This document shows positions 1 through 64,000 of a DNA stretch of 64,000 nt, one piece after another. How positions within the stretch are numbered: position 1 is the stretch's first letter; every line of letters starts with the position of its first letter. The notes under the pieces are model-generated. The model was not told where the DNA came from, did no database searches, and saw only the letters and a list, made by a program, of their open reading frames with translations. The position numbers and the translations under genes are program-made. Origin of the DNA: Meira nashicola (Eukaryota > Basidiomycota > Exobasidiomycetes > Exobasidiales > Brachybasidiaceae); the NCBI GenBank assembly GCA_001600355.1, contig BCJU01000003.1, positions 1,430,519 through 1,494,518 of the forward strand, written 5' to 3'.

Positions 1-1679
1 AATGGAATTTAACCGTTCATTGCGCTTTAGCTTTCTTTTTCCTAATAAATAAGAAAGCGTGTCTAAAGTGTTGGTTGGTTTCAGGTTTGGACAAGCTACA
101 TACATAGATAGACTATTTTATCGTCATTCTTAAGACCTGATCATATTTAAGGCGGACTTGAATCATAAACGGGATAAAATCATTCAGTCATTCAAATGTG
201 GCGTAGAAGAAGCTGAACCGTACTTCATTGCAATTTTCATCATCATGTAAACTAGAATGAGCGGCGGTTGTTTAATTTCTCTGCAAATTACGTGCCAATC
301 AATTTTCCAGTAAAAGCGGACCAGATGAGGTTGAGACTGAAAAAGAAGGGGAAAAAAATTAAAGCAGGGTATTAAATGTCGTAAAAGAAGCTTCTTCCGA
401 AGAATATACATGTACGCTTAGCCTGCATTAAGATTTACAAAATTACAGTGAGTTATTGACTTTGCATCGTTTTACGAGCACGAAGGGGTTTGTGCCCAAA
501 TTTAGAACGCGTCAAATAAAGAACATCAAGAGAATGTTTCTTGACATCAAATATTTTCTCTAGACGCGGAATTTGTAGTGCAGTTTGTCTGTACCGTTGA
601 AATGTTGCTTAATCCACTGCTTAAAGGTCAAGACACGCAATACTAACGCGAATGAGGTAAATATGCGTATACACGTGTTGATTTTTACATTGTTCAGAGT
701 CAAACATTCATGTTACATAATACATACCTTTAACCTTTTATGTATTCTTTTACAGTCTCTTGACTTTATCTTGCCAAAGGTAGAACTTTCCTTCTTTGAC
801 CATTTCAATGATACGAATTCTTACTTACTTTATTCAGCACGGGCGGAGTTTACACTATAAATAAACCTGTTTTTAAGAAAAGCATGAATATGATATCGTC
901 ATAAAACAGACAATAAATGTTTATAAATTCTTCTCAAAGTAGCAATATTGTTGATTGAGACTTCTTATGCTTCTGTGATGATACAATTAAAACATGACTC
1001 ATGATTATTTATGAAACAAAGATACGAGGTAAGAAGAAAAACAAATAAATAAATAAAATCCTGCAAATTTATATTTTATTATATATTTCATTTTTAAAAA
1101 AGAGAAAGAACAAAGAACAATTACAACTCAGAAATGCTCAACTACTACATTTAAACTTACTCAGGCAGATATATCGTAATCTATTGTGTTGCTATATCCT
1201 CTTTCCTATGTTGAATGTGCATTTCACGGATATTCAATCAATTATGCATATATGGAGAGTACAGTCAGCAACGACTTATACAAAGTATCGATCGGATGAA
1301 TGTACTCGTGCAGCTCCTAATCGCTTGATAGTTATAAGCCATCTTATTTACCATGCTTATGACTTTTTCCATCATTATAGTGACCAGAGCAAAGATGCAT
1401 ACATTATCGATATTCTCAATCAACAAACAGCGTACGCTATCGTCAACACCGGCGACGGCCAATTTGGACGCGTCTACATCTCCGCTCGGAAATAAGCCGG
1501 ATTTTGCTTACATACGTAGACTATATGCATGCACATGCGATTCTCTCTCTCTAATTACCATCATCATCATCAGATTCACTTCACTTGCCCAATCGTATCA
1601 ATATTCAGGTCACCCTCGATCATAATCCGATCAAAAAAGCCAGATTAAGCGATCGGAAGCAGTAAAAGTGCATACTTGA
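1..1679. other. Non-coding left edge
   Basis: AT-rich sequence without a convincing gene. The longest open frame (1184-1495) opens with TTG rather than ATG and its translation has no recognisable motif. The last few hundred bases presumably serve as promoter and leader for MED22. No tRNA-like B box or repeat was seen. Confidence 0.6.
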
Positions 1680-2326
1680 ATGGCTTCAATAACGACATCA
1701 GCTACGTCCTCAAGGCTGAATCCATCTGCAAATACAGGTAGCACTACTCCGGCCAATGGAAATAAAAGCGCAAGCGACTATCTTGATGAAGCGGTAGAAT
1801 CGGTCAATCGACAAATTGATGTTGATATTCGATCAATTTTAGATGCATTCAATGCACTAATCAATTTGAGCAGTGTACGTTTTTTTCAAACCTCTCTCCT
1901 AAAGAAAATTTGAGTACAGCTTATACTGAATTATTAACACCTTCCTTGACAGATTCGCGATAAGGATAAATTTCGAATCGCTCAAGAGAAATTCGAAGCA
2001 GAAGCACGAGCAGATACAATGGTGAGTATAGAGAAGTAAGAAAGAATAAAAAAGTATATTTTGTACCATTAACACCTTCCATCTGCATACATCAACAGGT
2101 ACGATCGGCACAATCGCTAACCCTACTGAGTCATGCTTTGAAATTATCATTGCTATTATCGCAAGAGCCTATTCAATGTGAAGAAGAAGTAGCGGCGGAG
2201 AATAAGCAAGAAGGATCAAAAGGAGGACAGACTTTGGATGATGAAGCAATTTCACTAATTCACAGTACTGCTAAATCAAAAGAAGAATGTGCTCAGTATA
2301 TAGAGGAGATATTAGGCATAAAATAA
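1680..2326 (+). CDS. MED22: Mediator complex subunit 22 (Med22/Srb6-like), 3 exons
   Basis: Three exons, 1680-1874, 1953-2021 and 2099-2326, give a 163-residue protein; both introns are GT-AG and preserve frame. After a Ser/Thr-rich N-terminus (about 35 residues), residues ~35-115 form two predicted amphipathic helices with the Med22 pattern: a conserved 'D.DI.SI...F..L' segment, then a helix ending in 'VRSAQSLTLLSHALK'. Med22 sits in the Mediator head module, where it pairs with Med11 and links transcription factors to RNA polymerase II. The C-terminal tail (from about residue 125) is acidic and glutamate-rich. The gene is convergent with the ERT1-like gene, 306 bp away. Identification rests on helix pattern and size because this family is poorly conserved. 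Confidence 0.72.
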
Positions 2327-2632
2327 TGGTTAATATAAATACCATTCGATCTGCATCTCTTCTCTTAATAATCAATATTCGCCAGAATCAATTGTATCAT
2401 ATCATCAATCAATGATCTTTCTATACCATGCAATTTCATCATCACCGCTTTGTGACCTGAGAGTGATTCAGATAAAGCATTCTTTCATATTATCTGACAA
2501 TTTACACTTGTGGCATAGGAGGAAACGCACCATATAGATTACTGTGCACGCAATGATAAATCTTTGGTCAAATAGAGGAGAACGATGAGATAGTACATGA
2601 TATGATACATTTTTGGGCATTTCGAAAAAAAT

Positions 2633-4279
2633 TTATGCAGGGGAAGTATTTGAAGACAAAGGTATAAGTGTACATACGATACATAATGGCAAATCGTATT
2701 CATCCATAATAGGTTCCATTGACAAATGAACGCGAGCACGAATATGTCGAATATCCCAAGCGATTCCGTTTTGATCATCGGTAACGATTGTATTCTTATT
2801 TGTCGAGATTGGTTGTCTGTCTCCCTTCGAAGTTGAATCAGCTTCTCGTTTAGATGTACAAGCAAATTTCAATTCGCCTTCCAACCTGATAGGCGTTTCA
2901 GCTTTACGCATAAACACATCCGCATATCTTTCGAAAAGATTAACCATGAATCCCTCTTCCAATAATTGATAAAGACAAATCCTACCCGAATCAAACGCTT
3001 CCACTTCCGTATCACATAATTTTGCAAAAGCCAAATTCGCACAAACAATCTCACAAGTTCTTCGAATGATTACCATAGGCATAGGCACTGCTTCGCATAC
3101 GTTTCTGCGATAATGATCAACGACAGACATATACCGTTCCTCGTGCTGTACCAGCTGCAAATCCGTCAAACGTCCCCATCGATTGCGAAACAATGGTCGT
3201 ACCTGATCCAACACGTATTGCACTCTCTCTGCCGATCTTTCATTCCATCCTGAAAGTGGCGATCGAATCCATCTTTCGATGCGTGTATAGCCATATGCAT
3301 ATTGGTATGGTCTCATAATACTCTCTTCCAAGCTACCAGATGCAGTAAAATCAGGTGAGAGAATATGTTGCCAAGGTTTTGGATGTTGTAATCTTGCGAT
3401 TTCATCATTGTATTCAGCTGTATGCCCAGATATGAATGGCTTACTTCGCTCTGTTAATGTTTTGGCGATATCCATAGAAGAAACAGCTTTTGGCCTATTG
3501 ATTGATGTAGCCGGACTTGGCGTAGCTGCCACCTGAGGCTGATGAGGGGATCTTGTCGTGTTGTTATTCAATCCAGATTGGGCTACAGCTGAAGGTGAGA
3601 AAGATGTTGACACACCGACTGGAGACCAATTAGTATTATGTAAATCTTGCAAAGGTGTATTGCTTTGCAATTGTGTTGGAACGGGGCCCCAAGCTGTCGT
3701 AGCAGCATCCATAGTGCCCAAGAATGACATAATATCGTCAAATGTGGGAGAAATCTCCTCCATGGCTGCAGTAGCTGTACCAAGCAAATCGTTATCGCGC
3801 ATTGATGCGGGTGAAGGATTTGTCGGTATACTGCTAAGTATGCTGTCTCTCCTTATGCTAGGATGATGATGTGGAATTGAATGATTCCGATCAGGAGTTA
3901 GACTAAAAATAGGATTTGAATGTGTTCCGTTTTCCCCATTTGCGTGATTTGTTATATTAGCTGATGCTTCTGCTTCTGTATCGCAACATCGATCTCCAAT
4001 CCCTCTTGCAATACATCTGGTACATGGCCTTTGATCTTCGCAAGACATATGACTTCGTTTGCAAAATAGACAAGCTTTAGCCACTTTTACTCTCTTTCCT
4101 TTATGAGAAGGAGCACCATCACTTTGTTCACCTTGTTGATTCTGTTGTGATTCTAATTCAGCTGCTTGTGCTGCCGCTTCTGCTTCTGCTTCATGTGCTG
4201 CCCTTTCTTCTTCGCTTAAGAAACCCTCCAAATATCGATACACCCTCTTTGGTTTCTTTTGCTTTTCAGCCTGTCTCAT
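2633..4279 (-). CDS. ERT1: Zn2Cys6 transcription factor with PAS-like domain, ERT1/AcuK family
   Basis: A single exon encodes 548 residues. A Zn2Cys6 binuclear cluster lies at residues 70-98 (Cys70, 73, 80, 86, 89, 98; CLFCKRSHMSC then RPCTRC), preceded by a basic stretch and an Ala/Glu-rich helix. The middle (~100-270) is Ser/Thr/Pro/Asn-rich and probably disordered. The last ~170 residues form a PAS-like region including 'VIIRRTCEIVCANLAF' and ending 'DLPLCIVCTLIPL', the arrangement of the ERT1/RDS2/AcuK regulators that switch on gluconeogenesis (PEP carboxykinase, fructose-bisphosphatase) on non-fermentable carbon. It shares a 192-bp divergent promoter with RIT1. The family call is strong; its actual targets here are inferred. 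Confidence 0.82.
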   Translation of the reverse strand: MRQAEKQKKPKRVYRYLEGFLSEEERAAHEAEAEAAAQAAELESQQNQQGEQSDGAPSHKGKRVKVAKACLFCKRSHMSCEDQRPCTRCIARGIGDRCCDTEAEASANITNHANGENGTHSNPIFSLTPDRNHSIPHHHPSIRRDSILSSIPTNPSPASMRDNDLLGTATAAMEEISPTFDDIMSFLGTMDAATTAWGPVPTQLQSNTPLQDLHNTNWSPVGVSTSFSPSAVAQSGLNNNTTRSPHQPQVAATPSPATSINRPKAVSSMDIAKTLTERSKPFISGHTAEYNDEIARLQHPKPWQHILSPDFTASGSLEESIMRPYQYAYGYTRIERWIRSPLSGWNERSAERVQYVLDQVRPLFRNRWGRLTDLQLVQHEERYMSVVDHYRRNVCEAVPMPMVIIRRTCEIVCANLAFAKLCDTEVEAFDSGRICLYQLLEEGFMVNLFERYADVFMRKAETPIRLEGELKFACTSKREADSTSKGDRQPISTNKNTIVTDDQNGIAWDIRHIRARVHLSMEPIMDEYDLPLCIVCTLIPLSSNTSPA

Positions 4280-4471
4280 CTTCTCATCTTCTTTCCCACT
4301 ATCACAAACTTACGCGAAGGAGAGTTACTATTATGGTGGTGGGGGTGTTAATGATGGTGCATTTGAGACTGCAAAAAGTTTAATTGTTTCCCCACCTTTT
4401 TTTTTAGCGGCACACAGTTTCTCGCTTGTAACCTCGTTTACGCGTATGAACATTTGCGTTGATTTACTAGC
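4280..4471. promoter_or_regulatory. Divergent promoter ERT1 / RIT1
   Basis: This 192-bp spacer separates two head-to-head genes and must hold both core promoters. It contains a G-rich tract near 4335-4350 and a T tract near 4398-4405. No clear TATA box is visible. Confidence 0.5.
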
Positions 4472-6121
4472 ATGGACGGAAACACGCTGCCTAGACATCT
4501 TCCAAGCAAAGAATTATACCATCATCCCATAACGATGAGTATGGAGGCGGAGGTGGGGGATGTGGTAATCTCAACAAAAAGCAATGATGCACGAAAGCAA
4601 ATTAGAAAAGCTGAAAAAGATCCTTGGAATAGAATTTTGAGCATTATACAAGATGCCGAATGGGTAATAAATTTTTGTCAAAAAGAATTACCAGATATTC
4701 CAATCGTTCCCAATTTACGTTGTGGTGCTTGGTACGTTCCAAATCGGACATCTACTGCACATAAAGAAATTGCAGTAGAAAGGGGTTGCTACTTCAAATC
4801 AACCGATGGACATACGAACGAATGGGGTTTCAGCTTGAAGCGATACAATCCTAGCGTTCTCAGCTTGATACAAGAAAGAGGAGCATGTATCATAGTTGAT
4901 TCAACAAGGCGTGGTAAATCTATGCCAGATGCTTTATCAAAAACGATACCAATTTGGTGTGCTGTAATCAATGAAGCTGCCAGATATACGTATAATTTGC
5001 CTTCTTCGTTCAAAAATACTTTTCGGATTGCTGATCATGTTATCAGTGATAGCGAACGTGATCAGATAAAGTCACGCATAGATGGCTGGGTAGAAGATTT
5101 GTTGGATTCACATTTACAAATACCAAAGCTGGAAAAACCGCTAATGCCAATATTCGTAAGTCGATCTCACGTTGACGCAGAAATTGAGAATATTCGAGGT
5201 GAGGAGGTGGGCTTTCATCCTGTCATTTTAATTTCTGCTTCACCAATGGTATCAACACCCGATCCGAAACCGAAGCAATACATACCTCAACCCGACATCT
5301 CTGCAGATGCTTTAGGTCTTGACCAAGATGTAGAAAAGAGCAGAAGAAATGCAGAATATGTATACGTGCAAGGCTCTGGTGACGACGAGGAGATGTGGTC
5401 ATGCGAATTAACGCCGAAATTGTTATGGCAACAGGACAATCTTCGACAGATACTTCAAACTCGAGGAGATGAACAAGCTCTACAGCATCGTTTAGAAACA
5501 ATCGTTTTGCAAGAGAGGCTTTCAAATATGGCAGTAGGTGTACTTGATACAATGGCTGCAGATGTACAAATAGGACTGTTTGGTTTGTGGTTCGGACGGA
5601 GAGGGAAGAATCATACGTTTAGCCAAAATGAAAGAGGGAGGTATGGCTTGATCATACATTCAGATGGAGAATTTCAGGAAGACGAAGGGCAAGAGACTGG
5701 TATGTTGAAGCTTGGCCTTGAAAGCGGAAAGAGAGGGCTGCATGAGTTTCGTAAGTGCATCACAAAAGTCATCGCTGCCGCTCAAGCATCACTTCCACGT
5801 CATATTCTCATCTGTAGCTCAGAAAGTGATGGCATCGGCTATGATCTCAATGGCTCTCTTGCAATCTGCATTTTGGCAACCTGCTTTGACGAAGAGAAGA
5901 CGCAATTGGCCGAATTCACATTGCAACAAGACTTACCTAAAGCTCACATACCCGCCGGTCTGATCAAGGATGATATCCAGAAAAGACTTCAATGGATTAC
6001 CACCTTTGTTCCACAAGCTAAACCACCAAGTCGAAAGCATATATTACGTATCAATGAAATTTTACTCAGTCAGGACATCCGTGCTGATATGGCCGAACAA
6101 CGAAATCAAAATTGGATGTAA
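4472..6121 (+). CDS. RIT1: Initiator tRNA ribosyl-phosphate transferase (Rit1)
   Basis: A single exon of 549 residues. Rit1 transfers phosphoribosyl from PRPP to the 2'-OH of A64 in initiator tRNA-Met, keeping that tRNA out of elongation. The N-terminal catalytic region holds family landmarks: 'NLRCGAWYVP' (~residues 80-90), 'FKSTDGHTNEWGFSLKRYN' (~108-126) and 'IIVDSTRRGKSMPDALSKT' (~140-158), followed by 'IPIWCAVINEA'. The C-terminal half contains 'ILICSSESDGIGYDLNGS', typical of the DUSP-like C-terminal domain of this family. Length is close to the yeast protein (about 513). It is convergent with UPF2, with a 73-bp gap. Confidence 0.93.
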   Translation: MDGNTLPRHLPSKELYHHPITMSMEAEVGDVVISTKSNDARKQIRKAEKDPWNRILSIIQDAEWVINFCQKELPDIPIVPNLRCGAWYVPNRTSTAHKEIAVERGCYFKSTDGHTNEWGFSLKRYNPSVLSLIQERGACIIVDSTRRGKSMPDALSKTIPIWCAVINEAARYTYNLPSSFKNTFRIADHVISDSERDQIKSRIDGWVEDLLDSHLQIPKLEKPLMPIFVSRSHVDAEIENIRGEEVGFHPVILISASPMVSTPDPKPKQYIPQPDISADALGLDQDVEKSRRNAEYVYVQGSGDDEEMWSCELTPKLLWQQDNLRQILQTRGDEQALQHRLETIVLQERLSNMAVGVLDTMAADVQIGLFGLWFGRRGKNHTFSQNERGRYGLIIHSDGEFQEDEGQETGMLKLGLESGKRGLHEFRKCITKVIAAAQASLPRHILICSSESDGIGYDLNGSLAICILATCFDEEKTQLAEFTLQQDLPKAHIPAGLIKDDIQKRLQWITTFVPQAKPPSRKHILRINEILLSQDIRADMAEQRNQNWM

Positions 6122-6194
6122 TAATTGTATGATTATGATGATGTATTATTGTACAATATGATAGATGTTGATTGTAGAATACATATGATCACTC

Positions 6195-9100
6195 TCAATC
6201 TCTTCCTTGTTGTTGCCTAACCCTAAAACCCCTCTTTGCCAAACTTGCTTCTAACGTCGATCGATCTTCAGCTTGTTCGCGTGTCTCCATTCCTAATACT
6301 AACTTTTTCAATTGTTCACGTTCAGCCAATTGTTTCTGTTCAGCCGCACGAGAATGAACGGCTAAAGCTGCATCGATAGGTACATGAACATCTTGTGTAT
6401 GTTGTTTATTACCTCGCTTGGACAATAAAGAGAAACGCATATGTTGTTCAGGTGCAACACTATCTTGAGCAATGATTTCTGGAGAGCCTGCAGGTCTGCT
6501 TGCTATCGATTGATTTTCCGCATTCTGATTAGCAGCCGTCCTTTTTATAAATGGAATACCAATATCAAATAATCCACGTTTATTGTTCGAATTAGATGCG
6601 GGTGTAATATTGCTTTCTGCCATCATCTTTGCTAATTCTCGTTCAAATTCATCTTCTGCTTCTTCATCGATTGCTGATCGTTCATTCCTGCGTACGTGTG
6701 CGTCAGATTCTGCATCTTCTTCAACTTGTCCTTCATCATCCGTACCATCTTCATCACTACTTGACTCGCTATCCGTACTGGCATCATCTTTCGATACATG
6801 TCTAGGAGTTTCTTCCTCGCTCTCAGAAGAGGAGCTTACTGAAGATGCATCATCATCTTCATCCGTATCATCAGCGATAGCGTCTGCCTTTCCATTGTCA
6901 TTGAACGGTTGCGCTTTTTTGGCAGCAGCAGCAGCAGCGGCTATTTGTTGCCTTTGAAGCATTGCATCCACTGCTATTGCTGCTTCGTCAAAGTTTCTCT
7001 TCAAGACAAACTCTGGTCTTAACGTGTCCAATGTATCAGACAGCATAAAGTCAATATCCATCGGCAGAGGTTGCTCTTTGGACAAGATGTAGATATTGAA
7101 CATCAGCAAGTAATCGTCCAATCGCTCACGTAAAACACCTCGATCGAAGCACATACCGCACACGTCCAATAAAGTGCATACAAGCCGAATACGGAAATAA
7201 TCATCTGGGGCATCGATAGGAGAGACTTGTCCAGGTAAAGGTCTTCCATGAAGATGTCCAAACGATGCAAGGGACCACAATTGTTCGAATACAATATCAG
7301 TATTGATCAAACGATAATTGTACAGCTCGCCAAGATACTTGACTGTTGCAACTCTCCTTTGATTGTCTTTGAAAATGTTTGTTTCCATTCCGACTCTGAT
7401 TTGTTCGCATACAGTATCGATGACGTGAACGACAAAATCAAAATGGTATGCTTGCAAGTCATACAGCAAGACTGCAAGTAGATGTAAATTGCTAAATCTA
7501 ATACGCCACGAGCGTGTAAAGACATTATGCAAAGTTTCCAGTGTTACTTCGTCTTTCCAATCAAGCTTGCGCAATTGCTTTAAAACCTTGTCTTCCTTCC
7601 GACGAGCAAGAACATCATAGATCAAATGATTTATATAGCTCTCTATCGGCGTACGCTTCTTTGTTGCAACCGCTTCCCGCTCCGGTGGATTGCACTGGTA
7701 ATAAGCATTGTCCAAGAGTACCAATTGGCGAGCATCCAAATTTTGTGCTGCTTTCTTGCGACGTAAGAGCTCGAGCGAACTGCGCATTCTTTCACTTGTC
7801 TCTTCGTTCCTCAAAAGATACCGACCGCAGGTCTCAAGCAAGGTGGCGATATTCTCGATATTGGGACCATTAAAATCGTCTAAACAAACTTTGAACGCAT
7901 GAAAGATTGTGATGATTGGTGTTACCTCAAATTTGACCAACTCACCGAGAAAGCGGGTATTCTTGGCTCTGGTTTCCGCCATATCGACATTCTTCTTTCG
8001 TTGCAAGAATCTAAATTCCTCGTCAAGTCCATCTATCACGCCTGCACCTACATCAGGCATGTACTTGTTCAAAGTGGCAACTAATCGGGCATAATAAGGT
8101 ATTAAATCACTTCGATTTCTTGGGATTGCAAGGACTTGCTTGACAAGTCTCTTACGGGCAATCTTATTGTTCAAAAATGCAAAATCGACTGCGGCTGAAT
8201 CAATCATTGTTCGATTTGACATCTCTGTTAGGCCTACAAGGAAGGCATTGAGCTGCGCTGCAGGTCCAGCAGCAAGGCCTTCTGCATAATTTTCTTCGCC
8301 TTTGACTTTTTCAACTTCTTTCTCATCCTGTATACCCTTTGCATTCAACTGTGGGCTGGTGACAGCGCTTTTCTGTCCTTCTTTCTCATTCGAAGTTTGT
8401 GTATCTGCTTCCGTCTTTCCATCGGCCACAATCTTTGCTTTCGGTTGACCTTGTTGCAGTAGAGCTGGTGGGACCATTTCTTGCAGATCTACCAGCTCTT
8501 CATAGAATCTGCGGGTTTCCTCATCCTCCCATTTGCTCTTTCCGGAAACAAATTCGCCATCATCGCGTTCTACTATAGTCGATCGCGAATCTAAATTTAC
8601 GGCTAAACTAGCAGATGGTAAAGATTTTGCATCTGTTGATAAAGATGGAAGAGGCACTCCAAGCAGATCTGATAGCGTCTTTCCCCATTCATGCATACGT
8701 TCGAATGTTTTTGCCATCTTTTCATAGTTCTGTTGACGATCCTCGAAAATCTCTCCGGATCGAATATATGCCTCGTGATTACGCTTATCCTGCTCTTGTA
8801 GTCTAGAATGTTCTTTCAATATCCGTTTCCCAAGGGTGGCAAAGTATGTCTCAAACAACTTTCGAAATTTGGCCTGCATCTCATTCTTCACGACTTGCGT
8901 GCCGTCGCTCTCTAACAAAGTGACCTTTGAATTCATTTCTGTGACGTTGTCTTGGGCACTTTGAGACCCAACCAAAGTAGAGCCAAGAGATTTGAGTAGG
9001 GAAATCAAGATCGGTACATTTGAATGCTCTCGGTCATTCACCAGCAGATCTTTGAGCATAGTGAAAAGCCAATCTTGACCAGGATACTCGGGATCATCTT

Positions 9101-9704
9101 GTGAGTCAGCTTTGGACTTTCCCTTTTCTTGCCTTACAAGCTCAGTTATGGCAAGTTCTGCTGCGGCTTTGAACATTATTCTCTGCTTTTGCACTCTCGT
9201 TTGTTCCTCTTTCTCTCGTTGATCTGCTGACATTGCCTGTAGTGCAACTTTCGAAGGCATGACGAGCTGAGATGCCAGCATCACTGATAGCGGCTGTGCA
9301 AAAAGTGAAGGTGAGAATCTTGCATGCAACGATGCAAGGCTTTCAGCAGCAGCAAGACAATCTTTTGAAGTGCTACATTTACTCAATCCTTCTGGAATTG
9401 CTTGAACGATTTCTTCGATGTACTTGTCAAGGTTGAGTGTTATCGCATCTTTGATTAATTGTTCCTTTGTTTCTGCTCCTAATGTTTGCCGTATACGTTT
9501 GATAAATGCTGTGTTCTTTTTCATGTTGGAGTCCAAAGGGCCTTTAAGAGTCTTTGGACCATCTTGCCATACTTGTACATTAGCTGTCCTAATCGCTATT
9601 CTTCTCTTTTCCCTCTCTACAGCTAGTTTGGAGGTAGAAGACGCAGAATTTGGATTGTTGCTTTCCGCTGCCGCACCATCTGCATTTTGAGCAGTACCAA
9701 CCAT
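6195..9704 (-). CDS. UPF2: Nonsense-mediated decay factor Upf2/Nmd2
   Basis: A single exon; the chosen ATG at 9704 (MVGTAQ...) gives 1169 residues. The frame stays open to an ATG at 9809, but those 35 residues are His/Pro-rich and unlike the family, so they are probably leader. The protein has three MIF4G-type helical repeats, roughly residues 40-330, 510-700 and 720-930; the second includes 'IATLLETCGRYLLRNEET' and the third ends near 'VCGMCFDRGVLRERLD'. A strongly acidic Asp/Glu/Ser tract follows (~residues 955-1020), then a C-terminal tail where Upf1 binds in known homologues. Upf2 bridges Upf3 and Upf1 on mRNAs with premature stops and stimulates the Upf1 helicase. Size is between yeast (1089) and human (1272). 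Confidence 0.93.
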   Translation of the reverse strand: MVGTAQNADGAAAESNNPNSASSTSKLAVEREKRRIAIRTANVQVWQDGPKTLKGPLDSNMKKNTAFIKRIRQTLGAETKEQLIKDAITLNLDKYIEEIVQAIPEGLSKCSTSKDCLAAAESLASLHARFSPSLFAQPLSVMLASQLVMPSKVALQAMSADQREKEEQTRVQKQRIMFKAAAELAITELVRQEKGKSKADSQDDPEYPGQDWLFTMLKDLLVNDREHSNVPILISLLKSLGSTLVGSQSAQDNVTEMNSKVTLLESDGTQVVKNEMQAKFRKLFETYFATLGKRILKEHSRLQEQDKRNHEAYIRSGEIFEDRQQNYEKMAKTFERMHEWGKTLSDLLGVPLPSLSTDAKSLPSASLAVNLDSRSTIVERDDGEFVSGKSKWEDEETRRFYEELVDLQEMVPPALLQQGQPKAKIVADGKTEADTQTSNEKEGQKSAVTSPQLNAKGIQDEKEVEKVKGEENYAEGLAAGPAAQLNAFLVGLTEMSNRTMIDSAAVDFAFLNNKIARKRLVKQVLAIPRNRSDLIPYYARLVATLNKYMPDVGAGVIDGLDEEFRFLQRKKNVDMAETRAKNTRFLGELVKFEVTPIITIFHAFKVCLDDFNGPNIENIATLLETCGRYLLRNEETSERMRSSLELLRRKKAAQNLDARQLVLLDNAYYQCNPPEREAVATKKRTPIESYINHLIYDVLARRKEDKVLKQLRKLDWKDEVTLETLHNVFTRSWRIRFSNLHLLAVLLYDLQAYHFDFVVHVIDTVCEQIRVGMETNIFKDNQRRVATVKYLGELYNYRLINTDIVFEQLWSLASFGHLHGRPLPGQVSPIDAPDDYFRIRLVCTLLDVCGMCFDRGVLRERLDDYLLMFNIYILSKEQPLPMDIDFMLSDTLDTLRPEFVLKRNFDEAAIAVDAMLQRQQIAAAAAAAKKAQPFNDNGKADAIADDTDEDDDASSVSSSSESEEETPRHVSKDDASTDSESSSDEDGTDDEGQVEEDAESDAHVRRNERSAIDEEAEDEFERELAKMMAESNITPASNSNNKRGLFDIGIPFIKRTAANQNAENQSIASRPAGSPEIIAQDSVAPEQHMRFSLLSKRGNKQHTQDVHVPIDAALAVHSRAAEQKQLAEREQLKKLVLGMETREQAEDRSTLEASLAKRGFRVRQQQGRD

Positions 9705-10046
9705 GAACGGCAGCCTTTTGTGGTGAGTGCAGTGTCGAGATGGTGGAGAGAGGCATTGATTATGAATCTGTTTGCGTTTGATGACCTGAAACAAATATTC
9801 GAAAGCCACAGAGAAAAGACGCGTAAAGTGTTGATCGATATGCGCTGTGCTGCGCTAAAAGAAAGCAACACATTTATTAAAAAATACGCAGTGGAGAATA
9901 GACCCCTAACCACCACTTCCTTCCCTGTATGCAATCCGGATCGTTCTTCATCAACACTTCTACAAGGATGATAGTCACATAGACATTACTTGGAGGTCTC
10001 ATAGGCTACATAAGAGCATAAATCAAGCATCTACTCGACTTATTCC
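9705..10046. promoter_or_regulatory. Divergent promoter UPF2 / FAB1
   Basis: 342 bp between head-to-head genes. The UPF2 side keeps an in-frame ATG (9809) 105 bp upstream of the preferred start. No TATA box or known factor site is evident. Confidence 0.45.
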
Positions 10047-13000
10047 ATGATGACGACGATACAAAACAGAGAACCGTCTTCTGAGCGGTCCATCTCAGCT
10101 TCAAGATCGTCATCAGTTAGCATACAGAATCAAAGACAAAACACGGAGTCTCTCACCTCTTTTGGTTTTCTCAACGAAGCAGATGAAGAACAAGAGTCAG
10201 TATTCGCTCTGGGATCCCTATTTTCCCGGGTGAGGAGTGCACTGGTTCCTAATGAGGCTTCTCTTCCTGAAAATAGTAAGCCGATCACGGGTGGCAATGC
10301 AAGTAGTGCGTTAGAACAACAATTAAATCGATCATCTAATCGAACTGTTTCAGCTTCTTCTTCAACAACTGCTCTTAATGCTCACGTTAACGCCAATCAA
10401 CCAAGGAAGAGCAGTGGAAAATTGCCATTCGAAGGTGTAAGCAAAGGAGAGACGAGCGGCTCAATCAATGCACAAATTGGATCATCTAAAATCACAGAAT
10501 CTACAGCACAATTGAAACGACCATCACGTACAAATTCTATCCTCACATCTTCCTCGAAGAGCTCAAAACTTCCATTCACCTTAACATCAACATCCTTTGC
10601 ACCAGCAGTGACATCAACTGCAGCAGCTCACGCAATCGCTCCACAGCGATTTCAATCTTTCACACCAGAGAATATTAACGAAGAAGGAGGAGAAGACGGA
10701 GAGGATGTATTGAGTGCTCTTATGCGTAAGAGTGGAGTAGATCAGAGTAGGTGGGGTGCAAATCGATTTTCGTCCGTACCGGGATTTCCCCTTTCAAAAG
10801 ATACTCTTGCAGACGACACTAGATCTATACATTCGTCGTCTTCACGCATGCCCAGATCAGAAACATACAGCACAAGTGAAGCACAATTTGTTATTGCACA
10901 TGCCCAATCTCCCAAACGAGGTGGGAATGTAGGAAGAGGAGAAGGTCAAAATGGTGACACGAGCGCATCAGCAGGACTCAGTGCAAGTGCAGATGCTTTT
11001 CGTCGTATGCGTGGTGAAGGTACCGTCTTATCTCGTGATCTTTGGATGCCGGATGAAAATGTAAAGGAGTGTCGTGAATGTCAAAGCTACTTCACACCTT
11101 TCCGTCGCAAACATCATTGTCGTATTTGTGGTCTTGTGTATTGTTCGAGGTGCGCATCAAATATTGTATCTGGAAGACGGTTTGGACTCGATCACGCTGA
11201 GATCCGAGTTTGCAATTATTGTTTACGTGTCTTGTCAGAGTATGAAAGGGCCGGTCGTCAATCTGCTCGAGATGGAGGCAATACAATCACAACGGGTAGT
11301 GCTAATGGCTCTCCGATGTCCTCTCCTCATCGTGTGGCCACGAGCTTTGCAAGGAAAAGGGTTGAATCGAACGGGCTAGGTCCCAGACCTGACAAAAATA
11401 TGATCAGCTCTCCATTGGAAGCGCAACTACAAACGCCTCAGTCACAGTTTGCAGCCAATCAGTTGTTTTCACATCAACGAGGAGCTGTGAATTCGCAACT
11501 TGCCATCGCACAAGGATTACCAAGAATGGACAGCTTACAGGACATGCTTCTCGAATTGGAAGAAGACCATCGATCTCGATCGCAAACACCTATTGCAGAA
11601 CTTATGAATGGCAGTGATAGTCCCAAGCTGGAAGATAGTCCTAATGGGCATGTCCCCTTCCGCGTCAAACTTGGCGAAGATGATCGAATACCCGCTACAG
11701 AAGACGAAATGCCACAATTAGCGATACCCGAAGTTGATACACAGGCTAAAGCTACTGAAATGGCACATGCCAAAAAGCAAAAACCTTTAGGCTCTGATCA
11801 AGGTCCAATAAAGACAATCCGTCTAAGAGATAATCGCTCAAAATTGCTAGGTGATTCTACCATCCTCGACGCAAGGGAACGAGGCGTGGGAGAAGCTGCT
11901 TTGCGCCATATACGCAAATCTAAATTGAAGGGGAGGGAACATACACAAGCTGATGATTCGAGCCTACCAGGACCAAGAACGGCCTTATTACCCAAAGGCT
12001 CAATCTCTCGACGAACATCTTTGACCAGCACGCTAACGGTAAGATCCGATGAAATGGACTCTGTGAGCATAACACATTTATTCGCTCTATTACGTCAAAC
12101 ATTGACTAGAAATAAGATTCAGCCTATTGATGCATGGCAAGAGACGTTGGAGCCTCTGTTGATCAATGTCGTACGACACGTGCATCCTCGGCCTCGTGTT
12201 GGAGAAAGTATGGATGTGCGACAATACATCAAATTTAAACGTATCGCAGGCGGACAGATCAGCGATAGCTGTTACGTCAACGGTTTCGTACTTTCCAAGC
12301 AAGTGGCCACGAAAAAGATGTCACGCATGTTACCACTCTCGAATCCGCGTGTTATGATTGTTGCTTTCCCGATCGATTTCCATCGGGCGGATGAGCAATT
12401 TATGAGCTTGCAGCCTGTTTTAGCACAAGAGCATGAGTATACTCGTATTCTTGTGGCAAGACTGCTGCAATTACGGCCAAATGTTTTGGTGGTAAAGGAC
12501 AGCGTTTCTAGATTGGCCATGGATATGCTGGAAGAGGCAGGCGTGGTTGTGGTATGGAGCGTGAAGATGAGTGCAGTACAAGCCATCAGTCGATGTTGCC
12601 AAGCTGATATCATCTCATCAGTGGAAAGGTTGGCGTTGGAGCCAAGGTTGGGTAGATGTGCATCTTTTGCGGTGGATACATACCAACACGCTTCATCTTC
12701 CCAGTGTCGTAAGAGTCTCATGCGGTTCAACACAGCCGGAAATGCACGCACTTTTGGATGCTCTATCATATTGAGAGGTGCAAAATTAGAAACTTTGGGC
12801 ACTATCAAGATGATTGCGTCCATTATGGTTTATGCTGCACATAATTTACGTCTCGAGGAACAATTGAACCGAGACGAAGGAGCACAACTTCAAGTGGATA
12901 CTGTCAGCATGCCGGCCAATCGCAGAGCTGGCTCTACGTTCCTTTGTCCTGGTCAATGTGATCAAGAGAATGATGTGTTGTGGGATCGTATCTTGAGCGC

Positions 13001-16000
13001 ATTGAAACCGTTTGAAACAAGCATCCTATCTGCCAGTGCAAGTATCAATATTTCTCCCCCATACCAATTAATCAAGATGAAAGAAGCACATCGACGATTG
13101 AAGTGTCTGCAACAGGATTGTTCCGGTGAAACGGATGTAGAGAAAGCAGGACTACAGAATCATGCTGCTACAGAGAATACTGATATCGACAACGAAGGGA
13201 AGAATTCAGACGAGAAAGCTGTAATTCTACCCGCTCTAGAAGAAGTCATGCCAAAGCCATCTGTTCTACAAGCAGAATACGCACGTGCATTGATGGATCA
13301 TCAAATCTTCTTGAAGGAATGGTCGGCATGTGAAAAAGAAGACACATCTGCCAGCTTGCGAAAGATTAGCGTTCTATGGACAATGGTATCCACTGCAACA
13401 CACAAACCATGTATGGGCCCAACATTGCTATCCTATATCTTTTACGGTCCACAAGATGAAACTTTGGGTCAATATCTGGAACGTGCATGCCTTGAGAGCA
13501 GTTCGATTTGTTCAGCAAAGGGCTGTGGTAGACCCAAGGGTGTACATTATTCTTCCTATGTACACAACGACACTCGTGTGCAGGTGGTACTGGAGCGCTT
13601 TGTTTGCCCAATCCCCGGACAAGAGAATCGATTGCTGATGTGGTCATATTGCAAAAAGTGTGAAAAAGCTACTCCGGTCACACCTGTATCGGATGATACA
13701 TGGAGTTTATCGTTTGCCAAGTATTTAGAGTTACACTTTTATGATGGTCGCAAGACGACGACGTTATGCGGTCACGATTACTATGCCGACTTTGTACGAT
13801 TTTTCTCGTTACAGAATTTGGCAATACGCTTTCATCGAGATCGGGATTTGGTTGTACGGGATGTTGTTCTCCCACCTATGCGCCACTTGCCCCGTCCAGA
13901 TATTGATTATCGGCTGAAAGTGGAGGGTGCACGATTATTGCAAGAACGAATGGACGCATATTGGACAAGTGTGATGGAGCGAATGGTGGCTATCCGGAAA
14001 GAACCTTCTTTATCTGTTCAACATATCAGTCAATTGGAAGGTGCAATGCAAAGTGCAAAAAATGATGAGATCCAATTGAAGTCTTTATTAATTGAAACAT
14101 GTCGTTCTTCTGATCAAACTGACATTCTTGCTTTAAACGCTGTAAGGAATCGAATGCAATCATTTGTTGTAAGATGGGATCAATTCTTTCACGAATTCGA
14201 GCGTGCTGCTTTGCCCAGTGATCGCGATGTTCGAAGAATGACAACACATCATCTTTCTCGAATCTTTCAAGAGAAGAATGAGCAACCTGGAGCGAATACG
14301 GATCGGGTTGTAGAGGCGTTGGGCCTGTCACCAGCGGTTGAAGTGGATGAAGCAACTGCCACGGCTGGTATTGATGCAGTTTTATCAGCGTCTACTACGA
14401 GTGACGAAGCCAAAACGTCCATTGCAAAGGCCGGATCAATTCAGTCAAATTTGACAGATGATACGCCTTTAGCAGAAACATCAAATCCTTTACTTACACC
14501 CTCTTCTCCTACATTAGCCTCACCAACGGCGTGGCGTAGAATGCGATCATCTACTCAAACAACCCAAGAAAGTGTACCGTCTGGAGGTACATCCGTACAA
14601 AGCTTTGCAGATGTTCACAGCGGCTTATCAGATAGTGATGCAATGTCTGCGAGACCGGTAATGCGAAGGGGAAAGACAACCGATGAAGTTCATAAAGTAA
14701 AAACTGGAGATGATTCCAAAGCGATTTCGGGTACCGTTTCTGGTAAATCAATGATCCCACGAACAACGCAATTGCCATCCGTTGGACCTGCCAGTCCTGC
14801 AGCACGTAGAAATTCAGGTTTTCCTAAAAGAGGTCCTCCTAGCAGTTATAGACCTCCCAAATCAATCATAAATTCTGCTGGTGGATCAAGTGCATTTTCA
14901 TCAGGTCTCGAAACTGAATCTGATGGTGGTGCAGCATCGAGTGGGGTAGTGGGCGGATCAACATTACGTCGTAAACTGTCAACCAGTAAACGCAAAGGCC
15001 GTTTACAGGCGCTAGATGCGGCAAAAGAAGCGAATCAAAAGACTGGAAATGGCAAAGATACTATAAGGCCGTCAAGCAGAGTACCAATCTCCACCGCAAA
15101 TCGTTCTTCAAAAGTTTCAACGATCGCACGTAGATTTGATAATCTCCAAAAAGAAGCAGAACGTGAACGTGAAAGGCAAAGATTAGTTCGTGCTAGACGT
15201 GCAAGACCTGTTGGTGCTTCTCAGGCCACTGTGCAAGTGTATAGAAGCTTGAAAGATGCAGTTCGAGATGAAGATGATGATGAATCTGATTCTTCAGAGC
15301 ACGGCAGTCAACGTGGGCATGAAGCGGAGCTTGAAGATGAAGGCGATTCTGATGCTGAAAGAGGACGTCGTCGTAAAGCAAATGGTACAATAAAGGCAAA
15401 GGCTTCGAACAAGGTAGCGCAACCGGGATCTTCTCGTAATGAATTGCAAGAAGGGTCAGGTTCGACCATCAAAGCAGGCGACACAATTAAAGCAGCTGCT
15501 ATTAAAAACGCCGTTGCTTCTCAAGAAATAGACAAAGAGCAGAATGTAATGTCGGATGGTGAATCTGTTTCTACTCAGCAGAATTCTCTGACAGCACCAA
15601 CATTGCCATCTGAGTACGAAAGTTCTCCTGATCGAGAAAGAAGATCACTTCGCTCAGAATCTTCGGATGCTTCAAGATTGAACCCTGTAGTTGCAGCTGG
15701 TGGTCAAGGTCCTGAATCAGCAGGTTTGGAATTGACAATGTCTTCATTGCTATCGGGAACGATTCCGGCTTCTTGGCGTGCAAGTCTTTTACCAGCAGAA
15801 ACAGATTCAGGTGAAGGGCGCGGATCTTTGTTGAAAACGATTTCTTCGTTATGGGCGCGTGGGACACTCAATTTGCCAAATATTGAGCTGCCAATGCGTA
15901 GTACAGAACATTTATTCTCTGATTCTCCTTTGGTTGTGTTGCGTGAAGATGAACCAAGCAGTTTGATTGCATTCACCTTGAGTTCTTCTACCTATGCATC

Positions 16001-17189
16001 CCGTTTGGACTCTTTGCGTAAATCTCATGCTCCCATGCAAGAAGATGGAGGTTTAGGAGATCATTCTATGGATAGTTGGCATGTCATTGAACCCAAAAAG
16101 CTTTCTTCGCCACCAACTCTACAAACACATGAGAGGCAGATTGAGTCAGCATTACGACAAGCAGAAGGAACACATTTAAGCTTTCAATTCACAAGCGGCG
16201 ATTCACGTTTTTCCATTCGTGTTTTGTTCACAGAACAATTTGATGCATTGCGTATGGCATGTGATTGCAATCAAACTTTTGTTCAATCATTAGCACGTTG
16301 TTGGAATTGGTCAGATTGTTCAGGAGGCAAAAGTGGAGCAGCAATGATGAAAACATTGGATGATAGATTTATTATTAAACAACTTTCACGCGCTGAAATG
16401 GATGCTTTTGCTAGCAATGCAGGTGCTTATTTCCGTTTCTTGGCTGATGTCATCTTTCAAGATCGTCCAACGACGTTGGCAAAGATTTATGGTGTTTATC
16501 GTTTGACGATCAAAAATGCACAGACAGGAAAATCTATCAAATTAGATTGTGCGATTACGGAGAACGTGTTTGCCAATGCAAAGATGCAACAAATTTTTGA
16601 TTTGAAAGGTGCTTTGCGCAATAGGTTTGTTCAACCTAATGGTCAACCGAATCAAGTTTTGCTCGATGGTAATCTGATCACGTCAAAAGTTCCCATATAC
16701 TTACGTGAAGGGTCTAAGCGATTATTACGACAAGCATTATTGCATGATTCTCTCTTTTTGGCACAGTGCGATGTGATGGATTATTCGCTCGTAGTGGGCG
16801 TTTGTGAAGGAAGGCCGGAATTAAGAGTTGGAATAATTGATTTCATTCGAACGTTTACGTTTGGTAAAAAAGCTGAATCGTTTCTTAAAGAAGCTGTTGG
16901 CGGTCATGGTTCAGAAGCACCAACGATTATCGATCCAAAACAATATCGTGCAAGATTTTTAGCATTTTTAGATTCTGTTTTACTTTTATCACCGGATCAT
17001 TGGCTTTCGGAAGATGAAGAAAATCAAAGAAGTGCGGAAATGCAAAATGCTGCACTTGCTGCTGGTTTATCAACGAATTATCAATCTGCAAATAACGCAA
17101 GTACGTTTACCCAACCAAATGCTAATCAAAGCATTAGTGGACTAACGGCTGTTTTGGCAAATACAGCTCCTGGTATGGTGATGATTTGA
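10047..17189 (+). CDS. FAB1: Phosphatidylinositol-3-phosphate 5-kinase Fab1/PIKfyve
   Basis: A 2380-residue protein in one uninterrupted exon. It makes PI(3,5)P2 from PI3P on vacuole and endosome membranes. Domains in order: a Ser-rich disordered N-terminus; a FYVE zinc finger at ~335-400 with the WxxD signature (LWMPDENVKECRECQ), the basic RRKHHCR ligand-binding motif and eight Cys/His zinc ligands; a TCP1/chaperonin-like domain at ~735-1010; a Cys-rich CCR region at ~1130-1330 (including GCGRPKGVHYSSYVHNDTRV); a long low-complexity spacer at ~1400-1950 rich in Ser, Lys and Glu; and a PIPK catalytic domain at ~2010-2320 with 'DDRFIIKQL', 'IFDLKGALRNR', catalytic 'CDVMDYSL' near 2243 and metal-binding 'GIIDFIRTFTFGKK' near 2262. 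All key kinase motifs are intact. It is the yeast Fab1 layout (2278 residues). Confidence 0.96.
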   Translation: MMTTIQNREPSSERSISASRSSSVSIQNQRQNTESLTSFGFLNEADEEQESVFALGSLFSRVRSALVPNEASLPENSKPITGGNASSALEQQLNRSSNRTVSASSSTTALNAHVNANQPRKSSGKLPFEGVSKGETSGSINAQIGSSKITESTAQLKRPSRTNSILTSSSKSSKLPFTLTSTSFAPAVTSTAAAHAIAPQRFQSFTPENINEEGGEDGEDVLSALMRKSGVDQSRWGANRFSSVPGFPLSKDTLADDTRSIHSSSSRMPRSETYSTSEAQFVIAHAQSPKRGGNVGRGEGQNGDTSASAGLSASADAFRRMRGEGTVLSRDLWMPDENVKECRECQSYFTPFRRKHHCRICGLVYCSRCASNIVSGRRFGLDHAEIRVCNYCLRVLSEYERAGRQSARDGGNTITTGSANGSPMSSPHRVATSFARKRVESNGLGPRPDKNMISSPLEAQLQTPQSQFAANQLFSHQRGAVNSQLAIAQGLPRMDSLQDMLLELEEDHRSRSQTPIAELMNGSDSPKLEDSPNGHVPFRVKLGEDDRIPATEDEMPQLAIPEVDTQAKATEMAHAKKQKPLGSDQGPIKTIRLRDNRSKLLGDSTILDARERGVGEAALRHIRKSKLKGREHTQADDSSLPGPRTALLPKGSISRRTSLTSTLTVRSDEMDSVSITHLFALLRQTLTRNKIQPIDAWQETLEPLLINVVRHVHPRPRVGESMDVRQYIKFKRIAGGQISDSCYVNGFVLSKQVATKKMSRMLPLSNPRVMIVAFPIDFHRADEQFMSLQPVLAQEHEYTRILVARLLQLRPNVLVVKDSVSRLAMDMLEEAGVVVVWSVKMSAVQAISRCCQADIISSVERLALEPRLGRCASFAVDTYQHASSSQCRKSLMRFNTAGNARTFGCSIILRGAKLETLGTIKMIASIMVYAAHNLRLEEQLNRDEGAQLQVDTVSMPANRRAGSTFLCPGQCDQENDVLWDRILSALKPFETSILSASASINISPPYQLIKMKEAHRRLKCLQQDCSGETDVEKAGLQNHAATENTDIDNEGKNSDEKAVILPALEEVMPKPSVLQAEYARALMDHQIFLKEWSACEKEDTSASLRKISVLWTMVSTATHKPCMGPTLLSYIFYGPQDETLGQYLERACLESSSICSAKGCGRPKGVHYSSYVHNDTRVQVVLERFVCPIPGQENRLLMWSYCKKCEKATPVTPVSDDTWSLSFAKYLELHFYDGRKTTTLCGHDYYADFVRFFSLQNLAIRFHRDRDLVVRDVVLPPMRHLPRPDIDYRLKVEGARLLQERMDAYWTSVMERMVAIRKEPSLSVQHISQLEGAMQSAKNDEIQLKSLLIETCRSSDQTDILALNAVRNRMQSFVVRWDQFFHEFERAALPSDRDVRRMTTHHLSRIFQEKNEQPGANTDRVVEALGLSPAVEVDEATATAGIDAVLSASTTSDEAKTSIAKAGSIQSNLTDDTPLAETSNPLLTPSSPTLASPTAWRRMRSSTQTTQESVPSGGTSVQSFADVHSGLSDSDAMSARPVMRRGKTTDEVHKVKTGDDSKAISGTVSGKSMIPRTTQLPSVGPASPAARRNSGFPKRGPPSSYRPPKSIINSAGGSSAFSSGLETESDGGAASSGVVGGSTLRRKLSTSKRKGRLQALDAAKEANQKTGNGKDTIRPSSRVPISTANRSSKVSTIARRFDNLQKEAERERERQRLVRARRARPVGASQATVQVYRSLKDAVRDEDDDESDSSEHGSQRGHEAELEDEGDSDAERGRRRKANGTIKAKASNKVAQPGSSRNELQEGSGSTIKAGDTIKAAAIKNAVASQEIDKEQNVMSDGESVSTQQNSLTAPTLPSEYESSPDRERRSLRSESSDASRLNPVVAAGGQGPESAGLELTMSSLLSGTIPASWRASLLPAETDSGEGRGSLLKTISSLWARGTLNLPNIELPMRSTEHLFSDSPLVVLREDEPSSLIAFTLSSSTYASRLDSLRKSHAPMQEDGGLGDHSMDSWHVIEPKKLSSPPTLQTHERQIESALRQAEGTHLSFQFTSGDSRFSIRVLFTEQFDALRMACDCNQTFVQSLARCWNWSDCSGGKSGAAMMKTLDDRFIIKQLSRAEMDAFASNAGAYFRFLADVIFQDRPTTLAKIYGVYRLTIKNAQTGKSIKLDCAITENVFANAKMQQIFDLKGALRNRFVQPNGQPNQVLLDGNLITSKVPIYLREGSKRLLRQALLHDSLFLAQCDVMDYSLVVGVCEGRPELRVGIIDFIRTFTFGKKAESFLKEAVGGHGSEAPTIIDPKQYRARFLAFLDSVLLLSPDHWLSEDEENQRSAEMQNAALAAGLSTNYQSANNASTFTQPNANQSISGLTAVLANTAPGMVMI

Positions 17190-17362
17190 TTAAATATATT
17201 ATTGTATTTTTATTGTATACGAACAGACCCTATAATCTTTATCATTTTTCCGAAATTTGCGTGAAGGGGACTGAGCGTTGAAATTGGAGCAGAGGAAGCT
17301 AGTGAAATATTTTGACGTCACTATATTAAATCTTGTTACCCCAACAATATCACGTTCAGTGG

Positions 17363-17370
17363 TATATAAA
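17363..17370 (+). promoter_or_regulatory. TATA box candidate of the 95-aa ORF
   Basis: TATATAAA, 88 bp upstream of the ATG at 17458. It supports the short ORF being a transcribed gene rather than chance. Confidence 0.45.
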
Positions 17371-17457
17371 CAGCGATTTATTTTTTCTTCTTTAACAACA
17401 ATCATGAAGAACAACATCAAAAGAGGCATTTAATATATTCTTAACGGCATAACCAAA

Positions 17458-17745
17458 ATGCAAAATGAACAAGAAAGACAAACAAGCAGTCAAGATAATG
17501 TTGAAAGTGAATTAATGTTTGAAGATAATCAAGATAAACTTGAATATTACACCGATTTCACAAAAGCAAAACAATTTCAATTAATGCGTTTACATGATGA
17601 TAAAGAAAAGTTGAATTTATTTAAACGTTGGAAAGACGATGGTCAAGCGTTTACAAGACCGATATTTGAAATTATACCAATAAATGAAAAAACAAATAAG
17701 ATCATTGAAAATCCGCTAAACAACAACATTAAAACGAATTGGTAG
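17458..17745 (+). CDS. Hypothetical 95-residue protein
   Basis: A short intact frame with a good start context (accaaaATG) and a TATA-like box 88 bp upstream. The product is highly charged and hydrophilic, rich in Gln, Asn, Lys and Glu. It has no signal peptide or membrane segment. A central segment, 'YYTDFTKAKQFQLMRLH', followed by 'LNLFKRWKDDGQAF', looks like two short amphipathic helices. I do not recognise the family. It stands between FAB1 and a secreted oxidase in a loosely packed region, so it could be a lineage-specific gene or a spurious frame; an AT-rich genome makes frames of this length fairly rare but not exceptional. Confidence 0.45.
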   Translation: MQNEQERQTSSQDNVESELMFEDNQDKLEYYTDFTKAKQFQLMRLHDDKEKLNLFKRWKDDGQAFTRPIFEIIPINEKTNKIIENPLNNNIKTNW

Positions 17746-18353
17746 TACACAATTCAATCAGGAACGTGGAGAAAAATCGGAAATAATCTATCAGTGATTC
17801 CCACGGAGAAGGAATATTCATATTTGTTACCGAACACTGGTTCTATGTGCATGCATGTTTGTAGATCTTAACCGCAGAGCAATTCTATATAAAAAACGGG
17901 AAGCCTAGAATGCATGTGGGTATCTTAATTACGGATCCGCAAAAGAATCCTTTTGACGGCGTCTCGAAAAGTACCCCACACTGATCTTAATTCACATGAA
18001 ACGGAAACGTGCGGAAAAAAATAGAAATCTTTATTTTAGCGTTCTTTTTTTCTTTTTAAACTTATTGAACCCGCTCTCTTTGCCTTCTTCGTGCTGCGTG
18101 CGTGCGCAGCGCCCCGCGTGCCTTTTTTTGATGCATGTCATGCAGATAAAGTCTTTTTGAAGAATAATAATTTCAAATGATTTGCCCGGATCAGCGGATA
18201 TTTTTCACATGTTCTTCAGTTGAAAGCCTTGTCAAAACGTTCCTGTTTTGAAATGGATTATGCAATTGATTGTTTTGAAGGTGCATTTGCAGATTGAAAT
18301 ATATATATACCTGAGATGATGATCTTGTATACTTCCTCCTTGCACCTTTTAAA
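17746..18353. other. Intergenic, promoter of the FAD oxidase
   Basis: 608 bp without a gene. It contains a GC-rich patch near 18070-18120 and a TATA-like run at 18297-18310 (aaatatatatatac), about 45-55 bp upstream of the oxidase ATG. Nothing else is recognised. Confidence 0.5.
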
Positions 18354-20162
18354 ATGTTCTCCTTCCTCTTTCTTACGGCTCTATTAACGGTAAATTCGAT
18401 TGCAAAGCCGTTCAATTCACGCGCTCAGACAACGCCAAGATGTATTCCTGGTCAATCATGTTTTCCGGGATTGAATGAAATAAATGCATTTAATGCTTCT
18501 TTAGACGGACAAATGTTTGCTCAAAGACCTATTGAAGCATATTGTTATATTGGTGATCCTTTATTCAATCTTGGTAAATGTACAAATTATGCAACAAACT
18601 TTTTAAATTTACAATATTTAACCGAAAATTCAAATACATACGAAGTACCAACATGGGAAACATGTGGTTTAGGTAATTCATGTCAATTAACTTCAGGTTC
18701 ATTACCTATCGCAGGACAATGTAAACAAGGAAATGTACCAAATTATGCCGTTCAAGCAAAAACACAAAATGATATTGTTAAATTTATGCAATTCGCAAGT
18801 AAGTATAATTTACGTGTTGCAATCAAAAATACAGGACATGATTATCAAGGTCGTTCGGCAGGTCGTAATACAGTTATGCTTTGGTTACATGAAATGAAAG
18901 ATATGAATATTGCAAAAAGTTTTATTCCACAAGGATGTGATTCAAGTAAATCTTTTGATTCTATAAAACTTGGTGCAGGTGCACAATGGGGAGATGTTTA
19001 TGAATTCGCTCATAAATTTGGCTATATGGTCGTTGGAGGAGATGCAAATTCAGTTGGTGCTTCTGGCGGTTGGGGTTTAGGAGGAGGACATTCTTTTTTA
19101 ACGCCAAACTATGGTTTAGGTGTTGATAATATGATGCAAGCAACGGTTGTATTACCAACGGGTGATGTTAAAATTGCAAGCGAATGTCAAAATACAGATT
19201 TATTTTGGGCAATTCGTGGTGGAGGTGGTCCAACGTTTGGAGTTGTGACTGAAATGGTTTATAAAGCTCACAAAGAAGTCCCAATGGGCGTAGTGAATGC
19301 ATATTCTAACGGATTAAGTTTCACTCAATCAAATCAACAAGCTTTAATTGAAGCTTTAGCTGAAATTGGACCTAATCTTGGAAATGCTGGATTTGGTGGA
19401 AGTTTAGAATTATTTGGTCCGGCAGGATTGGTGATTCAAGGTATAATACCAAACAAGACTGCAGATGAAGTTAAAGCATTATTCGCTCCAATGTTTAATA
19501 AACTTCTTGCTATAAACAAGAATGATTTTGAAGCATTTGTTAATTTATTTCAATTTTCAACTCAGCCAACATGGTATGATTATGGTAAAACTGCATTCTC
19601 CGGTAATCGTGGTTCAGGATTCGGATTAGTATTTGCATCAAGAATAATACCTGCAAAAACATTCAAGAACCCTTCTCAACTTGCCGATAAAATGATTGAA
19701 GGATTACAACAAGGAGCTTTATTCTTTTCAATTTTAGCAGTTGGTGGAAATAATACAGGTGCTCGAGCAGGAAATGATCCAACAAAGACTTCAGTAACAC
19801 CTGCATGGAATACTGCCGTTTGGCATATTATCTATTTTTCAATAACAACAGGAAATCAACCTGGTTCTTCTATTCCAGCAAGTGCATATAAATCTGCTCA
19901 TCAATCTGCCGAAATTTTAAGACAGTATTTACCCGATAGTGGTGCTTATTTAAACGAAAGTGATTTATTCGAAGATGATCCACCAACTGCATTTTGGGGA
20001 CAAGAAAATTATAAACGTTTACTTACAATTAAAAAGCAAGTAGATCCGCAAAATTTACTAAACGTTTGGCATGGTGTTGGTTGGGTGGAAAATGGCGGAA
20101 CAGCATTCGAAAAGAGTGCACCGGATGGAGGACCATATTCTTGTTATCCGACAATAACTTGA
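18354..20162 (+). CDS. Secreted FAD-linked oxidase, berberine-bridge-enzyme-like
   Basis: 602 residues, one exon. An N-terminal signal peptide (MFSFLFLTALLTVNSIA, cleavage near residue 18-25) indicates secretion. The FAD-binding PCMH domain covers ~115-320: 'KNTGHDYQGRS' carries His162, the residue that takes covalent 8-alpha FAD linkage in this family, and 'VGGDANSVGASGGWGLGGG' is the flavin-contacting Gly-rich loop. The second covalent site of bicovalent BBE enzymes, a cysteine in that Gly-rich loop, is absent, so attachment is probably through His only. The C-terminal BBE motif 'DPQNLLNVWHGVGW' is present. Family members oxidise sugars, alkaloids or other secondary alcohols; the substrate cannot be read from sequence. 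Codon use is more AT-rich than in neighbouring housekeeping genes. Confidence 0.88.
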   Translation: MFSFLFLTALLTVNSIAKPFNSRAQTTPRCIPGQSCFPGLNEINAFNASLDGQMFAQRPIEAYCYIGDPLFNLGKCTNYATNFLNLQYLTENSNTYEVPTWETCGLGNSCQLTSGSLPIAGQCKQGNVPNYAVQAKTQNDIVKFMQFASKYNLRVAIKNTGHDYQGRSAGRNTVMLWLHEMKDMNIAKSFIPQGCDSSKSFDSIKLGAGAQWGDVYEFAHKFGYMVVGGDANSVGASGGWGLGGGHSFLTPNYGLGVDNMMQATVVLPTGDVKIASECQNTDLFWAIRGGGGPTFGVVTEMVYKAHKEVPMGVVNAYSNGLSFTQSNQQALIEALAEIGPNLGNAGFGGSLELFGPAGLVIQGIIPNKTADEVKALFAPMFNKLLAINKNDFEAFVNLFQFSTQPTWYDYGKTAFSGNRGSGFGLVFASRIIPAKTFKNPSQLADKMIEGLQQGALFFSILAVGGNNTGARAGNDPTKTSVTPAWNTAVWHIIYFSITTGNQPGSSIPASAYKSAHQSAEILRQYLPDSGAYLNESDLFEDDPPTAFWGQENYKRLLTIKKQVDPQNLLNVWHGVGWVENGGTAFEKSAPDGGPYSCYPTIT

Positions 20163-20327
20163 ATCTTTGGATCATCATGTAATTCATTTTAAGATTTCAT
20201 TTATTATATTATATTATATTTTATATCTTCATGGCATGAGAAATGCTGAGTAGACTTGGCTTATCACTAGCGTTTGTTGCTTATCTGTTTAGCTTTACCC
20301 TTCTGCTTACTGCTATCACACGAAGGA

Positions 20328-20858
20328 ATGTCAGATAAAGAAGAAAGCAAGGAATACTTTTGGCTCAAGACTGTATCTGAAGGAGGAGAGAAGAGTATAT
20401 CTGATGACAATTTTGATAACCTTTTTATTCGTTTAGTTGGCTCAGGATCAGAAGCAGTCGTTTTAACAGAACAATCTCCTAAATATTTACGTTCTCATTT
20501 ATCTTTTGATGGTCAATTATGCTTCACAAGTAGTGCACCTCAACATACAGGTAGACAATGGTCTTTTGTTTTAGATCAAAAACGAGAAGACTCGCAATCA
20601 AATACAAATAGACCTGCTTGGGCTCCTGTTTTGATCAGAGAAAGTGAAGGAGATAAAGGTTTCTCTTTTGTAAATACAATTACTACAACTTCAGAGCATT
20701 TAGCTTTGGATCTAGCCGATTTTAATGGCTTTGTCGTATGTCAATGGGCTTATGGACATCCACAATTATTTTGGCTGACAGAAGCATTCAAAGGTGATTT
20801 ACCCAAATTTATGCAAAGGGTAAAATTCATCAAATCTCCATATACACCTTCTTCATAA
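20328..20858 (+). CDS. Small protein with a DUF7907-like 'C.W..G.PQLFW' motif
   Basis: The first ATG in frame (20328) gives 176 residues. I do not know its function. The C-terminal part, 'FNGFVVCQWAYGHPQLFW' (~residues 130-147), resembles the conserved core of small secreted fungal proteins (DUF7907-type). Such proteins are normally exported, but this start lacks a signal peptide. The 54 bases just upstream are hydrophobic in this frame (LLLICLALPFCLLL) but contain no ATG, and an ATG at 20242 opens a 31-residue hydrophobic peptide in another frame. Either an upstream exon is missing from my model, a frameshift separated the signal peptide, or the protein is cytosolic. It lies 165 bp downstream of the FAD oxidase on the same strand. 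Confidence 0.6.
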   Translation: MSDKEESKEYFWLKTVSEGGEKSISDDNFDNLFIRLVGSGSEAVVLTEQSPKYLRSHLSFDGQLCFTSSAPQHTGRQWSFVLDQKREDSQSNTNRPAWAPVLIRESEGDKGFSFVNTITTTSEHLALDLADFNGFVVCQWAYGHPQLFWLTEAFKGDLPKFMQRVKFIKSPYTPSS

Positions 20859-21849
20859 TATATATATTTGTACAATCTCCATGGACTTGAATGAAAAAAA
20901 GCAAGATTCGATCCTTTTAGAAACTTCCATAAGAGTGCCCTATGCAGCATGTAGTCGTCTCAATAGTGAAACCAATGCATGGCTTTTTTTGACGCTAGGA
21001 TGTTCCTGATTGTGTCGATCTGGTCTACTGTTTTTCCCGTTTATGGTAAGCAAAGCAGCGTACAGCCGCAGCGTACAGCCTTATGAGTTATGAATGAAAT
21101 GCAAAACCAAAAGGAATGTTTGTACAGCCTCATACGTACATATTGCATAGAACTCAATTTTATGATGACAGGAATGGTAAATTTGATTTAAAAAGGGTGT
21201 ATTAAAGCGGGCTTGGCAAAATTAATCCTTTTTGCTCAGCCCAAAACATACCCGGCGCCTACGACCTTCATTGGCAGGCGGGAGCGGGCTGTGCATTTAT
21301 ACTGTACAAAGATGTATGCACATCTGTACGCGATCTAAAATAGAGGCACCTTGGCAGTACAACTTTCGGCAACTTTAACTCCACTAAGCCAAAATGGATC
21401 CATCAATCCGTACGCCAAAGGTTAAATAATAATACATACCGTAAATGTATTATTAGAAGCCTGCACGCTGTGCGTGTGTGTGTTTGTTGTAAAACAATGC
21501 GAGAAGGTTGCATTTCCAAAAAAGCACAGCAGCGCCTCAGAAGGGCTGAAAAGGCATTCATTTGTTGATCAGTTAGTTAGTTGTACAGCAAAGATACAAA
21601 AAGTACACACGACGTGATCCGATTTGAAGTGGATGATGATTTTCTGATCTAATCTACCATCATATCATCAATACCTCCTAACAAACAAACAAATAAACAA
21701 AAGGCTAGTGCTTAGTCAATCATCCTATACGGATCTTTATTACTACAAGGAAGAACAGTCAAAAAGCTTTTCCTGGTTTCCTCAACTCCGAATACAGAAT
21801 TCAACTCCAAGCGGAGATACAACAGATTTGTCATCTTTAAATCAACAAA
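20859..21849. other. Long intergenic region upstream of NCS-1
   Basis: 991 bp. A relatively GC-rich island lies near 21240-21345. The 150 bp before the NCS-1 ATG have a CA/AAC-rich leader (caaacaaacaaataaacaaa, near 21680) typical of an unstructured 5' UTR. No ORF or RNA gene is supported. Confidence 0.5.
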
Positions 21850-22422
21850 ATGGGTAACAAACAAAGCAAGCTTACACCTGAGCAACTCGTAGATCTACAA
21901 AAGAGCACATACTTTGATCGTAAAGAACTACAACAATGGTACAAAGGATTTTTGAAAGATTGTCCTTCAGGTGTACTTGATAAAGCGGAATTTGCGAGAA
22001 TCTATAAACAATTCTTTCCTTTCGGAGATCCTTCCACTTTTGCTGATTTCGTTTTCAACGTTTTTGATGAAAACAAAAATGGAACAATCGATTTCAAAGA
22101 ATTCATTTGTGCTCTTTCCGTTACTTCACGTGGACGATTAGACGAAAAGCTTCGGTGGGCATTCCAATTATACGATATTGACGGAGATGGAACGATTACA
22201 TACGATGAAATGTTAACGATTGTTAAATCGATTTATAAAATGACTGGACAAATGGTTAAATTACCTGAAGATGAAGATACACCACAAAAACGAGTTGATA
22301 AATTATTCGCAATGATGGATAAAGATAAAAATGCACAATTATCTTTCGAAGAATTTCAAGAAGGATCGAAAAAGGATCCGACAATCGTTCAAGCATTATC
22401 TTTGTATGATGGTTTGGTGTAA
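21850..22422 (+). CDS. NCS1: Neuronal calcium sensor 1 / frequenin
   Basis: 190 residues, one exon, matching the family's usual length exactly. It begins MGNKQSKL, an N-myristoylation signal. Four EF-hands are present: the first is degenerate (around [11 protein letters not shown]), while the other three have canonical loops beginning [18 protein letters not shown] and DKDKNAQLS. In fungi Frq1/Ncs1 binds and activates the phosphatidylinositol 4-kinase Pik1 and mediates calcium signalling at the Golgi and plasma membrane. The C-terminal hydrophobic tail ([11 protein letters not shown]) is the type that regulates target binding. The long A-rich leader fits a well-expressed mRNA. Confidence 0.96.
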
Positions 22423-22920
22423 AAAAAAAGAGAAAAAAATTCGTCTACCCCTTTTATTCTTTTTTTGCTGTTTATTATCCACAATTTTCCCGGTATTACA
22501 ATGTCTATTCGATACGAATGAAATGTCACGATGCATACATGATCAGGAAAAGGGCTGGAAGATCGATGAGAGGGTATGTACGTAAAATTATGTGAGTTGA
22601 GAGTGCAAAAGAGCGATTTTAAATCTAGCTCTTATGGGTTGTATTCTCTAGGTGGGTGAAGTGTGGCTAAATGCTAGGCTATATGCGTAGGAGACTGTGA
22701 GAATTGCTAAGATGTGCTGCTGCATTATCCTTCATCTTAAGCATCTCTTGCAATACTCAAAAAGTTCAACAATCGTGGATGGGTCGAGTTTGCACACTTT
22801 ATATTGAGAGAAAAAAATGAACAGTACAAAATGGGAATAAGAATAAGGATTTGATGAATGATCACAAAGAAGAAAGATGAATTCAAAAGGTATAAAGAAA
22901 TGATAAAAGTCAACAAATGT
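22423..22920. other. Convergent intergenic region
   Basis: 498 bp between the 3' ends of NCS1 and the sugar transporter. T-rich sequence just after the NCS1 stop (22450-22470) probably belongs to its 3' UTR. No gene seen. Confidence 0.5.
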
Positions 22921-24663
22921 TTAACGTTGTACTTCATCAACACTTGGAGTTGAAGCTGAATGAGTTTCAAGACGATCTGCTCTTGATTTTTCTTGATTAG
23001 AGCCGTTGTTGGCATCATCATAATTTCCATCTTCCAAACCGGCTGGACTATTTAAAAGTCTACCTTGTTTATCATATCGGCGAGGCGTACGTTTTTCGAT
23101 CCTTACTACATCGTATGGGTTGTAGATCGAGGCTTTTTCGAAAATGAACGACATTTCTTCTAACGAACGGCCAGCAGTTTCGGGAAAGATAAAGTATGTA
23201 CTTATCAAAATTGCTAAATTCAAAACGGCAAAGATGATGTAAGTACGATATTGAATCGTTGCAAATGCGACTGGAGTAATTAAAACGACTAAAAAGTTAA
23301 AAATCCAATTTGAAGATGTTGAAATACCATTTGCTGCTGCTCTTATTGAAAGAGGAGTAATTTCTGCCGGATAAAGCCATGTCATTCCTAACCAACCAAT
23401 TGCAAAGAAAGTATTAAAAACGAAAAGGAAAACTGCTGCAACATAAGCTGGAGCTTCATTTCTTGCTTCTTGAGTTTGAGGATCAGGATTTAAAGCAGCA
23501 GGTGAAGTACAACCAGCAAGGATTGCCATAGTTGCAGACATTCCTGCTGCACCGAAAAGCATTAAATTACGTCTTCCAAACCTTTCAATCGTCCAAACAG
23601 CAATAAAAGAAGCAAGGAAATATTCCGTTCCATTACATGCTGCAACAATACGACTAACAAGAGGTGAAAAACCTAAATTTGTTTCGTATAAAGTTGCTGC
23701 ATAATATGTGATCAAATTAATACCTGAAATTTGTTGAAACATTTGAATGATAAATCCAAGTGTTGCTCGATGAAAATTCTTTTCTTTTCCTTGACGTAAT
23801 AAATCACGAAGTTTCGTTTCTCCTGCAAGTTCAATTGAACCTTGAATTTCTTCAATTTTTGCATCAACTTCAGGATCATCAATTTGTAATTCATCAAGAG
23901 AAGCAATCACTTTACGTGCTTCTTCTTTTCTTCCACGTAAGACTAACCATCTTGGTGATTCAGGCATCCAAATTGTAATAAATGTTGGAATGCATAGCAA
24001 AATTTGCCATGCTACTGGAACTCTCCAAGCCGCAGAACGATGAGGAAAATCTTCAAGTTGATATTCATTTTCTGCGAATCTTGAACTTGGATCAAGCCAA
24101 TAAAATGCAAAATCTATCCAATAAGCCATACAAATTCCACCTGTGATCAATAAACCTTCTACCATGACCAACATTCCACGTTTATTTGGAGGTGAACATT
24201 CTGATTGCCACATTGGAATTGTTGCTGTATGCATTCCATTTCCTACACCGCCGATAACACGACCAATAATTAATTGAGCGAGACTATAAGAAGAAGTTTG
24301 AATGATTGCACCAACTATCATCCAAACAGTACCAATCCAAATGATTGCACGTCTACCCCATAAATCACCTAACCATAAACAAGATAATGCACCTATCAAA
24401 CAACCAATTTCATAAAGACCAATCGTTAAACCTTGTAATGTTGATTCGGTTGAAGTTCCTGCTTCTGCTTCAGCATTTTTCGTTGTATCAATTTCTGGAA
24501 AAATTTCTGTAAAGCTTGGTAAAGTTAATAAACCACTCATTACACCTTGATCATAACCGAATAATAAAAATCCTGCTCCTGCAGCAATACCAATCATTCG
24601 ACTTAATGGTGCTCCGCTCAAGCCCCAATATTTTGGACCATCATATGATGTTTTCTTGCCCAT
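22921..24663 (-). CDS. Sugar porter family MFS transporter
   Basis: 580 residues with about 12 membrane segments and a central cytosolic loop. Sugar-porter signatures are clear: 'GFLLFGYDQGVMSGLLT' in helix 1, 'GRVIGGVGNGM' after helix 4, 'PESPRWLVLRGR' at the end of helix 6, 'QQISGINLITYY' in helix 7, and 'GRRNLMLFG'. The C-terminal tail (~540-580) is hydrophilic, Asn/Asp/Ser-rich, probably cytosolic. It resembles fungal hexose/quinate-type proton symporters; the substrate is not determinable by reading. The promoter shows a TATA-like box and GC-rich CCCCGC sites compatible with carbon control. Confidence 0.9.
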   Translation of the reverse strand: MGKKTSYDGPKYWGLSGAPLSRMIGIAAGAGFLLFGYDQGVMSGLLTLPSFTEIFPEIDTTKNAEAEAGTSTESTLQGLTIGLYEIGCLIGALSCLWLGDLWGRRAIIWIGTVWMIVGAIIQTSSYSLAQLIIGRVIGGVGNGMHTATIPMWQSECSPPNKRGMLVMVEGLLITGGICMAYWIDFAFYWLDPSSRFAENEYQLEDFPHRSAAWRVPVAWQILLCIPTFITIWMPESPRWLVLRGRKEEARKVIASLDELQIDDPEVDAKIEEIQGSIELAGETKLRDLLRQGKEKNFHRATLGFIIQMFQQISGINLITYYAATLYETNLGFSPLVSRIVAACNGTEYFLASFIAVWTIERFGRRNLMLFGAAGMSATMAILAGCTSPAALNPDPQTQEARNEAPAYVAAVFLFVFNTFFAIGWLGMTWLYPAEITPLSIRAAANGISTSSNWIFNFLVVLITPVAFATIQYRTYIIFAVLNLAILISTYFIFPETAGRSLEEMSFIFEKASIYNPYDVVRIEKRTPRRYDKQGRLLNSPAGLEDGNYDDANNGSNQEKSRADRLETHSASTPSVDEVQR

Positions 24664-24749
24664 GATTGCAAGTAATAAAAAAGAAGAGAATTAATGGATT
24701 TGTTCTAAAGAAAGGAAGTTAAAGAAACGGAATCGTAAAGATGATGTCG

Positions 24750-24758
24750 TATTTATAT
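24750..24758 (-). promoter_or_regulatory. TATA-like box of the sugar transporter
   Basis: On the minus strand the sequence reads gaTATAAATA, about 90 bp upstream of the ATG at 24663, a suitable position for a core promoter element. Confidence 0.4.
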
Positions 24759-24891
24759 CAATAGTTAGACTTAATCAAAGGGGTCTCTTTCTTTCTGCAT
24801 GCCAAGTAAATATCCCCATCTTTAGCTTCAACATCAAACAGCATTTATCGGTGAAATATATGTCTCTCCCTCTTTTCTGTTCCTTAAAGAC

Positions 24892-24931
24892 GCCGGAGAC
24901 CCCGCACTACTACCGCACCCTCCGCCCGCCG
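24892..24931 (-). promoter_or_regulatory. GC-rich cluster with a CreA/Mig1-like site
   Basis: In an AT-rich promoter this 40-bp patch is strikingly GC-rich. It includes CCCCGC at 24900-24905, matching the Mig1/CreA consensus (SYGGRG on the other strand), plus two related CCG-rich stretches. Glucose repressors bind such sites in fungal sugar transporter promoters; function here is inferred from position only. Confidence 0.3.
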
Positions 24932-25792
24932 ATGCAGATTGGAGGATTAATGTATTTTGTCTTTTAATAATTCATCTGTACGGCAATCATGAATGTATGC
25001 ATGATGTATTGCCTTTCATTCGATCCTGAACCACTTCATCGGATCTAGTCTTGGCAAAAGCATAAACAAAAGAGAATAGGGAGAAATCATTATACTGATG
25101 TTCCCATTTTAGAACACCGTGTGTATGTATGTAAGAAGATGGATTGATTCTTGGCAGTGACGTTTTTGAGGGAAGTGAGAGAAGGTGCAAAAAAGTGATT
25201 TAGTGTTTAGCTTATAAGGCGTGTGTGTGTAAGGTACAGCAGGACGTACCTTAGACTGCTTTATGTCAAATACATAAGTTGGCGTTTAAAATAATAAATT
25301 GTTTCAATTTACCTCTTACACTGATAAACTACCGTATTTTCGCGCCTTGGCATTCAAGGAAACGCGTTGATTGTCTGTCTGATTGTATGCTACTTACCAT
25401 CATCTGTCAAGAGAGAGACAGAGAGAATGTGTCTGGTACTACATAATTTGGACAAGGCTGTGACTGTGTTTATAAATCTAAAAGCCACCCACTCGAATCC
25501 CACCTCTCGGTAAAAATATCCTCCATGATCCCCTTTTCATATTAATCGGTGACTTAAATATTTGCACAGCAATATATATCGGTAATCGAGAATCTATTCC
25601 ACCGAAGTGGATGTACAATCACGGAGTAAGCGCTTAATAAGCGAGCTCTCAGAATGATCGGCAATTCCGGAAAAAAGAGATAGTCATTGTCTAGGTGTGG
25701 CTACCTTTCAGAGATAAACTTGATATACAAATGTGACCAAACACTGAGAAAATGAATTGCGGTGATAGATAATAATACAATAATAAACATTT

Positions 25793-27472
25793 TTATGTTG
25801 AAGACATCGGTTGTCTAGGTTTAAGAATCGCTTTACGCAAAGGAATCATTCCAAGAGCAGTAAATGCAACTACAGCAGAAAGAGCAGTAGAGAATAAAAT
25901 CACAGGTCCTAAACCGTGACTACCATAAATTGCATTATCTCCCCAAATTTGTGTTGTTGTTGTTTGTTGTTGTGTGGAAGAAGAAAGATCAGAAATGTGA
26001 TGTTTATATAAAATTGAACTGATCAAAGGACCAGCTACACCTCCTAATCCACGCCAAGACATTAATTCTAAGAAAACGGCAGAATGTTCCGTTTCTCCTG
26101 CTCTTGCCATTTCACGTGCCATTGGAGACATTGTTGTAGAAAATCCACCGTTGAATAATCCAAATAAGATTGCAAATGCAATTAAAGGTCCTAAAGTTTT
26201 TGCGAAGCCTAATAATAATCCAACTAATAAAGATCCAGTTGCCGATAAAAGTAAAACTAACACTATATGTGGTAAAGTATCACATAAGATACCTATAATG
26301 CAATATGAAATTGCAGCTGCAGCATTAAAAGTTGCTAAAAGAGCTGTTGGTATTGTTCCACGTAATCCTAAAGAAGATGCATAAGGTGCGATATAATAAG
26401 AAACTGACATTAAAGCAGCATTTTGCATAAATTGAGCGGCTAAACTTGCGATTCCTAAAGGTGAATGAAGAATTTTATTATGTGAAGGTAAAACTGAACG
26501 AATGATATTTCTCCTTCTACGACTTGAATCGTGACGACTTCCTGCAGTTGTTGTAGAAGAAGGATCGGATTGTATCGTTGTACGTTGAACAGGTAACCTA
26601 GGACGTAAAAAGAATGCAATCGTTGCACCAAGAATTAATTGTAAAATAGCTAAAGCTCTTAATGTCCATTCAAATCCAACTCCTTCCAATAAAAAGTTTA
26701 AACCAAAAGGCCAAATTACACCACCAATTCCTGAACCAACAAAAATCATTCCAGTTGCAAAACCTCTCTTTTGATCGAACCATTGAGGTAGCCAAAGCAT
26801 TGCAGGAGTATAAAATGCACCTCCTGACCAACCAGATAAAAAACCTTGCAAAAGTGTAACACTTGCAACGTTTGGATTAAAACTTGCTCCTACTAATCCA
26901 ATTGCAGAAACAGATAAAGTTATTGCTTGAAAAAGTTTAATCTTATGAGGAAAAGCATTGAGTATTCCTAAAAATAAAAATGGTGCGAAATATTGACCTG
27001 CAGTAATAAGAGTACCGGCAGCAGCAGTTGCAGCAGAAGAAGAACCATAAAGAGGTGATTGTTTATTATATAAATGATAATCTTGAAAAGCACCATAAGA
27101 ATTACCCATTCCCCAGATTAAACATTCCAATAATGTTGCAATTGCTAAAAATGTCCAAGCTTGTCTACCTTTGTCAATAGGTGGAAGTTGTATAACACCA
27201 GAATTGGTCGATTCAGCATATGCGTTCAAGATTGATTCAGATCTGTGTATCGAAGGTACTCTACTTGAATTTGTTGATGTTTGATTAGGTTCTTCTATGA
27301 TTGATGCAGGTTTACTTTGTTCTTCATTTGATTCATCTTGACTTTGAACAACTTCATCTTTCCTTGTTGCTGTTGTTGTCGTCTCGAAACCTTTTAGAGA
27401 AGTTAATTGGATTGCTTGATCACCATCTTCTAGACGAATTTCAATCGAAGAAGAGGATCTGTTATCACTCAT
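25793..27472 (-). CDS. MFS transporter, monocarboxylate-porter-like (MCH type)
   Basis: 559 residues. A ~95-residue hydrophilic N-terminus rich in Ser, Glu and Gln precedes 12 predicted membrane segments, split by a loop at ~310-345 containing basic 'SRRRRN'. Features include 'GMGNSYGAFQDYH' in helix 1, 'GFATGMIFVGSGIGGVIWP' in helices 4-5 and 'GGAFYTPAMLWLPQWF', the layout of fungal monocarboxylate-porter homologues (MCH proteins and relatives). Fungal members transport riboflavin, carboxylates or unknown metabolites, so no substrate is assigned. A TATA box sits about 70 bp upstream. Confidence 0.82.
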   Translation of the reverse strand: MSDNRSSSSIEIRLEDGDQAIQLTSLKGFETTTTATRKDEVVQSQDESNEEQSKPASIIEEPNQTSTNSSRVPSIHRSESILNAYAESTNSGVIQLPPIDKGRQAWTFLAIATLLECLIWGMGNSYGAFQDYHLYNKQSPLYGSSSAATAAAGTLITAGQYFAPFLFLGILNAFPHKIKLFQAITLSVSAIGLVGASFNPNVASVTLLQGFLSGWSGGAFYTPAMLWLPQWFDQKRGFATGMIFVGSGIGGVIWPFGLNFLLEGVGFEWTLRALAILQLILGATIAFFLRPRLPVQRTTIQSDPSSTTTAGSRHDSSRRRRNIIRSVLPSHNKILHSPLGIASLAAQFMQNAALMSVSYYIAPYASSLGLRGTIPTALLATFNAAAAISYCIIGILCDTLPHIVLVLLLSATGSLLVGLLLGFAKTLGPLIAFAILFGLFNGGFSTTMSPMAREMARAGETEHSAVFLELMSWRGLGGVAGPLISSILYKHHISDLSSSTQQQTTTTQIWGDNAIYGSHGLGPVILFSTALSAVVAFTALGMIPLRKAILKPRQPMSST

Positions 27473-27541
27473 TTTCCAATGATGTACTTTTATTGAAGTT
27501 GGTCGTACTGAAAGACAAATCTTTCATGTCATAGTATTCAC

Positions 27542-27551
27542 CCTTTTATAT
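27542..27551 (-). promoter_or_regulatory. TATA box of the MCH-like transporter
   Basis: The minus strand reads gaTATAAAAGG about 70 bp before the ATG at 27472, a near-consensus TATA box. Confidence 0.5.
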
Positions 27552-28174
27552 CCCCACGTTCATCAATTCACCTAATGACTCGAGAAGATTTTGATGACAA
27601 AAGTTTACACTGCATTGCATCAGTCATAATAATTTCTCCCCCACAGCAATGAGTGAATTATATGTAGAATATTTACGCGTGCATCTTGTTGCATACAGAC
27701 TACTAAAACACGTACAGCCGTTACGCCCGCATCATCAAAGTATCAAAAACCCTTTGGAAGTTTTTCCTCGGCATTGTGGCTTTAACTTTAAACATTTTTA
27801 CTCGGACTTCTCTCCGAACGGGATTAAAAATTAGATCTTGAAAAGAGATCTTATATCTGTTTTCTTCCAATCATTGTCTTTGGAACAAAAATGCAAGGAA
27901 GAGGCACTAATGACGTCCATAGAAGGAATATGTAATAGCAACCGCACAATTAAAAATATTTTTGAATTTGAATGTATCAGAGACACTCTTCAAGGTATGT
28001 CAATTGATCACTTCGGTTGCCTCTGCTTTGCACTTGATGTCCAATTCGTAAGGTGCTGCTCAGCCCTTGATCTAACGCGCTAGAAGAAGGTTATGCAGGT
28101 TACTGTTTAGCGTTAATTTTTTTTTTAAAAATGTCTCTTCTCACCTTCTTACACACCATCGGCGCTTCGAAACA
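27552..28174. other. Divergent intergenic region MCH-like / RCM1
   Basis: Promoter space between head-to-head genes. Two short plus-strand frames (27649-27834 and 27838-28083) have no recognisable content. A homopolymer A/T run lies near 28118-28130, just before RCM1. Confidence 0.5.
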
Positions 28175-29860
28175 ATGTCAGATATTTATATTCAAGCGGC
28201 ATTAGTTCTTGATGGCACACATGCTCAAACAGGATCGCTTAAAGGGTTGGTGATGGAAAGAGCGAAAGTTAGTAAAACAGATGCAAAGAGATTATTAGCT
28301 TTAAGTGCGAATACTTTATCTTTTTCTAGAGCGTTAGAAATTGTATTAAAGCGTAGTGAATTTCTCAAATTGGAAAAAAGAACAATCGCAACAGCAACAG
28401 CAGGCAAAGGATGTTCACCACAATCTCTAGCTCTTGTAGTTGCACATGATTTGCTGTTAAGTAAACGTGGTAGGATTGCAACTTCTCCTGCTTGGCCACC
28501 TCATGCTGCTTTCGTTCGTCATTCTGCTAGATTGAAAGCTGAATTGGTAAAGTTACAAGTGCAAGAAGGTAAAACAAACGTACAAGAACTTAGAACTGGT
28601 GAAGCGATTAAAAAGCGTGCTGAAAGAATACCAAGATGGATAAGAGTAAACGAAAGATTGACAACAGTAGAAAAGGTTATGGAACAATTACAATCCGAAG
28701 GATGGAAAGAAGTACAAAAAGGCAAGGATTTATTACCAAAAGTGAAAACTTTCTCTCGATCTAGACATATTCCCTCCGTTTTGGCCACTCATGCTGCCCA
28801 TACTTCTGCTCTAATAGGACATCCTCTCTACAAGAAAGGTCATTTGATGTTGCAAGATCTTGCAAGTTGCTTTCCAGCAGAGATTCTTTTAGGAAATTCT
28901 ATCGATACCAATTCAACTGCAATACATGCTTTAGATGCAACATCTGCACCAGGAAATAAGACGAGCCATCTAAGTGCAATTTTAAGTAAAGCGTCGAAAG
29001 GATCAGACATTATCGCATTTGAACACTCTAAACAACGATTTGAAACACTTGAACAACAATTACGCAGATCAGGATCATTGGATACGAACAAATCAGGCTT
29101 TGTCAAACCGGTCTTTGGCGATTTTACAAAAACAGAACCTGAAAAATACCCAAAAGTTACGCATATGCTCTTAGATCCTTCTTGTAGTGGATCAGGTATT
29201 TTGGGTAGATTGGATTATCTTACTCGAGATCAAGATGAAGTCGATAATGCAGAAGGATTGGAAGGAGATGCATCAACACAACAGAAAGATCGTTTGAAGG
29301 GTTTGGCTGCATTTCAATCAAGTATGATCGATCATGCTATGCATTTTCCCAATTTGCAAAAGTTGGTCTATTCCACCTGTTCGATTCATCATGAAGAAAA
29401 TGAAGAAGTGGTGATGAAAGCTTTAGATTCTGTTATTGCTAAAAAGAGAGGTTGGCGTTTAGCTCAAAGAAGAGAAGTTGTTAGTTCTTGGCCTACAAGA
29501 GGGATAGTAGAACATTGCAAAAACGATCAAGTTTTAGCAAACGGAATGATTCGATGTGTTCCAGGTGGAGAAGAGAATGCAAATACCACACAATCGAATG
29601 CTGGCAATGAATCCACTGAACCACACATGGAAGCAACGAATGGTTTCTTTGTTACCTGCTTTGTACGTGAGGGACAGAAAGATGAAAACAGTCAAGAGGA
29701 TGAAAAGAATATTGCAACTCCTCAAAGCAGCAATACTCTTAAAAATCGTAAACGGAAGCAACGTGCAAAGGAAAAAGCCAAAGCACAAAAGCGCGCAAAG
29801 ATGGAGGGAGAACAGGGAGATGAGGGCGAAGATGTTGAGGATGATGATGATGATGACTAA
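28175..29860 (+). CDS. RCM1: rRNA cytosine-C5 methyltransferase, Rcm1/NSUN5 family
   Basis: 561 residues, one exon. The enzyme methylates a conserved cytosine (C2278 in yeast 25S rRNA) in the large ribosomal subunit. The Rossmann methyltransferase core runs ~210-510: 'LDATSAPGNKTSHLSAIL' is the SAM-binding motif I, 'FGDF' an acidic motif, 'LLDPSCSGSGI' motif IV with its PCS-type cysteine, and 'LVYSTCSIHHEENE' motif VI with the catalytic TCS-type cysteine. Both cysteines are present. The C-terminus is lysine-rich then acidic (poly-Asp), a typical nucleolar tail. It converges on MsrA with a 94-bp gap. Confidence 0.93.
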   Translation: MSDIYIQAALVLDGTHAQTGSLKGLVMERAKVSKTDAKRLLALSANTLSFSRALEIVLKRSEFLKLEKRTIATATAGKGCSPQSLALVVAHDLLLSKRGRIATSPAWPPHAAFVRHSARLKAELVKLQVQEGKTNVQELRTGEAIKKRAERIPRWIRVNERLTTVEKVMEQLQSEGWKEVQKGKDLLPKVKTFSRSRHIPSVLATHAAHTSALIGHPLYKKGHLMLQDLASCFPAEILLGNSIDTNSTAIHALDATSAPGNKTSHLSAILSKASKGSDIIAFEHSKQRFETLEQQLRRSGSLDTNKSGFVKPVFGDFTKTEPEKYPKVTHMLLDPSCSGSGILGRLDYLTRDQDEVDNAEGLEGDASTQQKDRLKGLAAFQSSMIDHAMHFPNLQKLVYSTCSIHHEENEEVVMKALDSVIAKKRGWRLAQRREVVSSWPTRGIVEHCKNDQVLANGMIRCVPGGEENANTTQSNAGNESTEPHMEATNGFFVTCFVREGQKDENSQEDEKNIATPQSSNTLKNRKRKQRAKEKAKAQKRAKMEGEQGDEGEDVEDDDDDD

Positions 29861-29954
29861 ACCATTTGTACTATACACATCTACTTTCGTTCTTGATTAT
29901 CAATGTATTACTGGTATATACATCATCACATTCCGTTTGAGAAAATGAAAGAAA

Positions 29955-30752
29955 TTACCACCATAGACGATGTGTAGGGCAATGGTAACCGGAAGGATTG
30001 TTCTCCAAATACTTTTGATGGTACTCCTCTGCGACAAAGAATGAGCTCGCCGGTCTTTGCTCGATTTGAGTGACAATCTTTTGTTGTTTAGGTGTAAAGT
30101 GCTTTTGTTGAACTTCTTCGGTCACTTTTTTTGCTACTTCATCTTGTTCGGCTGAATGAGTGAAAATTGCTGATCTATATTGAGTTCCACGATCAGGACC
30201 TTGACGATCTTTTTGTGTAGGATCATGAGATCTATAAAAAAATTCTACTAATTCAGCATAAGATACTTTCTTGGGATCAAATTCGATTTGCGTTGCTTCT
30301 GCATGACCTGTACGACCTGTACATACTTCTTCATAACTTGGATTTTTACTGGATTCCTTTCCACCTATATAACCTACTTTTGCATCTAATAATCCTTTAC
30401 CTCCACCATAATACTTTCTAAAAATATCTTCAGTTCCCCAAAAGCAACCGTTTGCAAAAGTAGCGATATCGTTTGACATTTTTGTTGCTGTTGTTGTAAT
30501 AGTAGCGTCTGAAGTTGAGTTTCTAGCTTGAATTGCTGTTGGTACAGTTGGTTCAACTGGTTGACCTTGAATTTGATTAGTGATTGCTGAACTTAAAGGT
30601 TTTCCTCCGTTATTAAAACCTCCTGTTAATACTGAACGTCCAAAATTAATGATTCTAGGTAGCATAAATGTTGATGATTGATTGAAAATAGATGCAATAA
30701 TCACAATAGAAAATGCAACAATGGTGGTAGTAAAGAAATTCCAAAAGCGCAT
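29955..30752 (-). CDS. Peptide methionine-(S)-sulfoxide reductase MsrA with N-terminal hydrophobic extension
   Basis: 265 residues. The catalytic domain covers ~97-265: 'FANGCFWGTEDIFR' contains the nucleophilic cysteine, followed by 'VGYIGGK', 'YEEVCTGRTGHAE' and 'DPTQKDRQGPDRGTQYRS', all classic MsrA blocks. It repairs S-methionine sulfoxide in proteins using thioredoxin. The first ~25 residues are hydrophobic (FFTTTIVAFSIVIIASI) and look like a signal anchor or organelle-targeting sequence. An internal ATG (MSNDIATFANG, about residue 91) would give a compact cytosolic form. Dual localisation from alternative starts is plausible but inferred. Confidence 0.92.
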   Translation of the reverse strand: MRFWNFFTTTIVAFSIVIIASIFNQSSTFMLPRIINFGRSVLTGGFNNGGKPLSSAITNQIQGQPVEPTVPTAIQARNSTSDATITTTATKMSNDIATFANGCFWGTEDIFRKYYGGGKGLLDAKVGYIGGKESSKNPSYEEVCTGRTGHAEATQIEFDPKKVSYAELVEFFYRSHDPTQKDRQGPDRGTQYRSAIFTHSAEQDEVAKKVTEEVQQKHFTPKQQKIVTQIEQRPASSFFVAEEYHQKYLENNPSGYHCPTHRLWW

Positions 30753-31082
30753 TTAAAATTATTCGGCTATGAATGTCAAAAAAAAAGTGGCAAAGAATAC
30801 AGTACACGCCATTATTAACCTGCATTACGCTATTCCCAAGCCTGCGTGCGGGTGCTCAGACCCATTTGCATATTAAGTCAGCCGAGAATCGGGTTTTAAA
30901 AGACGCGGACTTTAGGCCAAACACCGTTCAGTTCGAATGCTGGGTGTGTGGAGAAACGGAAGAGAAATCGATTACATTTTAGGAAAACAAAGTCAGATTG
31001 ATAATATACATGGTGTTGAGGGAAAAAGTAAATCTTTTTGGTATTCTTGTGATCACCTCACTTGGGATGCGGAAAGAAAGAA
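30753..31082. other. Intergenic between MsrA and the 31-kb orphan
   Basis: 330 bp with the MsrA promoter and the orphan's 3' end. A frame at 30773-30982 opens within it but has no motif. A GTTCGA-type sequence at 30929-30945 was checked as a tRNA arm and does not fold as one. Confidence 0.45.
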
Positions 31083-33017
31083 TCAAAGGTAAGTCACCTT
31101 GTGGGTGGTGAATGGCAATGGCTTGTCATGTACGACTGACTTGGCTGAAGGTTGATCTGGACTTTTGCTACTTTGACCAACTTGAACTTCTACTTCGTCA
31201 TGCTCCATTGAAGAATTATCAGGTTCAATCTCTGTGATCGAAGCAGGTCGACCATATGACATATGACTACCGAGAATGAGCTCTTTCGGAGGAAACATTG
31301 TTGAAGTTTTCTTGAGAATAGGACGAGGTGCTAATGACATGTGTCTAGAATTAGATGATGCTGGTGGGCTTGCGACTTGCGGATTGTTACTGTTTTCTGG
31401 TACTCTGAACGTGTTAGCCCAAGTAGGAGGAGACATATTTGCAGATGGAGGGCGTGAAGGCTCACTTGAAGAGCTCCTGAACGGTGGAACCTCTCGCTCC
31501 TTCTGACCATTCCCTTGTTGGGGCCCAATTGCTGCACGCCCAAATCCTTCTTCCCGTTGAGATTGTGAAGTACCTTGTTGTTCAGCTTCCAAAGTACCCG
31601 CATGGGTACGTTCATTAGAAGGACTGATAGGATTGACTCGCATGGCGGGTGGAAGCAAGCTGTCAAAGAAATCGAATTGGCCAGGAAAGATTCGGGAAAG
31701 TTGCTCTGTTGTATGATTTTGCCCTTGTTGCGCCAAATCAGCAGTTTCTGTTGGAGGACGTCCTTGTGTTTGAGCTTGAGGACGAACATCTGCACTTTCC
31801 ACTGGACCGTTCTGTGGAAGCACGACTTCATTGCTTTGTTGTGTAGGATGATTTGTTTTTCTTGCATCATTGCTAGAACCTGCCGTGTCCGAATGTGTGT
31901 TTTCATGTTGCAAAGTGTCTGATGGAGCAGCCGCTACCCCCACATTGTTCTCTGGCAATGTTGTCTGTTGCGCTCTACTTGACTGATTGTTGTCAGACGC
32001 GGCACCGCGGCCATTGGCTTCGACACCCGCATGATTGGATGTATGCTGCTCGTAAGGAGCATGATGTCCATTTTCGGGCATGTCTTCATTGATAGGTACT
32101 TCTAATGTATTTTGTAAAACGGGACCACCTCCTACTCGGGGAGAGTTTGCAGTACCGCATTCTGCAGATACAAACTCATCCATCAATATGCCTTGAGTGC
32201 GTAAAATTTGCAATATACGCAGGTATTCAGGATCACATTCGCGCTTACGCTTAAGGAGAGGTGAAGCAATTTGATCAACTTTTCGAAAATGAGCATCGAC
32301 CTTGCCTTTGATCATTCGATTATGCGATGCGAGAGCCTCCAATACCTGTTGAACTGACTCAAATTCACTGTCTTGACGCTTCTCTCTCAACTTTTGTGTG
32401 ATACTGCCCATTCCTTTCTTCGTACGTACGACAATTACCATTGCATCCAAAAGAGGGCAAAGCGACTCAAAAGCATTGCGAAAGTAGATGATATCCTCGC
32501 GAGTGATGAGACTTAAGCTTGAATGGGGTATTTTATATAGCTCGCCTAATGCTGTTCTTTCACAGAGATCTGCCATGTCTTGTATTTCATCAATCACTTC
32601 TTTGCTTTCGTTCTTTCGTGATTGTTTTTGTGGGCGCTCATCATCACTGTCTTCATTGCTAGCGAAATGCTTTTGTAATCCTTCATTGCTCCATTTCATC
32701 TTATCTTGTGGCATTTCGCAACCCGTCTTCCAGACTTCATACGCGCGCAATTGATACGGTGAAAGGTTGGATTTGGCTTCCTTTTCAGCAATTGCATCTG
32801 TGTCCTCGAGTGTTGCCGCGATTGAATTACCATGGAGAACAACACCGGAAGCCCTGCCTATCTTTAATAAGACAACATCCAGGGTATCTTCGGGGTTTAC
32901 AAGGCTATATGCGCGACAATCACGGTAATCAGTAATGCTGGGACAAATAATGTGGTGATAGAAGCGCGCATCTGGTGATGCATTTAGTTACACTCACATG
33001 TCTTCTCGTTGCCCCAT
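31083..33017 (-). CDS. Hypothetical low-complexity protein, two exons
   Basis: I join exon 1 (32998-33017, beginning MGQREDI) to exon 2 (31083-32937) through a 60-nt GT-AG intron (32938-32997); exon 2 alone has no upstream ATG. The protein is 624 residues. The N-terminal ~70 residues (including 'DTLDVVLLKIGRASGVVLHG') are well folded by composition, and ~110-250 is helical and charged ('DIIYFRNAFESLCPLLDAM' and 'KRKRECDPEYLRILQILR'). From ~260 to the end it is Gln/Asn/Ser/Pro-rich and probably disordered. No signal peptide or membrane helix. The folded part followed by a glutamine-rich tail suggests a nuclear or adaptor protein, but I do not recognise the family. Confidence 0.7.
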
Positions 33018-33399
33018 TTTATCATCATAGTTGATGCATTTGTACTAAGTATAATCGTGTAAGATGAAAGCAAAATTAGAACACTGATGTCAACAGACGC
33101 TAGCCAAATGCACTTACGGGATTCTCCCTTGCCATCAGGTCCAAGATTTGAGGCTTCATTGAGACAAAGTATGAGGAGTAAGTAGGAAAGGGGAAAATTG
33201 GTACGGAAGTAGAAGAGGAAGTGTATGATGGATGACGGTTGAGAATAAATGCACCCGGTACTTAGAAATGAAATGCAACTCGATCAGCCCGAGACTCGCG
33301 CGGCCTGTACTCACAAAGCCCCGCGAGAACATTTTCAATTAATGCGGCATCTATTGTCTAAAGAGCATATATTCTACAAATTTGCATGAAATTTTCATT
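33018..33399. other. Intergenic
   Basis: 382 bp between the 3' end of the phosphatase-like gene and the start of the orphan. It must contain the orphan's promoter. No clear element seen. Confidence 0.4.
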
Positions 33400-34911
33400 C
33401 TATTCTGGAGCTTTGCAAGCTCCTTCGATATCCCCATACGTTCTCATCCTTTGCTGTACAAATTCCTGGAATTGATCGATGGGACACGAATTGCCAGGGC
33501 CATCTTGACAGTAATCCAATGTTTGTGCAGCTCCATTAACAATTGCTCGAATGTAATTTTGTTTATCGTCACATCGAATGCGCTCGAGAGCAACATGGCC
33601 AAGGAAAGGCAAGACGTGAGAAGTACGCCAAACTCGTTCTTTTTGTCGTACATCCAAAGGCATAGGACCGACTTTTGTTTGATTCCATAATCCAAGGGCT
33701 ACGAGAGCAATTGGTGGTTCTTCACGATGTGTAAAGTAAGCGAATAACTTCTGTGTATGCGTCGAGTTTGGTGGACCGGGAGGAGCAGGAAGTCGCGGAT
33801 CTTTCTTGCTTGCAGCATTGTATGGTCGATGTGGATGATCACCTTCACCTTCATCGGCAGACAGAAGATTATGGGTGGAAGTGTTAAGCCAGTGCACACC
33901 CAGATATGGCGCCACAGGGCTAGCATATCCGACCATTTTATGATAGATCAAATCATGGAAGTACTCGTAATCATAGTAATCTTGCGCATCAAAGATCTTG
34001 TCGGAGCAGAAGTTTGTCTTACCAATACCTTTGATGACCGACTCGTATCCACACAGCATTTGGATAGCGATAACATCCTTCAATTCAAATTCGAACGAGG
34101 GTGCAAGTGCTTGCAATTTGGCCAATGGGCCAGGACCCCAATTGCGTAAATACTCCCTTGCATCATTCCTTCCTTCTTCCTTTGTGAATCGATCACATAC
34201 TTTGTGCGGTGTTAGACTTGCGGACCAATTAGGATCTTTGTTTGGTACCTCGACCAGACTGATATACTTTCCATCGCCTTCACCACCATCACCTTCTTGG
34301 TACTTTGGGAAAGCACCTCTAATGAACGCTTTTGCCGTTCCAATATCGCGCTCCGAACTTGCTGTCCAAACCTTAAATGGTACTTTGACTTTGAGATTGT
34401 CAAGCTTACTCTTCTTCTTTCCTAGCTTTTTAGGAGGCAGTAAATGGGGATACAATTTGCGGAACCTTTTTCCAAACAATTCTGCATCTTTGATTCCAGG
34501 TTTTGTCAATTTTTCCAAATTGTCCTCATTAATTGGAGATTCCCAGTCATTCAAGAAGCTCAATGGACCGTCTTCGGGGAACACCCCTTTTGCTTCCTTC
34601 ACTCTTTCAACAAAGGGCTGCATGTACTCTTCCCATTCATCGTCATTGGCATAGATTGAACTATGACGGATCAGAAAGGCAGCAGCTGTGACACTGCAAC
34701 CCTGTGGAGGCTCGATATCTGCTCCTGGTGCATCGTGATACGGACTGATACCACTGGAATGTCGCAATGGCTCCCAATCAGGATGCTCTCCAAATCGGAA
34801 AGAGGAGAATACCTTTTGATTGGATTGAGGAGCACTTGAAACGGATAAGGTAAGTGCAGCAATGATTACGATTGTCACATTTGCGACGAGAAAGCGGAAA
34901 GAGACACTCAT
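33400..34911 (-). CDS. Secreted histidine-acid-phosphatase family protein (phytase-like)
   Basis: 503 residues with a cleavable signal peptide (hydrophobic residues ~5-25, Ala-Pro cleavage near 27). The phosphoglycerate-mutase-like phosphatase fold is indicated by 'AAFLIRHSSIYANDDEW' with Arg82-His83 as the N-terminal active-site pair, by 'WTASSERDIGTAKAFIRGAF', and by 'YFTHREEPPIALVALGLW' in the C-terminal part. Canonical enzymes have RHGxRxP and HD; here they read RHSSIYA and HRE, so the second arginine and the proton-donor aspartate are replaced. Several asparagines fit N-glycosylation. It may hydrolyse phosphate esters outside the cell or be a diverged subfamily with other activity. Confidence 0.82.
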   Translation of the reverse strand: MSVSFRFLVANVTIVIIAALTLSVSSAPQSNQKVFSSFRFGEHPDWEPLRHSSGISPYHDAPGADIEPPQGCSVTAAAFLIRHSSIYANDDEWEEYMQPFVERVKEAKGVFPEDGPLSFLNDWESPINEDNLEKLTKPGIKDAELFGKRFRKLYPHLLPPKKLGKKKSKLDNLKVKVPFKVWTASSERDIGTAKAFIRGAFPKYQEGDGGEGDGKYISLVEVPNKDPNWSASLTPHKVCDRFTKEEGRNDAREYLRNWGPGPLAKLQALAPSFEFELKDVIAIQMLCGYESVIKGIGKTNFCSDKIFDAQDYYDYEYFHDLIYHKMVGYASPVAPYLGVHWLNTSTHNLLSADEGEGDHPHRPYNAASKKDPRLPAPPGPPNSTHTQKLFAYFTHREEPPIALVALGLWNQTKVGPMPLDVRQKERVWRTSHVLPFLGHVALERIRCDDKQNYIRAIVNGAAQTLDYCQDGPGNSCPIDQFQEFVQQRMRTYGDIEGACKAPE

Positions 34912-35242
34912 ACGGATATCTTATGCAATAGTGATGGAGGAGAAAAAAGGTAACATTGACGAAGACATAATTCTGCTTTGCTTACGTATCCTGTCTTCTC
35001 CTGGCTTTTGGTCTTTTCACCATTTCGGCTCAAAGATAAACAAATGTCCTTTTTTTGGTGTGGAGGAAACACTTGTAAAAAATCTCAAAAGCTTGGCACA
35101 CTTTTACGCGTTTGAACGGGATGATAGGATTATATAATAAATGGAAGCAATCGGAAAATGATAAAAAAAAGTTTATTCCAATGACTTTCAGATAACTTCT
35201 GTTCCGCTAAACGCTTACCATATCCTGAATTCAAGGAGCGTC
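34912..35242. other. Divergent promoter phosphatase-like / OCT1
   Basis: 331 bp between head-to-head genes. An A-rich run lies at 35158-35170. No clear TATA element. Confidence 0.4.
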
Positions 35243-37708
35243 ATGGCGGCGGTCAATAGAGTCTTACATACCGCGAGAAGGTCTTCTGGTAGGACGTTGG
35301 CTGAATGCTCTCTATCAACAAGTCAAAGGTCAAGAATAGCTTCCAGTAGCCGGCTAAATGACAATCGGAGAACAACACCAAGCCAAACTTTACGCTTATT
35401 CTCCACCTATCCTACTCGCCATGCTGTTCCCGTTACGGCAACTTCAAGTTTAGGTACGGAGGCAGATGCTAAAGTGCTTAGAGAACTGTTCGATTCACCT
35501 GATCCGAAAAAGTCCACATTTGATTTGAGTAAAGGACAAAGTGGTTTATTTCTATCCGATGCTCTTTCCTCGACAGATAGCTTTGAAGCACTTGCAAGAA
35601 GAACTTTACTGCGATGTCAACTTATTGTTTCTAGAATCCTCACAGCTCCACAAAACGGTCCAGCTGAAATGCGAAAGGTGGTTCGAAATTTGGATAGATT
35701 GAGTGATCTTTTATGTGGAATTATCGATTGTGCCGAATTGATCAGAAACGCACATCCAGACAAAAGTTGGGTCGAATGTGCAAATCGGACATATGAAGGA
35801 TTATGTGGTTATATGAATGAGCTCAATACCCATACTGGACTGTATCATGTCTTGGCACAAGTACTAAATGATCAAGAATTGCGTTCACAATTATCGCAAG
35901 AAGCTTTGGCAGTTGCTTATGTCTTTTTGCGAGATTTTGAAAAGTCTGGCATTCATCTACCAGATCAACAACGTGCAAAGTTTGTGCAATTGAGTGATGA
36001 AATTCTCGTTTTAGGAAGAAGCTTTTTGCAAAATGGCGCAGAAGTACAATCTGGAGAAGGAGAGGTCTATGAAGAAATACCGTTAGAATGGCTGAAAGGA
36101 GCTTCGAATCAAATTGTAGAAGCTATACGAAAATCACACATGGAAAAAGATGGAAAGCTTCGAGTTCGTCATAACTCATGGGCTATGCAAGTGCTTGCCA
36201 AGTATGTCCCTGACTCACGCGCTCGAGAGGTAGCATACAGGAGTATGAATTCAGGAACGCCTTCACAATTGAGCGTTTTGGAAAATTTGATTGATCGAAG
36301 GGCGGAATTGGCAGATTTGACGGGCTATGAATCATTTGCTTCAATGACGTTGGCCGACAAGATGGCAAGAAAGCCAGAAAACGTTGATCGATTCTTAAAC
36401 TCATTAACGGATCATCATAAACAGTTGGCGTTCAAAGATTTGAGAAAGTTGGGTGAATTGAAAGAGGCGGAAGAAGGTAATTCACAATTTAATGAATGGG
36501 ATCGGGATTACTATGCGGAAAAGTTTATTCGAAATCTTAACTTGAAATCTACAGCTCCGCCGATTGGAAGTTTTTTCAGTGTGGGAACAGTTTTTGCAGG
36601 CCTTTCACGTCTTTTTGAAAACTTGTATGGTATCACACTTCGAAGTTCAACACCACTTAAAGGTGAAACATGGGCAGAAGATGTGAGCAAGATGGACGTT
36701 TTGGAGGAAGGCCGTAAAATTGGTACAATTTATGCTGATTTGTACAATCGATCAGGTAAGCCTCCTTCGGCTGCACATTATACAGTCAGATGCTCTCGTA
36801 GAACGGACGATGATGATGAAATGGGAGACTTTTACTATGGTCGTTTGTCTACTGGTGAGCAAGTGAGTGTTGAAGAAGGAATGCGTACATTGGCAACACT
36901 CGATACCAACCCCGTAAGCTCAACAGATCGTGAAGGAAAGTATCAATCACCAATCGTCGTACTCTTGTTTGATTTCTTACGCCCGACAACAACCGGTCAG
37001 CCAAGTTTACTAAGTTGGCAAGAAGTTGAAACTCTGTTTCATGAAATGGGACATGCAATTCACTCTATGATCGGTCGAACGGAGTACCACAACGTTTCCG
37101 GAACACGATGTGCGACCGATTTTGTTGAATTGCCTTCAATTTTGATGGAATACTTTGTATCCAGTCCAGAAGTGATTGGTTTGGTTGCTCGACATCACTC
37201 AACAGATGCAACTTTACCATACTCTCATTTACAATCTCATTTAGCTGTTCAAAGGTCTCTCGACTCACTTGATACGCATAATCAAATCGTTTTGGCATCT
37301 TTGGATCAATTGTACCATCGACAAACAACAAAAAAGCCAAGGGATGATACGACAAAGATGATGAAATCATTACAATCACAAGTTGGTATCCTTCCACCAA
37401 CTCAAGGAACTTCTTGGCAAGTTAATTTTAGTCATTTATTCGGTTATGGTGCAACATATTATAGTTATCTATTCGATCGTGCAATAGCTTCTAGAATTTG
37501 GCAAAAGTTATTCATGAAATCTCCTTTAGATCGAGAAGCAGGAGAAGCTTTTAAAACTCGTGTTTTGGCTCACGGAGGCGGTCGTGATCCATGGCACATG
37601 CTTGCCGATGTACTCAAAGATGATAATTTAGCACAAGGTTCTGAAAGTTCAAGAGCAATGGAAGCTGTTGGAAGATGGGGAATCGCTGATGTAGGAACCA
37701 AAGCATAG
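35243..37708 (+). CDS. OCT1: Mitochondrial intermediate peptidase (Oct1/MIP)
   Basis: 821 residues, one exon. The Arg/Ser-rich N-terminus (~1-60) is a mitochondrial presequence. The M3 metallopeptidase domain carries 'ETLFHEMGHAIHSM' (HExxH zinc site, ~residues 600-605) with the downstream ligand glutamate in 'ATDFVELPSILMEYF', then 'FGYGATYYSYLFDRAIAS', a typical M3 C-terminal block. The enzyme removes an octapeptide from precursors after matrix processing peptidase. Length fits the fungal family (about 770-820). The C-terminal 'LAHGGGRDPWHMLADVL' is also conserved in this family. Confidence 0.95.
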   Translation: MAAVNRVLHTARRSSGRTLAECSLSTSQRSRIASSSRLNDNRRTTPSQTLRLFSTYPTRHAVPVTATSSLGTEADAKVLRELFDSPDPKKSTFDLSKGQSGLFLSDALSSTDSFEALARRTLLRCQLIVSRILTAPQNGPAEMRKVVRNLDRLSDLLCGIIDCAELIRNAHPDKSWVECANRTYEGLCGYMNELNTHTGLYHVLAQVLNDQELRSQLSQEALAVAYVFLRDFEKSGIHLPDQQRAKFVQLSDEILVLGRSFLQNGAEVQSGEGEVYEEIPLEWLKGASNQIVEAIRKSHMEKDGKLRVRHNSWAMQVLAKYVPDSRAREVAYRSMNSGTPSQLSVLENLIDRRAELADLTGYESFASMTLADKMARKPENVDRFLNSLTDHHKQLAFKDLRKLGELKEAEEGNSQFNEWDRDYYAEKFIRNLNLKSTAPPIGSFFSVGTVFAGLSRLFENLYGITLRSSTPLKGETWAEDVSKMDVLEEGRKIGTIYADLYNRSGKPPSAAHYTVRCSRRTDDDDEMGDFYYGRLSTGEQVSVEEGMRTLATLDTNPVSSTDREGKYQSPIVVLLFDFLRPTTTGQPSLLSWQEVETLFHEMGHAIHSMIGRTEYHNVSGTRCATDFVELPSILMEYFVSSPEVIGLVARHHSTDATLPYSHLQSHLAVQRSLDSLDTHNQIVLASLDQLYHRQTTKKPRDDTTKMMKSLQSQVGILPPTQGTSWQVNFSHLFGYGATYYSYLFDRAIASRIWQKLFMKSPLDREAGEAFKTRVLAHGGGRDPWHMLADVLKDDNLAQGSESSRAMEAVGRWGIADVGTKA

Positions 37709-37811
37709 AAAGCACACACAAACACACACCACTTTCACATAGACTATCTTTGAGATTATGTAATTAATTGCAATTAGAATGCATTTTATTATAGAGTACA
37801 ATTTGAACATA

Positions 37812-39584
37812 TTATCTTGATCGTCTTCCCCGAACGACTTGCAATGCGTCAAGTAATGTCCTTCGTTCACTTCTGACACATTCCATTGTTGCAATGATTG
37901 CAAAAGATACACCCATGATTACTAAATTCGTCGCTTGCGTTGACCAGGGCATATGCCAATCTTGATTTGTGACAAAATAAGCATGTCTACATAATGCAGC
38001 CAAGATAAACAGAAAGATGCTAATCGTTGAACGCTTTGGCAATATTGACCGAATCGAAAATTGATCTTGTCGATCAGGGGAAGAGAGAAATTGAGCTGCA
38101 AAGCGGAAACAATATATTGCTCTGATATACGTGCTGAATGTGCTTGCTAGGACTAGAGCAATTTCAGGTGTGATTGCAGCAGATATTGAAAGGCTAGTCA
38201 AAGGAGACGAAGGTGAAGTCAAAGATGCTAAGAAAGCAATAAAAGATCCACTTGCACCAATCAATACCACATCATATCTTGCAAGTTGTTCAGACGAAGC
38301 AGAGGCTTGTAAAAAACCTTCCAATAAACCGTTAAAAGCCATAGCAGGTAAATAAGCAGCCCCATACACTGCTAGAATCTTTGGTGCACTTGTCTCTAAA
38401 GCCCATTTCTTTCCTGCGATAATTGTAAGTAACGGCGTTGTAAGAGGCGGGCAAAATGCAACCAGATACATGGCGAACAAAAAGTAAAAGCTCAAAAGGT
38501 TGCTTAGCATGTCTCGAGCGTACAATACAGCAGCCTTAGATGGCTTTGACACACTGCTTCCCAAATTCGTCGCAAACGTTAATCGGGCACTCTCTTCGAT
38601 TGGTTGATATAAAAGCCGAGCAACGAGTGAGCCATAATTACTTGCCAGTGCATAAGCACCTTGATCACTCAAAGATCCTAAACGAGCAACGGCAAACTTA
38701 TCAGCTTCTCCCAATACATGTTTCACCACATTTTGACGAGTCATAGAGATTGATAGGTTCAACGTTTCTTTATCAAAAGTAGCCGATCCTTGCTTGCCAA
38801 ATCGAAAATGGTACATTTCTACAGTACTTCCTAGGCCACTTTGCATGATTGAATGCACCATAAAAACAGTCAAGAATGTCAAACCATAGAAGAATTGTCC
38901 TACTCCAAACGGTAATAAACTGTGTCGAAGATCGATTCCATCAGAATTTGAGCTTTTCTGTAGCCAAATCATGCATACAAGAGTACTTGCACCTTTTGCC
39001 ATCAAACCAGCACCTTCTGACCATATTCTAGGTCCAAGTTGAACCTTTCTCAAAGCGGCAATATACGACGGTTCAGAGATCAATTCTGCTAATGCTCCGG
39101 CCAAAAAGATTGAACATGAAAGTTGAAAATGCGGATGAGATGCCAATTGCTCAGATGCCAAACGATTCTGATAGATTGCCATTACCAAAAATGAGATTGG
39201 TATTCCAGCCAAGATGGGCAACATAGCTATATTCTGCAAACCTTTTTCTCTCTTTGCTTTTTTGACATCGACATTTCTATTGCTACTTTGACGACTTGAT
39301 GCATTTCGCACACCTTCTCGTGAGATTGTAAGAATTGTACCTAATACCAGTTCTAATTGAATATTTGCTGCTCCAAACGCTTCTGCACTTGCTAATCGAA
39401 TTTGAAGTTGAGCCATCAATACTGTAATTAATCTTGAAAGGATTTGTAAACCAATCAACATTCCTGCTCCCGCTACCGGTTGTGGAGGTGAATCATCTTC
39501 AACGCTACCGTCTGTGTTGTCTCTGTCACCATTATTAATCTTTCTATCTTCCATATTCTGTCTTCTTTCGTCATCTTTCTCCAT
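37812..39584 (-). CDS. RFT1: Rft1, N-glycan precursor (Man5GlcNAc2-PP-dolichol) translocation protein
   Basis: 590 residues with 11-12 membrane segments in the MATE-like fold. Rft1 landmarks include 'LIGLQILSRLITVLMAQLQI' in helix 1, 'TILTISREGVRNA' after helix 2, 'FGKQGSATF', 'KHVLGEADKF' and 'DQGAYALASNYGSLVARLL'. It acts in the ER membrane in the lipid-linked oligosaccharide pathway, where it is required for Man5GlcNAc2-PP-dolichol to reach the lumen. The acidic N-terminus is cytosolic. It converges with OCT1 (103-bp gap) and diverges from GNA1. Confidence 0.92.
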   Translation of the reverse strand: MEKDDERRQNMEDRKINNGDRDNTDGSVEDDSPPQPVAGAGMLIGLQILSRLITVLMAQLQIRLASAEAFGAANIQLELVLGTILTISREGVRNASSRQSSNRNVDVKKAKREKGLQNIAMLPILAGIPISFLVMAIYQNRLASEQLASHPHFQLSCSIFLAGALAELISEPSYIAALRKVQLGPRIWSEGAGLMAKGASTLVCMIWLQKSSNSDGIDLRHSLLPFGVGQFFYGLTFLTVFMVHSIMQSGLGSTVEMYHFRFGKQGSATFDKETLNLSISMTRQNVVKHVLGEADKFAVARLGSLSDQGAYALASNYGSLVARLLYQPIEESARLTFATNLGSSVSKPSKAAVLYARDMLSNLLSFYFLFAMYLVAFCPPLTTPLLTIIAGKKWALETSAPKILAVYGAAYLPAMAFNGLLEGFLQASASSEQLARYDVVLIGASGSFIAFLASLTSPSSPLTSLSISAAITPEIALVLASTFSTYIRAIYCFRFAAQFLSSPDRQDQFSIRSILPKRSTISIFLFILAALCRHAYFVTNQDWHMPWSTQATNLVIMGVSFAIIATMECVRSERRTLLDALQVVRGRRSR

Positions 39585-39861
39585 TCTGACATTGTGAGCA
39601 ATACAAAGGAAGAAAGAATGATGGAATGAAAGTGCACATATGTCAGAGCATAGGCATTCGGACTATGTGCCAGAGCATAGGCATTCGGACTCTGTATACC
39701 TGAAGTAACACGACAACGCGTACACTTGTCCCCCGCCCTGACAAATATCTGGAACGTGTAAATATCCGAAGCAAAGAACAACACTTGCAGCACATTAAGC
39801 ACATGCACGTTTCGCTCTTGATGATCATCTACAAGATAATCATTATTTCATTCGTATCAAA
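39585..39861. promoter_or_regulatory. Divergent promoter RFT1 / GNA1
   Basis: 277 bp shared by an N-glycosylation gene and the enzyme that makes GlcNAc-6-phosphate, the precursor of UDP-GlcNAc, so co-regulation is plausible. It holds a two-copy direct repeat described separately. Confidence 0.5.
39641..39691. repeat. Two-copy 27-bp direct repeat
   Basis: Two copies begin at 39641 and 39668 with a period of 27 bp and a 21-bp identical core (39644-39664 and 39671-39691). It lies 57 bp from the RFT1 ATG and 170 bp from GNA1. It could be a duplicated regulatory site or a minisatellite seed. Confidence 0.8.
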
Positions 39862-40683
39862 ATGGCATTCGTAACGGACGACAAACTTGATTTACTCTTC
39901 GATCCTAATCTTATTCCCGATTCAGTGCACAAGCTTGTGGGTCCTGATCTTCATGTGAGTAAAATTTGTTGTTTTTTTGTTGACTTAGTACTGATTGTAT
40001 GCTTTGCCTACCTTCCTTTCAAGATTCGACCTTTAGCATCAAGTGATTATGAAAGAGGACATTTAAAAGTTATGCAAGTTTTAACATCAACTCCTGATCC
40101 AGGTAAAGAAGCATATCAAGAAGCATTTAAACGTATGCAATCTTCTTCACCTTTATCATATTTCATTTTAACGATAATTGATAAATCAAACGATCAAATT
40201 TTAGCAATTGGTTCGGTATTTTTAGAATATAAATTCATTAGAAATCTTGGTATTTGTGGTCATATCGAAGATATTGCAGTTGATGCAAAAGCACAAGGAA
40301 AAGGTTTGGGAAAAAAGTTAATTTTGGCTTTGACCGAATTATCAGAAAGTTTGGGCTCGTATAAAGTCATTCTGGATTGCAGTGAAGAGAATAAAGGTGA
40401 GCATATCAGGCCAAGAAGGTTGAAATAATAGAATCATTGACAAAAGAAGTGTATTTTCCTCCTTTTTTCTTCAGGTTTTTATGAAAAATGTGGGTGAGTA
40501 AAGGCAAACAAAGATTCGTATCATGTTACCTAGATTGTCAGCTAACTATCTTTTTCTTATTGTACCCACAGATACAAATACAAGGGTGCTCAAATGGTCA
40601 GTAATCAGCAAGCTGTAACTCTCTAACAAACCATGCTAACCTTGCCCTTTCTTTCTCATCAATAGGCCAAATATAAAGAGTAA
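39862..40683 (+). CDS. GNA1: Glucosamine-6-phosphate N-acetyltransferase, five exons
   Basis: Exons 39862-39954, 40024-40396, 40475-40493, 40572-40596 and 40666-40683 give 175 residues. All introns are GT-AG. The first (69 nt) has no in-frame stop, so an unspliced reading stays open. The product makes GlcNAc-6-phosphate from glucosamine-6-phosphate and acetyl-CoA on the way to UDP-GlcNAc, chitin and glycans. GNAT motifs are clear: 'IRPLASSDYERGHL', 'GHIEDIAVDAKAQGKGLGKK' (acetyl-CoA Q-x-x-G-x-G loop) and 'VILDCSEENKGFYEKCGYK', the last assembled only when exons 2-4 are joined. The terminal exon encodes AKYKE. The 19-, 25- and 18-nt coding pieces are exceptionally short. Confidence 0.93.
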
Positions 40684-40741
40684 ATGAAACACACTGTATG
40701 AATAGAAATTGTATTTCATTTTGAAGCAAGATTAGCAACAT

Positions 40742-43384
40742 TCAGAATTTGGGAGGTTTCCAGTGTCCATCTCCATGGTCGAGATTCTTACGAACGACCT
40801 TGAGAGCATCGATTAAGCGTTCGATTTCTTTTTCAGTTTCTTTTCCTCCGTCCAAAGTGATACTTTCGGTAACACCGGGGAAAGTGGTTGCGCCGTATCC
40901 TAAATAACGTCCAGGTGCAACGCCTAAATGTTGATAGAATGATCTTTCAGATAATCCTTTACCATCGGTAGACAAGAATCCAGTTTCGAACAATTTAGCA
41001 CGTCTGTTGAGCGAGCGAACTCTTGCGAACAATTTGCGTAATTGATGAGAAGGACGTTTGCGTTCCAGAGCTAAACGTGCACCACGATGACCTGAAAAGA
41101 TTTCATCAAGACGTTTTTGTACATCTTGCTTTTCCGCATCAAATGAACGAGCAGACTTTTTGACCTTCACGATTGCATCTTCTAATTTAGAAAGATCAAA
41201 GCGATCGGAAGACACCTTTTGTACTTTTTCTAGATAAGTAGACAAAGTTTCAGCATAAGCAGTCACATTGAAAGGTAAAAAGAGACTTTGACTTGCTCTC
41301 AATGCTAACAAACCAACATATTGGGCTGCAGCATGATGACGGGCAAAACCTTTATCACCAAATTCGCTCATCCAATAGAATGAATCATAGTTGGAATGAT
41401 AATGATAAACGGGATCTGTGTCTGCGCGATCAAAGCCAGAATCCACACTTGCGATACCCAAATGTTGCAGATATGCTGTATAATCTGAACCTGATCCTAA
41501 AGCACCAACGTCTGTCAATTTGATCGTTGTTCCGTTTCCACTTGGATCGGCAACTTCACTAGCAGCTTGGATAATGTAGTCACGCAACGAAGGTGATGCT
41601 TTAGCGGCTAATTGACCACCACGAACGGCAACATCGCAATTCAAAAAGATTGTTGCTTTCTCTTTGAAGAAATCTGCATAATCTTCTGCAGCTTCAGTTG
41701 AACCAACGAGACCGTATTCTTCTGCATCCCAACTGGCGATCAAGATCGTACGAAGTGGTCTCCAACCTCTTTTTACTAAAACTCCTAATCCTTTCACCAA
41801 TTCATGCAACATTGCCGTTCCTGAATTAGGATCACCTGCACCGAAAGTCCAAGCATCACGATGGTTGCTCAAAATAACAATTTCATCCTCCAAGACACCA
41901 GGGATCAATGCATAAGTGTTCCAAATATCTTTTGTTTCGTTGATATCGGTCATTTGATTATCCAATTCGACAATATCAACTGATGGACCAGTCCAATATT
42001 CGGTTACTCCAGGCACAGCTCCTTTGAAGGAAGATGGCAAATCTGCACTCTCAATACCAAGGCCGGTGAGAGAGTGAAGGAATGGCTTTGCGTCCTTGTA
42101 GCTGATTGGTAAGGAAGGAATCTTCGGTAGAGAATCAGCCACTTCGGGGTCCAATCGACTTGCATTACGATAAGAAGGCTTTCCAGGTGTTGAAGGATCA
42201 CCACTGTATATAGAGATTGCCTGAACAGAACCACGTTGAACGGATGAAGGTTGACGAGCAGGGCCGTCAGGGTAGGCGGTAAAGCCGTTTGCTTCAGTCA
42301 CTTGACCATCTTCTTTTGGATCTGTGTAAATGAGTGTTCCAACAGCTCCACGTTCAGCGCTCATGCGAACTTTCAAACCACGGAAGCTTCCACCGTATTG
42401 ACACAAGGTGATCGACCCGGCAATCTTGACTCCTCTCTTTTCCAATTCTTCAAAGTCTTCCTTTGAGCATCTTCCGGCATAGACGATGGGACCTTTAGCT
42501 TTACCCGATTTAGAGTAGCCATGGAAAGTGGGCAAACCATCGATGCTAGTAGGATCTTTTGGCAAAATATCTTCTGTCAACGAAGCACGATAGTAAGGGC
42601 GATCAGTTTCATTTTCTTTGGATAATGTTAAAGAAGAAGAGACTGGATAATTGAGCCAGACATTATAGGTGTCCACCCAAGCTCTTGGTTTGCCCAGAGG
42701 GTTTTTAGGAGCGAAACCCTGTTTGTTCTTTTGATCTTGTCGGGTAGAAGTCATATAATGAATGCTTTGTTCACTTCCTGCATCGAATACGAGGTCATCT
42801 AAATTCTTTGGTAAATCTGCTCCCAAAGATTCTCCCCATTGTTGCAAAACTTGAATGGCAGAATCATAATCAGCGTTTGAGCCTGCTACATGGGTAGTCT
42901 GAGTGTAACCTCTTAGAGCTTCTTTAGCACCTTCTGCTGATGGAACTGCCAAATAGATTTTTTCGATGATTTTCTCTACATTTCTTGGATCCAAGAACTT
43001 TGTGTCTAAACCAGCTTTAAATGCTTCTGCGCTATTTTCTGCAGCAACACGAGCATTATTGAAGAATCCTGAAGTAAAAATGCCAGCCATGCGACCAGGA
43101 CATGGTTTATTGTCGTGGTGGTGATGGTTGAAATTTCCTTTTTGAGGTCGTAAGCCTGCAGAAGTTAATTCGACAGGTAAGTGTTCAGGAAGCATTGGAC
43201 GTACGACATTATAGAAGAATACAGCAGAAAAGATTGCCAAAAAGAATGTTCTAATTCGTTGAGCACGATTTAAACGGCTTGCACGATCAAATACATCGTC
43301 CAAATCATCTTCAGAATTGATTTGTCGAACTTCATGATCGTTTTTTTCCTCCTTAGCCATCAAGATGGCTTTTTCATCATCCAT
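40742..43384 (-). CDS. M28 glutamate carboxypeptidase II-like membrane peptidase
   Basis: The first ATG in frame is 43384 (cgacaaaATGG); the frame upstream has no ATG. 880 residues. Type II membrane layout: ~40 charged cytosolic residues, an anchor helix (RTFFLAIFSAVFFYNVV), then a large lumenal or extracellular part. This has a PA insert (~280-440; 'IVYAGRCSKEDFEEL', 'GAVGTLIYTDP'), the co-catalytic zinc peptidase domain ('HRDAWTFGAGDPNSG', 'SWDAEEYGLVGSTE' with the catalytic Glu, 'LNCDVAVRG', 'YHYHSNYDSFYW') and a C-terminal TFR-like dimerisation domain (from ~710). All zinc ligands I can identify are intact. Homologues include human PSMA and yeast Vps70/Tre1-type proteins; substrate unknown. 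Confidence 0.9.
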   Translation of the reverse strand: MDDEKAILMAKEEKNDHEVRQINSEDDLDDVFDRASRLNRAQRIRTFFLAIFSAVFFYNVVRPMLPEHLPVELTSAGLRPQKGNFNHHHHDNKPCPGRMAGIFTSGFFNNARVAAENSAEAFKAGLDTKFLDPRNVEKIIEKIYLAVPSAEGAKEALRGYTQTTHVAGSNADYDSAIQVLQQWGESLGADLPKNLDDLVFDAGSEQSIHYMTSTRQDQKNKQGFAPKNPLGKPRAWVDTYNVWLNYPVSSSLTLSKENETDRPYYRASLTEDILPKDPTSIDGLPTFHGYSKSGKAKGPIVYAGRCSKEDFEELEKRGVKIAGSITLCQYGGSFRGLKVRMSAERGAVGTLIYTDPKEDGQVTEANGFTAYPDGPARQPSSVQRGSVQAISIYSGDPSTPGKPSYRNASRLDPEVADSLPKIPSLPISYKDAKPFLHSLTGLGIESADLPSSFKGAVPGVTEYWTGPSVDIVELDNQMTDINETKDIWNTYALIPGVLEDEIVILSNHRDAWTFGAGDPNSGTAMLHELVKGLGVLVKRGWRPLRTILIASWDAEEYGLVGSTEAAEDYADFFKEKATIFLNCDVAVRGGQLAAKASPSLRDYIIQAASEVADPSGNGTTIKLTDVGALGSGSDYTAYLQHLGIASVDSGFDRADTDPVYHYHSNYDSFYWMSEFGDKGFARHHAAAQYVGLLALRASQSLFLPFNVTAYAETLSTYLEKVQKVSSDRFDLSKLEDAIVKVKKSARSFDAEKQDVQKRLDEIFSGHRGARLALERKRPSHQLRKLFARVRSLNRRAKLFETGFLSTDGKGLSERSFYQHLGVAPGRYLGYGATTFPGVTESITLDGGKETEKEIERLIDALKVVRKNLDHGDGHWKPPKF

Positions 43385-44444
43385 TTTGTCGTATAAAATA
43401 TCACAAAGAGGATGATGAATTAAATGAAAAGGAAGCACTCTTAAATGAATGCAGCAATTAGTACGTCGCGCTGGGAAAGAAAAAGGACGTGCACGCCGAA
43501 CTGTATTTGTATTCGAAAGTCACATTTCCGTTATGACTTTTATCCCACACTATAAATGCATACAATGATTACCAGAACATCCAGGCAGGCAGCACAATGT
43601 AAGGCTACATTAGGAACGCCAATTATGTATTGACAAAATAGAACATTTGATTACCCTTCATTAAATAATGAAAAACAACAAATAACACACATCAAAAGGA
43701 TAGTCAGCGGGTAAACCAGAGTCATTTGCATCTCTTTAGCGTCAGCATGTTTGACCGCTAACCTAGCGGCACACTTTTCACTCGCCGCTTCGGCCAACAA
43801 ATAAAGTTATGTATCTGCCGCACCTCTCTATATCCCTCAAAATCCGCTTATCACTTTTGCCAAAAAAGACCAACCGCATTGAGTCGCAAAAAGAGGCGAT
43901 TACGCCGTGGCTTGAACTTTTACGCGTTTCCCAACTGCTTTTGGCCAAGCTTACAACCTATGTATGTATGTACAATACAACCTTCAGTCTAACTGCCTAA
44001 GCCTTTTTTTAAATGTCAATCCCGTCCTAACCACAACAAAAGAACAACTGCTTGCGTTCAGGTGCGGTTGGCGGCACAGCGTGTAGACTACATATATGTA
44101 GATTATGTGTGTGTGCAAAGGTTGTCCTTTTTTTTGGCGTTTAACCCGCATGGGCCATTGTTGACTTTATTTTGCTGAATGTGGGATGAGCCATGGCCTC
44201 TCTGATCACCTCATTGTTTTAGTCACATCTCCTCCTGACTAACATACCATCACACAATATAAAAAAGGAGAGGACAAAGCGCTTACCCGAATAAAGGGGG
44301 GCAACTTTGGATCGTAAGAAAACAGTATTTAATAGTAAACAGAGAACAACGATTTTGATTCATCTCTTCTACCACCAACCAATCAATCAAAGCGTCAATA
44401 CTTCGGAACACAACACTCCGCATTTATAGAGTCAATATTCCATC
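43385..44444. other. Long intergenic region upstream of the YPK-type kinase
   Basis: 1.06 kb between divergent genes. A TATA-like run (caatataaaaaa) occurs near 44255-44266, about 185 bp before the kinase ATG. A short TG-rich tract is at 44100-44115. Open frame 43809-44000 shows no motif. The long leader suggests elaborate regulation of the kinase gene. Confidence 0.5.
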
Positions 44445-46302
44445 ATGTCTTGGAAACTAGGTAAAAGTGAGTAATTGAATGAGTATATATATACATATAT
44501 ATGCATATATATTGTGGATGAGCATGATTTTAAACCAATTCTTCTTTTTCCACACAGAATTGAAAGATGGGGCTTTGGGTAACCGATCACCTTCTTTCAG
44601 CAATATAGATCGCAGTGCTACACCTACACCTGCCAGTATCGCAGGAGGAGCTCAGCCACAGCCTAGTGCCAGCACAAGCTCAAATCCTTACAACGGTAAT
44701 ACTGCTTTAGCCTCATCAACTGGTGCACCTATTGCACGTTCTGGTCTCTTGGTCATTCGCGTGGTTGACGCTCGAGGCTTATCTCTGCCTCCCGGTCAAA
44801 ATGTTCCTCCTATGATCGCACGAGCTTTAGCACAAGCAGGTCCAAATGGTGCTTCAATGGCCGGCAGTTTGACTCATGGAAATGGTGGAGCTGGAAATCG
44901 TCAAAGTATGCAACGTAAACAATGTTGGTGGCTACCTTATCTCGTCTTAGAATTTGACAAAAATGAAGTCTTGATTGATGCTTTAGGCGGAGATGTTTCT
45001 GCTCCCGTTTGGATGTACAAAGCGAACTTTGACGTTTCCCGTAATTCAGAAATTTCGCTGCAATGTTATTTACGTTCCGGAGAGGGCCCTGGACAAAGTG
45101 CGGCAAACAAAGATGGACAAGGTGATGATGTGATGGGAATGGGAGATGTCTATTTGGGCGGTGTAAAATTCGTTCCTGATTTTGAAAATCAACGTACAAC
45201 GGATGAATGGTATCCTCTCTCCAGTGGATCTGGACAAGTTCACATTCAAGTATCTTATAGAAGCAGCGAGAAAGGATCTTCGCTGAATATGGACGCTTTC
45301 GAATTACTCAAAGTAATCGGAAAAGGAAGCTTTGGTAAGGTGATGCAAGTTCGTAAGAAGGATACCTCTCGAATTTATGCATTAAAGACGATCCGGAAGG
45401 CACACATCGTTTCCCGATCTGAAGTTACACACACCCTTGCCGAAAGAACGGTATTGGCACAAGTGAATAATCCCTTCATTGTTCCACTCAAGTTCTCCTT
45501 TCAGTCACCTGATAAGCTTTATCTCGTTCTCGCATTTGTCAATGGAGGTGAACTTTTCCACCACTTACAACGAGAAGGTCGATTCAACGAGGAACGCAGC
45601 AGGTTCTATGCTGCTGAACTCTTGTGTGCACTAGAGCATCTACACGGATTCAACGTTGTATATCGCGATTTGAAGCCGGAGAATATTTTACTCGATTATA
45701 CCGGTCATATCGCTTTATGTGATTTCGGCTTATGCAAATTGAACATGGGCGATGATGAAACGACCAACACATTCTGTGGAACACCTGAATATCTTGCACC
45801 TGAATTATTATTAGGACACGGTTACACAAAAGCAGTTGATTGGTGGACTTTGGGTGTTTTGTTGTACGAAATGTTAACAGGATTGCCTCCATTCTATTCG
45901 GAAGATGTGAATGAGATGTATAGAAAGATTTTACAAGATCCATTACGATTTGGTGATGAAGTTTCTCGAGATGCACGTAGCATTTTGATCTTACTTCTCA
46001 ATCGTGATCCAAGCAGAAGATTGGGAACGCACGGAGCTGCAGATATCAAAAATCATGAATTCTTTAGCAAACATATCGATTGGAACAAACTTATGGCCAA
46101 AAAGGTTCAACCGCCTTTTAAGCCAGCTGTCGCATCTGCTGTTGATACGTCAAACTTTGATCCTGAATTCACAAGCGAACAACCTGTTGATTCTGTTGTG
46201 GATGATAGTCATATGTTGAGTGCAACTGTTCAAGAACAATTCCAAGGTTTCAGTTATACGGGAAACGAATTAGGAATGGAAGGAACGAGTTTCCGTGGAT
46301 GA
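44445..46302 (+). CDS. YPK1: AGC-family kinase, Ypk1/SGK-like, two exons
   Basis: Exon 1 (44445-44466, MSWKLGK) joins exon 2 (44558-46302) through a 91-nt intron, giving MSWKLGKKLKDG, the conserved start of fungal Ypk kinases; 588 residues. A Ser/Thr-rich segment leads into a C2-like region (~70-240; 'LLVIRVVDARGLSLPPGQ' and 'WMYKANFDVSRNSEISL'). The kinase domain covers ~270-530: 'VIGKGSFGKVMQVRK' glycine loop, 'YALKTIRKA' Lys, 'YRDLKPENILLD' catalytic loop, 'CDFGLCKL', activation-loop 'TNTFCGTPEYLAPE'. The AGC tail ends with 'FQGFSYTG', the TORC2-phosphorylated hydrophobic motif. In fungi this TORC2-Ypk branch controls sphingolipids, membrane stress and actin. Confidence 0.94.
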
Positions 46303-46532
46303 ACACGCACGCTAAAAGCATTCTTACGATCAACTGATCAGCATACCCCTCCAAAAAATGAGCAAATTCACGCTCAAACTTTTGTTAAATAAGAACCAGA
46401 TTTCATATCAGTCAGTTATCCATTTATCAGTTTGATTTTATTTATTATTTCAAAAGAGTGCAAATGATTAGAATAATAATAGTACATGATGCGGTTGAAT
46501 TTGTCAAAGAGGTGAAGAATTTGATTTATAAA
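46303..46532. other. Convergent intergenic region
   Basis: 230 bp between the 3' ends of the kinase and the RnpA-like gene. AT-rich, no feature seen. Confidence 0.4.
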
Positions 46533-47495
46533 TCACCGAGGAAGCCGAGAAGGTGAACTTTTCCTATTATTAGGACGATTAGTATACTCTTTCGAGAAGC
46601 TTGGATCTCGTTCGTAACGTTTAGCGATTGTTTCTATGATTACAGAGCAAGATTTGATCAAATCTGGCATTGGATCGTCAATGATTTGCTTAGATGGATA
46701 AAAAATGAATGCGAGCGGATCACCAAATTGATCGTAAAAGGGCCATTTGATATTTTTGATTTGTTTGGATTTCAATCCTTGTTGAAATGCATACAATAGT
46801 TTCGTCTTACTTTTATTACGTATAACTGCTCTATTATCGATTGCCTTTTTTCCAGTTATGACGAGAACGGGTAGGTAGGTATGCATAGGTGTATCTAGGA
46901 TAGATGTTATGGAAGCTTTTCCGTTGACCAAAAGAGGCCTTTTGATCAATGAAGATTGTCGATAAGAATGATGAAGATGTGTTTCGTCTTGATTTTCATC
47001 TTCTCTCCAACCAGAAAGTCGTTTTTCTCCGACTACGTTAGGATCTAAATATCGCCTCTTTTCGTGCTTTTCTTTCAATAAGCCCAACGGATAATTTCCA
47101 CTTAAATATTTCGGTCCATCATTGATTCTTTGTAAAAGTTTTGAATTGATAGGTCGTAGAACAAGTCGAAACGATTTACTCGTAAAATTTCTTTGATCGA
47201 TTACACGAGAGCTATACATGTATGGATCCAGCGAAACTCTTGGTAATCGTAACAGTTTGGGTATATTTTCATTTTGCTTTTTCGGTTGTAGAGAAGTATT
47301 TGTTCTGATGCTGTCTTCAATTTCCGCATCATCCTTTTGGAAAGATCGCAAAGTTGAATAACTCCTGAAGTACCATTGTATAGCTGATCGATTGCTTGAA
47401 ACTACCTTTGCCCCATTGGCGATTGTTGAGAATTGCAACCAATGCATGCGGCTAGCATGGAGGATATTGGTGGTCGTGATGTTGAATAGCTTCAT
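46533..47495 (-). CDS. Predicted mitochondrial protein with a bacterial RNase P protein (RnpA)-like region
   Basis: 320 residues. The N-terminus (~1-50) is rich in Ser, Arg, Asn and Thr without acidic residues, a likely mitochondrial presequence. Residues ~105-115 ('TSKSFRLVLRP'), ~208-240 ('LPVLVITGKKAIDNRAVIRN', then KSKTKLLYAFQ) and ~259-292 ('DPLAFIFYPSKQ', later 'DLIKSCSVIIETIAKR') follow the order and pattern of bacterial RnpA: a first strand, the 'KkvgkAVvRNrvKRrlr' RNR motif, and a strand-helix end 'd.Vvi.rp...dl...l..ll'. A ~90-residue insertion separates the first strand from the rest. If real, it could bind mitochondrial RNA, in tRNA processing or another role. It shares a 143-bp promoter with a second mitochondrial RNA-binding candidate. 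Confidence 0.6.
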   Translation of the reverse strand: MKLFNITTTNILHASRMHWLQFSTIANGAKVVSSNRSAIQWYFRSYSTLRSFQKDDAEIEDSIRTNTSLQPKKQNENIPKLLRLPRVSLDPYMYSSRVIDQRNFTSKSFRLVLRPINSKLLQRINDGPKYLSGNYPLGLLKEKHEKRRYLDPNVVGEKRLSGWREDENQDETHLHHSYRQSSLIKRPLLVNGKASITSILDTPMHTYLPVLVITGKKAIDNRAVIRNKSKTKLLYAFQQGLKSKQIKNIKWPFYDQFGDPLAFIFYPSKQIIDDPMPDLIKSCSVIIETIAKRYERDPSFSKEYTNRPNNRKSSPSRLPR

Positions 47496-47638
47496 AACTG
47501 TGGAGCATATTTTTCCGGAACACGGTCAAAACAACGCCAAAAAAAAAGAATAAAAATAAAAAAGCGCCGGCGTCACTAAAAGTTCTTCTTCTCTAATTTC
47601 TTCTTCCTACATTGCGTTTGGACATTATTTTTTTAATC
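47496..47638. promoter_or_regulatory. Short bidirectional promoter of two mitochondrial-type genes
   Basis: Only 143 bp between start codons of two divergent genes, both with predicted mitochondrial presequences. Contains an A-rich run (47540-47565) and no TATA box. Confidence 0.5.
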
Positions 47639-48625
47639 ATGCTGGCGAGCGTTGCTCGTAGAGGTTTGATCAATAATGCTCCCTCATCGATAGCATCGTG
47701 TTCGTATTCGACGAGCAGTGCTAATGTTTATGAGGTAGTATTATCGCGTCTGCCTTCGACAGTTACACATTCAGATGTTCGGAATATTTGTTTCAAGGGA
47801 GATATTGGAAAAATGACAAGTCAAGGAGCTAATTATGAAAGAATCGCAAAAGAAGAAGCAGGAGAAATGTCAATCGAAGATAATAAAGAGTTAACTGGAA
47901 GAAGAACGCAAGATGCCGATAGGTTAAACATTTCTAGGAATATGATTGATATCAAATTTCAAAGAAGTGCTTTTCTTGGTCATAATGGAAAAGCACTCGT
48001 TACATTTAGAACTGAAAAAAGTGCATATGAATTTAGACGTTTAGCAAGCTCAAGCGTCGTAGGAGGATCAACAATTACTGCAATTCTACATCAAGTAGCA
48101 AAAGGAGAACCAACAAATCTTCCTCATTCGGTTAAAATGTTACGTGAAGCTCAAAAACAATCACCAGGTCGTGTTGTACTTTTGAAAGGATTACCATATC
48201 ATCTTGAAGCCGATAGACTTTTACGTATTATAAGGCCAACTTATCCACTCGCTGATGATTTTGAACAAATACGGCGAGAACGATCCAAAAATCAGGAACA
48301 TTCTTTACTTCCAGTGATCAAAATTCGACACGTAACTCCAGTAGAGAGCACTTCGAGCTTTTTGGTTAGATTTCGAACAGTTTCTGATGCTTTGCGTTTT
48401 GTAAGAAGATGGCATAAATCCAGTTGGGATAATTCGAGTGGACTAACAAGATTAACAACTGAGAAGGAAAATGAAAAGAAGAAGAGACAAGATTCAAAGG
48501 GATTGAATGAACAGTATAAAGACGATTTCGAACATGAAAACGAAGATTCAGCTGAGACACAAGAGTCAAAGGTAGAAAAATTATGGAAAATCCCATTGAT
48601 CATTGATGCGATCCTTATGTATTAA
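47639..48625 (+). CDS. Predicted mitochondrial RRM-like RNA-binding protein
   Basis: Start at ATG 47639; the frame is open 27 bp further upstream but without ATG. 328 residues. The N-terminus (MLASVARRGLINNAPSSI) looks like a mitochondrial presequence. Two RRM-like segments: ~35-140, with 'YEVVLSRLPSTVTHSDVRNI' as beta1-alpha1 and 'GKALVTFRTEKSAYEFRRL' as beta3-alpha2; and ~180-265, with 'GRVVLLKGLPYHLEADRLLR' and 'SFLVRFRTVSDALRFVRRWH'. The C-terminal ~60 residues are highly charged (Lys/Glu). I do not recognise a named orthologue; a role in mitochondrial mRNA or rRNA handling is inferred. Confidence 0.7.
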   Translation: MLASVARRGLINNAPSSIASCSYSTSSANVYEVVLSRLPSTVTHSDVRNICFKGDIGKMTSQGANYERIAKEEAGEMSIEDNKELTGRRTQDADRLNISRNMIDIKFQRSAFLGHNGKALVTFRTEKSAYEFRRLASSSVVGGSTITAILHQVAKGEPTNLPHSVKMLREAQKQSPGRVVLLKGLPYHLEADRLLRIIRPTYPLADDFEQIRRERSKNQEHSLLPVIKIRHVTPVESTSSFLVRFRTVSDALRFVRRWHKSSWDNSSGLTRLTTEKENEKKKRQDSKGLNEQYKDDFEHENEDSAETQESKVEKLWKIPLIIDAILMY

Positions 48626-48650
48626 TCAGTATAACATTATTGTAATTCTA

Positions 48651-49436
48651 TCATTTACGACCGCCTCCTACTTCAATAATTGTCTCTAAAAATGCTTTAG
48701 GATCATGAGCGAAGCGACCCAAAAAGAGACCATCAACGCCTTCTTTTAATTTGTCAAATAGACCTGGACCAGCACTTCCTCCGTATAAAATTCTGACTGT
48801 TCCCGATCGCTTTGGTACTTTTGCTCTGATGAGCTTCGTTACTTGAACTACATGATCTGCACTTGCAGGTTCACTCTTTCCGATAGCCCAAACGGGTTCA
48901 TATGCAAGAATGACTTCTTTATCATCATCAATTTTACCTTCACCTTCAAATACGGCAGAAACTTGTTTCCAACATTCTTCTAAAGCGTTTTGAGCGCCAC
49001 CTTCTTTGTTAAGTTCACCGATACAAATAAGAGGAATTAAATTATTTCTTGCTGCACCTTTTGCTTTTTCTACAACCCATTCATCCGTTTCACCAAATAA
49101 TCTTCTACGTTCTGCATGACCCATTTCGATCAACTTTCCACCTGCTTGAGCAATATTTTTTGGTGAAACTTCTCCGGTAAATGCTCCTCCATCTTCGTGA
49201 TGTGCATCTTGTGCACCGATCCAAAGAGGTGCTTTTGCAGAAGTCACTTTTTGTACATAAGGAATGATATGTAAGAAATCAGGAATGATGAAAACATCTG
49301 TTGGTCGATTTAACGTTGGTAAAACCTGTGGAACGGTTTCCAAGATTGTATCAAGATATTTATCATGTTTTTCTTGGTCAAAGTACATCTTGTACGAAAC
49401 GCCAACCAAGCGACGATTACCCTCTGTTGATGTCAT
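48651..49436 (-). CDS. Triose-phosphate-isomerase-like protein (divergent paralogue)
   Basis: 261 residues, complete TIM-barrel length. Catalytic residues are kept: Lys16 (YKM), His107 (GHAERR), Glu180 (AYEPVWAIG), plus the phosphate loop 'RILYGGSAGPG' and 'GLFLGRFAHDP'. But canonical 'GGNWKMN' reads 'GVSYKMYFD', so the active-site Asn before Trp-Lys is Ser. 'GAQNC' reads 'GAQDA' and 'GHSERR' reads 'GHAERR'. Such changes mark TIM paralogues, for example the bacterial tetrulose-phosphate isomerases of erythritol catabolism, rather than the glycolytic enzyme. The likely function is isomerisation of another ketose/aldose phosphate; the glycolytic gene is expected elsewhere. Confidence 0.85.
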   Translation of the reverse strand: MTSTEGNRRLVGVSYKMYFDQEKHDKYLDTILETVPQVLPTLNRPTDVFIIPDFLHIIPYVQKVTSAKAPLWIGAQDAHHEDGGAFTGEVSPKNIAQAGGKLIEMGHAERRRLFGETDEWVVEKAKGAARNNLIPLICIGELNKEGGAQNALEECWKQVSAVFEGEGKIDDDKEVILAYEPVWAIGKSEPASADHVVQVTKLIRAKVPKRSGTVRILYGGSAGPGLFDKLKEGVDGLFLGRFAHDPKAFLETIIEVGGGRK

Positions 49437-49871
49437 TTTTGCTGTTACAATTGTTCTTGTCTATAATATTTAGAGGATGTTTGTTGCATGTATGCTGCTT
49501 GGAAGAAGAAATCAAATGCTGGAAGTCAGCCTTAGTCGCCGTACCCCCGGGCAATTAGTGCGCTTTCAAATCACAAAGAGCTCAGATCAGCCTCAGCCTC
49601 GCCTTTAAAGAGAGAGACTTCTCCACACCCTTCTTTCCTTAAAGCCGCAAAAATTAACGTTAATATTTATTCAATTTTTATTCGCGTCGGACGGAGATTG
49701 TGCGGCGTGCCTATACAATGGAATTACAAAAGTCTAAATCCGTTTAACAAGCTTCGTTCCCTTCCGAAGATGCATGCATGTAAGACGCAATCATCTTTAT
49801 AAAAAGGTATAAAAAGAGATATGATAGGATATTTTTATCAAATTTTCAAAATTACCAATATCCTATAGCAT
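49437..49871. other. Divergent intergenic region TIM-like / LigB dioxygenase
   Basis: 435 bp. TATA-like sequence occurs at 49797-49815 (tttataaaaaggtataaaaa), 57-75 bp upstream of the dioxygenase ATG. A CCCCCGGG patch lies at 49546-49553. No gene. Confidence 0.5.
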
Positions 49872-50967
49872 ATGCTTTGGAATCTGACAGCTGTAATTGC
49901 AGCGATTATTATCCCTTTATATCTCGTTCAGCAACCTAAAATATCATCAATGTCTACAACAACCATTGCACCCGTTTGGATTTTGAGCCATGGCTCGCCA
50001 ATGTCCTTGTTCGAGAAAGATCATCCGGCTCATCAACATTGGATCACAGTAGGTAAAAAGATTCGATCACTTAAGCCAAAAGGAATCGTAATTGTTTCGG
50101 CACATTGGCAAGCCGAACACGATCTTCATCGATCATTAGATGATGGCAAACCATTTGTACAAGTGAATACAAATGAATCCAATCCTCTCATTTTTGACTT
50201 TTATAATTTCCCAAAGCATTATTATGATACTACTTTCCCAACAAAGAATCCAGCTAGCCTCAATCAGCGTGTAATTCAACAGCTAGAAGGAAGCGGATAC
50301 AAAGTACAACAAGTTGACCGAGGAATCGATCATGGCGTTTGGGTACCTCTTAAATCGGCATTCGGGGAATCATTGGAAATTCCACTTGTACAGGTTTCCT
50401 TACCGATCGATCGTGATGCATTAACAGACACGAAAGCTTCTTTAGAATTAGGGAAATCATTAAGACCATTACGCGAACAAGGGTTTTTAATCGTCGGAAG
50501 TGGTCAAGCTGTCCATAATCTGAGAGACTTTTTTACCAACACTCCAGGAGCAGAAAATACATATGGCAAAACTTTTCCACCTGCACTATTCAAAGCTATG
50601 ACGGAAGTTAGTCAAGAAAAAGACGAAGATACTGCTGAGCAATCTCGATGGAAACAAGCAATTCAAATTATCTCTCGAGATGATTATAGAAGAGCGCATC
50701 CAACACCCGAGCATTTATCTCGTGAGTAGATTGTCAAAACTTGCAAATACTTCCAAACAGATTACTAACAACATTGTTCCTCTCTAGCTTTCTTTGTTGG
50801 ACTGGGTGCCGCATATCCACATGAGTCTGGTGTACTCGATTTCGAGCTGAAACAAGGCAGTATGGTATGGTGAGTTGGACATGAAATTGAAAAAGTAGAA
50901 CTTTATCCGAGGCTGACAATCTCCTTTCTGATGCAGGGATATGTATCGTTATGGTGTATCAGCTTGA
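49872..50967 (+). CDS. LigB-type extradiol dioxygenase (4,5-DOPA dioxygenase-like), three exons
   Basis: Exons 49872-50721, 50788-50869 and 50937-50967 give 320 residues; read without splicing the protein would stop early at 50729. The first 26 residues are hydrophobic (LTAVIAAIIIPLYLV), suggesting a membrane anchor or signal; an internal ATG at 49950 (MSTTTIAPVW) gives the family's usual soluble start. Class III extradiol features: 'ILSHGSPM', 'IVIVSAHWQ', 'VDRGIDHGVWVPLK' and, from the spliced exons, 'HLSPFFVGLGAAYPH'. The histidines fit the Fe/Zn-binding set. Fungal homologues cleave catechols, including DOPA in betalain pigment synthesis; here the catechol substrate is unknown. Confidence 0.9.
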
Positions 50968-51321
50968 AAATGTGAATTACGTTCGATACTGTAATTGTCC
51001 TTTCTCATAATCTATACACTTAAGACGTGAAAGTAGTTGGAAGAAAAAGTATGGTGGCTTAGGATCTTCCCTATCTGTAATGTATGCACGATGTGCATAC
51101 GCGTTGTCTGGCAAACTTTGTCCAGGCCTTTGCTCAAATCAGCCTTGACGCATAGTCTACACGGTCAATTTGCCAGAAATAAAAAGCCGGTGCGGAGAGT
51201 TTTAAAGATAAAGTTCTTCGCACGGATTTCAGCCTGTAAGCATTATTTGTTGTTGTGTACATTGTCTTTCCCCATCATCATCATCGTATCCAATTCGCTC
51301 GCCTTTTTCTTCTTCGTCAAC
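50968..51321. other. Intergenic upstream of SHR3
   Basis: 354 bp between same-strand genes. The SHR3 frame is open upstream, but the residues there are unlike the family. No element recognised. Confidence 0.4.
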
Positions 51322-52058
51322 ATGGGTTTTCGAACAGGCTTCGTCTTAGTTTCGGTTTCGTTCCTTTCGGGTGTTTTGTTCATCGCATCTTTATACGATT
51401 TCCCATTGCTTTATTCTCAACATGATAAGCATGATTTAGATGTCGCTCTTAAATTTTATCTTTCACTTTTCCAAGCTCCAACTGCTGTTTCTGCTTTATT
51501 GCATGGAATGATTGGATTGGGCTTGATAGGTCTCTTGGCAAAGTTGCATAGATGGACAGAAACTGCTAAATGGTTCGATGGTGTCAGTTTGGGTGAGTAT
51601 GCCTAGGTCGCTGATTTTGTTTGTTCATATACTTACCCTTTTATTTGCATACACCAGTCCTATTTATGGGAGCAGTTGCAATGTATGGTGCAGTTCAAGT
51701 TCCAAATTTACGCATTCTAGCTGATCCAAACAATATCGATCTTCTTTTACGTTCTTCCGTTCGTACTCAACGTGAAACGATTGCAAAAGCCCGAATTAAG
51801 GCAGGCGATTTAGCTCCTGATGCGGTTGTAGATTTGGCAAGTGAAGTTTTAACAGCAGATGAACAAGAAGCAACTATTAAAGTGATCTCTGCTGGAAATA
51901 CAATCATTTTAGCTTTATTCGCTGGAGTTTTACTCTTTCAAGCTACCGAATGGTGGATGGAACGTGCTGAAAGAATTGAAGAGGAGAAGAAGAGGGATGC
52001 TGAAATGAAAGCATTAGGACTTTCATCTGGAAGTGCAGCTGAAAAGAAGTCTCAATAG
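51322..52058 (+). CDS. SHR3: ER chaperone for amino-acid permeases, Shr3, two exons
   Basis: Exon 1 (51322-51592) and exon 2 (51658-52058) join through a 65-nt intron; 223 residues. Four predicted membrane helices: 'FVLVSVSFLSGVLFIASLY', a second around 'ALLHGMIGLGLIGLLAKL', a third 'VLFMGAVAMYGAVQVPNL', and a fourth 'NTIILALFAGVLLFQA', followed by a charged Lys/Glu cytosolic tail. 'YDFPLLYS' in the first lumenal loop is typical. Shr3 prevents aggregation of amino-acid permeases in the ER and helps package them into COPII vesicles. The length (yeast 210) fits. Confidence 0.88.
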
Positions 52059-52192
52059 TGTTCTAATTTCTCGCCTAATGGTGAAACATAGATTGGAAGA
52101 TTATGTACTACAATGTAAATATCGCAATTATTGCTGGGAATTAATGCATTCTTATATGTCAGTATTGCAAGGTGGTGGAAGTATGTGTTACA

Positions 52193-52855
52193 TTAAATAT
52201 TCGGCATAAACCTAGTTTCCTTTTCTTCATTCTTTGCGTGTTTTCGCATTCTCCATCCTAATCTTCCTTCTGTTGCGAATGATTCTTTCCAACGATCGAC
52301 AACGGGTTTTCTATCTGTCATCCAATAAAAGATGTCCCAATCAGGTTCATCTAACAATCGATCGAATTCATCCAATTCCTCTTCGCTCAAAATTGAAAGT
52401 TCTTTCTTTGCAAATGTGGCTAATAATAAATCTGCTTCTAATGTTCCACGTTTACGTGCTTGCCAAACCAATCTTCTCACTTTATTTTCTTTAGTTTCTT
52501 CACCTGGTCCACGTCCTGGAACACGTAATGGGATTGGCTCTTCAACACCATTCACTAAACCGTCCGATTGATGTTCGCTTGACATCGATAAACCCTGTAA
52601 ACGTGGATCAAACGGTAATGGGAAAGGATCTGTATAATGAGATGGTTTAGGTGTATATTCTGGCTCATTACGTTCTTGTTCAATCGTTTGCTTTGTGGTA
52701 GAATATCCAGGGTCCACTCCTGTACTGCCATCTTTGGGAGATGACTGAAAACGGACAAAAGATGAATGTATGGTCCTTGATTGGAGCATCATTCGAGATG
52801 AAGAGCCCATAGGAGAACTCCTTCTAATTGCTTGTAAAATTTGACGTTGCATCAT
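52193..52855 (-). CDS. SDH5: Succinate dehydrogenase assembly factor 2 (Sdh5/SDHAF2)
   Basis: The first in-frame ATG is at 52855 (MMQRQILQAIRRS); 220 residues. The basic, Ser/Arg-rich N-terminus is a mitochondrial presequence. The conserved core (~125-200) includes 'VRRLVWQARKRGTLEADLLL', 'FAKKELSILSEEELDEFDRL' and 'LDEPDWDIFYWMT', the SDHAF2 hallmarks. The protein promotes covalent flavinylation of Sdh1 in complex II. A ~60-residue linker between the presequence and the core is longer than in yeast (162 residues) and looks disordered. Confidence 0.94.
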   Translation of the reverse strand: MMQRQILQAIRRSSPMGSSSRMMLQSRTIHSSFVRFQSSPKDGSTGVDPGYSTTKQTIEQERNEPEYTPKPSHYTDPFPLPFDPRLQGLSMSSEHQSDGLVNGVEEPIPLRVPGRGPGEETKENKVRRLVWQARKRGTLEADLLLATFAKKELSILSEEELDEFDRLLDEPDWDIFYWMTDRKPVVDRWKESFATEGRLGWRMRKHAKNEEKETRFMPNI

Positions 52856-53192
52856 GTTTCCAATATCCAACAGATGATGGTCTTATGCAAAAGATCACAC
52901 TCAGGAAGAATTTGTCAAATCTGACAATATATGGGGAACTTTACGGGTTTGTAAGCTTTAATTTTGAAATGCCTGTCCGCTTATCCAAGCCAAAAACCTA
53001 GAATATTGCCTGTGGAGGCTATCTATTCTTCACGTGAACAGTATTCGCGTTAATAACCAAAGGCGCGTTTGAATAAATATTTAAGCGTGTGTTAAAAGTT
53101 AAAGCTGTAATGCATGCATGCAATGCAACACCTACACCTCATTGAAAGAGCAACACCATCATCATATCATCAACATCTATTCAAAGTTGACG
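52856..53192. promoter_or_regulatory. Divergent promoter SDH5 / SPC24
   Basis: 337 bp between head-to-head genes. A tgcatgca-type palindrome lies near 53113-53120 and a 'catcatcatatcatcaa' run just before SPC24. No TATA box. Confidence 0.4.
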
Positions 53193-54042
53193 ATGAACGA
53201 GATATCACCAGAGGAGCTGCCGTAGGTATAATTTGCTGAGAATGTACAGCGAGCAAATACTAACAAAGATTTCTCATATTTTTCCCTACTGCAGTGATTG
53301 TACACAGGCTTTGCTTGATGTATTGGATCCGGAAGAGGATTTGAGATTGTATGCTCAGATCGAAGCGGGGATAAGAGATACAGAAAGCAAGAGAAGAGGA
53401 GAACTACAAGAAATTCAAGGTCATGTCAAGGGTAAGTGTGTATGATGTGATAAACGTACCATTTTATACTGAAACGATCTAATTTACACCCAATAAACAC
53501 AGTACTATCCCAAACGCTTTCACAATTGCGAGCAACATCTACGCGTGATTCTGCAGGTTGGAAGACAAATACAGAACATGATGATGAAATGGAAAAGTTA
53601 CAATCACAAAATTTTGATCTTGTTAAACGAATAAATGATCAAGAATCAAGATTACGTATATTAGAAGCTGATGTTACTGCTTTGGAAAAAGAAGTTTCTT
53701 CTATTGACGAAGATGATGTAGAAAGCCAAGAAGAGATGGACAAAGATGCGTAAGTAAAATTTTGCAAAAAAAGTTCGTAATCATTTCCATCCTGCTAACT
53801 GTGTCTTTTCCTCTTTTTTCAATCATCTCAGAATTGCTGTCGGCCTCTTCCGAAAGATGGGCTTTGTTCCGTGCTATCTCAAAGCAGACGGAACAGAAGT
53901 GCAAGATACTTTCCAATCCCTCATGGTTCGATCGGAGGCAAAAAATCGCTCTACTGAATTCGATGTGGATGATGAAAAGATGCGTGCAAGAGGAATCACT
54001 CCTTATATCCTTGCCAATCAACTTTGGCTAGCCAGTGAATGA
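53193..54042 (+). CDS. SPC24: Kinetochore Ndc80-complex subunit Spc24, four exons
   Basis: Exons 53193-53221, 53295-53431, 53503-53749 and 53832-54042 give 207 residues, close to known Spc24 proteins (197-213). All junctions are GT-AG and keep frame. The N-terminal ~125 residues are coiled-coil ('EIQGHVKVLSQTLSQLRAT' and 'ESRLRILEADVTALEKEV'), and the C-terminal ~70 residues form a small globular domain starting 'GLFRKMGFVPCYLKADG', matching 'LKLYRSLGI' in Spc24, and ending 'ITPYILANQLWL'. Spc24-Spc25 binds the inner kinetochore, so the gene is essential for chromosome segregation. The family diverges quickly and the call rests on architecture plus the C-terminal motif. Confidence 0.75.
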
Positions 54043-54195
54043 ACTTTGCTATTACCTGTATTTTTATTGTACTCTATCAACCTTGAGTAGCTTTAGGTCA
54101 CCTCGAGTCTCATTTTGGCTCCTGTAATTCTATTTCGCAATTCAGATTATTTATTTTTATTATTTGCAGTATTGTACAGTATGTCTTTACATCTT

Positions 54196-55845
54196 TTACC
54201 GACCTTCAACATCAGTGGTATCTGCCGGATCTCCTCCTCTATTACGCAAATCTTTTGAATAATAAAAGTCATCTTTACGATAAATCCTTCTCAATTCACG
54301 TTCTTCACGTTCATGCTGTTCACTTTCGACAGCTTGACCTGCACGTTTTGCCTCTGTGGATAATTGATCTAAAGCTTTAATTGCACCTCCGAATGCTAAA
54401 GAAGAACGAGCTAAAATGACAGAATGTGAAAGTGTTGCTCCTTTTCCTGCTACGTAAAGCAAAGCTGCTGTCTGAAGAAGCACATAGTCCAAAAGAGCAT
54501 CAAGATGCGTTCCTGCAGGAATAGAATATTCCTTGCTATCAAGGGAAGAAGTGAATGTAAAGGCCTCAGAGAGTGGTCCTTTGGGAATTGGCCCACTGTG
54601 TGTCTTTGGTTCGAACAAATAACGTGCAACACAAGCATTCTCAGCTGCAGTTCCCGACTTGACATGAGCCAAAGGATGAGCAGGCAAGCCAAAAGAAGCA
54701 GGTGAGATGACCAAGTGCTTGATTACCCCATCTCGCAATTCCCAAACATCAGTCTCTCCTTCGGGTGAAATTTCATCCAGTCCTTCTCTTCCACATACGA
54801 TCCAACCACGTTCACAATTACTTTCTCGTAATGCTTCAGCGAATGTTTGTCCTAAGCCCCAACTGTGAACGCCCATCACGCTACGCTTTGGTCTAGCAGG
54901 ATTGACTAGAGGTCCCAAAACGTTGAATATCGTTGGGAAACCCAAAGAACGTCGAATTGGTGCTAGTGGAGCCATTGATGGATGAAACAATTGCGCAAAC
55001 AAGAATGTGAATGACGAATTGGGTAGCAATCTTGGCATTGTTGAAGGTGTTAAGTTTGCTAAAGGGACACCCAAAGCTGCTAGCAAGTCTGCTGAACCTG
55101 AAGAAGACGACGAAGCACGAGCTCCATGTTTGCAAACTCGAACGCCAGGAACACCTGCTGCGACAATGGCGGCTGTTGTTGAGACGTTGTATGTGTCATG
55201 ACCATCTCCACCAGTACCGACCAAATCCAAACTTCCTTGATACCCTTCATCGCCTTCGATTGGGAATACCTTTGACCACTCATCATCGGCATGTTGATTT
55301 TTGATTTCTTCTTTAGAAAGTGTTTGTGGGACATGAACTGGTAATGCTTTCTTTAAGAACAATCCACTCGCGATAGTTAATGCTTGACTACTCATATCCC
55401 ATCCACTCATTCGTAAACTTGTCAAGCATGCTCCAATTTGTGCATGATGAGATGTATTTGCTGTGAATTCTGCATCTGCTAAATGATCGAATAAGATCGT
55501 TAATTCTTCCGAATTTAGTGGAGGACCTCTTGGTTTAACGGAAGGTGTAGGTATATCGGGTACGTTGAAGTTTTCTGAAGTGCTTGCATTCGTTGCTAAA
55601 TCAGGTGAACCAGAACCATCTTGTGATGCATGTGCTGGAATAGGCACCGAGCATGAGAGTGTTAATTTGATCAGAATCGGTCGCAGTGTTTCAAGCGTAT
55701 GCTTCTTGTGCGAAGACGATCCTGAACCTGTTCCGTTCACATGACCATGACCTGGCGTCATTTTGACAAAGCTTCGCTTCTTGGCGTGGTGAGCAGGAGC
55801 AAAGCTTATTCTAAGTGACTCGAAGAACTTTGTTTTAAGATGCAT
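54196..55845 (-). CDS. TRP4: Anthranilate phosphoribosyltransferase
   Basis: 549 residues, one exon. It couples anthranilate to PRPP in tryptophan synthesis. The core shows 'DLVGTGGDGHDTYNVSTT' (PRPP-binding GTGGD), 'VCKHGARASSSSSGSADLL' (KHGNR-type anthranilate loop), 'FLFAQLFHPSMAPLAPIRR' and 'TIFNVLGPLVNPAR'. The first 28 residues (before MTPGHGHVNG) are basic and hydrophobic and may be dispensable or a targeting sequence. Longer than yeast Trp4 (380): insertions around ~70-100 and the C-terminal ~50 residues (charged, Glu/Arg-rich) account for much of it. Confidence 0.94.
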   Translation of the reverse strand: MHLKTKFFESLRISFAPAHHAKKRSFVKMTPGHGHVNGTGSGSSSHKKHTLETLRPILIKLTLSCSVPIPAHASQDGSGSPDLATNASTSENFNVPDIPTPSVKPRGPPLNSEELTILFDHLADAEFTANTSHHAQIGACLTSLRMSGWDMSSQALTIASGLFLKKALPVHVPQTLSKEEIKNQHADDEWSKVFPIEGDEGYQGSLDLVGTGGDGHDTYNVSTTAAIVAAGVPGVRVCKHGARASSSSSGSADLLAALGVPLANLTPSTMPRLLPNSSFTFLFAQLFHPSMAPLAPIRRSLGFPTIFNVLGPLVNPARPKRSVMGVHSWGLGQTFAEALRESNCERGWIVCGREGLDEISPEGETDVWELRDGVIKHLVISPASFGLPAHPLAHVKSGTAAENACVARYLFEPKTHSGPIPKGPLSEAFTFTSSLDSKEYSIPAGTHLDALLDYVLLQTAALLYVAGKGATLSHSVILARSSLAFGGAIKALDQLSTEAKRAGQAVESEQHEREERELRRIYRKDDFYYSKDLRNRGGDPADTTDVEGR

Positions 55846-56241
55846 GATTTAGTCTGCTTAACTTCTCTGCATATTAGCAGTATTAGCGGCTGTCGCTTAA
55901 GCCTTGTATTTTTCATCTTTCTCAAGTGCATACACTCTTTCCCTCAGGTTGATGACATTTTCGATATTAGAAAACCTCAACTTCAGCAGACTTTATATCA
56001 TCCATACAAGCTTTTGACATGAGATATCCATTCATATGGATTTTTAATAATAGTACGCATACATGAATGTGTGATGATGTGAGAATGTGTCGAATGATGC
56101 AAATTGCAAATCATAAAAGATCTTCCTGGCTCCTTGAATGAAAAAAGACAGATCACTTTCAGATGAATGCCATGTGTATAGAAAGTCACCAAACAGGCGA
56201 AATAATCATTGTCGTGAAAGATTCAACCGAGATAACCCCAA
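55846..56241. other. Intergenic, TRP4 promoter and RPL25 3' flank
   Basis: 396 bp. No TATA or known site is certain; TGACTC-type Gcn4 sites were looked for and not found. No gene. Confidence 0.4.
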
Positions 56242-57062
56242 TTAAAGCAATCCAACGCGGCTGGAAACATCAAGAGCATCTTGATCAGGTGTCAATTTGA
56301 TGTAAGCCTTCTTCTTTCCGTCAGGTCGGATCAATGTTCTGATCTTCTCTGCTTCAACATCGTACAATGTCTTGATTGCTCCCTTGATTTGACGTTTGTT
56401 GGATGTGCGGTTAACGATGAAGACGAGGGTGTTGATCTCTTCAATCTTCTTCATGGCGGATTCTGTGTTGAGAGGGTACAAGATTGTCTTGTAGGCGTCC
56501 ATGCGAGGTGCATGAGGGATGGATTTACGAGGGTACTTTGGGTTACGTGCCAAACGCAATGTCTTGGGTTGACGGAAAGTAACTGAAGTACGGACCTTGC
56601 GGATCTTTTGTCCGTTGGTTCCCTTCAAAGCGGCCTTTTTGGCGGCAGCAGCCTTGATGGCTTGTGGCTTAGCCTTAGCCTTACCTTCGGCTGAAGAGAT
56701 AAAATCAAAGGAAGATTTGGTCAGCATGCTATTCATAGGAAGATGAAGCTGGCTGGATGAATGCTGTTCGAATTCGACAAAATACTGCAATGTATTATGA
56801 GCTTAGAATCGTGTTTGATGTGGTGAATCGTTGTCGATCGTTGCAAATTGTCTAGTAAACGCATATATGATACAAGTCGCAAGTCGTACTGAAAATCGCA
56901 TGTATATTCCTTCAAGATCACTCTACCACACGAAACCCTTCTCTTCACTTCTCTCTATATCAACATCGAACTAATCGCAATAATCAAATCGAACGGCATT
57001 CATCTCCAGTCGAACTATTACTCACCTGTGCCCTTGGTTGCACCCTTGTTGCCGCTTGACAT
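56242..57062 (-). CDS. RPL25: 60S ribosomal protein uL23 (Rpl25/L23a), two exons
   Basis: Exon 1 (57026-57062, [12 protein letters not shown]) and exon 2 (56242-56690) join through a 335-nt intron, the longest I resolved in the window, giving 161 residues. The Lys/Ala-rich N-terminal tail (~1-45; '[20 protein letters not shown]') is the nuclear import and rRNA-binding extension, followed by the uL23 core: '[20 protein letters not shown]', '[19 protein letters not shown]', '[20 protein letters not shown]', '[19 protein letters not shown]'. It sits at the ribosome tunnel exit where SRP and chaperones bind. Placing the intron just after the first 12 codons is typical of fungal ribosomal protein genes. 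Confidence 0.97.
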
Positions 57063-57673
57063 TATGACCTATGTATATATTATGGTTGGTGGGTGATGAT
57101 CAAAAGGTGGTTTGCAGATATACGAATTAGACGTATAGATTCCCTTCTTCCTGCCTAGCACACACACAAGCGATGTACAAATGGCCATCCACAGGCATAG
57201 TGCGCGCGAGCAACTTGAGCGACTACAGCTACAGGGCTTCTGGGCCAAAATATTATCACAAGCAGCCAGTACAGGCAAGTCTACGCCCTACGCAAGCGGC
57301 AAGCACTTCCCTTTGAACGCGTATTGGGCGAAAACTCGGTCTACAAAAGTTCAGTTCAACTGCGGCACACGTGCAATTGAATTTCTCATGCAGATGAACA
57401 AATGTTTGTGATTATGTAAGGCAGGGCTCAAAATTTAAACTGCTTGCGTTTAGAGTACCAAAGGACAGCGAGTAACCAACAGTACACGTGACCTAGAGAG
57501 GTTTTCACTGTCATCATCAGCATCATAATCATCAACTATTTTTCAAGATGGTATATGAAAATAAATCAAGGTATCTGTCTGGACGATATAATACAGTAAA
57601 GTACAAATAATGAATGATTGTCGCAACTTCTTGCTTTTCTTTATCAAATGATCCGCGCCTCTGTGATGCGGTT
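57063..57673. other. Intergenic, RPL25 promoter
   Basis: 611 bp. An open frame at 57181-57411 has no motif and overlaps the expected promoter of RPL25, so I did not call it. An AG/CA-rich patch occurs near 57160-57180. Confidence 0.45.
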
Positions 57674-60406
57674 CTACATCAAATCTTCCACTGTACTGCG
57701 AGTTGTAATGCGCTCTAATGGATGCTCAATAGATGCATCTTTTCTTTCAGAATTAGATTCTATTTTGGATTCTTGTTCTTCGGCATGTTGCATGTTCCTA
57801 TTTGAATCCGACAAAACGCCAAATCCAAAAGGTTTCACCGAACCTCCATCTCTGGTTCGTGTTCTAGGCCGTTCAGAGTTGCTTCCCTCACGTACAGAGC
57901 CAAATCTTGCTGGCCCTCCATCAGATGACAGAATACTTCCACGTGATGTTCGTGGACGAAGATTGCTTGATGAACTAATGTTGTCAATTGAATGACCAAA
58001 AGGAGGTGGTGAACGAGTATCTAAGGGAGACCTAGGAGTTTGTGTCCTTTGTGTTCGATCGACATCCTCATCAACAGCTTGTCTGAATGCATTCACTAAA
58101 TCTTCAGAATCAACATCGGAGACTTCGTCGATAGGTTCAGCTTTAGCCATTTGTGCTACGTTGGGAGATGAGTCAGGTGCAGTTCTTGGTCGTGTATGGG
58201 ACCGTTGATGTCTTTCTGCAGCTTCCATAGTTGTTAGCAAAGATCTTTGCATTGCATCAAAATCAACCGTACTTTTATCCGACCAAGAACTTGGTGATAT
58301 AATTGCAGGCGAAGCGAGGAACGAACTTCGAGAAGTTTTTTCGCGTATATGCGCATTTGTTGAATGTTTTCCATTCAGAGCAGGAGAAGGAAGAGCGGCA
58401 CTCGAACTAAACCTTCTAGATGTAGTCATAAACGATCTACCTGCAAGATCTTCACCTGCTTCAGTTGCTCGTTCGAGAATCAATTGTTTTGCGTTGACGC
58501 TCTTGCGTGATCTGCCAACGGAAGATGTAGGTGATTGTATGCTGGAACCTCTACTCTCTCCCCCAGAGCTTGAATAGATATTGGGAGAATTGATATTGAA
58601 GGGTGTTGGCAGGTCATGAGCTTCCATACGTGCTCGTTCCGCTCCCGAATCAAGCCATAATCTTCCTTTGGATGGAACTAGGGCGAGATCATCTCGTCTT
58701 GCCGTCATGTTAACGTTATGGAAAGGATTGATTGCAGGATAGGATGCTACATCATCGCTACCACTATGCGAAGGATCAGTTGTAGGTCGACGTTGAGTCC
58801 GTCTAGTCGATCGACTTTTGATCGATAGATTCGTCTTTGATGTGCTGCCAAATGGAGGCGGAGCAGTATTACCTCCACCACTGCTTCCTCTTCCACCGGT
58901 GCTGCTCTGCCCTGCACTGCTGCCTCGGCTAATCAATTGTGATCGTGTAGCTCTAGGTACGAATGATGGTGCTTCTGCAATGCCTACCACTGTTAAATGC
59001 CTTTTGTGGTTTTCTACTTCAATTGTATCTCGGTCAATAGGTGAAATTTCGCTTTCTCTTTGTCTTTGTGCTGCATCTGAGCGCAATGATTTCTTAATAA
59101 CTCCTGCCGGTTCGCTCGCCCTTCGATCTAGTCGACTCTCGGCAGCAAATCGTTCAGCTGGCGTCTTGTCTTCGTTATCTCTCCAAGTCGGTAGGGAAAG
59201 AGACTTTACACTAATTCTTGCTTTTGGATTTGTCGATCGGAACACGCCTTCAACGAATGAGAAGATGTCGTCCGTTCGATATTGACTTGGCCTTCTGAAT
59301 TGCGACATTTCAGATGGATCAAAAGGTGATAGAGGAGGCCCTCGGTGTATATCACTGCACGAACTTGGAGCGATTCCGATTTCTTCTAAACCATTTCTAG
59401 AATTATTTTGAATGACAGGTATGATCTCGCTTTGATTATTCCTTGCATTGTACCTGAACATCCCCTGCAATTCTGCACCTGAATCATGCCAACTGCTGGG
59501 AAAGTAGCTCGGAGGCATGTTGTATTGCACAGAATGTGTCATCTTCCAACTCTTGCGGAAAATCTTACCGGCCATATTGGATGAAACAGTAAGGTATAGA
59601 GGTACTGCCATTAGCTTCCAAGCAAAAAAGTCAACGGTGAAGTAAACGATGTCGCCCACAATGATGCTTAAAATCATGATAGAAAAGAATAAAGTTGTCC
59701 TTTGAACGAGAATTCTGCTAACATCTTCGGCATCTATACTACGAGAAGCAGAAGGGATCATGCTCTGATAAAATCCTCTCCATCCTCGTTTGTTAAGTTT
59801 GACTATTGTGGCGATCAAGCAAATTGTGCAAGTGACAGCAGTCGTTACCATACTTATGCCGACCCATTGTCCTTCAATCTGCCAAGAGCAAAAGCCGTTA
59901 TACAAAACACCGCTTCCTTTGATAGGCAGAGCAAGACTTAATCCAAAGGTGGCAAGCCATCCTGTCAAGAGAATCGAGTTTATTCTCCAATCCAAATTCC
60001 AAAGTGCTACCGTTCTCATAATAAAGACCAACAAAACCGAACATTCACTTAAGACAAACATCGTTGCAGCGGCTGTGACTCGAGATTGACAAACATGATT
60101 ACTGGCAACGGCCGAAGAAGTTGCATTGATGACCACATAAACCACTACGAACGCCAAAGTTGAATAACGGGATAAATAATACGAAAGTGAATGAATGGCC
60201 GACAATTTTGAACGCCAATTTGTCTCACGAAAAAGTCGAAAATCGAAAGATATCGAATTGATCAATTCCCATCCCAAAGCGCCCATACATGTTGAAGCAA
60301 CGATTAGGTTTGTAATAATGGCAGTCGATTCGGCATCATTCAGACCGAGGATAGGAATCGTGCCACGATGCATAGGTAAAGCACCTATATTGACATTACC
60401 ATCCAT
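57674..60406 (-). CDS. Seven-helix membrane protein with long disordered tail
   Basis: 910 residues, one exon. The N-terminal third (~1-320) contains about seven hydrophobic helices, for example 'AIITNLIVASTCMGALGWEL', 'YSTLAFVVVYVVINATSSA', 'ECSVLLVFIMRTVALW', 'GISMVTTAVTCTICLIATIV' and 'TTLFFSIMILSIIVGDIVYF'. The 'YYLSRYSTLAFVV ... C ... LLVFIMRTVALW' spacing resembles basidiomycete DUF6533-type membrane proteins with an RY-like motif near helix 3. The remaining ~590 residues are Ser/Arg/Pro-rich with many potential phosphorylation sites. The layout is GPCR-like (7 TM plus long cytosolic tail) but no receptor family is identified. Role unknown; a sensor or trafficking function is inference. 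Confidence 0.7.
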   Translation of the reverse strand: MDGNVNIGALPMHRGTIPILGLNDAESTAIITNLIVASTCMGALGWELINSISFDFRLFRETNWRSKLSAIHSLSYYLSRYSTLAFVVVYVVINATSSAVASNHVCQSRVTAAATMFVLSECSVLLVFIMRTVALWNLDWRINSILLTGWLATFGLSLALPIKGSGVLYNGFCSWQIEGQWVGISMVTTAVTCTICLIATIVKLNKRGWRGFYQSMIPSASRSIDAEDVSRILVQRTTLFFSIMILSIIVGDIVYFTVDFFAWKLMAVPLYLTVSSNMAGKIFRKSWKMTHSVQYNMPPSYFPSSWHDSGAELQGMFRYNARNNQSEIIPVIQNNSRNGLEEIGIAPSSCSDIHRGPPLSPFDPSEMSQFRRPSQYRTDDIFSFVEGVFRSTNPKARISVKSLSLPTWRDNEDKTPAERFAAESRLDRRASEPAGVIKKSLRSDAAQRQRESEISPIDRDTIEVENHKRHLTVVGIAEAPSFVPRATRSQLISRGSSAGQSSTGGRGSSGGGNTAPPPFGSTSKTNLSIKSRSTRRTQRRPTTDPSHSGSDDVASYPAINPFHNVNMTARRDDLALVPSKGRLWLDSGAERARMEAHDLPTPFNINSPNIYSSSGGESRGSSIQSPTSSVGRSRKSVNAKQLILERATEAGEDLAGRSFMTTSRRFSSSAALPSPALNGKHSTNAHIREKTSRSSFLASPAIISPSSWSDKSTVDFDAMQRSLLTTMEAAERHQRSHTRPRTAPDSSPNVAQMAKAEPIDEVSDVDSEDLVNAFRQAVDEDVDRTQRTQTPRSPLDTRSPPPFGHSIDNISSSSNLRPRTSRGSILSSDGGPARFGSVREGSNSERPRTRTRDGGSVKPFGFGVLSDSNRNMQHAEEQESKIESNSERKDASIEHPLERITTRSTVEDLM

Positions 60407-61240
60407 ACTTTGTAAGAGCGAGAATGAGTGAGGAGATCAACAAAGCATTTCGTCAATCAATTGGAAAAATTTGTGATGTGATGGGAAAATGATCGAAATG
60501 ATCTGGCGAGATTGAACAAACTTTTAAGTAAGAGGTCGCTTTCCAGGTATGATATTATTTTTGTTTTTTTGAAGCGGCGCCGTCAAATGAGACTTTCTTA
60601 CGGCGAATGGCGAAAGACAATATATTGGCTGTTGAAAGGGAAGGAACCGGAAGCGGAAGAGTTATAGGTGATTATGTTCCACACAAATAATGATGATGAT
60701 AGTAACGCACAAAGGGATTTATTGTGTAGTTTGCCAAGCATAATTTTTGCTAATTAAAGCTACATTGTGGCATTCAAAGTGAATATGAATGAATAAAATG
60801 CAATTGTGCACATTTGCTCACCCCAAAGGGAAATAGGAATAATTTAGCTGTCAACCGCGCTACTTTTACAAGTTCTATGCAAGAATATGCAAGCTGTTGA
60901 ACTATAAATTTACATTAGAAGCACATTTTCAACTTCCTTCTGACTTTCTCACGAATACCCTAATGTGCATACATTCGTAGAACCCCACGTCTGAATTTTT
61001 TTTTTTTTTCCTGTAGCGCGGATCTACGAGCTATATGTACAATAATTGTTTTTGTTCCACTCTGCATATCAATTTCCTCTAAAACGACGGCAACTCGTAC
61101 GGCACTAATACCCTAACAAAGGTAAGCCGAGTAATGAAAATATGACAACATGAAGCTGATGAAAGCTCAATTCATTTTGAACAATTGTATGACGTAAGAG
61201 TGTAACTATCTTACATAAGACTAGCTTTGCGTAAGGTGAT
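60407..61240. other. Non-coding spacer before the AT-rich island
   Basis: 834 bp with normal local composition. It contains the promoter of the seven-helix gene and a T13 run at 60998-61010. No gene or RNA recognised. Confidence 0.5.
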
Positions 61241-61653
61241 AGTGGACCCTAGCCCCCACCTCAAGAGACCTCCAGAGACCTCAAGAGATGAAGGGCTTTG
61301 ATTCTATAATTATAAAAAGAAAGAGAGGAGTTAGATTTCGGTTAAAATTATAAAGTATATTATATTTTATAACTTACTAGAAGAGAGAATAAAAAAGAAC
61401 GAGTGTTTATATAATCAGATCTAACTGATAAAAGAAAGATAGACTAGATATAAGAGAAGAGTTAAATATCAGTATTTAAAGAAATGAAAGGCTAGAGAAA
61501 TACTTACTCTAGGGAGAAAGAAGGCATCTAGGCTATACTTTTATAGAAAAGAAAAAGAGGGATATAGAAGAAGTATTTAGATCAAGAAAAAATCTACTTT
61601 ATATAGCTTTCAGATTTACTTTTCAGATACTTATATATATATGCCAAGATATA

Positions 61654-62290
61654 ATAGGCGTAAATGCTATGTAANNNNNNNNNNNNNNNNNNNNNNNNNN
61701 NNNNNNNNNNNNNNNNNNNNNNNNNNNNNNNNNNNNNNNNNNNNNNNNNNNNNNNNNNNNNNNNNNNNNNNNNNNNNNNNNNNNNNNNNNNNNNNNNNNN
61801 NNNNNNNNNNNNNNNNNNNNNNNNNNNNNNNNNNNNNNNNNNNNNNNNNNNNNNNNNNNNNNNNNNNNNNNNNNNNNNNNNNNNNNNNNNNNNNNNNNNN
61901 NNNNNNNNNNNNNNNNNNAATAATATCTTTCAAATGGTTATAAAAGGCGTAAATACTATATAAAAAAAAAGTGAAATACTGTATAATAATATCTTTCAAA
62001 TGGTTATAAAAGGCGTAAATGCTATGTAAAAAAAGTAAAATGCTGTACAATAATATCTTTNAAATGGTTATAAAAGGCGTAAATACTATGTAAAAAAAAG
62101 TAAAATGCTGTACAATAATATTTTTCAAATATGTATATTTATATGCTAAAATAATAGAAAGGCTAAAATACTGTATAATATAAATTTTTAGATTGTCGTA
62201 TAAAAAAGCGTAAATACTATATTATATAAGCTTTAAATAAGTAATTATATATAAATACTAAAACAATAAAAAGTCGTAAATAGTATATTA
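61654..62290 (+). repeat. Tandem array of ~65-bp repeats, interrupted by an assembly gap
   Basis: Three near-identical units are visible at 61919-61984 (66 bp), 61985-62048 (64 bp) and 62049-62113 (65 bp), then degenerate copies to about 62290. Each begins aataatatcttt and carries GGCGTAAAT(A/G)CTAT followed by an A run. The same GCGTAAATGCTATGTAA core precedes the gap at 61657-61674, so the gap is inside the array and its true copy number is unknown. Units are contiguous with no spacers, so this is a satellite and not a CRISPR-like array. Confidence 0.88.
61675..61918. other. Assembly gap (244 N)
   Basis: A run of undetermined bases lies inside the tandem array; a single N also occurs at 62061. 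Frames crossing this gap are artefacts. Confidence 0.99.
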
Positions 62291-62629
62291 AGCATATATT
62301 TTATAGTAAGATAGCTATACTATAGATATCATATACTATAGAAGTATTATCTAATCTTTATAATTTCAAAATAAGAACTACTGATTATAGAAATAAAAGA
62401 CCCTTTTATACCCTTGCCCCGATGGCAATAAAGTATTCGACTCCCCGTAAATAAAAAGGTCGTCGTTTATAAAGTAATCTATGCCCCATTAAGTATGATA
62501 TGATAAAGAGTCCGATGAGAATAGATAATTCTCCCTTTATATGTACTAGAGGAACTTAAAAAAGATCTAAAAGGTATAAAATAACTAGAAAATTTGAATC
62601 ATTATACTTAAAAATCCATCAAAGCAGAA

Positions 62630-64000
62630 ATGTCAGTATTATCAGATACATATTTACAATATATCCCAGAGTATTCCTCACAGCTTCCCTCTGTACAAGG
62701 GACTGCTTATAGTCGCCGTAACCTAAACGACGGAAGATGGATAGCAGCAGAGCTTCCTTATCAATCATGGACTACTGTTCAGGAAATTGATTTACAAAGC
62801 CATAGAAACTTTATTTTATCGCAAAAAATGCAAGAATATATTTCAAAAGAATCACAAAAAATAGAAAAAGATAAGCAAAAATTTATCGTATCATCGACTT
62901 TCAACTTAGTTAGAAGGAAACCGGAATACACTACTCGTACTATCCCTTTAGACTTCACTAAAGAGGATTATATGAAATTACGTTTAGCTGAAAATGCATA
63001 TCGTTTTATTTATAATCAAACGATCGCAGCAATCCAACAAGCTATACAAGATGGTGTTAGAGTCGAGCATGGCAAATTAGAAAAAAATATTACAACATCA
63101 GCTAATATTGCTCCAGAGAATAAATGGTTGATTGATGATTTACCATCAGTGTTACGACAAAAAGGTGAGTAATTTATAATCATTATACTAAGTATATGAT
63201 AGGATAAAATTTAACAATCATTTTATCAATATTGATATCACTTATAGCCGTCAAAGAAGCATACGATGCATATCTTTCGAATAGACGTAAGCAAATAGGC
63301 AACCCGGACCATCAATTCAAGCTTTTTTTTAAGTCTTTTGATAAATTTTACGGACTGATAAGCTTTACGTCTCAAAGTTGGAGACAAGGAGGACTTTGCC
63401 GTACTATTTTTCTACCTGGCCCTATCAAAAGTACTAAAGGCGAATATATCGAAAGCATTGATATCGATACGTCCTTAATTCGGGAAGGTAAAAGATGGAA
63501 ATTGATTTATAGAAAAGACTTGAATAAACGTCAAGATAGCTTGACCAAGTATATTGGCTATAAAGAATTCTTTTTTATAGACATTCAACGTAATAAAGAT
63601 ACACCTTTAGGTTATTCTTTAATAGAGCTAATATGGATTTCAAAAATATGGAAGCTTGAAGAAAGATCAGATGATGATCGTATAATGGTTCATTTACCGC
63701 CTATCAAGAGCATTATTCATGGTGATGCAAAAGATACTGCTTTTATTCGTTTTACTGCTCTTTCTGCTAAACGTATTACCTTTTCAAAGTTTGAGCAAGT
63801 AGTGATACGACAAAGGGTCCAAATTTCTATAAGTCAATCGGAAACAATTTCTATTCTCTTAGTTTATTTATATTCTCAAGATAATATACAACACGCTCTT
63901 CTTATCAAAGGAAAAAAAGGTGTTTGGACTGAACGATGTGATCGTATTTTAGATGGAAGAGGTAAAGCTATACCTCTGACACCTAAAAGACGATCAACAT
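62630..64000 (+). CDS. Fanzor-like (eukaryotic TnpB homologue) nuclease, 5' part, runs off the window
   Basis: Exon 1 (62630-63164) joins exon 2 (63248 to beyond 64000) through an 83-nt GT-AG intron; 429 residues are visible and the frame is still open. Residues 1-90 are a hydrophilic, Lys-rich leader. From ~103 the Fanzor/TnpB N-terminal pattern appears: 'TRTIPLDFTKEDYMKLRLAE', then the helix 'NAYRFIYNQTIAAIQQAI' (124-131 = YRFIYNQT, the 'aRfvYNqal' landmark), then 'WLIDDLPSVLRQKAVKEA' across the splice site, then 'YDAYLSNRRKQIGN', 'FKLFFKSFDKF', 'ISFTSQSWRQGGL' and 'IFLPGPIKS', the order in which Fanzor proteins run through REC and wedge segments. The RuvC catalytic triad would lie downstream, so activity cannot be judged. 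Known Fanzors are RNA-guided DNA nucleases linked to mobile elements. Confidence 0.75.

Follow-up and report, generated by a model that had tools for sequence, protein, structure and literature searches.

The window analysed here, 64,000 nucleotides of the Meira nashicola genome (C3:1430519-1494518; 17.88 Mb in 20 contigs), ended on its right side within a gene that opens with an ATG at 62630 on the forward strand and of which 429 codons fall within the window (Table 1). Beyond the edge the gene was read in the overlapping segment L002, which covers the window from 62001 on, so that the window edge is L002:2000. The frame of exon 1 closed at 63172, inside the intron, and the protein read across the intron as LPSVLRQK/AVKEAYDAY, with homology in register on either side. 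The 83-nt intron of the original prediction was thus real, and all of the peptides quoted there lay in one reading on its two sides (YRFIYNQT at residue 124 of the full protein, LPSVLRQK at 171, FKLFFKSFDKF at 202, SQSW at 220 and IFLPGPIKS at 232). Past position 64,000 the frame stayed open, and the stop came 1670 bases on rather than shortly after the edge, giving a product of 985 aa with no N bases inside the gene. Exon 2 sits in an open frame of 820 codons in DNA of 34% GC, and the TnpB/Fanzor homology at the N- and C-terminus shares this frame; for these reasons the frame is not a chance one.

Table 1. Features at the right edge of the window (window positions; L002 and C3 positions where a feature runs on)
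Feature	Position	Strand	Remarks
AT-rich repeat with 64-nt tandem array	61203..62300		left edge ACTATCTTACATAAG; probably not part of the Fanzor gene
Fanzor exon 1	62630..63164	+	codes for residues 1-178 and ends on the first base of codon 179; ATG-started open frame
WED-REC lobe, TnpB/Fanzor-like	62669..63534	+	residues 14-274, interrupted by the intron; HMM of cyanobacterial relatives
Intron, spliceosomal type, 83 nt	63165..63247	+	GTGAGT...TATAG; in-frame stop just inside; homology in register on both sides
Fanzor exon 2, part in window	63248..64000	+	runs on to L002:3670 (= C3:1496188), where the TGA stop ends
Inserted P-type ATPase N-domain, start	63556..64000	+	residue 282 on; homologous to an intact P2C-type ATPase encoded elsewhere in the genome
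Insert landmark GDAKDTA	63721-63741	+	
Insert landmark KGKKG	63907-63921	+	

Fanzors are eukaryotic relatives of the CRISPR Cas12 nucleases. The half encoded in the window matched no Fanzor profile by itself, so the prediction of a Fanzor gene starting at 62630 could be proved only with the sequence past 64000, whereas the full protein matched the TnpB-type profiles Cas12f1-like_TNB (Pfam, 2.1e-10, above its cut-off), OrfB_IS605 (Pfam, 5.4e-6, below its cut-off) and guided_TnpB (NCBIfam, 3.4e-20, under its cut-off). The prediction was borne out by the 985-residue frame and by the RuvC and zinc-ribbon half beyond the window, which holds the anticipated D...E...D residues, D755 in IDPG (RuvC-I), E925 and D962 in ADRD, together with a zinc ribbon (CSSC...CPNPLC; C932/C935/C950/C955) that starts six residues after E925. 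The Fanzor motif given in section 6 of PMC3627910, D-X(125,275)-[TS][TS]-X2-C4 zinc finger-X(5,50)-RD, was found as D755, 172 residues, TS, the four cysteines, 5 residues and RD962. According to passages of PMC10711439, DPG and a relocated glutamate mark the Fanzors and a small, mostly cyanobacterial clade of TnpB; the protein carries this pair as DPG at 755 and the "alternative" glutamate (Ealt) E925 before the zinc finger. The strict pattern in the same passages was not matched, the spacing being 167 instead of 120-160 and the second cysteine pair C-x4-C instead of C-x2-C. The RuvC/TNB fold was recovered, the nearest structures by fold being Fanzor2 and TnpB 8h1j, which tied ahead of Fanzor1, and the nearest by sequence being Fanzor2 (mimivirus L79, PDB 9b0l). 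The TDG motif, described in section 28 of PMC10711439 as a feature of the Fanzor1 WED domain, was absent from all 985 residues. In a tree that took in no Fanzor1 sequence, the protein stood on a long branch and grouped with a protein of Tilletia walkeri (support 97). Judged from its sequence, we assign the gene to the Fanzor nucleases, as one of Fanzor2-like type. Sub-threshold profile matches were left unused (SurA_N, Rap1_C, ClpP and, on the N-lobe at E 0.14, HTH_OrfB_IS605), and a structure model of the protein (P0002) with three distant relatives was discarded at a mean pLDDT of 40.

The search of bacterial and archaeal genomes yielded 166 confirmed relatives from 262 pattern stretches, and the 80 that were kept were all cyanobacterial by their titles. 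DPG was present in 70 of 74 frames from 81 loci, the relocated glutamate also in 70 and both in 66, a presence that was partly by construction as the search patterns held both features. Because of the insert described below, three alignments misplaced the N-lobe, and separate N- and C-terminal profiles were used instead. The N-terminal profile, built from 56 halves (those of the 74 frames longer than 450 aa; cyanobacterial, plus one from a viral contig where long enough), matched residues 14-274 at E 1.5e-13 (set of 3 sequences). The C-terminal profile matched residues 751-858 and 888-980, with a further 29 residues inserted at 859-887, and residues 336-749 matched neither profile. The last strand of the N-lobe, RWKLIYRKDL (261-270), stands directly ahead of RuvC-I in the relatives.

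Three protein-database searches (7992, 572 and 7991 candidates scored) passed only the protein itself, P0003, P0004 and P0005; the first and third scored only the candidates sharing most words, so the absence of a closer relative carries little weight. The closest sequence relative found was the hypothetical protein A4X09_0g4124 of Tilletia walkeri (P0003; 619 aa, with a proline-rich N-terminus), which has the same RuvC/TNB core and REC-WED stretch but no ATPase match, and in which the WED stretch (to about 396) is followed within 15 residues by RuvC-I (from 411). From the profile boundaries and this close spacing in the Tilletia protein, we conclude that about 470 residues were inserted at a single joint, between the WED lobe (ending near 274) and RuvC-I (starting at 751). 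This agreed with the original prediction, which had expected more than 400 residues ahead of RuvC, had recognised no TnpB landmark after about residue 280 and had suggested that residues 280-429 could be an insertion.

The relatives compared are smaller. Cyanobacterial pro-Fanzors, of the IS607-type TnpB clade, share both lobes, DPG, the alternative glutamate and the zinc ribbon, but their stop-to-stop frames reach at most 643 aa and are without the insert, and the mimivirus L79 chain of 520 aa also lacks it, while the gene here has an intron. Fanzor1 proteins (SpuFz1, GtFz1, PpFz1) have in common with the gene that they are eukaryotic and have the RuvC/TNB fold. According to PMC11423790, Fanzor1 proteins mostly have 600-700 residues, an insertion of about 100 residues within the RuvC domain of PpFz1 being the notable exception, and section 28 of PMC10711439 gives about 800 residues for some of them. 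On one viral contig (L022, IMGVR_UViG_3300035160_000028), a resolvase-like TnpA frame (1525-2103) was followed by a TnpB with DPG in which the zinc-finger cysteines were replaced (KTHPQTG...), both as read by eye.

An open frame of this length could also arise if the insert were wholly or partly an intron and the mature protein a smaller or normal-sized Fanzor, which we consider improbable. A GTAAGT donor does lie within the insert at 64084, and small in-frame deletions there raised the score of the ATPase alignment described below from 165 to 177-186; 25-residue deletions elsewhere nearby, however, also raised it, up to 176-177, and the two candidates at 64084 had no branch-site match. An intron of 1.4 kb would be unlike the gene's own intron of 83 nt, and the protein homology and codon structure of the insert are in frame with both neighbours. 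A small in-frame intron starting at 64084 could exist, the evidence being indecisive. A chimera of a Fanzor gene and an ATPase gene made during assembly was judged highly improbable. Unfinished stretches of N do occur some 0.6-0.7 kb ahead of the ATG, but none within the gene; the reading frame is unbroken at both joints, and the insert is just 29% identical to the host ATPase and is therefore no misplaced copy of it. Residues 325-985 are also present in the protein database through another contig record, whose length differs (3753755 against 3165745) but which may derive from the same reads.

The origin of the insert was indicated by the host genome. Besides itself, residues 273-750 found C2:1132182-1132754 at E 7.9e-11, and a row at chance level (C1:5513769, E 0.43). 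The C2 frame (P0006) is an intact P-type ATPase with DKTGT, of P2C type (Na,K/H,K-ATPase-like). By BLASTP, residues 282-453 aligned with P0006 501-684, in the N-domain, at E 4e-15 (29% over 192 columns), and 1000 shuffles scored at most 28.5 bits against the 65.1 observed; two other host ATPases gave short or weak matches (E 0.001 and 0.004). Among PDB entries at E<=10 for residues 273-516, 20 of the 21 distinct sequences listed were Na,K- or H,K-ATPase alpha chains, weak matches (best E 0.033) but in the same register, and two of these chains (1q3i and 1mo7; 213-214 residues) are isolated N-domains judging by their length. A weaker continuation past 453 (NLVIIGI against NLTVVGL) suggests that the N-domain runs to about 510, the significant match ending at 453.

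Profiles of ATPases gave a graded response. Built from six host ATPases, among them the best one, a profile found the Fanzor protein at 2e-8 (set of 3 sequences); with 14 the value was 0.008. When the profile was made from 27 P2 ATPases on viral-contig records, the protein ranked sixth of 481 (480 decoys); with four host ATPases added it came first, at E 0.056 without the best one and 0.006 with it. The Pfam model Cation_ATPase did not match at the Fanzor gene, and the Pfam N-domain model listed 14 places in the genome without the Fanzor gene among them. We conclude that it is the P2C subfamily in particular that the insert resembles. The failure of the bacterial-type P2 profile, the missing Pfam call and a fold predicted without confidence would also fit a Fanzor of the usual kind that carries a lineage-specific insertion from some other source, the ATPase resemblance being due to chance. 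The BLASTP match lies far beyond all the shuffles, is collinear over about 190 columns, retains 8 of 17 columns invariant in the host ATPases and shares its register with the PDB matches, and chance is accordingly quite improbable. The first part of the insert (282 to about 453, perhaps about 510) is homologous to the nucleotide-binding N-domain of a P2C-type ATPase. The other segments compared with P0006 were negative, with no other ATPase part matched, and the DKTGT phosphorylation motif was absent from the Fanzor protein, in which only the N-domain of the ATPase is represented. Residues 546-745, with 38 acidic and 7 basic residues, had no significant relative in the genome or the PDB.

Compared with the N-domain of P2C ATPases (P0006; Na,K-ATPase), the insert is collinear over residues 282-453 and has the GDA.DTA stretch and the Lys-Gly of KGAP (K399) in common with them, but stands without DKTGT and the other ATPase parts. 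Of 17 columns between 501 and 684 in which four host ATPases do not vary, 9 were changed, among them the Phe and the second Lys of FNSxNK (I373, T378) and the Gly and Arg of a later GxR (Arg to S444). The changed Phe, second Lys and Arg are residues that contact ATP in Na,K-ATPase, and the retained Lys of KGAP is likewise a nucleotide-binding residue of the N-domain. With several conserved ATPase residues lost, ATP binding by the insert has probably gone.

The insert nevertheless retains the properties of coding sequence. Its 470 codons contain no stop, whereas every one of 1000 simulations in which the ATPase piece (182 codons) changed without constraint acquired stops. The simulation assumes that a host-like donor was captured first and diverged afterwards; had the donor already diverged, the result would be weaker. 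Codon-position composition was strong across the whole insert, with a GC of 0.13-0.15 at third positions and of 0.38-0.47 at the first two. The open frame points to an N-domain piece that is still coded. Predicted structure was of low to moderate confidence in the insert (block-mean pLDDT 25-64), and fold searches listed no ATPase for it, the insert being outside the fold matches and barely probed by them. Its most likely structure is that of a remodelled N-domain, jutting from the protein as an accessory lobe. PpFz1 offers the nearest precedent: its RuvC insertion, unrelated to the insert here, binds cyclophilin according to PMC11423790, and by analogy the lobe is perhaps protein-binding as well. 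The insert would most likely serve as an accessory, protein-binding or conformational lobe at the joint of the two lobes.

Canonical Fanzor2 genes lie within IS607-type elements. In the genome here, by contrast, no resolvase gene was found (Pfam Resolvase, 0 matches at E<=1; the controls matched in 10 of 14), and with it no IS607-type element with the serine-resolvase TnpA that is the canonical Fanzor2 trait. Fanzor2 genes outside IS607 elements (Fanzor2*) exist according to passages of PMC10711439. The genome yielded one copy of the Fanzor gene, besides a zinc-ribbon match below cut-off (TNB, 19.6 bits) between genes at C1:2758373-2758480 on the reverse strand (segment L006); the surrounding 3.1 kb held no further Fanzor sequence, and this match was set aside as a second remnant and is probably due to chance.

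Element ends were sought around the gene. No inverted pairs of at least 20 nt were reported in L002 with an 11-base seed. When 7 kb including both flanks were searched more laxly, 58 pairs came up, and the 25 listed were mostly AT-rich and 71-88% paired. One listed pair flanks the gene (17 nt, 88%; AAGGCGTAAATACTATA / TACACTATTTACGCCTT), but the left arm is part of the AT-rich repeat, the right arm is part of a repeat lying between the neighbouring secreted-protein genes, and the pair was not convincing as element ends. The 3' flank at L002:3672-3796, beginning one base past the stop, has a 125-bp relative with sharp edges at 87% identity in an intergenic region (C3:2904282-2904406, reverse strand), the differences falling 4/8/4 over codon positions. 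The two copies had no common predicted fold, and a search for a matching left end was negative; an element end, an RNA or a gene fragment is possible. A hairpin across the stop codon (CTTGGTAC-A-GTACCAAG) was only a little more stable than shuffled sequence (z -1.3 to -1.65 in the windows holding it).

The AT-rich island that the original prediction had noted beside the gene was real, but belonged to a separate repeat rather than to an element of the Fanzor itself. It contains N bases at 61675-61918 and 62061, and has three other copies (identities of 99%, 98% and 81%), found at C1:2377485, C3:1882993 and C3:1082165. These are flanked by ordinary genes, and the 9.9 kb retrieved around them held no Fanzor, so that a role of the island as the Fanzor's transposon was rejected. 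Its tandem array varied from 64 to 94 nt, and about 470 bases were 98-99% identical to two of the copies; by sequence, it may be a young mobile repeat. To the right of the window (L002:4428-9482 and L003:555-7474; C3 about 1496946-1509474), some eleven reverse-strand frames encode small proteins that by eye begin with a hydrophobic, signal-peptide-like segment, some of them tandem paralogues (matched stretches 73-89% alike), with a repeat holding ACTATTTACGCCTTGATCGGGGC or close variants between some of them. This run looks like a cluster of secreted-protein genes.

Taken together, we read the locus, with a probability of roughly 0.8, as an intact Fanzor2-like gene, found in a single copy, that has been enlarged at the joint of WED and RuvC-I by a captured P2C ATPase N-domain and an acidic stretch. 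Guide RNA binding and nuclease activity are inferred from the family, for which omegaRNA-guided cleavage by RuvC beside a TAM is described in parts of PMC10432273 and PMC11423790. The locus itself would supply the omegaRNA for the WED/REC lobe to bind, probably from around the 3' end of the gene. Its guide would pair with DNA next to a short motif, the TAM, and RuvC would cut the paired DNA. Searched for an omegaRNA, the locus gave no relevant Rfam match, and no 3' structure there was convincing.

The ATPase piece could instead have disrupted a Fanzor element, leaving a relic that is no longer an RNA-guided nuclease. The one copy found, without a transposase, clear element ends or a clear RNA, together with the long branch in the tree, the C-x4-C spacing of the second zinc-ribbon pair and the 9 changed ATPase columns, would fit such a relic. 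However, the reading frame runs for 985 codons through AT-rich DNA without meeting a stop, and this, the retention of all catalytic and zinc residues and the strong codon-position composition across the insert speak against it; we regard a relic as unlikely, if not remotely so. Being alone and having no transposase, the copy may belong to a dying element. We put forward more tentatively that an OMEGA nuclease took up a domain of a host ion pump and rebuilt it as a new lobe between its guide-binding and nuclease halves, and that it is now a domesticated single gene, free of a transposase, whose lobe regulates or recruits the nuclease.

Within the main texts of the open-licence PMC literature, no paper was found that treats a Fanzor together with a P-type ATPase, or a Fanzor with Basidiomycota, Tilletia or Ustilaginomyco-. 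What the locus presents is a nuclease with an intact active site that contains a domain still recognisable as part of a housekeeping enzyme to which it is unrelated. If the protein works, the joint between WED and RuvC tolerates about 470 extra residues, which would be useful for engineering Fanzor fusions. The finding also makes testable the question of whether a captured host domain can make a transposon nuclease a regulated cellular protein.
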